33,896 bases of DNA, taken from NCBI GenBank assembly GCA_020201435.1, contig JAIVGS010000193.1:1-33896 (forward strand). The letters are read 5' to 3'. The notes beneath the pieces are model-generated. The model was not told where the DNA came from. It ran no database searches and was given only the letters and a program-made list of their open reading frames with translations. This stretch comes from Myxococcales bacterium. GTDB taxonomy: Bacteria > Myxococcota > Myxococcia > Myxococcales > 40CM-4-68-19. This document shows positions 1-33,896 of this stretch, piece by piece; position 1 is the first letter of the stretch, and each line of letters opens with the position of its first letter. Position numbers and translations under genes: made by a program.

Positions 1-505
1 TGCGTCGTTCGAGGCGAATGTGCGCGGCGTCCTGTTCGATCGGTACGAACGGGCCCGTCCCGAGGAAACCCGCGCCGCTGCGCCGGAAGACGAACGTGCG
101 TGAAATCAGCAGATCGATGGGCAGCGATCGGTCATCGGATGAAACCAGCACCGCAGACCCTTCCTTCACGACACGCAGGTGATTTTCGAGGAGGGAAGCC
201 GCCACGTCGTCGACGGTCAGCGGTGCGCCGTCGCTGAAGTGCGCGTCATTCCGCATCCAGACGCGCACGGCATTCGGCGCCGCGATCTCGAATCGCGATG
301 CCAGCACCGGAACGGCGACGCCATCGGGTCCCAGCCGAACCATAGGCTCGAAGACCCATGGCTGCGCCACGGTCGCCCAGCTTCGCGAGAAGACCTCTGG
401 ACCGACTTTCTCCAGAGGTCCCGAGACCGCGATCCGAAGCTCCAGCGTTGCGGCAGGATGAACCGAACAGGCCGCAGTGCAGAGTGCGATCCAGAGCCCA
501 CGCAA
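1..505 (-). CDS. SBP_5-type extracellular solute-binding lipoprotein (partial)
   Basis: The C-terminus is cut off by the left window edge; about 168 residues are visible. The protein begins with a short hydrophobic leader (LWIALCTAAC) whose Cys fits a lipobox, so it is probably an outer-surface or periplasmic lipoprotein. After that come hallmarks of the SBP_bac_5 family of peptide/nickel ABC-transporter binding proteins: WVFEPMVRLGPDG, then FSDGAPLTVDDVAAS (the family's FSDG-P-TA-DV motif), then GTGPFVPIE. The start is taken as TTG at 505, because the frame is closed by TGA at 539-541 and contains no ATG or GTG. The leader is short, so the start is uncertain. It lies 20 bp after the 25-residue ORF and follows the radical SAM gene on the same strand, so it is probably co-transcribed. 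Its ligand is unknown; import or sensing of a modified peptide would fit the context. ABC permeases, if present, lie outside the window. Confidence 0.8.
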   Translation of the reverse strand, partial: MRGLWIALCTAACSVHPAATLELRIAVSGPLEKVGPEVFSRSWATVAQPWVFEPMVRLGPDGVAVPVLASRFEIAAPNAVRVWMRNDAHFSDGAPLTVDDVAASLLENHLRVVKEGSAVLVSSDDRSLPIDLLISRTFVFRRSGAGFLGTGPFVPIEQDAAHIRLERR

Positions 506-525
506 CGCGTGAGCTTTAAGTTTGG

Positions 526-603
526 CTACGGGTTGTTGTCAACCATCATCGGGCACCACATCGCGCGGCGGGTCGTGGTCCTCTTCGAGCGCTTGATCTT
601 CAT
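526..603 (-). CDS. 25-residue peptide, candidate radical-SAM substrate
   Basis: This tiny ORF starts with ATG at 603 and ends with TAG at 526-528. A GGAG Shine-Dalgarno sequence lies 7 nt before the ATG. It begins 23 bp after the radical SAM stop and ends 20 bp before the solute-binding lipoprotein start. The peptide has a basic, Thr-rich N-terminal half (MKIKRSKRTTTRR) and a distinctive C-terminal half containing AMWCPMMVDNNP, with a single Trp and a single Cys. Its length is close to PqqA and other short radical-SAM substrates. I do not recognise the family. The assignment as a precursor is inferred from position, ribosome site and composition. It shares a frame with the out-of-frame extension of the radical SAM gene, so chance is a real alternative. 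Confidence 0.45.
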   Translation of the reverse strand: MKIKRSKRTTTRRAMWCPMMVDNNP

Positions 604-626
604 CGTAGACTCCGTGGGACAGGGTT

Positions 627-1956
627 TCAGGCTGCTTCCGTCCACTCCTCTTCCGCGAACTCCGCGAGGTACCGGTGGACGACGGTCTCGCGGAAACTCT
701 TCTCGAACATCTCTTTCTTGCAGGCGACCTGGTCGCGGCGGCGCGTCTTGAGGCCCGCCGACGCAGACCGGCAGATACGGGCAGTCGCCACACTGCTCCC
801 AAGGCCGCAGCTCGACAAGCGGCGCGACCTTTTCAGAAGCCTCGACGGCGACTTGCGCCACTGCGAGGTCCGGCATTCCCGCGACCGCCGGACACTTGTA
901 GACGTTCCCGTCCGGGTCGATCGTGTAGCTGTTCTTCCAGTGCAATTCGCACGGCCCGAGCATCGACTCGAGCAGCTCGCCCTGCAGCACCGGCGCGACC
1001 ATCTTGCGCTTCTCGATGCTTTTGTTGAGCTGCACCAGTGTCTGCGTCTCGCCCTTGTACGAGCAGTTGGTGCAGGTGCCGCTCTCCTGCCGCTGCGTGT
1101 CGACGACCGGCTTGAAGCGCACGCCGTCGAGAAGATGAGCCACTCCCGACTGCTCGAGCCGATCGAGGAGCTTCTCGAACGAGGCCGCCTGCTCGGAATA
1201 GAAGTTTCCCCCGATCCGCACCTTGCAGCCGGCTTTCGCCAGCGCGACGACGTTCTCGAAGATGACGTCGAATGACCCGCGTCCGTCGCGGTAGATGCGC
1301 TCCCGGTCGTGCGTCTCCTTGTCGCCGTCGAGCGTGATCTTGAACGACCCCGCCCCGAAGCTCTCCATCTTCTTGGCGAAATCGACGTCGAGCAGGACGC
1401 CGTTGGTGGTCATCGTCCACTCGAACTCGCCGCCGCGCGCCTTCATCGCCGCGGAGAGCACTTGCGCGCTGCGCAGGCAGAAGTCCTTGCGCGTCGTCGG
1501 CTCGCCGCCGAAATAGTGGACCGTGATGGTCTTGAGCCTGCGCTCGTCGACGATCCTGAGGATCCACTCCAGCGTCGCGTCCTCGGTGGGCCGCGTCATC
1601 TTGGTGAAGGCCGGATGATCCTTCTGGAAACAGTAATTGCACGCGAGGTTGCACTGCAGCGTCGGCATCAGGGTGACCATCAGCGTGCCGGGGATGCCGT
1701 CGCTCGCCTTGTCGAGATAGTCGCGCACCCGGACGTCGTCGTCGGCGCGGCTGCGGACGAGAAAACCGTCGTCGAGCAGCGCCTGCTGGACGTCGCGCTC
1801 GTCGTCGCCGGCCGGCGTGTCGTCGTCGGCCCAGCGCGAGAGGGCGCCCAGGGTGAGATCGTCGACCCCGACGTAGCGGTCTTCGAGGACGCTGTAGAGG
1901 ACGTGCTCGCCGGGCCGGACGTCCTTGTACGAGACGACGAATCGCGACAACCGCAT
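627..1956 (-). CDS. radical SAM/SPASM peptide maturase, frameshifted near its 3' end
   Basis: The start is ATG at 1956, preceded by GAAGGGG. Residues 1-75 resemble the PqqD-like/RRE leader-binding module found on many peptide maturases (YSVLEDRYVGVDDLTLGAL ... LLDDGFLV). The radical SAM motif CNLACNYC has C102, C106 and C109, followed by HYFGGEPT and TMTTNG. The C-terminal SPASM region shows GTCTNC, GPCELHW, a DPDGNVYKCPA segment and CGDCPYLPVCVGG. Immediately after GG, near 752-760, the frame breaks. The convincing tail (GLKTRRRDQVACKKEMFEKS onwards, ending EEEWTEAA) lies in another frame and stops at 627. The family pattern CxxCx5Cx3C lacks its last Cys at the break, so a small deletion is more likely than a one-base error. 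The unshifted frame runs on to 526 as low-complexity sequence. The product probably modifies a ribosomal peptide, most simply the 25-mer encoded next. Confidence 0.85.
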
Positions 1957-2018
1957 GCGCCGCCCCTTCGCAACCGCAGTGCCAGCGCAACAATCCGAAC
2001 ACGCGCCAGAGGGAAAGA

Positions 2019-2052
2019 GCCAGTTTTCGGGCCTCGGGCCAGTTTTCTGGCC
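2019..2052. promoter_or_regulatory. tandem palindromic sites upstream of the radical SAM gene
   Basis: A perfect palindrome GGCCAGTTTTCTGGCC (2037-2052) is preceded at a 19-bp period by a related copy GCCAGTTTTCGGGC (2019-2032). They lie 60-100 bp upstream of the maturase start, in the divergent region shared with the 2229 gene. Two copies about two helical turns apart suit a dimeric repressor. The regulator is unknown. The rest of 1957-2228 shows no clear gene. Confidence 0.35.
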
Positions 2053-2228
2053 GGTGGCTGCTGGCTCGGGATCCGGCCTCCAAACCCTGGCGGGGTCCGC
2101 GGCGAATCGCGCCGCGAGCCGTAAAACGACGGCGGAACAAGGAGTTGCAGGGGGAGCCAGCAATCTGGCCCCACCGGCCCGATCCGTGGCCGGACCCATG
2201 GCGCGCCAGTTGCTTTCCGAAACGGACC

Positions 2229-2447
2229 GTGACCCAGCAAAAACCCATTGAGGTGCGCCACCTGCGAGCGGGCGGGCGCTTGATCCCGGTCCAGTTCTTC
2301 CGCAACGCGGGCGGCTCGGTCGCCGGCCGCTTCGTGCTCGGCGCGGAGGACACCCCCATCGTCGACGGGCCCACCCCCGACGCGGTCCTGGCCGTGCTCA
2401 GGGACGTGATCGACGGGCTGCTCCTGGCGCGGAAGAAGGTGGCATGA
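2229..2447 (+). CDS. small protein of unknown function (72 aa)
   Basis: I do not recognise this protein. It is soluble and compact, with a pattern suggesting a short beta-sheet region (IEVRHLRAGGRLIPVQFF, then AGRFVLGAEDTPIVDG) and a C-terminal helix (DAVLAVLRDVIDGLLLARKK). The chosen start is GTG at 2229; GTG at 2253 is an in-frame alternative, and neither has a strong ribosome site. Its TGA overlaps the ATG of the next gene (ATGA at 2444-2447), so the two are translationally coupled and probably act together. It is divergent from the radical SAM gene. Confidence 0.6.
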   Translation: MTQQKPIEVRHLRAGGRLIPVQFFRNAGGSVAGRFVLGAEDTPIVDGPTPDAVLAVLRDVIDGLLLARKKVA

Positions 2448-3160
2448 GCGTCGCCCGCAACACGGCGACGCAGGAGATCGGGCGCGAGCTGCCCGTGGCG
2501 GACGCTGCCGAAGTGCAGCGCTTCGCCAACGCCGGACGGCTCGCGGCCTCGGTCTCGCACGATCTCCTTTCCGCTCTGGGAGTGGCGCAGACCGACATCG
2601 GGTTTCTCTGCGACCTGGTCGAGCACCTCGATGGGAAACGCGACATGCGCGAGGCCGCCGAGGACGCCCGGACGGCGATCTCGCGGGCGGTGTCGCGGAT
2701 CGCCGCGGTGCTCAGCCTGGCGCGACCGCGGCGGGGGGAGATCGCCGCGCTCGACGCGCGCGAGGTGATCGGGGCGGCGCTGTTCGATCTCGACGCCCGC
2801 CTGGCGGGTTACGAGATGTTCTACGATCTCCAGCAGGTGCCGCCGGCGCGGGCCGAGCGCGGCGCGCTGTTGCAGACCATCGTCTCGCTGCTGCTCGACG
2901 CCGCCGACGCGACGCCGCAGCGCGGGCGGATCGGCATCACGCTCCGTGCGCACGCGGAGATGGTGTCGATCCTGATCGACGACGAAGGTCCCTCGCCGCT
3001 TTCGCCGGAGATGCTGGCCGAGTGGCCCAACAGCCCGCTCTGGATCTGCCGCAACGTGATGCGCGCGATCGGCGGCGAGCTGGTGGTGGGGCTCGGTCCG
3101 TTCGGCGGACGGCGCGTGACGCTGCAGCTGTCGACCGATCTCACCGACTCGTGCGCTTGA
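2444..3160 (+). CDS. soluble histidine-kinase-like protein with degenerate ATPase part
   Basis: The protein has 238 residues. An H-box (GRLAASVSHDLLSALG, candidate phospho-acceptor His39) opens a HisKA-like dimerisation helix pair at about residues 25-100. The following region resembles a HATPase_c domain, but the N-box position reads LLLDAADATPQ, without the usual Asn, and only IDDEG recalls the G1 box. There is no transmembrane segment, PAS, GAF or receiver domain. It may be an orphan soluble kinase, a phosphotransfer protein, or a catalytically weak kinase acting as a partner. It is coupled to the 72-aa protein by ATGA, and no response regulator lies nearby. Its 3' end overlaps the convergent TVP38 gene by 20 bp. 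Confidence 0.65.
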   Translation: MSVARNTATQEIGRELPVADAAEVQRFANAGRLAASVSHDLLSALGVAQTDIGFLCDLVEHLDGKRDMREAAEDARTAISRAVSRIAAVLSLARPRRGEIAALDAREVIGAALFDLDARLAGYEMFYDLQQVPPARAERGALLQTIVSLLLDAADATPQRGRIGITLRAHAEMVSILIDDEGPSPLSPEMLAEWPNSPLWICRNVMRAIGGELVVGLGPFGGRRVTLQLSTDLTDSCA

Positions 3161-3815
3161 GCCGCCGGGCCGCGGCGGTGCCGAGGATGGTGGCCGCCGC
3201 GAACGCGACGCCGAGCAGGACCCACACCGCCCAGGAGTGGACCGCGGCGCCCTGCTCGATCGCTTCCGCGCTCGGCAGGAGCGATCCCGCCCAGGAGTAG
3301 AGCAGGATTCCCGGCGCCATCCCGAAGCCGGTGCCGAGGACGATGTCGCGCAGCCGCATCGGCGTGAGGCCCATGACGGCGTTGCTCGGCGTGTAGGGAA
3401 GGATCGGCGAGAGCCGGACCAGCGCGACCGTCCAGATCCCGCCTTCCGCCGCCAGTTCCGCGAGCGCGCGCGCCTTCGGTCGCTCGAGCAGCGCCTGCGC
3501 GGCGGCGTTTCCCGCGAGCATGCGCGCGACCGAAAAAGCAGTGGCCGCGCTGGCGACCGCGGCGGCGATCGAGATCGCCGCGCCCCACATGCCGTAGAGC
3601 CACCCGCAGGCGACGATCAGCGGGATGATCGGCAACAACAGAAGCGTGAGCAGGTAGATGGCGAAGGCGGTGGCGATCGCGCCCGGAATGCCGGCGCCGT
3701 GGACGAGCTTGGCGCCCCCGATGATCAGGCGATGGATCGGGAGCTGCCGGACGAGCAGGTAGAGGACGAACAGCAGCGTGAGGCCGAGCGCGATGTGCGC
3801 GGCCTGTTTCCTCAA
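3141..3815 (-). CDS. TVP38/TMEM64 (VTT/DedA-like) membrane protein
   Basis: This 224-residue polytopic inner-membrane protein has about five or six hydrophobic segments. Central features are LLLLPIIPLIVACGWLYGMWGA and LVRLSPILPYTPSNAVMGLT, which match the VTT-domain pattern of re-entrant loops with conserved Pro, Gly and an R-x-SP-x-P-x-N-Y-like motif. Family members are linked to lipid scrambling or membrane homeostasis; no specific substrate can be assigned here. The start is TTG at 3815, overlapping the TGA of the upstream coiled-coil gene (TTGA), so it is translationally coupled. The C-terminus ends in a short Arg/Lys-rich tail (RRLKRTSR), which is typically cytoplasmic. Confidence 0.85.
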   Translation of the reverse strand: MRKQAAHIALGLTLLFVLYLLVRQLPIHRLIIGGAKLVHGAGIPGAIATAFAIYLLTLLLLPIIPLIVACGWLYGMWGAAISIAAAVASAATAFSVARMLAGNAAAQALLERPKARALAELAAEGGIWTVALVRLSPILPYTPSNAVMGLTPMRLRDIVLGTGFGMAPGILLYSWAGSLLPSAEAIEQGAAVHSWAVWVLLGVAFAAATILGTAAARRLKRTSR

Positions 3816-4240
3816 GGCTGTTTGTCGAAGAGCGGATCGTCGGCCATCTGCCCGTGTGCTTCCGCGCGCGCCTCGGCCTGCAGCGCTTCCCAGTCCTTCC
3901 GCTCGGCCTCGTCCATCTGGTCGAGGGCGAAGTTGAGCCGCGCGCGCCCTTTCACCAGCCGGGTGTGGGCCTCCTGGGCGTCGGCCTTGCCCTGCACGAG
4001 GAGATCGGCGGCGTCGAGCGGCGACGTCGCCGGGTCGCGCGCCTTGGCCTGCTTCTCCTCGGCGACTTTCAAGGCTGCTTCGGCGGCCGACACCTCCTCC
4101 TGCGCCTCGAACGCCATCTTCTGCGCTTTGCTCTTCAGCCGATCGGCGCGCGCCTTGCCCGCGCGCGCCTGCTCCTCCGCGCGGGCCTGGGCTTCGAGGT
4201 GCTGCATCTTGAGGATCAGCTCGTCGGCTTCGTCCGGCAT
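3812..4240 (-). CDS. charged coiled-coil protein of unknown function (142 aa)
   Basis: I do not recognise the family. The protein is almost entirely helical and rich in Ala, Glu, Lys and Gln (EADELILKMQHLEAQARAEE and similar), so a long coiled coil is expected. There is no signal peptide or membrane segment. ATG at 4240 (MPDEADE) is preferred over a TTG at 4255 that would overlap the divergent amidohydrolase start. It is the first gene of a two-gene unit with the TVP38-type protein, and they overlap by 4 bp. A role with that membrane protein is a guess from position. Confidence 0.65.
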   Translation of the reverse strand: MPDEADELILKMQHLEAQARAEEQARAGKARADRLKSKAQKMAFEAQEEVSAAEAALKVAEEKQAKARDPATSPLDAADLLVQGKADAQEAHTRLVKGRARLNFALDQMDEAERKDWEALQAEARAEAHGQMADDPLFDKQP

Positions 4241-4250
4241 GCTTCGATCA

Positions 4251-4256
4251 TACAAT
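4251..4256 (+). promoter_or_regulatory. -10 box TACAAT at the amidohydrolase start
   Basis: TACAAT (4251-4256) overlaps the first in-frame ATG (4255) and lies 7 bp before the second ATG (4264). With the usual 6-7 bp to the transcription start, the mRNA would begin at about 4263, so translation would be leaderless from ATG 4264. No clear -35 box is seen. Confidence 0.4.
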
Positions 4257-5241
4257 GGCGGCGATGTTCTGGATCATCGGGGCCAGGCTCGCGGAGCGCG
4301 AGGTGCGGGAAGGTGCGCTGCGCATCGAGGGCCATCTCATCACCGGAAAGACGACCAGCGTCCCCTTTGGCGTGAAGTGGCACGAAGCGCACGGGCTCAC
4401 GATCGTGCCGGCGTTCATCGACGCGCACGTCCACCTGTCGGTGGCGGGAGACGTGACGCTGGTGTCGCGGGCGGAGGTGCGGCGCGGCGTCGCCGGCGTG
4501 CTCGACCTCGGCGAGCCGGAGCGCCTGCTGCCGTTCGATCCGCGACCGCTGCGCGCGCGCTACGCGGGCCCGCTGATGACCGCGCCGGGCGGGTATCCGA
4601 CGCAGACCTGGGGCAAGGACGGCTACGGCCTCGAGCTGAGCAGCGCCGGCGAGGCCCGCGACGCGGTCGCGCGGCTGGCCGAGAAGCAGGCGCGATTCGT
4701 CAAGCTCGCCTTCGATCCTCGTTTCCCTCTGCTGCGGCACGAGGTCGCGCAAGCGGCGGCGGACGAAGCGCACAAACGCGGTCTGATCGTCGCCGCGCAC
4801 GCGCTCGACGCCGAATCGGTGCGGCTCGCGCTCGATGCCGGCGCCGACGTGCTCGCGCACACCCCGCGCGACGCACTGCCGGCCGATCTGCTGGCGCGGA
4901 TGAAGGGCAAGTGGGTGATCTCGACGTTGTGGGCCTTCGGCGTATCGCCCGACCGGCTGCGCGCCTTGAAGGAGGCGGGGGCGCGGATCGCCTACGGCAC
5001 CGATCTCGGCAACGAGCAGACGAAGACCGGCATCGACGAGCGTGAGCTCGCGCTCCTCGTCGCGGCGGGCGTCGACCCGGTCGCGGCCGCGACCCGGGAT
5101 GCCGCCGACCTGCTCGGCTTCAAGGAGCTCGGGCGGCTGTCGGTGGGCTCGACCGCCAGCCTGCTCGCGGTCCGCGGCCTCGCGCCGCAGCAGCTCGCGG
5201 ATCCGGTCTGGGTGATGAACTGCGGTAAGTTGGTGGTGTGA
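4255..5241 (+). CDS. amidohydrolase-superfamily metal-dependent hydrolase
   Basis: The protein has 328 residues (325 if the second ATG at 4264 is used). It has the amidohydrolase metal site in order: FIDAHVHLS (HxH), FVKLAFDP (the position of the bridging Lys), IVAAHALD, VLAHTPRD and IAYGTDLGNE (the Asp). The C-terminal part (AATRDAADLLGFKELGRLSVGSTASLLAVRG) matches the conserved end of imidazolonepropionase-like and dihydroorotase-like members. It is shorter than many relatives at about 400 aa, chiefly because the N-terminal beta-sandwich strands are brief. The substrate cannot be told from sequence. It is probably cytoplasmic, since no signal peptide is present. Its stop overlaps the GTG of the next gene (GTGA), so the two are coupled. 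Confidence 0.85.
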   Translation: MAAMFWIIGARLAEREVREGALRIEGHLITGKTTSVPFGVKWHEAHGLTIVPAFIDAHVHLSVAGDVTLVSRAEVRRGVAGVLDLGEPERLLPFDPRPLRARYAGPLMTAPGGYPTQTWGKDGYGLELSSAGEARDAVARLAEKQARFVKLAFDPRFPLLRHEVAQAAADEAHKRGLIVAAHALDAESVRLALDAGADVLAHTPRDALPADLLARMKGKWVISTLWAFGVSPDRLRALKEAGARIAYGTDLGNEQTKTGIDERELALLVAAGVDPVAAATRDAADLLGFKELGRLSVGSTASLLAVRGLAPQQLADPVWVMNCGKLVV

Positions 5242-6446
5242 AGCTGTCGCTCAACGTCGTCGCGCCGCCGCGCGAGGAGCCCGTCGGATCTTCGCCGCCG
5301 GCTTCGGTCCATCTCTCCGAGCCGATGCGGCGGTTCCAGTGCAACCAGAAAGGTTGCTGCTGCAGCGGGTGGGACATTCCCTTCCGGCTCGAGGATTTCC
5401 TCCGCCTCCACGAGCACCTTCCGGAAGAAGAGCGCGGCGGGCTGACGCACGGGATTCGCCTGGTGCTCGGCCAGGAGAAGACCGCCGAGGGCGAGCAGAT
5501 CCTGCATTCGCTCAAGCTCGACGGCGTCGGCGACGACAAGGCCTGCCGCTATCTCGCCACCGACGGCGGCTGCGGCGTGCACCGGCGGTTCGGCCTCTCC
5601 GCGCTCCCCGATCTCTGCGTCGATTTTCCCGCCTTCGGCTACCGCCGCGGCGACGGCGCGGTCGAGCTGTGGTTCGACCCGATCTGTCCCGAGGTGCTCG
5701 AGCAGCTCGACGAGTCGGACGCGCCGCTGCGGCTCCACCGGCAGGAGCCGGGGACCTTCGGCGACGCCGGGCTCGACCTGCGCGTCGCGCACTCGTCGGA
5801 CCGGATCGGCGGGCGGATCGGGAAGCACTCGCTGGAGTGGGGTCCTCTCGATGCGATCCGCGCGGCGAGCGTCGAGGCGTTCGCGGCCGATCGGCCGGCG
5901 TGGCGATCGCTCGCGGCGGTCGTGCACGCGTACCGACGGTTGCGGATCGGGAACGAAGGCGCGTTCGAGGCGGTCGAGCCGGAGGATCCGCAGCCGTTCC
6001 TGAAATTTCTCGGCGATTCGATCGCCGCGCACGGCGCGGATCTGCTGCGGGCGACGATCGTGAAGTACCGCCGGTTCATCTGGTCGGTCGACCCGGCGCC
6101 GATCGTCGAGAGCCCCGATCTGGTGCGCTGGCTCGACGAGTGGCAGCCGGCGTTCGAGAAGTGGCTGGCGCCGTCCGAGGAGTCGCTGCGCCCGCTGACG
6201 GCGCGGTGGCTCGCGCATCGATTCGGCACGCCGATGGTCAAAGGCCGAGGCGACCTGCGCGAGGCCGCCGACTGCATCGTGCACGTCTACGCGACGTCGC
6301 TGCGGATCGCGGCGGCGATGGGCGCCGTCTTGCGAAAGCCGGTCGATCGCGATCTATACAAGGCCGCCCTCGGCGCCGCCGAGTTCTTCTATCGCTCGCT
6401 GCATTTGCCGCGCGAAGCGCTGCCGTGGTTCGCCAGTGAAAGCTAG
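5238..6446 (+). CDS. YkgJ/FliB-like Cys-cluster protein
   Basis: The protein has 402 residues and starts with GTG at 5238 inside the stop of the amidohydrolase. Near the N-terminus is FQCNQKGCCCSGWDIPF (C35, C40, C41, C42), followed by ACRYLA, GCGVHRRFG, LPDLCVDFPAFG and FDPICPEV. This spacing resembles the CxxxxCC...C...C cluster of the YkgJ family and of FliB-type flagellin lysine N-methylases, which probably bind a metal or Fe-S cluster. The C-terminal 250 residues are mostly helical and unassigned. I cannot tell whether it methylates protein or only carries the cluster. The partner relation with the hydrolase is inferred from overlap alone. Confidence 0.7.
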   Translation: MKLSLNVVAPPREEPVGSSPPASVHLSEPMRRFQCNQKGCCCSGWDIPFRLEDFLRLHEHLPEEERGGLTHGIRLVLGQEKTAEGEQILHSLKLDGVGDDKACRYLATDGGCGVHRRFGLSALPDLCVDFPAFGYRRGDGAVELWFDPICPEVLEQLDESDAPLRLHRQEPGTFGDAGLDLRVAHSSDRIGGRIGKHSLEWGPLDAIRAASVEAFAADRPAWRSLAAVVHAYRRLRIGNEGAFEAVEPEDPQPFLKFLGDSIAAHGADLLRATIVKYRRFIWSVDPAPIVESPDLVRWLDEWQPAFEKWLAPSEESLRPLTARWLAHRFGTPMVKGRGDLREAADCIVHVYATSLRIAAAMGAVLRKPVDRDLYKAALGAAEFFYRSLHLPREALPWFASES

Positions 6447-6448
6447 AT

Positions 6449-6618
6449 CGTGCCGGTGCCCGTCCCCGTTCTCGAACACGTCCCCGTGCTCGTGCGGGTG
6501 CAGGTTTTCGTGCAAGTGAAGGTGCCGGTGCTGGTTTTCGCGCGCGGGCACCGGCACCTGCTCGAAAACGGAAACAGGCGCGGGCACCTGCTCGAAAACG
6601 GGGACGAGCACGGGCACG
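6449..6618. repeat. long imperfect inverted repeat of GTGCCS/GTTTTCG-type units
   Basis: The stretch fills the gap between two convergent genes. The outer 27 bp at 6449-6475 (CGTGCCGGTGCCCGTCCCCG...) matches, with few differences, the reverse complement of 6592-6618. The similarity continues inward with gaps to a centre near 6540 (TTTTCGCGCGCGG). In the right half a 19-bp unit, GGCACCTGCTCGAAAACGG, occurs twice (6553-6571 and 6583-6601) at a 30-bp period. Folded RNA or DNA would give a very long, bulged hairpin. It could act as a bidirectional transcription end for both neighbours. The apparent Val/Pro-rich ORF across it is a by-product of the repeat. Confidence 0.7.
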
Positions 6619-6622
6619 GTTT

Positions 6623-7765
6623 TCAGGCCGGCCGCAGCCGCAGCAGCGTGATCTCCGCCGGCGCAAAGACGCGCATCGGCGGACCCCAGAATCCGGTCCC
6701 TCTGCTGACGTAGAGCTGCGATTCGCCGCGGCGGTGCAGCCCCGCGAGGTACGGCTGCGCGAGCGCTACGACCCACGAGAACGGCCAGATCTGCCCGCCG
6801 TGGGTGTGTCCGGAGAGCGTCAGCGATACGCCGTGGCGCGCAGCCTCGATGAACTGCCGCGGCTGGTGCGCGAGCAGGACCAGCGCGCGCGACGGGTCGC
6901 GGCCGGCGAGCGCGCGTGGCAGATCGGGCGAGCCGGTCGGGTCCTCGATTCCCGCCAGGTCGAGCCCGGGCGCGATTTCGACCCGTTCGTTGCGCAGCGG
7001 CCGCACGCCGAGCGACGGGAGGTGCGCGTACCACTCTTCCACACCCGAGTAGTACTCGTGGTTCCCGGTGGTGAAGAACACGCCGTGTCTGGGCGACAGC
7101 CGCTTCAAGGGCGCGACGTGCTCGGCGATCTCGTGCACCCGGCCGTCGACCAGGTCGCCGGTGATGGCGACCAGATCGGGCGACAGCGAGCGGACGCGCT
7201 CGACGACGTGCGAGACCCAGTCCTTGCGCAAGAGCGGCCCGACGTGAACGTCCGAGATCTGCACCAGCCGGAATCCGGCGAGCTCCGCCGGCAGGCCGCG
7301 CAGGAAGATGTCGAGCTCCTTGACGCGCACTTCGCCGAGGGCGCCGCGGACGCCCACCGCGGAAAGTCCGGCGACGACGCCGCCTACGCCGGCCGCGACC
7401 GTCCGGGCGAGAAAGACGCGCTTGGCGGGATCGAGCGGCGCGCCGGAAAACCGCCGCACGATGGCGGCGACGAGCCTGCCCGCATCGGCGATGCCGAAGA
7501 AGGCGACGAAGAGAAAGCCCATTCCCATCCAGATGAACGCGACCCACGCGGCCGCGCGCACGTTCGCCGCGGGAAAGAGGCGAGAGGCGATCATCGCCAG
7601 CGGCAGCGAGACGCCGAGCGCGACGATCATCGCCGTCACCACGCGCGCGGCCAGCGGCGGCAGATGAGGATCCCGCACCAGCCGCGCCCATACGTAATAG
7701 TGCATCCCGCCGATCAGCGTCAGCGCGATGGCGAGAAAGACCAGAAACGGGAGGATCCGGGACAC
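6623..7765 (-). CDS. membrane-anchored metallophosphoesterase (YkuE/YaeI-like)
   Basis: The protein has 380 residues. Residues 1-105 hold about three or four transmembrane helices, and another hydrophobic stretch lies at about 120-138. The calcineurin-like catalytic domain follows, with metal ligands in the family order: SDVHVG (171-176), GDLVDG, TTGNHEYY, LAHQP and SGHTHGGQIWPF. The arrangement matches YkuE/YaeI-type membrane phosphoesterases, some of which hydrolyse UDP-2,3-diacylglucosamine or phosphorylated lipids; the substrate here is not determined. The start is GTG at 7765. It lies 38 bp downstream of the NFACT gene on the same strand, so co-transcription is possible. Its 3' end faces the long inverted repeat. 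Confidence 0.9.
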   Translation of the reverse strand: MSRILPFLVFLAIALTLIGGMHYYVWARLVRDPHLPPLAARVVTAMIVALGVSLPLAMIASRLFPAANVRAAAWVAFIWMGMGFLFVAFFGIADAGRLVAAIVRRFSGAPLDPAKRVFLARTVAAGVGGVVAGLSAVGVRGALGEVRVKELDIFLRGLPAELAGFRLVQISDVHVGPLLRKDWVSHVVERVRSLSPDLVAITGDLVDGRVHEIAEHVAPLKRLSPRHGVFFTTGNHEYYSGVEEWYAHLPSLGVRPLRNERVEIAPGLDLAGIEDPTGSPDLPRALAGRDPSRALVLLAHQPRQFIEAARHGVSLTLSGHTHGGQIWPFSWVVALAQPYLAGLHRRGESQLYVSRGTGFWGPPMRVFAPAEITLLRLRPA

Positions 7766-7803
7766 GCCCTAAGGATGCCGCAAGTCGGCTGCGGTTGCGA
7801 TCC

Positions 7804-9177
7804 TCATCCGCCTTCCGTCTCGAGCAAAGCGGCGAGCCGCTCCGGATCGAGCCGCACCCGCAGGGTCTTTTCCTGTGTGACGACGACGCTTCCGGGCGGC
7901 GCGCCGCGGGGCTTGCGGACGTGCTTGCACCTCGTCCAGGCAACCTCGACGCCGGGGGTGCCGCGAAACGAGCTGAAATGCGCGGCGAGGAGGGCGGCGT
8001 CGCCGAGGACGATCGAATCGGGCGCGTCGCCCGCGCCGGGAATGACGACGTGGGCGCCCTGCCTGTCGCGGACGTGGAGCCAGACGTCGTTGCCGCGAGC
8101 CACCCGGAGCGTGAGGGCGTCGTTGTCCTTCGCGCTGCGGCCGACCAGGATGCGGGCGCCCGCGTGCGAAAGAAACGTTCGATACGGAAGCCGGGGTTCC
8201 GGCTTGCGGCCGGCGGCTGCGGGCTTCGTGACTTCGGGTTCGAGCGGCAGAAGCTCGGCAGCCGTGGCCGCCGCCTGCGCGCGTTGCAACGAGGTTTCGG
8301 CTGCCGCCAGGTCCACTGCGACCTCGGCGCGACGCGCGGCGATGCGCCGGGCCGCGGCCTGGTACCGTTTCGCCTTGCGCAGCCATCGGGCCGCGAGCTC
8401 CGGCGCGCTCACCGCCGGATCGAGCGGGATCGTGACGATCGCCGGCTTTCCGGAAGCATCGGTCCGGCTCCAGTCCTCGACCTGCGCTTCGCGCGCTCCG
8501 CGGTGGATCCGCGAGGCGATCGGCAGCAGCAGCTCCGCGAGCGCGCGATCGGCATCCGCTCGCGCGGCACGCGCGGCGTCCTCGTCGACCGCCGCCTGCG
8601 TCTTGCGCAACTTCTGCACCCTCGATCGCAGCCGCGCGACGACTTCCTTCTTGCGAGCCGCGAATCCGGACGCCTCCTCCGCCGAGAGCGCGTCGCGTAC
8701 CAGCGACGATCGGTCCGGCAGCGGCGCCGGCGGTCCGGGATCGATCTCCTTCCACTCGGGAAAGATCGATCCCGGCCTGCGCTGCGCGCCCGCGCTCGCC
8801 CACACGATCCGCCGCGAGGAGGTCTCGATCAGCAGCAGCGCGTCGTCGGCGACGAGCGACCGATCGTTGGAAAAATCGAGCCGCGGCAACGACGGCCGGA
8901 GCAGCGACGCGTTCACCAGCGTCGACCCCTCGATCGCGTTGCGCAGCGTCGCCTGCGATCGCGGCGCGCTCTCGGGAGAGGTCGGCCGCTCGTCGGCGAG
9001 CGCCGCCATCGGCAGCCGTGCGTCGACCACCACCAGCTGCGTCCGTGCCGGCACGCGAAACTGGAGCACGCACGCGGAGGCCGACGGGAGCCACAGCCGC
9101 TGCAGCGAAGCGCCGGCCAGCGCGCGCACCTCCGCCAGCAGGCGCTTTCGATCCTCGTCGGTGAGCGATCTGGTCAC
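7804..9177 (-). CDS. NFACT-family protein (RqcH/FbpA-like) with C-terminal NFACT-R domain
   Basis: The C-terminal third is a clear NFACT-R (DUF814) domain: GRSAKDNDALTLRVARGNDVW, HVRDRQGAHVVI, LGDAALLAAHFSSFRG, VEVAWTRCKHVRKPRGAPPG. The N-terminal half is a shortened, divergent NFACT-N domain, and the middle (about 190-320) is Arg/Ala-rich helical coiled coil, as in the Rqc2/RqcH/FbpA group. Relatives bind the 50S-nascent-chain-tRNA complex and add C-terminal tails in ribosome quality control. Whether this divergent member does so is unknown. GTG at 9177 is preferred because GAGGG lies about 10 nt upstream; GTG at 9216 would add 13 residues. It follows the Lys-rich mini-gene by 67 bp. Confidence 0.85.
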   Translation of the reverse strand: MTRSLTDEDRKRLLAEVRALAGASLQRLWLPSASACVLQFRVPARTQLVVVDARLPMAALADERPTSPESAPRSQATLRNAIEGSTLVNASLLRPSLPRLDFSNDRSLVADDALLLIETSSRRIVWASAGAQRRPGSIFPEWKEIDPGPPAPLPDRSSLVRDALSAEEASGFAARKKEVVARLRSRVQKLRKTQAAVDEDAARAARADADRALAELLLPIASRIHRGAREAQVEDWSRTDASGKPAIVTIPLDPAVSAPELAARWLRKAKRYQAAARRIAARRAEVAVDLAAAETSLQRAQAAATAAELLPLEPEVTKPAAAGRKPEPRLPYRTFLSHAGARILVGRSAKDNDALTLRVARGNDVWLHVRDRQGAHVVIPGAGDAPDSIVLGDAALLAAHFSSFRGTPGVEVAWTRCKHVRKPRGAPPGSVVVTQEKTLRVRLDPERLAALLETEGG

Positions 9178-9244
9178 GCGCGGAGCCCTCACGCTGCGGG
9201 ACCCGCGGGCGGCCACGAAGCGCGGCCGCCCGGAACAGTCCGGG

Positions 9245-9328
9245 CTACCTCTTCTTTCCGCCCTTCCGCTTGCTGCCCTTGCGCCCGCCCTTCTTCGCGC
9301 CTTTCTTCGAGCCTTTCTTTGCCGCCAT
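9245..9328 (-). CDS. 27-residue Lys/Gly-rich basic peptide
   Basis: The ORF starts with ATG at 9328 and stops with TAG at 9245-9247. It encodes a peptide with 11 Lys, 3 Arg and 7 Gly, built of KKG/GKK-type repeats (MAAKKGSKKGAKKGG...). Expression signals are unusually good: GGGAGGAGGG just upstream of the ATG and a TTGAAC-N17-TATGGT promoter about 45 bp before it. The 5' leader can fold (CGCTC-GTGGT-GAGCG inside CCCGG...CCGGG) directly against the ribosome site. After the stop, CCCGGA-CTGT-TCCGGG forms a 6-bp hairpin before the NFACT gene. The peptide resembles the basic tails of histone-H1-like and ribosomal proteins. It could bind nucleic acid, or serve as a stalling leader for NFACT; both are inferences. 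Confidence 0.65.
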   Translation of the reverse strand: MAAKKGSKKGAKKGGRKGSKRKGGKKR

Positions 9329-9371
9329 CAGTCCCTCCTCCCGGAATCCCGCTCACCACGAGCGTCCGGGG

Positions 9372-9400
9372 ACCATACAGACGCGAAATGAAAAGTTCAA
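9372..9400 (-). promoter_or_regulatory. sigma-70-type promoter of the Lys-rich peptide gene
   Basis: On the minus strand TTGAAC (9400-9395) and TATGGT (9377-9372) are separated by exactly 17 bp. The predicted transcription start is near 9365, giving a leader of about 37 nt that contains a hairpin and a strong Shine-Dalgarno site. Confidence 0.6.
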
Positions 9401-9445
9401 TCCGCGCCGGTCCGATCGAAATCCTTTCAAACGCATCGGCGGGCC

Positions 9446-9476
9446 TTGAAAAGAGTCGAAGCGGGGATGCTAGAGT
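9446..9476 (+). promoter_or_regulatory. candidate promoter of the SprT-like gene
   Basis: TTGAAA (9446-9451) and TAGAGT (9471-9476) have a 19-bp spacer; the -10 is extended (TGCTAGAGT). Transcription would start near 9483, only about 5 nt before ATG 9488. The same TGCTAG-GT form recurs before the Crp-like gene. Confidence 0.4.
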
Positions 9477-9487
9477 GCTCCCTGGCC

Positions 9488-10282
9488 ATGCGACAGCTCT
9501 CCCTTTTCCCAGGCGAGACATCGAGCCCCAGGTCGGAGCCGCGCGTCGCGACGCTGCTGCAGGAAGAAATCCAGCGTCCTTCGCGCATCCACGTCGTCCC
9601 GCACGGCGCCTCGCTGGTCCTCGCTGCCCGTCTCTCGTCGCTGCTCAAGGAGCCGGTCGAGGTCGAGCTCACCGACAACGCCTGGACGATGGTGAGCTAC
9701 CGGCGCGTCTCCGGCCGCCTGCACTTCCGCCTCCACCACATGTTCGCCCGCGCACACGAGCAGGTGATGCGCGCGCTCGCCGGCTTCACCGGCCGCAACC
9801 GCCGCGCTCACGGCCGCGCGATCGACGACTACGTCCGCCAGCACCGCGATCTGATCAAGCCGGCCACCCCGCGCGCCGAGCCGCTGCTCGCGCCGCGCGG
9901 GCGCGTCCACGACCTCGCCGACATCTATGCGTCGCTCAACGCGCGGTGGTTCGCCAACCGGATCCAGGCGCGCATCGGCTGGGGCCGCCGCACCGCCTCC
10001 GGCCGCCGGCGCTCGATCAAGATGGGGGTCTACTTCCACGACCACCGGATCATCCGCATCCACCCCGCGCTCGACGACGAACGGGTGCCGCGCCACTTCG
10101 TCGAGATGGTCGTGTTCCACGAGATGCTGCACCAGATCTTCCCGCCCTCCGCCGACGGCGACGGCCGCCGCACCGTCCACGGGCCTGACTTCCGCGCCGC
10201 CGAACGCCGCTTCCCCGGCTACGAACGCGCCCGCGCGTGGGAGAAGGCTCATCTGCATCTGCTCCTCCGGAATCGGTCGTAA
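9488..10282 (+). CDS. SprT-like zinc metalloprotease-fold protein
   Basis: The protein has 264 residues. The SprT signature lies in the C-terminal half: residues around SLNARWF, then FHEMLHQIFPP (HExxH zinc and catalytic site) and VHGPDFRAAERRFPGYERA with the third His. There is no signal peptide, so it is probably cytoplasmic. SprT-like domains in eukaryotic SPRTN cut DNA-protein crosslinks; bacterial roles are poorly known. ATG 9488 (MRQLSLFPGE) is chosen because the putative -10 box ends at 9476. ATG 9467 would place the start inside the promoter, although it has a GCGGGG upstream. The N-terminal 100 residues are unassigned and basic. Confidence 0.8.
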   Translation: MRQLSLFPGETSSPRSEPRVATLLQEEIQRPSRIHVVPHGASLVLAARLSSLLKEPVEVELTDNAWTMVSYRRVSGRLHFRLHHMFARAHEQVMRALAGFTGRNRRAHGRAIDDYVRQHRDLIKPATPRAEPLLAPRGRVHDLADIYASLNARWFANRIQARIGWGRRTASGRRRSIKMGVYFHDHRIIRIHPALDDERVPRHFVEMVVFHEMLHQIFPPSADGDGRRTVHGPDFRAAERRFPGYERARAWEKAHLHLLLRNRS

Positions 10283-10293
10283 GCGCAAGAGCA

Positions 10294-10374
10294 CACCACA
10301 GAGACACAGAGGGCACGGAGTTTTTGTTTTTGAAAACAAATCATTTTCTCTGTGTCCTCTGCGCCTCTGTGGTG
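10294..10374. repeat. palindromic intergenic element (CACCACAGAG... type)
   Basis: Left arm 10294-10320 (CACCACAGAGACACAGAGGG...) and right arm 10348-10374 (...GCGCCTCTGTGGTG) are 27-nt imperfect inverted copies. Between them a second perfect stem, TTTGTTTT-TG-AAAACAAA, makes the whole 81-nt element a single nested hairpin. It lies 11 bp after the SprT stop and 16 bp before tamA. Arms of the kind ACCACAGAGACACAGAGG recur as intergenic palindromes in many unrelated bacterial genomes. It could stabilise or end the upstream mRNA, or be a non-autonomous mobile element. Confidence 0.75.
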
Positions 10375-10390
10375 AGATTTTGACGGCCGC

Positions 10391-12394
10391 GTGCCTCGAA
10401 CTGCCCTTGCACTGTTGCTCACCGCTTGCGCGACGCCGTCGCAGCCGTTCGAAGGACATCCGGTCCTCGTGGCGATCAAGTTCGAAGGCAACAAGAGCAT
10501 CGGCTCCGGCGAGCTCCTTTCGAAGATCGCCACCTCTCCGACCAGCGGCTTCTTCAGCAAGACCGCGCGCTACTACGATGCCGACCTCTTCGCCATCGAC
10601 GAGAAGCGCATCGTCCGCTGGTACAACGAGAAAGGGTATTACGAGGCGAAGATCCTCGACGTGCAGGAGGTTCGCGACGAGGCCGGCCGCGTCACCCTGG
10701 TGGTCAAGATCGACGAGGGCCGCCGCGCGGTCGTCAAGACCATCGACTACCAGGGCCTCGACGACGTGCCGAAGGACGAGGCCTCCGACATCGAGGACGC
10801 CTTGCCGTTGCGCACCGGCGACGGCTTCGACGAGGACCAGTACGAAAAGACCAAGGACGTCGTCAAGAACCGGCTCAAGGAGCGCGGCTTCGCGCAGGCC
10901 GAGGTCAACGGCCGCGTCGAGGTCGCTCCCGAGGACGGCGCCGCGCACATCTGGTTCGACTGCGACACCGGCCCGCGCTTCCACTTCGGAAAAGTGGTGG
11001 TCACCGGCAACCGGCAGATCTCGTCCAACGAGATCTCCAGCGCGACCGGCATCGAGAAGGGCCAGACCTACAGCCCGCAGGCGATCGCGCTCGCGCAGCA
11101 GCGGGTCTACAACCTCGGCACTTTCTCCGGCGTGCGCGTGCAGCTCGAGCCGCTCGGCGACTCGCCGGTCGCGTCGGTGCGGGTCAACGTGCACGAAGCG
11201 CCGTTCCAGACCTTCCGGTTCGGCATCGGCGGTTCGGCGGAAGAGACCCGCTGGGAGCTGCCGCGGCTGCACGGCGAGTACACCAACCGGTCGCTCTTCG
11301 GCGGCCTGCGCCGGCTCGAGCTCTCGAGCACCGTCGGGTACGCGTTCGTCAACTCGCCGTTCGACTACGATCCGCGCCACTCCGGGATCACCGCGCAGAA
11401 CAGCGCCCAGCTGACGGTGCCCAACATCATCTTTCCGGGCCTGGAGTGGATCTCGCGCGGTGAGTTCTCCCGCGAGGTGCAGGGCGGCTACGCCTACGAC
11501 GACGTCGCGGCGCGCACCGGCCTTCTCTACCGCCGCGGCAACCACTCGATCGCGCCGTCGATCAATTTCATCCACTACTTCCTCGTCGACCTCTACCAGG
11601 CCGGCCTCGCCGACGTCCTCGGCCGGGGCGGCCAGGCGGCGGGCATCGTCCACGACTGCCCGACCCACTGCACGCTGACGTACCCGGAGCTGCGCTACAC
11701 CTACGACGGCCGCGACAACGCCATCGAGCCGACTCAGGGGTTCTACTTCTCGACCAGCATCCAGCAGACGCTCAAGCCGGGGACCTTCAGCTACTTCCGC
11801 ATCAACCCGGAGATCCGCGTCTACACGCCGGCGACCCGATTCGCCGTCATCGCGCTCCGCGCCGAGTACGGAGGCCTCTTCACCGAGACCGCGGAAGGAG
11901 CGAGCCCGTTCACGCAGCGCTTTTTCTTCGGCGGGCAGAACGAGCAGCGCGGGTACGCGCCGCTGCGACAGGGGCCGAAGATCGGCGCCTGCAACGAGGG
12001 CAATCCGACCTGTCCGTTCGCGCGCATCGGCGTGCCGATCGGCGGCAAGTACGCCGCGCTCTTTTCCGCCGAGCTGCGGGTCCACACCGACTTCATCCTC
12101 AACCATCTCGGGATGGTGGCGTTCGTCGACGCCAGCCGGGTGCAGAACGACAAGAACGTCCTCAGCGGCGGCCTCGAGTTCGCGCCCGGCCTCGGCCTCC
12201 GGTACATCACCCCGTTCGGTCCGATCCGCTTCGACGTCGCCTGGGTCGCGAACCCGAAGGACGTCGTCATCCCCGCCGACGGGACGGTGGTCTTGAACAA
12301 CACCACCGTCAGCACCGTCTGTCACAAGGCCGATCCGACGTGCATTTTCGAGGCCCGGTGGGCCTTTCACCTGACGCTCGGCGAGGCGTTCTAG
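10391..12394 (+). CDS. tamA: TamA/Omp85-family outer-membrane translocation protein with lipobox
   Basis: The protein has 667 residues. It contains three POTRA-like repeats (about 25-110, 110-190 and 195-275; for example GPRFHFGKVVVTGNRQISSNEI) and a C-terminal 16-strand barrel of the bacterial surface-antigen family. Family marks include FFFGGQNEQRGY (the (V/I)RG(Y/F)-type lid-lock motif), FVDASRV, GLGLRYITPFGPIRFDVAW and a terminal Phe. The immediately following gene encodes TamB, which supports TamA rather than BamA. The leader MPRTALALLLTAC carries a perfect LTAC lipobox, so the N-terminus may be lipid-anchored, which is unusual for an Omp85 protein. The start is GTG at 10391. An 81-nt palindrome lies just upstream. 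The TAM complex moves phospholipids or autotransporters to the outer membrane. Confidence 0.88.
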   Translation: MPRTALALLLTACATPSQPFEGHPVLVAIKFEGNKSIGSGELLSKIATSPTSGFFSKTARYYDADLFAIDEKRIVRWYNEKGYYEAKILDVQEVRDEAGRVTLVVKIDEGRRAVVKTIDYQGLDDVPKDEASDIEDALPLRTGDGFDEDQYEKTKDVVKNRLKERGFAQAEVNGRVEVAPEDGAAHIWFDCDTGPRFHFGKVVVTGNRQISSNEISSATGIEKGQTYSPQAIALAQQRVYNLGTFSGVRVQLEPLGDSPVASVRVNVHEAPFQTFRFGIGGSAEETRWELPRLHGEYTNRSLFGGLRRLELSSTVGYAFVNSPFDYDPRHSGITAQNSAQLTVPNIIFPGLEWISRGEFSREVQGGYAYDDVAARTGLLYRRGNHSIAPSINFIHYFLVDLYQAGLADVLGRGGQAAGIVHDCPTHCTLTYPELRYTYDGRDNAIEPTQGFYFSTSIQQTLKPGTFSYFRINPEIRVYTPATRFAVIALRAEYGGLFTETAEGASPFTQRFFFGGQNEQRGYAPLRQGPKIGACNEGNPTCPFARIGVPIGGKYAALFSAELRVHTDFILNHLGMVAFVDASRVQNDKNVLSGGLEFAPGLGLRYITPFGPIRFDVAWVANPKDVVIPADGTVVLNNTTVSTVCHKADPTCIFEARWAFHLTLGEAF

Positions 12395-12432
12395 ATGCGC
12401 GGCGCCCGTCTTGTGACAAGAATTGCAGGACA

Positions 12433-15400
12433 GTGACCGAGCACACGCCAGAACCGGTCTACGAGCCGGTGCGCCCTCCGCCGCGCGAGCTGAAGCCGGG
12501 GTGGCGGAAGGCCGGCCGCGTGCTGTGGATCGGGTTTTTTTCCTTGCTCGGTTTCGTCGTCCTGGCGGTCGTCGCGGCGCTCGTCTGGCTGCACACCGGC
12601 ACCGGCCGCGAAGAGCTCGGGCGATACGTCACCCACGAGGCGCGCAACGCGATCCAGGGCGACCTGCGCGTCCGGCAGATCCGCGTCGGCGGGTTCCTCC
12701 ACGTCTGTGTCGACGGCGTCGAGCTTCGCGATCCCGATGGGCACAAGGTGCTGGCGGCCGAGCGCGCGTGCGTCAAGCTCAAGCCGCTCTCGCTCAAGGC
12801 GCACCGGGTGGTGTTGACCGAGGCGCAGCTGGAGAAGCCGTGGGTCGAGATCGCCAAGGTTCCGGGGACCAACGAGACCACGCTGCAGCGGGCGATCAAG
12901 CCGAAGCACCCATCGGCGCCGGGTGGCCCGCTGCAGTGGGTGATCGACGTGCAGTCGCTGCAGCTCACCGGCGGGACGGTGACGATGCGGCCGGAGTTGG
13001 GCGAGCCGGCGACGTTCGCGCTCGAGGACCTCACGATCTCGGACGCGCACGCGCTCTACGCGGCCGATCAGGCGGCGGCGGGCTTGAAACTGTCGGCGCA
13101 GATCGCCGCGCCCGGTCGGATTCCCGCCGCGGTCGATCTCGACGCCAGCGTCGAGGGCGCGCTCGCGACCGGGAAAGTCGCGCTGCGGACGCTGCGCGTG
13201 AAGCTCGGCGAGAGCGGGCTCGCCGCCAACGGCTCGTGGGACATCGCGCGCAACGCCGGCGCGGTGGCTATCCGCGAGCTCAAGGTGCTCCCCGAGGATC
13301 TCGAGAAGCTGCTCCCGAAAAAGCCGCTGGCTTCCGCCGTCAGCGGCGAGGCTGACCTCAAGAGCGACGGCACGACCGCGCAGGTGGCTCTGCGCCTCGA
13401 CGGCGGAGGCGGCCACATCGACGGCAAGGCGACGGTGACGCTCGACAAGAAGCCGACCTGGGATCTGCAGCTCACCGTCGACCACGTCGACCCCGGCGCG
13501 CTCTCGCCCAAGGCGCCGAAAGGGCAGGTCGACGCGCGTGCCTCGCTGCACGGCAAAGGCCGGCCCGAGTTCGACGAGCACGGCGTCCGCGGCGACTTCG
13601 GCGGCGCGCTGCACGTCGGACCCGCCAACCTCGACCGCATCGGACCGGTGGTCGCGGATCTCGACGCCCACCTCCAGGGGCGCTACGCGATCGTGAAGGC
13701 CTTCTCGGCGACCGCGCTCGGCCTGACGGTGAAAGCGCATGGCGCCGCAGCCTACGACGAGGTCTCGATCGACCTCGACGTGAGGGCGCCCGATCTCGCG
13801 CACGTCGGCAAGGCGGTGGGCGCGCTGACCCGCAAGAAATCGCTTCCGCTCGCCGGCTCGACCCATCTCACCGCTCGCGTCACCGGCTCGCCGCAGCGTC
13901 CCGACGCGCAGGTCCACCTGCGCGCGCCGCGGCTGCGCTGGAACCCGACCGTCGCCGCCGAAGGCCTCGCGGTCGACGGCGTCCTCCACGGCCCGCTCAC
14001 CGAGCCCGATGGAACGCTCGAGGTCGTCGCGCAGCGTCTCTCGGCGGGCAAGATCGACCTCGGCGCGCCGCGGATCGCGATGGATCTCGCCTGGCCGGTG
14101 ATGCACCTGGGCATCGACGCCGGCGTCAAGGACGGCTCGCTCCAGCTCGCCGGCGACGCGACCATCGACGACGACAAGGACGGCCTCGTCCTCTCCAACT
14201 TCACGGTCGCGTATCCCGGCAACCAGCTCAAGCTCGCGCACTCCTCGAACGTGCACTTCCGTGACGAGATCATCGTCGAGCCGATCGACCTCGTCGGCGA
14301 CCACGGCTCGCTCCGTTTCCAGGCCCAGGTGCAGCCGCCGCCGGGCCGGATCGACGCCGCGCTGGTGGTGACGCGGTTCGAGCTCGACCACCTGCCGCAG
14401 TTCGCGCTGCCGAAGGACCTCGCGCTGCGCGGCATCGTCGACGCCAACGCGGTCGTGCAGGGCCCGCGCGACGCGCCCGACGTCGATCTGCGCGCCGACG
14501 TCCACCAGGCGGGGGCGAAGCCGATCGGCGATCTCTCGATCGACGCGCACACCCACGCACACGTCCATACCGGTCGGCTCAAGACCGACGGGTGGGTGGC
14601 CTCGCCGGGCGTGCTCCGCTTCGATTGGAACGGCGACCTGCCGCTCGAGAAGCTGCAGCAGACTCCCGGCTCGGCGCCGCTGCAGCTCGAGGCGCAGCTC
14701 GGCCAGGTCGATCTGGCGAAGCTCGCCGACACCGCGAAGCTCTCGAAGCTGCAGCAGCAGCGCATCCGCGGGGTCGTCGACGCGCGACTCGTGGCGAGCG
14801 GGACGCTCGCTGCTCCGCGCGCGACGCTCTCGATCGACGCGAAAGACGTCGGCAACGATCGCTTCCAGCACGTCGACGCGCGGACCGGCATGCTGCTGGA
14901 AAAGGGCAAGGCGTCGCTCGACGGCACGATCGCCCTCGGCGGCAAGCCGGCGGTCGCGTTCACCGCGCAGGCGCCGTTCGATCTGCAGAAGGCGGTCAAG
15001 GACAAGGCGTACCTGCGCGGCGCGGTCGATCGGGCGTTGACCGCGGAGGTCGCCATCACCCAGCTGCAGCTCGAGCGGCTGGCGAGCTCCGGCCTCCTGC
15101 CGCAGGGGAGCGCGGGCGCGGTGAGCCTGAGCGTGCGCCTCGGCGGGACGCCGGCCAGGCCGCAGCTGCACCTCTACAGCTCGGGCGACAACGTCACCGT
15201 CGGCCGGCTGCACGGGCTCGGCTTCCAGGGGCAGCTCGACATCGTCGATCAGGTCAAGCTCACCGCCGGCGCGCAGTCGCAGGGCGACGTGGTGGCGCGG
15301 CTCGACGCCGGCGCCTCGCTCTCCGGAGCGGAGCTGCTCGAGCTGATGGCGCGGCGCAACGAGCCGGACGCGATCGCGCCGCTGCTCGATCGGACGGTCT

Positions 15401-17145
15401 CGATGACGCTGGAGATTCCCGGGCTGCCGATCGCGCGCGCCTCGCAGCTCGCCGGAAAGACCGCGGTCGCGGAGGGAAAGCTCACCGGCCGGGTCGCGCT
15501 CACCGGCACTCCGGCGCGGCCGCACCTGGTCGGGCAGCTCGCGCTGAGGGATCTCGCCGCGCGGGACAAGCATCTCGGACAGGCCGATCTCTACGTCGAA
15601 GCCGAATCGAGCGGCGCGCTCGTGCACGTGGGGATCGATCCGCCGGGCGGCGGCAACTTCCTCGGCCACGTCAAGCTCGACGCCGACCTCGGCGGCCGCA
15701 CGCTGCTTCGGGACGGGTTCACTTCGGTCCTCGACGGGCAGCTGAGCGGACAGGTGCAGGCGAAGGCGCTCGACCTCGCGTTCCTCTCCGGTCTGTTCCC
15801 GCGGCTGCGGCGGACGGGTGGAACGCTGGAAGCGGACGTGAAGATGGCCGGTCTGCTCGGCAAGCCGGTCGCGAACGGCGATGCGCACCTGCACCGAGGC
15901 CTGTTCGACGTGATCGGGCAGGGCGTCTACGAGGACGTCGGTCTCGACGCGACGTTCTCGCCGAAGGAGGTGGTCATCGATCGGATCACCGGCACCACCG
16001 GCACCGGCACGTTCGCGGCGATCCTCGTCGCCGCGCGCAAGCCGGCGGCGGACGGCGAGACGGAGCCGATCGAGTTCACCGGCGAGGTCCACCTCGGCGA
16101 CGACGAGTCGGTCCGCGATCGCAAGACCTCGCAGGGCACGCCGCTCCACGCCGGGCCGGTCCCGATGCGGCAGGCCGGCGAGCAGCGCGCGGACGTCTCG
16201 GGAGAGCTCGACATCTTCGGCGACTACACCGAAAATCTCTTGACGGTAAACGCGAAGATCCCTGACGCGCGGGTGGTGATCAAGGCGCTGCCCGACAAGA
16301 AGCTGCCCAAGCTCAAGGAGAATCCGGACGTGCTCCTGGTGCACCCGGGGGAGAAGCCGCACCCGCCGGGGCGCGAGCCGGAAGACGTCGAGGCGGAGGC
16401 GGAGCAGATCCGCACCGCGACGTTCCGGATGCACGCGCACCTCGATCTCGTGCACCTCTACGTGAAGGCGTCGGACTTCGAGTTTCCGGTCGAGAGCAAC
16501 ATGAACTTCGACTACGACGCGCGCCATCCCGACACGCCGACCGCGGACGGTACCGTGCACGTGCCGCAGGGATCGTTCAACGCGCTCGGGCGGCGGTTCA
16601 CGGTCGGGGACGCGAAGATCACCGAAACCGGCGGGGCCATCGAGGACCCGGAGCTCGAGATCAAGGCGCTGTTCGAGAACCCGCAGGCGAACGTGACCAT
16701 CACCATCACGGGGACGGCGAAGGAGCCGGACCTCAACATGTCGTCGACGCCGCCGATGGATCAGGATGCGATCGCGTTCTTCCTCGCCACCGGCCGGATC
16801 CAGGGTCGGGCGACGCAGACCGGCGGCGGCGTCGATCTCTCGGGCGCGGCGACCTCGGTGCTGGGAAGCTTGCTCTTCGGCCAGGTCCGCAAGGAGCTCG
16901 CCGACGTCCTGCCGGTGGACGTCCTGACGATCGAGACCGGCTCCCAGGGCGTCTCTGAGGCAAGCATCGGCAAGTACATCGGCGACCGCGTCTTCATCGG
17001 CTACCGCCAGCGCCTCGTCCCCGCGCAGAACGAGAACACCGAAGAAGGCCGCATCGAGTACGAGATCTCCCGGGCAGTCTCAGCCGAGGCGACCGTCGGC
17101 GACCGCAACAGCGACATCTCCGTGCTCTACACGAAAGACTTCTAG
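12433..17145 (+). CDS. tamB: TamB (DUF490) inner-membrane-anchored AsmA-like protein
   Basis: The protein has 1570 residues. After a Pro-rich cytoplasmic start comes one transmembrane helix (GFFSLLGFVVLAVVAALVWL, about residues 38-58). A very long stretch of repeated beta segments follows, typical of the AsmA-like bridge. The C-terminal TamB domain is clear: FNALGRRFTVGDAKI, EIKALFENPQANVTITITGT, DQDAIAFFLATGRI, LFGQVRKELADVLPVDVLTI, and a terminal YTKDF with aromatic last residue. The family spans the periplasm as a hydrophobic groove and, with TamA, takes part in lipid or outer-membrane-protein transport. GTG at 12433 with AGGA just upstream is preferred over earlier in-frame codons inside tamA. 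It is 38 bp from tamA. Confidence 0.9.
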   Translation: MTEHTPEPVYEPVRPPPRELKPGWRKAGRVLWIGFFSLLGFVVLAVVAALVWLHTGTGREELGRYVTHEARNAIQGDLRVRQIRVGGFLHVCVDGVELRDPDGHKVLAAERACVKLKPLSLKAHRVVLTEAQLEKPWVEIAKVPGTNETTLQRAIKPKHPSAPGGPLQWVIDVQSLQLTGGTVTMRPELGEPATFALEDLTISDAHALYAADQAAAGLKLSAQIAAPGRIPAAVDLDASVEGALATGKVALRTLRVKLGESGLAANGSWDIARNAGAVAIRELKVLPEDLEKLLPKKPLASAVSGEADLKSDGTTAQVALRLDGGGGHIDGKATVTLDKKPTWDLQLTVDHVDPGALSPKAPKGQVDARASLHGKGRPEFDEHGVRGDFGGALHVGPANLDRIGPVVADLDAHLQGRYAIVKAFSATALGLTVKAHGAAAYDEVSIDLDVRAPDLAHVGKAVGALTRKKSLPLAGSTHLTARVTGSPQRPDAQVHLRAPRLRWNPTVAAEGLAVDGVLHGPLTEPDGTLEVVAQRLSAGKIDLGAPRIAMDLAWPVMHLGIDAGVKDGSLQLAGDATIDDDKDGLVLSNFTVAYPGNQLKLAHSSNVHFRDEIIVEPIDLVGDHGSLRFQAQVQPPPGRIDAALVVTRFELDHLPQFALPKDLALRGIVDANAVVQGPRDAPDVDLRADVHQAGAKPIGDLSIDAHTHAHVHTGRLKTDGWVASPGVLRFDWNGDLPLEKLQQTPGSAPLQLEAQLGQVDLAKLADTAKLSKLQQQRIRGVVDARLVASGTLAAPRATLSIDAKDVGNDRFQHVDARTGMLLEKGKASLDGTIALGGKPAVAFTAQAPFDLQKAVKDKAYLRGAVDRALTAEVAITQLQLERLASSGLLPQGSAGAVSLSVRLGGTPARPQLHLYSSGDNVTVGRLHGLGFQGQLDIVDQVKLTAGAQSQGDVVARLDAGASLSGAELLELMARRNEPDAIAPLLDRTVSMTLEIPGLPIARASQLAGKTAVAEGKLTGRVALTGTPARPHLVGQLALRDLAARDKHLGQADLYVEAESSGALVHVGIDPPGGGNFLGHVKLDADLGGRTLLRDGFTSVLDGQLSGQVQAKALDLAFLSGLFPRLRRTGGTLEADVKMAGLLGKPVANGDAHLHRGLFDVIGQGVYEDVGLDATFSPKEVVIDRITGTTGTGTFAAILVAARKPAADGETEPIEFTGEVHLGDDESVRDRKTSQGTPLHAGPVPMRQAGEQRADVSGELDIFGDYTENLLTVNAKIPDARVVIKALPDKKLPKLKENPDVLLVHPGEKPHPPGREPEDVEAEAEQIRTATFRMHAHLDLVHLYVKASDFEFPVESNMNFDYDARHPDTPTADGTVHVPQGSFNALGRRFTVGDAKITETGGAIEDPELEIKALFENPQANVTITITGTAKEPDLNMSSTPPMDQDAIAFFLATGRIQGRATQTGGGVDLSGAATSVLGSLLFGQVRKELADVLPVDVLTIETGSQGVSEASIGKYIGDRVFIGYRQRLVPAQNENTEEGRIEYEISRAVSAEATVGDRNSDISVLYTKDF

Positions 17146-17163
17146 GCCGAACGTCGGAATTTC

Positions 17164-17229
17164 GGGGACACAATACTTAACTCCGACCTTCCGGTGCGGA
17201 CGCCGGTCTGAGTTAAGTATTGTGTCCCC
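17164..17229. repeat. perfect 20-bp inverted repeat element
   Basis: GGGGACACAATACTTAACTC (17164-17183) is exactly complementary to 17210-17229, with a 26-nt GC-rich loop that itself has weak pairing. It sits between the convergent tamB and GT2 genes. The arms are AT-richer than the surroundings, which suggests a foreign or mobile palindrome (MITE/REP-like). It could also end transcription from both sides. No second copy is seen in this window, and none flanks the two RAYT genes. Confidence 0.8.
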
Positions 17230-17236
17230 ATAACTC

Positions 17237-17935
17237 CTACCTGTGTCGGATACGGATAGTCCAACCGAGCTTGATCAGTCCTTTCAGAACGCGGGGCACG
17301 CGTCGCAACAGGTGAGTCGAGGGGGGGCGCTTCTCGTGCAGCGCGATCGGGATCTCGCGGACGTCGCGGCCCATCCGCTGCGCGCGGATCACCAGCTCGC
17401 TGGCGAAGAGGTCGCGTTCGACCACGCACGACCGGGTGACGTCGAGCAGGCGGTCGCGCTTGAAGGCTTTCAGGCCGTGAGTGTCGGTGCCGTGGAAGCC
17501 GGTCGCGAGACGCAAGAGCACGGTGATGATGCGGGTAGCGGCGCGGCGGACGAACGGTCGCGCGTCGTTCGCGCCCTTCATCGCCTTGGAGCCGACGACC
17601 ATGTCGGCGCCACCGGCGAGCAGAGGCAGCGCCCGCTGGTAGAACTCGACGTCGCAGAGGTCGATCTCGTCGCAGATCACTTCCGAGCCGCGCGCTTCGA
17701 GGATGGCTTTTTTCAGCGCACGCCCGTAGTTGGGCTGATCTCCCTCGAGCGCGCGGATGCGCGGGTTCTGCGCGGCGAGCTCGGCGATGATCGTGCGGGT
17801 CCCGTCGCGCGAGCCGTTTTCACTGAGGATCAGCTCGTAATCCCAGCCGAGCGCCTCGAGCTTGCGGCACAGGTCGAGCGCCGCTTCACGGACGATCGAC
17901 GCCTCGTTGTAGACCGGGATCGCGATCGAGATCAT
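17237..17935 (-). CDS. family 2 glycosyltransferase
   Basis: The protein has 232 residues. It is a GT-A fold enzyme: N-terminal ISIAIPVYNEASIV, LILSENGSRDGT (nucleotide-sugar binding), then ICDEIDLCDVEFYQ. The usual DxD metal site position reads CDEIDLCD, so metal binding is uncertain. Later parts (GSKAMKGANDARPFVRRAAT, FHGTDTHGLKAF, REIPIALHEKRPPSTHLLRRV) resemble DPM1/polyprenyl-phosphate glycosyltransferases. There is no membrane domain. Its ATG at 17935 overlaps the TGA of the upstream FAD oxidoreductase gene (ATGA), so the pair is coupled and probably modifies the same lipid-linked or surface glycan. Confidence 0.85.
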   Translation of the reverse strand: MISIAIPVYNEASIVREAALDLCRKLEALGWDYELILSENGSRDGTRTIIAELAAQNPRIRALEGDQPNYGRALKKAILEARGSEVICDEIDLCDVEFYQRALPLLAGGADMVVGSKAMKGANDARPFVRRAATRIITVLLRLATGFHGTDTHGLKAFKRDRLLDVTRSCVVERDLFASELVIRAQRMGRDVREIPIALHEKRPPSTHLLRRVPRVLKGLIKLGWTIRIRHR

Positions 17936-19203
17936 GCAAGCTTTCGCGCCGCCTCGCGGCCGGAGAGGAGCGCGTCTTCCATCGAGCTGTACTCCCAGAG
18001 GCCGTACCGTCCGGCGACTTGTATGCCTTGAGCAGACAAGTAGTCGAGCACCGTCGCGCGCGCCTTCGCGTACGCATGATCGAAGAGCACGTACGCGACC
18101 GGGATCGTCCGCGCCCGGCGGACCAGGACGTCCCGATCCGCGATCAGTCCGCACTCGACGAGCCCGTCCAGCGCCTGCGCGATCAACCGCTCTTTCTCGA
18201 TCGGCCCGCGATGCGAGAACTCGACCGCGAAGCTGCGGCACCCGTCCGGCGCGAGCGCGGGATTGACCTGGCTCGGCGAGCCGATCCGGTAGAAGGGAAA
18301 CCGCGCCTCGGGAAAGTACGCCCAGTGAAACCGCTCGCCGCCGTTGTCGCGCGCGCCGATCTCGACCACCGTCACCGAGACCGCCTGCAGCCACGACGCC
18401 GCCTCGCGCACCGCCGGCGGCGCATTCACCAGCCGCGTCGCGATCGCCGGCAGCGGGATCGTCAGCACCACCTGTTCGAACGAGAGCTCCTCGCCGTTCG
18501 CGAGCCTGACGTGGTGCCGCGCGGGATCGATCGACTCCACCCGCGCCGACACCCGGACGTCGCCGGAGACGTCGCTCAGCAGTCCTCGCGCTAGCGACTC
18601 GATCCCGCCGTTGCGCGGATACCAGAACGTCGCGTTGTACCCGACCTCGTCCCGCGACAGGCCGAGCGCGCCGCGCACCACGTCGGTCAGCGACGGCCGC
18701 GGGATGAACCGTCCGCCCCACTCCGGCGAGAGCTCCTCGCACGAGACGCGGTACAGCTTCTCGTTGTACGGAAACATGAAGTGGCGCGCGAACCCCTCTC
18801 CGAGATGGCGCAGCACGAAATCGGCGGCGTTGCGCACCGGCCGCTCCGCGTCGCGCTCGACGAACCCGATCACGCAGTCGGCGATCGTCTGCGCCGGGAG
18901 TCCGTGCAGATGGAACTGGTAGGGAAAGGTGGTCCAGACACCTTCGCTGAAGATCAACGCCCGCCGCTGCACCTCGAGGATGTTCCCGGCCAGCCACCTC
19001 GACGAGATCAACTCCCGCATCTCCGGGTCGCGCGCGTGCAGCCAGTGCCCGGTCCAGTCGAACGAAAACCCCTCGACGACGTCGGTGCGGACCAGCCCGC
19101 CGACGCGATCCTCGGCCTCCAGCAGCACGAAATCGCGGCCGAGCTCGCGCGCGCAGGAGAGACCCGCCAGCCCTCCGCCGACGATGACGGTACGTCCCGG
19201 CAC
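17932..19203 (-). CDS. FAD-dependent oxidoreductase, UDP-galactopyranose mutase/amine-oxidase-like
   Basis: The protein has 423 residues. The N-terminal Rossmann motif TVIVGGGLAGLSCARELG and the EAEDRVGG segment bind FAD. FDWTGHWLHARDPEM, MFPYNEKLYRVSCEELSPEW, GRFIPRPSL and YPRNGGIESLARGL match the family grouped as protoporphyrinogen-oxidase/UDP-galactopyranose-mutase-like. A C-terminal FAD-contacting segment reads IQVAGRYGLWEYSSMEDALL. It is coupled by ATGA to a GT2 gene, which favours a role in sugar-nucleotide or glycan chemistry over haem synthesis. The start is GTG at 19203; it is divergent from the Crp-like gene, with 78 bp between them. Confidence 0.8.
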   Translation of the reverse strand: MPGRTVIVGGGLAGLSCARELGRDFVLLEAEDRVGGLVRTDVVEGFSFDWTGHWLHARDPEMRELISSRWLAGNILEVQRRALIFSEGVWTTFPYQFHLHGLPAQTIADCVIGFVERDAERPVRNAADFVLRHLGEGFARHFMFPYNEKLYRVSCEELSPEWGGRFIPRPSLTDVVRGALGLSRDEVGYNATFWYPRNGGIESLARGLLSDVSGDVRVSARVESIDPARHHVRLANGEELSFEQVVLTIPLPAIATRLVNAPPAVREAASWLQAVSVTVVEIGARDNGGERFHWAYFPEARFPFYRIGSPSQVNPALAPDGCRSFAVEFSHRGPIEKERLIAQALDGLVECGLIADRDVLVRRARTIPVAYVLFDHAYAKARATVLDYLSAQGIQVAGRYGLWEYSSMEDALLSGREAARKLA

Positions 19204-19219
19204 GCGTCCGCCTCTATCA

Positions 19220-19239
19220 CGAAAACACTGGACGTTTCG
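19220..19239. promoter_or_regulatory. possible operator CGAAA-N10-TTTCG
   Basis: The inverted repeat CGAAAACACTGGACGTTTCG lies between the divergent FAD-oxidoreductase and Crp-like genes and abuts the -35 box of the latter (19240). A Crp/Fnr dimer could bind here and autoregulate. The half-sites do not match TGTGA or TTGAT, so this is tentative. Confidence 0.25.
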
Positions 19240-19269
19240 TTGGCGGACCCCGCTTCGGGATGCTAGCGT
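19240..19269 (+). promoter_or_regulatory. candidate promoter of the Crp-like operon
   Basis: TTGGCG (19240-19245), an 18-bp spacer and an extended -10 TGCTAGCGT (TAGCGT at 19264-19269). Transcription would start near 19276, about 6 nt before ATG 19282, and no Shine-Dalgarno site fits in so short a leader. Confidence 0.45.
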
Positions 19270-19281
19270 GGACCTCTCATC

Positions 19282-20109
19282 ATGAGCGAGATGCTGTCCA
19301 GCCTCGAGCACCTCGTCCGCAAGCATCCCGCGGGCACCGTCCTCTTCCGGGAGGGCGAGCGCGGCGCGACGATGTACGTGATCCGGTCGGGAAAGGTGAA
19401 CATCTGGAAGCACATCTCCGACACCGACCTGACGCTTGCGGTGCTCGGGCCGGGCGAGTTCTTCGGCGAGATGGCGCTGCTCGAGGGCCTGCCGCGATCG
19501 GCAGGCGCCACCGTCGTCGAGGACGCGATGCTGATCGAGCTCGAGCAGAACGCGTTCGCGACGCTGATCCGCAAGAATGGCGAGATCGCTCTCCGCCTGA
19601 TGCGCCGGCTCTCCTCGCGGCTGCGCGAGGCTGATCGGCAGATCCAGGCCCTGATGTCGCGCTCCGGCGCCGCCCGCGCGCTCTCGCTGGTGCGCAACAT
19701 CGCCGAGCCGGGCAAGAACGGCCGCCGCTACCTGCCTGGCGACCTGACACCCGACTCGGTGACCAGCCGCGTCGGCCTCGCCGGCGCCGAAGCCAAACGC
19801 GTCCAGCGCACGTTCGAGAGATCGGGCCTGCTCGCCCGCGACGGCGACCGCTGGGCGCTCGGCCCCGACCAGCTGATCAAGGACTTCCTTCTCTACGTCG
19901 AGATGCAGGAGCAGTACGACCCGCTCAACCTGCACCAGCTCGCCGAGCTCGCCGGGCTGAACGACGAGGACGCTGCGCAGATCGCGCGCCGGGTGATGGA
20001 CGCGCGGCTCAAGGACGCGCGCCAGGCCTCGCCGGAGCTGGTGGATGCGTACAGCACCTACCTCACCCTCAAGCAGCGGTTCGAGTACGCCGAGGCTGAC
20101 AGCGCGTGA
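19282..20109 (+). CDS. Crp/Fnr-type cyclic-nucleotide-binding regulator
   Basis: The protein has 275 residues. Residues about 10-120 form a cNMP-binding domain: HPAGTVLFREGERGATMYVIRSG, then the phosphate-binding cassette FFGEMALLEGLPRSAGATV with its conserved Glu and Arg, so nucleotide binding is likely. A dimerisation helix follows (IALRLMRRLSSRLREADRQI). The next 130 residues hold one or two winged-helix-like segments (DSVTSRVGLAGAEAKRVQRTFERSGLL; NLHQLAELAGLNDEDAAQIARRVM). The C-terminal part is longer than in classical Crp. It overlaps the TPR gene by GTGA and so leads a three-gene coupled unit. Targets are unknown. Confidence 0.8.
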   Translation: MSEMLSSLEHLVRKHPAGTVLFREGERGATMYVIRSGKVNIWKHISDTDLTLAVLGPGEFFGEMALLEGLPRSAGATVVEDAMLIELEQNAFATLIRKNGEIALRLMRRLSSRLREADRQIQALMSRSGAARALSLVRNIAEPGKNGRRYLPGDLTPDSVTSRVGLAGAEAKRVQRTFERSGLLARDGDRWALGPDQLIKDFLLYVEMQEQYDPLNLHQLAELAGLNDEDAAQIARRVMDARLKDARQASPELVDAYSTYLTLKQRFEYAEADSA

Positions 20110-23100
20110 AGATCACCTGCCCAAACTGCTCCGCGGCGTACGAGCTGGACGACGCGCGCGTTCCGCCGGCGGGGTTGTCGATCAAGTGCCCGAAGTGCAA
20201 GAACCCGTTCACCGTCCACCGGCCCAAGCCGGGCGAGGCCGCGGCGGCGAAGGGCGCGAAAGGTCCGGTCCCGCTCCCCGGGCAGCCGGGAGCGAAGCCG
20301 GCCGCCGCGAAGGCGCCGCAAGGAAAACCACCCGGGGCGGGGAAGCCGCCCGGGGCAGTGCCGCTGCCGGGAACGGAAAAGGCCGCCGCGTCCCAGCGGG
20401 CCGCGCAGGGACCGGGTGCGGTTCCGCTGCCCGGGCTCGGCGAGGGGGCAGCTTCCTCGCCGCAGCCGGGCGGACCTGGCGCGGTGCCGCTGCCCGGTCT
20501 CGGCGAGCCGGGGATGGAGCACACGGCGACGGATTTCCGGCCGCCGCCGTCGCCGCCGCCGAGCGCGCCTCCGCCCGCTCGCGGGCCGCCGATGGACATG
20601 GGCGCCGTGCCGTTGCCCGGCCTCGACGACATCCCGCCGCCACCTCCGCCGGGGGGCGGGGGCGATCCGTTCGCCAACCTCGATCTCGGCGCCGAGCAGC
20701 GGCGTCCGGCAGCGCCGCCACCGGCGATGGATCTCTCGGCGCCGGACGCGCCGCCGCCGCCGCCCAAGACCGACGAGGCGTTCGCGGTCGACATCCCCGA
20801 GCCGCCGCCGCCGCCCAGGCCGGCGGCCAAGGCCGATGACGCCTTCGACTTCGTCGAGGCGCCGCCGCGCCCGACGCCGTCCTCAGGCGGGTCGGACATG
20901 CTCGACTTCGTCGACGAGGACACCGCGCTCACGCCGAAGGAGGGCGGCAAGAAGCGGCCGCCGCCGGTCATCGGAAAGAAGGCCGAGGGGAAGGAAGAGA
21001 CCCTCTCGCTCTCCGACGCTGGCCTGGAAGCGCCGGCCGCCGAGCCCGCCGATTCGAAGAAGGCCGAAAAGGAGCGCAAGAAGAAGGAGCGCGAGGAGCG
21101 GGCGGCCAGGGATCGCGACGAGCGCGCCCGCCGCAAGGCGGCCCGCGGGCCCGGCTTCGCGGCGACCACGGTCGGTCCTGCGCTGGCGACGCTGAAGCAG
21201 CCCCGGCGCGCGATCGCGGCGCTGGTGGTGGTCGCCCTGGTCGTCTTCGCCGTGATGGGGTTCCGCGCGAGGCGGACGCCGGCCGGGTTCTTCTGGTCGA
21301 ACCGGTACCTGCCCTCGAAGAAAGCGGCCACCGCGGCGGAAGCGAAGGTGATCGAAAAGGGCATGGAGAAGCTTGGGCAGGGCGATTTCGCCGGCGCCCG
21401 CGAGGCGGTGGGCGCGGCGGCCCAGCTGATCGCGGTCCTGCCCGACGACGAGGAGGTGAAGTCGTTCTTCGTCCTCGCTGCCTCGGAGCTCAAGCTCGAG
21501 TACGGCCAGGTCGGCGGCGACTGGGACCTCGCCCGGCAGAAGGTCGACAAGATCAAGGGCACGCGCCTGTCGCAGAACCGCGCCCGCGGCGCCTTCGCCC
21601 TCGCCAGCGGCGACGTGCCGAAAGGCAAGCAACTCCTCGCCGCGATCGGCGATTCGCCCACTGCCGACCTGGAATCGGTGTGGCTCTACGCCGAGTCGCT
21701 GCTGCTCGCCGGCGAGCAGGTTCGCGCCGCGCAGCTGCTCGACAACGCGCTCAAGACGCGGCAAGGGTCGGCGAAGCTGCTGCTCCTGCGCGCGGCGGTG
21801 GCGCGCGACAAGGGGCAGATCCCGGAAGCGGCCGGGTTCTTCGAGAAAGCGCTCGTCGCATCGCCGGAAAACGGCCGCGCGATGGTCGAGCTCGCCTCCG
21901 TCCGCCTCAAGCAGGGCGACACCAAGGGAGCCGGCGAACTGCTGGCGAAGACCCTCGACACCGACGTTCGCAAGACGCTCGACGCGAGCGAAGAGGCGCG
22001 CGGCAACATGCTGCGCGGCAGGCTGGCGGCGGCCGGGCACGACAACAAGGCTGCCGAGGCCGCGTTCGAACGGGCGGTCGCGCTGGATCCGAACTCGGCC
22101 CGGATCCGCGAGGCGTACGGCGAGTTCCGGCTCTCGCGCCGCGAGTGGGAAAAGGCGGCGCGCCAGTTCGAGGCGGCGATCGCCAGCTCCGCAGGATCGG
22201 CGACGGCGCATGCCGGCGCGGCCCGCGCGTATCTCGGGCTCAACCGTCTGCTCGAGGCCGACAAGGAGATCAACCAGGCCGTCGCCAGGGACGCGTCGAA
22301 CGCGTCGTACATCTACTGGCAGGGCCGGGTCGCCGACGCGATCGGCAAGGGCGACGAGGCGTTCAGGAAGTACGAAGCCGCCCTCCAGAAGAAGCCCGAC
22401 CTGGTCGAGGCGCTGGCGGCAGAAGGCACCGTGTACATCGGGCGGCTCGAGAAGGCGAAGGCGGACGAGAAGCTCGCCGCGGCGCTCAAGGTTCCCGAGG
22501 CGGGCTTGACCTCGCTCGAGGAGGAAGCGGTCGGCGACCTCGCGCTGGCGCTGGGCGACAAGAGGCAGGCGCGCGATTCGTACATGCGCGCGCTGCAGAA
22601 GGATCCCGAGGATCCGTTCGCGCACGCGGGGATGGGGAAGTCGCTGGCGGCGGAGGGCGATCTGCCGGCGGCGCGGAAGGAGCTCGAGCTGGCGCTGACG
22701 CAGATCGATACCGACGCGTCGATCTACTACGAGTACGGCTCGCTGCTGCGGCGGATGGGCGATTCCGACGCGGCGCTGACCGCGCTGCGCAAGGCCGTGA
22801 AGCTCGATTCGAAGGATCCGCGCTACCGCTCGCGGCTCGGCGCCCTCCTCGTCGAGCGGGGGCAGTTCGAGGACGCCGAGGCGCAGCTCCGCCAGGCGGT
22901 GCTGATGAACGACCGCTACACCGAAGGCCTCTTCTTCCTCGCCCGCGCGATGGCGGGGCGGAAGAACCTGGCGGAAGCGATCGACACGATGAAGAAGGCC
23001 GTCGAGATCGAGCCCGACAACGGGGAGTACCTGTTCCATCTCGGGTTGATCTACGAGCAGGGGCAGCAGGTGCAGGACGCGGTCGAGGCGTTCACCCATT

Positions 23101-23606
23101 CGATCGACAAGAGCGCCAGGAACCCGGACGCGTTCGAGCACCTCGGCATAAATCTCATGGTGGAGAACCGGTTCGGCGAGGCGGTGAGCGCGTTCAAGAA
23201 GGCGGCCGATCTCGATCCTCGCCGCGCGCGCCTGTGGGCGGAAGTCGGCGACGCGGAGCAGCAGGTGGGCGACGTCGACGGCGCGATCCGCGACTTCCAG
23301 AAAGCGCTGGCGCAGGACGCGAACCTGGTCGGCGTCTGGACCAAGCTCGGCATCGCGTACAAGGACAAGGACTGCAAGGGCTGCCGGACCAAGGCGCTCG
23401 ACGCCTTGAAGCGCGCTACGCACGTCGACCCCGCCGACGCGACCGCGCACCACGAGCTGGGCTACATGTACAAGGACGACGGGCGGCGGAAGGAAGCGAT
23501 CGCGGAGTTCCGGCGCTACCTCGAGCTGCGGCCCGACGCCGGCGATCTCTCCACCGTCCAGGACGACATCTATTACCTGCAGGAGGAGTCGCGGCGCGCG
23601 CCGTGA
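20106..23606 (+). CDS. MJ0042 zinc-ribbon, Pro-rich, single-TM, TPR protein
   Basis: The protein has 1166 residues. The N-terminal zinc ribbon has CPNC (5-8) and CPKC (28-31). A low-complexity Pro/Ala linker (about 45-300) contains repeated PLPG motifs (PVPLPGQPG, AVPLPGTE, AVPLPGLGEG, AVPLPGLGEP, AVPLPGLDD) and polyproline runs. A charged KKAEKERKKKEREER helix precedes one transmembrane helix at about 369-386. The remaining 780 residues, presumably periplasmic, are tandem TPR repeats. The layout (cytoplasmic ZnR plus linker, TM, periplasmic TPR) resembles Myxococcota envelope scaffolds such as the zinc-ribbon gliding-motility protein GltJ, but no GYF domain was seen, so that name is not assigned. 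It overlaps both neighbours by 4 bp. Confidence 0.8.
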   Translation: MKITCPNCSAAYELDDARVPPAGLSIKCPKCKNPFTVHRPKPGEAAAAKGAKGPVPLPGQPGAKPAAAKAPQGKPPGAGKPPGAVPLPGTEKAAASQRAAQGPGAVPLPGLGEGAASSPQPGGPGAVPLPGLGEPGMEHTATDFRPPPSPPPSAPPPARGPPMDMGAVPLPGLDDIPPPPPPGGGGDPFANLDLGAEQRRPAAPPPAMDLSAPDAPPPPPKTDEAFAVDIPEPPPPPRPAAKADDAFDFVEAPPRPTPSSGGSDMLDFVDEDTALTPKEGGKKRPPPVIGKKAEGKEETLSLSDAGLEAPAAEPADSKKAEKERKKKEREERAARDRDERARRKAARGPGFAATTVGPALATLKQPRRAIAALVVVALVVFAVMGFRARRTPAGFFWSNRYLPSKKAATAAEAKVIEKGMEKLGQGDFAGAREAVGAAAQLIAVLPDDEEVKSFFVLAASELKLEYGQVGGDWDLARQKVDKIKGTRLSQNRARGAFALASGDVPKGKQLLAAIGDSPTADLESVWLYAESLLLAGEQVRAAQLLDNALKTRQGSAKLLLLRAAVARDKGQIPEAAGFFEKALVASPENGRAMVELASVRLKQGDTKGAGELLAKTLDTDVRKTLDASEEARGNMLRGRLAAAGHDNKAAEAAFERAVALDPNSARIREAYGEFRLSRREWEKAARQFEAAIASSAGSATAHAGAARAYLGLNRLLEADKEINQAVARDASNASYIYWQGRVADAIGKGDEAFRKYEAALQKKPDLVEALAAEGTVYIGRLEKAKADEKLAAALKVPEAGLTSLEEEAVGDLALALGDKRQARDSYMRALQKDPEDPFAHAGMGKSLAAEGDLPAARKELELALTQIDTDASIYYEYGSLLRRMGDSDAALTALRKAVKLDSKDPRYRSRLGALLVERGQFEDAEAQLRQAVLMNDRYTEGLFFLARAMAGRKNLAEAIDTMKKAVEIEPDNGEYLFHLGLIYEQGQQVQDAVEAFTHSIDKSARNPDAFEHLGINLMVENRFGEAVSAFKKAADLDPRRARLWAEVGDAEQQVGDVDGAIRDFQKALAQDANLVGVWTKLGIAYKDKDCKGCRTKALDALKRATHVDPADATAHHELGYMYKDDGRRKEAIAEFRRYLELRPDAGDLSTVQDDIYYLQEESRRAP

Positions 23607-24433
23607 TTTTTTCCGTCTCCGTCGATCTCGACGGGCTCGGCTGCTACGCGGCGATCCATGGGCTGCCGCCGCTCGAAGATCGGTGGCTGCGGGTCGTACC
23701 CGAAACGGCGCTCGGGCGGTTTCTCGAGCTGTTCGAGGCTCTCCGGCTGCCGGCGACGTTCTTCGTGATCGGGAGCGAAGCGCAGTACTACCGTTCGCTC
23801 CCCGGCCCGCCCCACGAGATCGCCTCGCATTCGTTCGCGCACGACTACGCGATGTCGCGATGGCCGGCTCCGGAGATTGCCCGCGATCTCGAGCGCTGTG
23901 AGCAGGCGCTCGGGAGCAAGCCGCGTGGCTTCCGCGCGCCGGGCTACACCATCTCGCCCGCGCTGCTCGATGCGGTCCGCGAGCGCGGCTATCTGTACGA
24001 TTCGTCGCTCTTGCCGAGCCCTGTGTACTACGCGGCGAAAGCGGCGGCGATCGGATGGTACGCGCTGCGCCGCCGCAAGAGCGTGTCGATCCTCGGCGCG
24101 CCCGGCCAGCTCTTCGCCTCGCGCCGTCCGCACCTTCGCCGCGGCCTGCGCGAATTGCCGATCGCGACCACGCCGCTGCTGCGTGCGCCCGTCATCGGGA
24201 CGACCGTGCTCGCGCTGCCGCGGCTGGCGCGCCTGGCCGGCGATTTCGTCAACCTCGAGCTGCACGCCATCGACCTGCTCGACGCAAGCGACGTGCCCCC
24301 GGAGCTTGCAGCGGCCCAGCCCGGGCTGCGGATGCCGGTGTCCGGGAAGTTGCGCCGGCTGCGGTCGGTCCTGTCGTCGCTGCCCGGCGAGGCGCGGACC
24401 CTGGAAGTCGCGGCGCGCGAAATGCTCCCCTGA
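23603..24433 (+). CDS. polysaccharide deacetylase (NodB-homology) family protein
   Basis: The protein has 276 residues. NodB motifs are visible in order: FSVSVDLDG (motif 1 Asp pair), PATFFVIG, EIASHSFAHDYAM (motif 2 His-His zinc ligands), RGFRAPGYTISP (motif 3) and NLELHAIDLLD (motif 5 region). No signal peptide is present, as in cytoplasmic or PEP-CTERM-locus-type deacetylases. It probably removes N-acetyl groups from a glycan precursor or sugar lipid. The start is GTG at 23603, overlapping the TPR gene stop (GTGA), so it is the third gene of the coupled unit. The coupling hints that the scaffold and the enzyme act on one envelope glycan. Confidence 0.85.
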   Translation: MIFSVSVDLDGLGCYAAIHGLPPLEDRWLRVVPETALGRFLELFEALRLPATFFVIGSEAQYYRSLPGPPHEIASHSFAHDYAMSRWPAPEIARDLERCEQALGSKPRGFRAPGYTISPALLDAVRERGYLYDSSLLPSPVYYAAKAAAIGWYALRRRKSVSILGAPGQLFASRRPHLRRGLRELPIATTPLLRAPVIGTTVLALPRLARLAGDFVNLELHAIDLLDASDVPPELAAAQPGLRMPVSGKLRRLRSVLSSLPGEARTLEVAAREMLP

Positions 24434-24487
24434 GCAGTCCGCCGGATGTCGTATCGACCCGATCGGAGGCTGCGGCGGGCCTCGCGG

Positions 24488-24493
24488 TAAAAT
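24488..24493 (+). promoter_or_regulatory. -10 box TAAAAT before the Cys-rich lipoprotein gene
   Basis: TAAAAT (24488-24493) ends 5 bp before GTG 24499, so the transcript would begin at or next to the start codon. No good -35 is visible. An ATG at 24492 is in another frame. Confidence 0.4.
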
Positions 24494-24498
24494 GAAGC

Positions 24499-27400
24499 GT
24501 GTCCCGATTGCTGGTCATCGCGATCCTCGCCGCCGCCTGCGGCCACGGCCTCGGCGAGCGGCCGTGCAGCGACGACAGCGAGTGCCCGTCGCCGCAGAAA
24601 TGCGTCGCGGGAAGGTGCGCGGGCAGCGGCTTCTGCATCGGCTCCGCGGCGTGCAGCGAGGACGCCGCCTGCGGCGGGGGACAGCACTGCGCCAACGGCT
24701 GCTGCGTGCCGGGCGAATCCGGTTCCTGCTCGCGCGACGCGGACTGCTCGGCCCATCCGAAGACGCCCGTCTGCGATGTGGCGAAAGGTGCGTGCGTCGC
24801 CTGCCTCCTCGCCCGCGACTGCGGCCCCGGCAAGACCTGCACCGGCGAAGTTTGCGTCGCGCTCCCCGGCTGCAGCTCCAGCCGCGATTGCCTCGCGCCG
24901 ACCCCGGTCTGCGACCTGCAGCAGCACGCTTGCGTCGAGTGCCTCGACTCCGGCGACTGCCCGAGCCTCGAGAAGCCGGGCTGCGACGCGTCGCACCACT
25001 GCGTCGCCGCGTGCGGCGCCGACGGCGACTGCGCGAATCCCACGCCGCACTGCAATCCGCAGGGCGCCTGCGTCGCTTGCCTTCAGAACACCGACTGCCC
25101 GGCCGGGTACGTCTGCGATCAGACCCAGTACGTCTGCCTGCAGGCCAGCGCGACCTCCTGCAGCTCGGAGAAAGACTGCGCGTCGAACACGACCGCCCCG
25201 CATTGCAAGCCGGGCACCAACGGGAAGCCGGGCACCTGCGTCGGCTGCGTCGACGACACCCAGTGCGCGGCGGGCGAGATCTGCAGCGCGTCGAACACTT
25301 GCATCGTCAAGCAATGCCTCGGCGATCCCGACTGCGCGGCGCCGACGCCACGCTGCCTGATCGGAGCCACCCCGCAGATCTGCGTCGCCTGCCTCGGCAA
25401 TGCCGACTGCCCGAACGGCGGCGCCTGCCGGAGCGATCACACCTGCCTCGCGGCGGACCCCTGCGCCTCCTGCAAACCGCCCGCCCCGGCGTGCAAGAAC
25501 AACACCTGCGTCGCGTGCGTCGACGACTCGACCTGCCAGCCCGGCGAGACCTGCTCGCCGCAGAACACGTGCGTGTCCAACAAGTGCGCCTCCGACAACG
25601 ACTGCACGCAGCTCACCTCGACGCCGCACTGCGACACGGTCAGCGGAGCGTGCGTCCAGTGCATCGGCGACGAGCAGTGCCCGCAGGGCGACAAGTGCGT
25701 GAGCGAGGCGTGCAAGCCGGTGTGCACCGTCGCGACCCAGGCGCAGGATTGCCCCGCGGCGACGCCCGTCTGCCGGGTCAGCCCGTTCCCGATGTGCGTC
25801 CAGTGCGTCGTCTCCACCGACTGCCCGTCCGGCGAGGTGTGCAGCGGCAGCAACGCCTGCGCCGTCTCGACCGGGTGCACCGGCAACGCCCAGTGCCCGC
25901 CGTCGACACCCGTCTGCGGCGGCGGCACCTGCGTCCAGTGCGCCGCCGACGGCGACTGCAGGAACGGCATGGGCTGCGACACGACCGCGCACACCTGCAC
26001 GGTGACGGGTAGCAGCGGCCAGATCTGCGGCCCCGCCGGCACCTGCGATAACGGGCTCCTCTGCATCGAGGAGGGCGGGCCGTTCGGACCGGCCTGCCGG
26101 CCGATCTGCAACCCGTACGACCCCTCGTGCGCGAGCGGGACCGTCTGCTCGTGGCTCGACTTCGACGGAAGCCGCGCGTTCGAAGGGTACTGCACGCCAC
26201 CAAACGGCCACGGCGCGCTCGGATCGGCGTGCGATCCGTCGCTGATCGACTCCTGCGAGTGGAACCTGTTCTGCGCGCCGACCTCGGCCGCGGCGGGCGT
26301 GTGCCGCTCGATCTGCGACCCGACGAAGACCGGCAACTGCGGCGTGAACGTCTGCAACGCCATCGCCGGTGCGGTCTCCAACGGGACGCTCGAGAAGCTC
26401 GGCTACTGCGCCGCGGCCTCGAAGTGGGGCCAGCCCTGCACGACCGACACCGGCGTCAGCGGTCCCGACTGCGGCAGCGCGCTCTCCGGCGCGGGCACCG
26501 GGACCGCGCTCTTCTGCGCGCCCTCGTTCCTGCCCGCCGAGGATCCGCAGGCGACCGTGCTCGCGCTCTGCGTCTATCCGCCGGCAGCCGCGACGGCGAC
26601 CGGCGGCGCGGGCGACTCGTGCGCCGCGCACACCGACGCAGATTGCCGTACAGGTGTGTGCCTCACCGACCTGTCGGTGACGTGCTTCTCGGGCTGCAGC
26701 CCGACCGCCGACTGCGGCCGCGACGGCTCGGGCAGCAACGTCTTCTGCTTCGACATCGACTTCCAGACGCCGTACCAGTCGAACGCCGTCGCTTCCTGCC
26801 TGCCGACCTGCCGCGACGACGCCGACTGCACCGCGCTGGGCGGCTCGCTCGGCCGTACCTGCGCCCCGGAACAGACGCACAACGGGTCCTCATGGCGCGC
26901 GATCTGCACCCCGGTCGCGGGCAGCGGCAAGGCCGGCGCGACCTGCCGCGGCGCGAGCGACTGCGCGAGCGGCATCTGCGTCACCGCCGCGACGCTGCAG
27001 TCGATCGAGATCGACGAATCGGTCCCCGGCTTCACCGCGACCGACGGGTTCTGCCTCGGCTCCGCGCTCTCGACCGACTGCGCCACGGCCGGCACCTCGT
27101 TCAGCCAGACCGCCGCGCTGCCGATCCGGCCGGAGGACGGGGTGCAGGGCGTGATGGGGGCCCCGCACCCCGGCGTCTGCTGGCCGCTGGGATGCGCGCG
27201 CGATCACGACTGCCTCGGGCTCTCGGCCGACCCGAGCACGCCTCGCGTCTGCGCCCCGTACAAGACGACGACGATGTCGTCGGTGGAAAACGCCACCTGC
27301 AACTCGAGCTGCGCGATCTGCAACGACACCACGAACAACCCGAATCCGGGCGGGCTGGTCAACGCCGGCATCTTCGGTCCGAACGGAAAGTGCCGTGCGG

Positions 27401-27615
27401 TCACCTGGGCGCTCCACTGCGCCCCGTCGCTCGGGGCTTCGAAGCTCGGCCCCGGCGCCGCGTGCACGACGAGCGATCAGTGCAAGACCGGCCACTGCCT
27501 GACGCCCGGCGGCTACTGCTTCGGCGGCTGCGCCAACGACGCCGACTGCCTGAACGGAACGCACTGCAGGTCGGGCGCCTACCTCGGCAGCACGTTCACG
27601 TTCTGTCAGCCTTGA
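24499..27615 (+). CDS. large Cys-rich repeat lipoprotein
   Basis: The protein has 1038 residues. The leader SRLLVIAILAAAC has a lipobox (AAAC), so this is a lipid-anchored envelope protein. From about residue 28 to about 515, Cys-rich units repeat with the pattern C-x2-D-x-DC-P-x(n)-C-x(n)-C-V-x-C (for example CVECLDSGDCP, CVACLQNTDCPAGYVC, CVGCVDDTQCAAGEIC, CVQCVVSTDCPSGEVC). They presumably form disulfides outside the cytoplasm. The second half keeps many Cys but is less regular. Proteins of this style are abundant in Myxococcota and are mostly uncharacterised; adhesion or ligand binding is a guess. The start is GTG at 24499. The 3' end overlaps the convergent sigma factor gene by 20 bp. 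Confidence 0.8.
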   Translation: MSRLLVIAILAAACGHGLGERPCSDDSECPSPQKCVAGRCAGSGFCIGSAACSEDAACGGGQHCANGCCVPGESGSCSRDADCSAHPKTPVCDVAKGACVACLLARDCGPGKTCTGEVCVALPGCSSSRDCLAPTPVCDLQQHACVECLDSGDCPSLEKPGCDASHHCVAACGADGDCANPTPHCNPQGACVACLQNTDCPAGYVCDQTQYVCLQASATSCSSEKDCASNTTAPHCKPGTNGKPGTCVGCVDDTQCAAGEICSASNTCIVKQCLGDPDCAAPTPRCLIGATPQICVACLGNADCPNGGACRSDHTCLAADPCASCKPPAPACKNNTCVACVDDSTCQPGETCSPQNTCVSNKCASDNDCTQLTSTPHCDTVSGACVQCIGDEQCPQGDKCVSEACKPVCTVATQAQDCPAATPVCRVSPFPMCVQCVVSTDCPSGEVCSGSNACAVSTGCTGNAQCPPSTPVCGGGTCVQCAADGDCRNGMGCDTTAHTCTVTGSSGQICGPAGTCDNGLLCIEEGGPFGPACRPICNPYDPSCASGTVCSWLDFDGSRAFEGYCTPPNGHGALGSACDPSLIDSCEWNLFCAPTSAAAGVCRSICDPTKTGNCGVNVCNAIAGAVSNGTLEKLGYCAAASKWGQPCTTDTGVSGPDCGSALSGAGTGTALFCAPSFLPAEDPQATVLALCVYPPAAATATGGAGDSCAAHTDADCRTGVCLTDLSVTCFSGCSPTADCGRDGSGSNVFCFDIDFQTPYQSNAVASCLPTCRDDADCTALGGSLGRTCAPEQTHNGSSWRAICTPVAGSGKAGATCRGASDCASGICVTAATLQSIEIDESVPGFTATDGFCLGSALSTDCATAGTSFSQTAALPIRPEDGVQGVMGAPHPGVCWPLGCARDHDCLGLSADPSTPRVCAPYKTTTMSSVENATCNSSCAICNDTTNNPNPGGLVNAGIFGPNGKCRAVTWALHCAPSLGASKLGPGAACTTSDQCKTGHCLTPGGYCFGGCANDADCLNGTHCRSGAYLGSTFTFCQP

Positions 27616-28129
27616 CCCATTGTTTAAGTCTCTGCACCGCGTGGTGGAAGTTGACCTTCGCGTTCACCTCGGTGATCCCGAGCGTCCGGGCGATCTCGGC
27701 GAAGGGCAGATCGCCGTCGATCCGGAGCAACAACACTTCCCGTTGACGCCGCGGCAGGCGCACGACCGCCTCGCGCAGCGCTTTCTGCTGCTCTTGCGTC
27801 TCCAGCCGCTGGTGCGCTTCCGGCGGCGACGGCTCCGGCTCGCGCTCGCTCTCCGCGCGATCGAAGCGGGAGATGTCGCGCAGGTGGTTCTTGGCGAGGT
27901 TCACGACGATGCGAAAGAGCCACGACTTGAACGACCCTCCGCGCCATCCGCCCGCCCGCTCGCTGGCGTTGATGAACGCCCGCTGCGCGAGGTCCTCGGC
28001 GTCGTCCTCGTCGCGCGCGAACCGCCGCGCGATGGCCAGCACCGGCCGCTGGTAGCGGCGGACCAGCGTCTCGAAGGCGGGCGTGTCGCCGCGGCGGAAG
28101 GCTTCGAGCAGCTCCGCATCCGATTGCAC
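27596..28129 (-). CDS. ECF-type RNA polymerase sigma factor
   Basis: The protein has 177 residues. Sigma region 2 is at about 10-75 (FETLVRRYQRPVLAIARRFA, EDDAEDLAQRAFINASERAG, FKSWLFRIVVNLAKNHLRD). After an acidic, Pro-rich linker comes region 4 at about 105-165 (ALREAVVRLPRRQREVLLLR, PFAEIARTLGITEVNAKVNFHHAVQRLKQW), a helix-turn-helix for the -35 element. GTG at 28129 is chosen because AAGGG lies about 10 nt upstream; longer forms lack support. No anti-sigma factor gene follows on this strand, so its control is unclear. It is convergent with the Cys-rich lipoprotein gene and divergent from serS. Confidence 0.88.
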   Translation of the reverse strand: MQSDAELLEAFRRGDTPAFETLVRRYQRPVLAIARRFARDEDDAEDLAQRAFINASERAGGWRGGSFKSWLFRIVVNLAKNHLRDISRFDRAESEREPEPSPPEAHQRLETQEQQKALREAVVRLPRRQREVLLLRIDGDLPFAEIARTLGITEVNAKVNFHHAVQRLKQWVKADRT

Positions 28130-28170
28130 GCCGCGAACCCTTAGCGATTGACGAGGGAAAAAGCGAGGGC

Positions 28171-28202
28171 CATCTCGTGTGCCGGATGCGGCACACGAGA
28201 TG
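28171..28202. promoter_or_regulatory. 14-bp perfect hairpin between the sigma factor and serS genes
   Basis: CATCTCGTGTGCCG (28171-28184) pairs perfectly with 28189-28202 around a GATG loop. Outside it, GGGAAAA and TTTTCCC can also pair across a bulge. T-runs follow it on both strands. It lies just upstream of the serS -35 region and about 40 bp before the sigma factor start, so it could be a shared operator, an attenuator or a stray bidirectional terminator. Confidence 0.55.
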
Positions 28203-28211
28203 CTGGTTTTC

Positions 28212-28240
28212 CCTTGATCGAGCGAAATCTGTTCTAGATT
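28212..28240 (+). promoter_or_regulatory. candidate serS promoter
   Basis: CCTTGA (28212-28217), a 17-bp spacer and TAGATT (28235-28240). The predicted start of transcription, about 28247, coincides with ATG 28248, so the serS mRNA may be leaderless; no Shine-Dalgarno sequence precedes the ATG. Confidence 0.4.
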
Positions 28241-28247
28241 GCCGCCC

Positions 28248-29654
28248 ATGCTCGACCTGCGATTCGTGGTGGCGAACCTCGACGAGGTGAAACGGCGGCT
28301 TTCGGACCGCGGCGCTCATGCGATCGACGCGCTGGCGCCGATCGAGAAGCTGGCCGCCGAACGGCGCGATCTGATCCAGTCGAGCGAGACGCAGCGGGCC
28401 GAGCAGAAGAAGGCCTCCGAGCAGATGCGCACGCTGAAGGGCGAGGAGCAGGCGCAGCTGCGGGCGCGGCTCAAGACGGTGTCCGACGAGGTCAAAGCGA
28501 AAGAGGCGCGGCTCAAGGAGGTCGAGGAGCAGATCGAATCGGCGCTGCTCAACGTGCCGAATCTGCCGCACGCGACGGTGCCGGTCGGGAAGGACGAGAA
28601 GGACAACCAGGTGGTGCGCGAGTGGGGCACGAGGCCCTCGATCGCGTCCGCGAGAGAGCACACCGAGATCGGCGAGAAGTTGGGCATGCTCGATTTTGAA
28701 CGCGCCGCCAAGGTGTCCGGCGCGCGTTTTGTCTTCCTCAAGGGCGCGTTGGCGCAACTGGAGTTGGCGTTGGTACGCTTCTTCCTGGATAGCGCACGAG
28801 AACGCGGCTACATCGACCTCCTGCCGCCATATCTCGTGAACGCCGACTCGATGCAGGGCACAGGGCAATTACCGAAATTCGAGGACGACTTGTTCAAGAC
28901 CCAGGCACCGGAGACGACCGGCCCGGAACCTGCGGCGCTGCAAACGCGCCGGTACCGAGGGCTCTATCTGATTCCGACCGCCGAGGTTCCAGTCACCAAC
29001 TATCATCGAGATGAGATCTTGGATGGGGCTGATTTACCGCTCAAGTATTGCGCCTTCTCGCCATGTTTTCGTAGTGAGGCCGGCAGCTACGGCAAAGACA
29101 CGAAAGGGATCATCAGGCAGCACCAATTTCACAAGGTCGAGTTGGTCAGATTCGAAAAGCCTGAGCAGGCCCACTCTGCGCTCGAGGAATTGGTGAAGGA
29201 TGCCCAAGCCCCGCTCCAGAAGCTGAACCTGCACCACCGCGTCGTCGCTCTCTGCACAGCGGACCTCGGGTTCTCTTCGGAAAAGACCTATGACCTTGAG
29301 GTCTGGTTGCCCGGTCAAAATGCCTATCGCGAGATTAGCTCCTGCAGCACTTTTGGCGAGTACCAAGCCCGTAGAGCGCGAATTCGCTACCGACCGACCG
29401 AAGGTGATATTCCGTGGCTGCCCTCATTTCCCGACATTCCTGGCAAGCCACAGGCGCCCAAACCGAAAGGGAAACCGCGCCTTGTCGCAACGCTAAACGG
29501 GAGTGGCCTCGCTGTTGGGCGGACAGTGGTGGCCATCCTTGAAAACGGTCAGCAGCCGGACGGGACCGTTCTTTTGCCGGACGCAATTCACAGCTATATG
29601 GGCGTCGATCGGCTGATGCCGCTCAAGCGGGGAATGAGGCCCGTCTTGACGTGA
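28248..29654 (+). CDS. serS: seryl-tRNA synthetase
   Basis: The protein has 468 residues. The N-terminal coiled-coil tRNA-binding arm (about 1-110: MLDLRFVVANLDEVKRRLSD, then a long charged helical hairpin) leads into a class II catalytic core. Motif 2 is FSPCFRSEAGSYGKDTKGIIRQHQFHKVEL and motif 3 is LNGSGLAVGRTVVAILENGQ. It is longer than the usual 420-430 aa because of two inserts, one after EDDLFKT and one before LVATLNGSG (PTEGDIPWLPSFPDIPGK...). Base use changes within the gene: before about 28690 it matches its neighbours, and after that GC is clearly lower with codons such as TTA, GAT, TAT and TTG. Recombination or transfer of the catalytic part is a likely cause. The start is ATG 28248. 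Confidence 0.92.
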   Translation: MLDLRFVVANLDEVKRRLSDRGAHAIDALAPIEKLAAERRDLIQSSETQRAEQKKASEQMRTLKGEEQAQLRARLKTVSDEVKAKEARLKEVEEQIESALLNVPNLPHATVPVGKDEKDNQVVREWGTRPSIASAREHTEIGEKLGMLDFERAAKVSGARFVFLKGALAQLELALVRFFLDSARERGYIDLLPPYLVNADSMQGTGQLPKFEDDLFKTQAPETTGPEPAALQTRRYRGLYLIPTAEVPVTNYHRDEILDGADLPLKYCAFSPCFRSEAGSYGKDTKGIIRQHQFHKVELVRFEKPEQAHSALEELVKDAQAPLQKLNLHHRVVALCTADLGFSSEKTYDLEVWLPGQNAYREISSCSTFGEYQARRARIRYRPTEGDIPWLPSFPDIPGKPQAPKPKGKPRLVATLNGSGLAVGRTVVAILENGQQPDGTVLLPDAIHSYMGVDRLMPLKRGMRPVLT

Positions 29655-29699
29655 GCCGTCGAGTCGCAAATCGATAGTGCTAGCGCTTCATGCGGGGTT

Positions 29700-30206
29700 T
29701 TGGAATCGTCCCGGCGGCCCTGCTTCGAAAAGCCTACCGCCGTACACGCGACCGTCCGCGTCCGCGACGAGGTCTGGAACCTGCGCAGCCAGCGCTGCTT
29801 TCGCGTCGTGAAGGAAGCAGTGCATGATGCTCTTGGCCGCTTCGGCTTGCGCGTGGTCGACTTCAGCCTGCAAGGCAATCACTTGCACCTCATCATCGAG
29901 GCAGACAGCAGCTCGAGTCTGAGCCGGGGGATGCAGGGGTTGTGCGCCCGCATCGCGCGGGCGCTGAACCGGCTCATGGAGCGCAAGGGCAAGGTTTTTG
30001 CCGATCACTTCCATTCGCGGCTGCTTCTGTCGCCGACCGAGGTGATGCGCGCGATTCGGTACGTGCTCGACAACCATCGCAAGCATTACGGTCATACCGA
30101 GGCCGATCCGTACGCATCATCTGCACTGGCAACGACCGAGCGCGAGGAGGTGCTGGCGCGGCCGGTGACCTGGGTTCTGCGCGGCGGATGGCGGCGCGCC
30201 GTGTAG
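29700..30206 (+). CDS. REP-associated tyrosine transposase (RAYT), N-terminus short
   Basis: The protein has 168 residues and belongs to the Y1/HUH single-strand transposase class. The HUH motif is QGNHLHLIIEAD, and the C-terminal helix IRYVLDNHRKHYG carries the candidate catalytic Tyr. This RYVL-N-KH form is characteristic of RAYTs, which act on palindromic REP elements, rather than IS200. The N-terminus (PCFEKPTAVHATVRVRDEVW) lacks the basic GRRP-type lead seen in the copy at the right window edge. No ATG or GTG is available upstream in frame, so it starts at TTG 29700 or is truncated. It lies 45 bp after serS. A partial terminator arm (CATGCGGGGTTTT) precedes it. Confidence 0.8.
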   Translation: MESSRRPCFEKPTAVHATVRVRDEVWNLRSQRCFRVVKEAVHDALGRFGLRVVDFSLQGNHLHLIIEADSSSSLSRGMQGLCARIARALNRLMERKGKVFADHFHSRLLLSPTEVMRAIRYVLDNHRKHYGHTEADPYASSALATTEREEVLARPVTWVLRGGWRRAV

Positions 30207-30243
30207 CGATCGGCGGCGACCTGAGCGAACGGCTGACGCCGGC

Positions 30244-31134
30244 CTAGGCCTCGAGCACGCCCGCGATTTCCGACATCCGCGCCTCGATCGCATCGAGCAC
30301 CGCCCGGACCTTGCTCGTCTGGTGCACGTCGGGGTGAACGACGATCCACACCTGCACGCGGTCGACCGGCCCGCCGTCGGGTACGCGCACTAGCGACCGA
30401 TCGGGGTCGGCGAGACAGCACGGCAAAGGTCCGATCCCGAGCCCCTGCCGAACCGCCGCGATGAGGGCCATCGCGCTGTTGCTGCGCAGCACGAACCGCG
30501 CTTCGCGCACCGGCTCGCCGCCGAGGCCGCCGCGCCGCCAGCCGAGCGCGGCGGAGTCGAAGTCGACGAGGTCGTGTCCGGCGAACCGGCGGTCGGGCGG
30601 CGGACGCCCGTGGTCCGCGAGGTACGCCTTCGACGCGTAGATCGCGTACCCGACCGCTCCCGCGCGCCGAACGACGAGGTCGCCGCCCTCCGGCCGCACG
30701 TAGCGCAGCGCGACGTCGGCTTCGCGGCGCGCGATGTCGAGGCGGGCGGTGCCGGTCAAAAGGTCGACGCGGACGTTCGGCTGCCGCCGCCGCAGGCCCG
30801 CCAGCGCCGGCACGACGACCATCTCGGCGAGCATCTCGGTCGTCGCGACCCGGACCAGTCCGGCGGGCCTCCGGTCGGCTCCCATCGCCTGCTGCTCGCC
30901 GCGCAGGAACGCTCTCTCCATCTCCTCGGCCGCGGCGCGCACGGCGTCGCCAGCGTCGGTGAGGACGAACCCGTCCGGCGTCCGCGTCACCAGGCGAGCG
31001 CCGAAGTCCCGCTCCAGCGTCGTGAGCCGCCTCCCCACGGTGGTGTCGTCGACGTCGAGCTTGCGCGCCGCTGCCGCCAGCGTCCCGGAGCGCGCCACTT
31101 CGAGCAGGAACCGCAGATCCGACCAATCGGGCAT
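30244..31134 (-). CDS. LysR-family transcriptional regulator
   Basis: The protein has 296 residues. The N-terminal winged helix-turn-helix is DWSDLRFLLEVARSGTLAAA, followed by VDDTTVGRRLTTLERDFGARLVTRT. The effector domain begins at about residue 90 (GLVRVATTEMLAEMVVVPAL ... RREADVALRYVRPE). The start is ATG at 31134. It is divergent from an MFS exporter gene with 74 bp between them, the usual layout for a LysR protein controlling its neighbour. Two TGCA-N4-TGCA sites flank this gap, one next to each start. The inducer is unknown; it may be an exported toxic compound. Confidence 0.9.
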   Translation of the reverse strand: MPDWSDLRFLLEVARSGTLAAAARKLDVDDTTVGRRLTTLERDFGARLVTRTPDGFVLTDAGDAVRAAAEEMERAFLRGEQQAMGADRRPAGLVRVATTEMLAEMVVVPALAGLRRRQPNVRVDLLTGTARLDIARREADVALRYVRPEGGDLVVRRAGAVGYAIYASKAYLADHGRPPPDRRFAGHDLVDFDSAALGWRRGGLGGEPVREARFVLRSNSAMALIAAVRQGLGIGPLPCCLADPDRSLVRVPDGGPVDRVQVWIVVHPDVHQTSKVRAVLDAIEARMSEIAGVLEA

Positions 31135-31139
31135 TGCCC

Positions 31140-31205
31140 TGCATTCTTGCACGATCACGCCGCAAAAACGCGCGCAATCGGCATTCGAGCCTCTGCATCA
31201 ATGCA
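31140..31205. promoter_or_regulatory. paired TGCA-N4-TGCA sites in the LysR/MFS gap
   Basis: TGCATTCTTGCA (31140-31151) and TGCATCAATGCA (31194-31205; extended to CTGCATCAATGCAG at 31193-31206) have the same form and are 54 bp apart, one beside each divergent start codon. They are good candidates for the LysR binding sites. Confidence 0.45.
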
Positions 31206-31208
31206 GCA

Positions 31209-32648
31209 ATGCGCGACTCCTCCCGCTGGACCCTCATCGCCGCCAGCTTCGGCCTCGGGATGGCGCTGCTCGACGTGACCGCGATCAACGTCGCGGTCCC
31301 CTCGATCCGGGAGGGCCTCGGCACCGACGTTCGCGGCCTCTCCTGGGTCATCGACGGCTACACGCTCTCGTTCGCGAGCCTGCTGCTCCTCGGGGGCGGT
31401 TTCGGCGATCGGCTCGGCGCCCGCCGCATGTTCGTCGCCGGCCTGGCTTTGTTCACGGCGGCCTCGGCGCTCTGCGGCGCCGCGCCGGGCATCGTCTGGC
31501 TCGTCCTCGCCCGCGTGCTGCAGGGCGTCGGCGCGGCGATGTTCATGCCCTCCTCGCTGGCGATCCTGCGCCAGGCCTACCCCGCGGCGCGTGAGCGGGC
31601 GCGCGCGATCGGCGTCTGGAGCGCGCTCACCGCGATCGCGGGCGCTTCGGGGCCGCTGGTGGGCGGCTCGATCGTCGCTGCCTTCGGCTGGCGGACGATC
31701 TTCTACGTCAACGTGCCGCTCGGGATCGTCGCGGTTGCGATGGCGCTGCGGTTCGTCGCGCCGTCTCCGCGCTCGGCGGCGAAAGGATTCGACCTCGTCG
31801 CGCAGCTCACCGCCGCGGCGTCGCTCGCGCTCTTCACCTGGGCGCTGATCGAGCGGCCGGTGCGCGGCTGGGGCTCGCCCGCGATCCTGCTCGCGATCGC
31901 GGCTTCGGTGGCCGGCCTGCGCGCCTTCGTCGCCCTCGAGAGACGCGCGGCGCAACCCGCGCTGCCGTTGCATCTCTTCCGCGACCCGACGTTCTCGGCG
32001 ACGTCGTTCGCCGCGCTGCTCTACGCGGGTGCCTTCTTCGGGACCGTCTTCGTCTTTTCGCTTCACTTCCAGGACGTCCGCGGCGAAACCCCGGCGCTCG
32101 CCGGCCTGCACCTCTCGACGGTGCCGATCGCATTCGGCGTCACCAGCGTCGCCGCGGGACGCCTCGTGGCGCGCCATGGGACGCGCGGGCCGTTTCTCGC
32201 CGGCCTGATCGTGCTGGTCGCCAGCGCCTGGTCTGCGGCGCTCGTGCCGCCGGCCGCGCGGTTTGTCGCGGTCGTGCCGTCGCTTCTGGCGATGGGCGCC
32301 GGCGCCGGTCTCGTCGCGCCCGCCGCGAACGCGGCCATCCTCGCCAGCGTCCCGGCGTCGCTCTCGGGCATCGGCGCGGGGGTCCTCAACGTCAGCCGGC
32401 AGGTCGGGACCGCGCTCGGCGTCGCCGTCTTCGCCTCGCTGTTCCATCGCGGGAACCAGGCGGAAGCGGTGCGCGAGTCGCTGGTCTCGGCGGGCGCGAT
32501 CTACCTCGCCGCGCTCGCGGTGGCAGCGCTGGCCACGCGACCCGCGTCGGAAGCGGCGGCGGCGGGCAAGTTGGGCGAAGAGGACATGAATTCGGTCGGC
32601 ATGTGGACCAGCGCGCACCGACCTCGCTCGGGCAGCTCGACGCATTGA
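31209..32648 (+). CDS. MFS drug:H+ antiporter, DHA2 (EmrB/QacA)-like
   Basis: The protein has 479 residues with about 14 hydrophobic segments. DHA2 family marks are MALLDVTAINVAVPSI (motif D1 in TM1), LSWVIDGYTLSFASLLL, GGGFGDRLGARRMFVAG (motif A) and ARVLQGVGAAMFMPSSLAIL (motif B region), followed by GPLVGGSIVAAFGWRTIFYV (motif C). These proteins export drugs or toxic metabolites using the proton gradient. The chosen start is ATG 31209. The C-terminal 25 residues (after ATRPASEAA) are hydrophilic. It is divergent from the LysR gene, which probably regulates it. Confidence 0.9.
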   Translation: MRDSSRWTLIAASFGLGMALLDVTAINVAVPSIREGLGTDVRGLSWVIDGYTLSFASLLLLGGGFGDRLGARRMFVAGLALFTAASALCGAAPGIVWLVLARVLQGVGAAMFMPSSLAILRQAYPAARERARAIGVWSALTAIAGASGPLVGGSIVAAFGWRTIFYVNVPLGIVAVAMALRFVAPSPRSAAKGFDLVAQLTAAASLALFTWALIERPVRGWGSPAILLAIAASVAGLRAFVALERRAAQPALPLHLFRDPTFSATSFAALLYAGAFFGTVFVFSLHFQDVRGETPALAGLHLSTVPIAFGVTSVAAGRLVARHGTRGPFLAGLIVLVASAWSAALVPPAARFVAVVPSLLAMGAGAGLVAPAANAAILASVPASLSGIGAGVLNVSRQVGTALGVAVFASLFHRGNQAEAVRESLVSAGAIYLAALAVAALATRPASEAAAAGKLGEEDMNSVGMWTSAHRPRSGSSTH

Positions 32649-32687
32649 TGGCGCGCCCGCCGTAATACGAGCATCCGCTATGCTGAC

Positions 32688-33213
32688 TCAGTCCGGCGGC
32701 GGCTTGCTGCCGACGATGATCATCAATTGATCCCGGAACATGTTCGACTGTGGGGCGGTGACCGCCGGTAGCCCCGCCTTCTCGAATGCTGCGACCAGCC
32801 TATCGTGTGCCGGCCCTGGAACGTCGGTAATCTGGAGTCCGACCGCCCGTTCCCAGCCGCTAATACTTGGTTTTGAGCCCTGCGTCCTTGAGCGCCTGCT
32901 GGATGTCCGCGTGAAACTCCGTGGCCTCCGGGTCGATGCCGACGAAAGAAACCCAGGCCTCGAACGACTCGCCATGCAAGGACTCGATGAGGCTCGCGTG
33001 CTGCTCGGGAGTAACTCGACGCCATTGCTGTTGCCGTTCGGCGACTTGCTCGAGGTGTGCCGTCTTGACGTCGGCGATGCACAGCAGCACGAGGAACAAC
33101 AGGCCGGCCGCCGAGGACCAGAAGAGTAGACCCCTCTGCTTGTTGCGGTATTCGATGACGAAGACGATCCCCTCGGCGATGCAGACCAACGCCAAGAAGA
33201 CCACCGACAACAT
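32688..33213 (-). pseudogene. small two-TM membrane protein with a frameshift
   Basis: The upstream part reads 117 residues: two transmembrane helices (MLSVVFLALVCIAEGIVFVI; LLFWSSAAGLLFLVLLCIAD), then a soluble stretch ending DIQQALKDAGLKTKY and a stop at about 32860. In the neighbouring frame the protein continues sensibly as SISGWERAVGLQITD...AAFEKAGLPAVTAPQ...LMIIVGSKPPPD and stops at 32688. A one-base difference in AAAACCAAGTATTAG would restore a single product of about 174 residues. The function is unknown. The DNA is AT-richer than the left part of the window. It may be a real mutation or a sequencing error. Confidence 0.6.
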
Positions 33214-33239
33214 GCGCTACAGCGCGAGGCTGCCCATCC

Positions 33240-33716
33240 TCAGTTGTCCATGTGTTCGTCGATATAGCGCTCGCACGCCGCGCAGCCCGCACCGGTCGAC
33301 GGTTCATGAACGCGACAGAACGATTCAGCCAGCTTGAGACCCGTCTCGTCTGTGCATTCGGCCAGCACGCGATTCTCAAAAGCGTCATAGATGTACGTCA
33401 TGAAGCTGGGGATATCGGCGGCAGCGCGCCCCGTCGGGTGCGAGCTTACAACCTCCCGCAGGTAGCACCGCTCGTACTTAGGACTGTAGTGGTTCTCGGC
33501 ATTCATGATCCAAGATTGCCGGTCGATTTCGTGGACCTCCGATTTATGCTCCTTCGTCACGCGAGTTGCCTGTTCCGCGCACTCTCTCATCCGCTGCCAG
33601 TTTTCTCCTCGACGTGTTGAACCAACTTCGGCAGCTATCCCCGCGTCTGCAAGCGATGGCGCGCGATCCTGGCAAGCGATGAGGACGATGGCCGCGAGAA
33701 TACATCTGCTTTTCAT
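33240..33716 (-). CDS. small lipoprotein of unknown function
   Basis: The protein has 158 residues. MKSRCILAAIVLIAC is a lipoprotein leader with an IAC lipobox, followed by a hydrophilic domain with seven further Cys, including a C-terminal CAACERY pair, which suggests disulfides outside the cytoplasm. ATG at 33716 is preferred because GGAG lies about 9 nt upstream; a start at 33749 would bury the signal peptide. The family is not recognised. It lies 26 bp upstream of the frameshifted membrane protein gene on the same strand and is probably co-transcribed with it. GC content is lower than in most of the window. Confidence 0.65.
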   Translation of the reverse strand: MKSRCILAAIVLIACQDRAPSLADAGIAAEVGSTRRGENWQRMRECAEQATRVTKEHKSEVHEIDRQSWIMNAENHYSPKYERCYLREVVSSHPTGRAAADIPSFMTYIYDAFENRVLAECTDETGLKLAESFCRVHEPSTGAGCAACERYIDEHMDN

Positions 33717-33766
33717 GCCAGCAGCTCCAGCAAAATAGTCCCCAATCATGTGGGAACGTTGCTATC

Positions 33767-33896
33767 GTGTTCGGGCGATCCAAAGGCCGTAGGCCGCTCG
33801 TTTCTCACCATTCACGTCCGCATTTCGACAAGCCGACGGCAATCCACGCCACCGTGCGTGTCCGCGAGGACGTTTGGAATCTGCGGTCTCAGCGGT
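33767..33896 (+). CDS. second RAYT transposase (partial, N-terminal 43 residues)
   Basis: The gene runs off the right edge. From GTG 33767 it reads a basic lead (MFGRSKGRRPLVSHHSRP) and then HFDKPTAIHATVRVREDVWN, followed by LRSQR. The latter part matches the start of the RAYT at 29700 almost residue for residue (FEKPTAVHATVRVRDEVW), with mostly synonymous or conservative codon changes. This copy keeps the Arg-rich N-terminal segment missing from the first. Both are on the plus strand about 4 kb apart. The catalytic HUH and Tyr residues lie outside the window. Confidence 0.75.
   Translation, partial: MFGRSKGRRPLVSHHSRPHFDKPTAIHATVRVREDVWNLRSQR

Follow-up and report, generated by a model that had tools for sequence, protein, structure and literature searches.

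A predicted RiPP operon joined to an orphan SBP_5 lipoprotein and a sigma54-type two-component system is conserved in three bacterial phyla

Introduction

Radical SAM RiPPs, sigma54 two-component systems and peptide-binding SBPs are already known separately. Among the radical SAM enzymes the closest described ones are the SCIFF/ranthipeptide maturases (CteB, TIGR03974), PapB (NF047865) and the geopeptide maturase (TIGR04280). CteB, a thioether-forming synthase (structures 5why/5wgg), has an RRE-rSAM-SPASM architecture (PMC8326336). PapB couples Cys to the carbon that adjoins the Asp or Glu carboxylate, and it also accepts other spacings (PMC9413430). In the methanobactin operon (MbnA/MbnT/MbnE) MbnE resembles OppA/AppA and pairs with MbnT (PMC7558416). 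The PrgZ/TraC and Phr pheromone systems of Gram-positives also use OppA-type SBPs; they act by import and with unmodified peptides.

Here we describe a locus in a stretch of 33,896 nt (the window), contig C53 of the 4.76 Mb draft genome of a Myxococcales bacterium. A sequence-only reading had noticed a radical SAM/SPASM enzyme, a 25-residue ORF and an SBP_5 lipoprotein, and had recognised no described family with this trio. The trio held and is conserved in three phyla, and none of the curated families matched the maturase above its own cut-off.

Like the SCIFF maturases, the enzyme combines an RRE with radical SAM and SPASM domains and matches the fold over its full length, and Cys thioether chemistry is likely. 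It differs in reaching only 71.7 bits with TIGR03974, far under the cut-off of 425, in its precursors, which across the compared set have 22–34 aa and normally one Cys as opposed to six Cys in 45 residues, and in the attached SBP, kinase and sigma54 regulator. As in PapB (PMC9413430), the predicted link would run from Cys to a residue with a carboxylate; however, the spacing is +5 instead of CX3D, the CX3D/E motif is not met, the C-terminal residue is the likely partner in 13 of 39 peptides, and the score with NF047865 (115.9 bits) does not meet the cut-off of 340. TIGR04280 was the best NCBIfam match for the maturases of all lineages (204 bits for the window, 204–261 bits overall), but its cut-off of 400 was reached in none of 195 genomes of the phylum and in no other genome searched. 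An overlap with the little-described Geobacter geopeptide system is possible; the gene context of true TIGR04280 loci was not compared.

With the methanobactin operon the family shares a tiny RiPP precursor and an OppA-like SBP without known permease (PMC7558416). The likeness in the TonB receptor is limited to one of the three phyla, whereas the SBP is present in all of them. In contrast to methanobactin, the present family has a radical SAM maturase, a dCache kinase and an NtrC-type regulator and lacks a conserved copper-ligand motif; no recurrent MbnB/MbnC-like (oxazolone/thioamide) gene was noticed in the neighbourhood clusters, without a model search. Kinase, regulator, -24/-12 promoter and paired upstream palindromes are as in NtrC-family sigma54 two-component systems, but here they come with an attached RiPP operon and an orphan SBP_5 lipoprotein. 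As in the OppA-type pheromone systems, an SBP_5 lipoprotein stands as a possible peptide receptor beside peptide-dependent regulation; differences are the missing permease, the membrane kinase, the predicted modification of the peptide and the diderm hosts.

Results

Arrangement of the locus and the maturase family

All three reading frames lie on the minus strand in the order maturase, 25-mer, lipoprotein with intergenic gaps of 23 and 20 bp, and a GGAG ribosome site is located about 7 nt upstream of the ATG of the 25-mer (Table 1). In these points the sequence-only reading held. Its maturase required a correction, a frame change near 753–757 that had gone unreported, and its lipoprotein an addition, truncation by the contig end and continuation on a second contig.

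Table 1. Features of the locus and of the adjoining divergent genes, with positions in the window.
Feature	Position	Strand	Remarks
SBP_5-type lipoprotein, N-terminal part	1..505	-	starts TTG 505, cut by contig end; continues G000:C166:3-638
25-residue precursor peptide MKIKRSKRTTTRRAMWCPMMVDNNP	526..603	-	one Cys, Asp at Cys+5; homologous ORFs, codon bias
RRE-radical SAM/SPASM peptide maturase gene	627..1956	-	Pfam Radical_SAM, NCBIfam, relatives; frame disrupted near 753-757
sigma54 -24/-12 box TGGCACTGCGGTTGC	1970..1984	-	exact match, 13 nt before maturase ATG
palindrome pair (2018-2033, 2037-2052)	2018..2052		GGCCAR-N4-YTGGCC type
second palindrome pair (2155-2170, 2176-2191)	2155..2191		GGCCAR-N4-YTGGCC type
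divergent sigma54 box TGGCGCGCCAGTTGC	2199..2213	+	conserved in relatives
divergent 72-aa ORF (VTQQKPIEVRHLRAGGRLIPVQFFRN...)	2229..2447	+	recurs after divergent sigma54 box in relatives
soluble histidine-kinase-like protein gene	2444..3160	+	HATPase_c 5e-4, HisKA 0.037

The maturase matches Pfam Radical_SAM (1e-18) and is 71–89% identical to its genus relatives. The cysteines of the radical SAM motif CxxxCxxC (C102, C106, C109) are invariant in 40 relatives and also present in the window, and seven SPASM cysteines (C336, C355, C389, C392, C398, C402, C418) are invariant among the relatives. An AlphaFold2 model of the maturase of the sibling locus L108, based on an alignment with 40 relatives, reached a pLDDT of 88.5 and a pTM of 0.86, and its best full-length match in the PDB was CteB. 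The claim of a PqqD-like N-terminus held: residues 1–84 are predicted with high confidence (pLDDT about 89–94) to form an RRE of three strands and helices. Pfam PqqD did not match the maturase, and the domain rests on the structure model only. We conclude that the enzyme belongs to the broad class of RRE-dependent radical SAM/SPASM RiPP maturases, the RRE being predicted by the model and the peptide modification inferred. In a maturase tree the Acidobacteriota form a firm group of their own (100/100) and the Myxococcota together with locus L110 (Byssovorax) a second one (100/100); the third phylum is only weakly grouped (63/79).

A net 17 nt present in L108 are missing from the window inside the maturase, near the frame change, and this deletion takes out the conserved SPASM Cys of ‘VGGCLGG’. 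The copy is either truly broken or misassembled; the sequence cannot decide between a lesion and an assembly error. Its uncorrected frame contains no stop before the 25-mer, and an ORF caller would merge both. In the relatives the maturase ends at its own stop and the peptide begins shortly downstream in a varying frame, in two Acidobacteriota with a start that overlaps the maturase stop by 4 nt. Given this separation by a stop and a frame change in the relatives, we regard the fusion as an artefact of the window contig.

The short ORF is a conserved precursor gene

A homologous short ORF is located directly after the maturase in 39 of the 40 assessable loci, i.e. those in which the contig continues past the maturase, and these cover all three phyla. 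The sole exception is L110. The ORFs mostly carry a ribosome site, and in five close pairs 51 of the 80 base differences affect the third codon position. The patterns differ between the phyla: MKIKRS.RKSTR....C... in Myxococcota, MKITVIKKA..AKPQNFCPW..[DE]... in Acidobacteriota and MKVKVVKKG.KSTKTQLTGCLAYFF in the third phylum, where variants end in CRPVVW, CWPFWH or CKPVVY. One acidobacterial precursor (L093) starts with GTG. Locus L090 has three tandem precursors downstream of the maturase (+34 to +373); in the first of them Arg replaces the Cys (LRPWLVD), and the remaining two are nearly identical.

The 25-mer is thus a genuine gene and more than a chance ORF. The comparative data all but exclude that it is non-coding DNA or merely the tail of the maturase frame. 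Only the uncorrected frame of the window contig, which enters the 25-mer without a stop, speaks for it; the relatives show a maturase stop, a homologous ORF in another frame, mostly a ribosome site and a synonymous bias of the changes, and we rejected the C-terminus interpretation on account of the stop and the frame change. The sequence-only reading had named two outcomes that would refute it, namely the lack of a conserved short ORF in related loci and a 25-mer varying like non-coding DNA. Neither was met: the short ORF and SBP_5 recur in Myxococcota, Acidobacteriota and the third phylum, and the differences concentrate on the third codon position.

A carboxylate or the C-terminus at Cys+5

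When 39 precursors were compared, a basic start was common to all, and the sole invariant residue was the Cys, which is single in nearly all of them. The Trp is not conserved, and the WCP-like core expected in the sequence-only reading failed: Cys alone is invariant, with a carboxylate at +5. Position Cys+5 is Asp, Glu or the C-terminal residue in 34 of the 39 precursors (one of the C-terminal partners is itself a Glu), and the five exceptions have Ile, His, Val, Cys and Ser. Between Cys+1 and Cys+4 there is one carboxylate in 156 positions and none at +4. The precursors are related by descent, therefore the count of 34 is not to be read as a probability. The rule recurs in three phyla and is realised differently, by a side chain or by the terminus. 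The cores vary strongly inside one genus.

From this pattern we infer that the maturase product is probably a Cys-to-(+5) thioether macrocycle of six residues; both the modification and its chemistry are inferred. In the C-terminal cases the ring partner would be the alpha-carbon of the last residue. The role of the 25-mer as maturase substrate is supported by the conservation, its modification remaining an inference.

The gene unit in three phyla

Homologous loci were found in 13 of 147 genomes of the window’s own class, in 19 of 396 genomes of Acidobacteriota (the phylum of L009 Luteitalea) and in 10 of 46 genomes of a third phylum (that of L008). They share a unit of maturase, one-Cys precursor, SBP_5 lipoprotein, periplasmic-sensor histidine kinase and NtrC-type response regulator. 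In Acidobacteriota all 19 loci have the order regulator, maturase, peptide, SBP, kinase on one strand (contig ends cut some kinase matches). In 11 of the 12 assessable loci of Myxococcota the order is maturase, peptide, SBP, kinase, and the regulator is convergent where the contig reaches it. In the third phylum a TonB-dependent receptor adjoins the operon in 9 of 10 loci and the regulator lies beyond it; L146 of this phylum has no kinase within 7.9 kb. In the window’s own genome the SBP remainder, the kinase and the convergent regulator are located on C166:3-3680, and about 107 nt between the two contigs are missing from the assembly. Sequence comparison thus shows one conserved unit in three phyla, and a functional unit is well supported because all members are kept despite the rearranged order.

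The maturase of L110 is 51–54% identical to the window’s family and has neither precursor, SBP and kinase nor a sigma54 box; we regard it as an orphan copy. Relatives on plasmids (Methylomagnum, Methylovirgula, Thermus) and the more distantly related loci L011–L025 were also considered and set aside: they contain the enzyme superfamily without the SBP or kinase unit.

The neighbourhood of the unit lacks a conserved exporter or protease. Regarding the further neighbours, TonB-dependent receptors stand beside the operon in L139, L141, L144, L145 and L147 of the third phylum, and none homologous to them was found at loci of Myxococcota or Acidobacteriota. L139, L141 and L147 also have FetAB-like (UPF0014) genes, and in L147 fetA overlaps the kinase end. 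In the window’s own genome (L137, G000:C166, 3684–5185) msrP/msrQ-like genes for periplasmic methionine sulfoxide repair are located directly upstream of the NtrC-type regulator on the same strand; they also occur upstream of the regulator in L099, L101, L107 and L108. Genes for lipoamide dehydrogenase and 2-oxoacid dehydrogenase E2 are recurrent neighbours in Acidobacteriota (L080, L088, L098, about -6300 to -3200), and their recurrence suggests an old fixed position.

Lipoprotein, kinase and regulator

The lipoprotein fragment matches PF00496 (4.6e-5), and most relatives have a lipobox. The SBP model shows the SBP_5 fold (pLDDT 91.5), and the closest solved folds are the peptide binders MppA, AppA and OppA and the metal or metallophore binders NikA and CntA; MbnE-type structures are also among the relatives. 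A role as part of an Opp/Nik importer was rejected: no BPD_transp_1 permease was located near the SBP in the six genomes checked. The missing permease and the tie to the kinase and sigma54 regulator favour an accessory receptor for the kinase, which we consider more likely than import; ligand and binding are inferred. That the lipoprotein binds a peptide, perhaps the product, as had been proposed, hence remains an inference, with the protein looking like a receptor and not an importer. In L138 a second SBP-like gene (+1770 to +2273, truncated by the contig) follows the first in the same direction.

The gene after the SBP encodes a membrane histidine kinase with a dCache-like sensor, HisKA and HATPase; HAMP was detected in the members of Acidobacteriota and the third phylum that were tested. 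The regulator consists of Response_reg, Sigma54_activat and HTH_8 (receiver, sigma54 activation domain and Fis HTH). Together with the -24/-12 promoter, this meets the criteria of a sigma54-dependent two-component system.

Sigma54 boxes and palindromes upstream of the operon

The pattern TGGCRCN5TTGC occurs only twice in the window, both times at the RiPP locus, where 0.21 matches were expected for the whole window. Every operon-bearing myxobacterial locus has a sigma54 box at -28 to -31 with a score of 13–14 of 14 (background at score 13 or more: 0.063 per kb). In Acidobacteriota a box of score 12 or more (background 0.28 per kb) lies within 150 nt of the maturase in 18 of 19 loci, and in the third phylum nearly all loci have a box before the maturase. 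The gap between box and ATG is similarly short in all box-bearing myxobacterial relatives; the transcript should therefore be leaderless or nearly so.

The divergent box is conserved in L099, L100, L101, L105, L107, L108 and L111, and L103 has a TGGAAC variant. A soluble kinase-like gene follows the small ORF in L100, L103, L108 and L111. Between the opposed boxes sit the two palindrome pairs, with a spacing of 19–21 bp. Perfect palindromes numbered 12 in 17.2 kb of upstream DNA versus 1 in 607 kb elsewhere, an enrichment of about 400-fold. Such upstream sites were found in two phyla; the third-phylum loci show essentially none. The window’s own genome has four exact sites, of which only the one at the RiPP locus is next to sigma54 boxes; with this strict pattern the three further ones gave no other regulon target near a sigma54 box.

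The pairs are likely binding sites of the response regulator, for which there are no binding data. Since sigma54 boxes and palindrome pairs concentrate at the RiPP locus, it is very likely, by inference, that the NtrC-type regulator controls its own RiPP operon; in the window’s family the divergent small ORF with the soluble kinase is probably under its control as well.

Discussion

We propose that the locus is a sigma54-controlled RiPP signalling unit with an autoinducing peptide loop. The case for this reading is about as strong as the case against it, and chemistry, ligand, direction of sensing, secretion and induction are all inferred. In this model the RRE would bind the basic N-terminal half of the precursor, and the rSAM/SPASM enzyme would join the Cys sulfur to the carbon adjoining the carboxylate of residue Cys+5 (on the side chain in Asp or Glu, otherwise that of the C-terminal residue); the result would be a thioether macrocycle of six residues, of the ranthipeptide type. 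The product, probably trimmed, would exit the cell by an unidentified route. In the periplasm the SBP_5 lipoprotein, without a permease of its own, would capture it and serve as co-receptor for the dCache kinase; in the third phylum the TonB-dependent receptor would first take it back in. The kinase would activate the NtrC-type regulator, which would bind the paired palindromes and switch on sigma54 transcription of the operon, resulting in autoinduction.

Several results support this reading: the gene order conserved in Acidobacteriota, Myxococcota and the third phylum (the latter with the TonB receptor), the kinase, regulator and SBP_bac_5 domains, the sigma54 box at its fixed position with palindromes concentrated upstream, and an SBP without permease whose fold is nearest to peptide- and metallophore-binding SBPs. 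The chemistry is supported by the carboxylate or C-terminus at Cys+5, by CteB as best fold match and by the PapB precedent for Cys-Asp/Glu thioethers (PMC9413430). Against it stand the absence of a conserved exporter or protease nearby, the five peptides that break the Cys+5 rule, the near absence of palindromes in the third phylum, the lack of a nearby kinase in L146 and the frameshift in the window’s own enzyme. Furthermore, the signal read by the SBP and kinase may be a metal, a different peptide or envelope stress, with the RiPP merely turned on in response, and the TonB receptor found in the third phylum, like its FetAB-like genes, suits metal handling as well as signalling. For peptide quorum sensing only the genetic layout and the autoregulatory promoter arrangement are shown; secretion and self-induction are inferred.

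A bolder reading, for which the evidence falls a little short, is a diderm RiPP pheromone family with a single-Cys precursor, a six-residue Cys-to-(+5) thioether ring including C-terminal closure, sensing by an orphan SBP_5 and dCache kinase, and its own sigma54 promoter driven via the NtrC-type regulator. As part of this reading, the diversity of the cores inside a genus would fit strain- or species-specific signals.

The main rival, which remains possible, is a metallophore-type RiPP like methanobactin: the modified Cys peptide would bind metal outside the cell and return via a TonB-dependent receptor, SBP_5 would hold the product, and kinase and regulator would report metal or loaded peptide. 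The TonB-dependent receptor in 9 of 10 third-phylum loci, the FetAB-like (UPF0014) genes in several of them, the NikA, CntA and MbnE-type structures among the SBP relatives and the methanobactin parallel of an OppA/AppA-like MbnE with MbnT (PMC7558416) speak for it. However, the precursors conserve no set of metal ligands other than one Cys, and their cores diverge widely inside a single genus. The loci of Acidobacteriota and Myxococcota have neither a conserved TonB receptor nor a conserved metal gene, and the thioether would consume the sole thiol.

Alternatively, the signal for SBP and kinase could be some unrelated nutrient or stress, in response to which the modified peptide would be made as an intracellular or envelope cofactor, following a PQQ-like logic. 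Radical SAM RiPP enzymes also produce cofactors, and msrPQ-like genes are located beside the regulator in the window’s family, but hypervariable cores do not match a conserved cofactor and no partner enzyme recurs across the phyla, making this unlikely. Variable cores combined with a paired histidine kinase and response regulator are reminiscent of regulated bacteriocin operons, and this layout could suggest an antimicrobial RiPP under two-component control that acts on neighbours, with SBP and kinase for immunity or induction; in the absence of a conserved exporter, peptidase or immunity gene, and with a very short precursor with one Cys, we consider it unlikely as well. No exporter was found that would serve the autoinducer reading or any of these three alternatives.

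Compared with the systems known so far, the new element is the union of a radical SAM RiPP, a sigma54 two-component system and an SBP of the peptide-binding kind in one conserved operon, together with the Cys/+5-carboxylate precursor family, without a curated family above cut-off. A literature search of limited scope for geopeptides, or for RiPPs combined with an SBP or with a histidine kinase and sigma54, gave nothing relevant. If the signalling reading is true, a radical-SAM RiPP is linked to a sigma54 two-component system and to an orphan lipoprotein that binds peptides, and it would predict a Cys-to-(+5) thioether including C-terminal closure, an SBP/kinase receptor pair and a defined promoter and operator, all of them testable; the 39 natural precursors offer ready-made substrates for the maturase. 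The hosts of the unit are largely uncultured Myxococcota, Acidobacteriota and members of the third phylum, in which, to our knowledge, no peptide signal of this kind has been described. Gram-negative soil bacteria may thus possess, in this unit, a peptide signal system not described so far.
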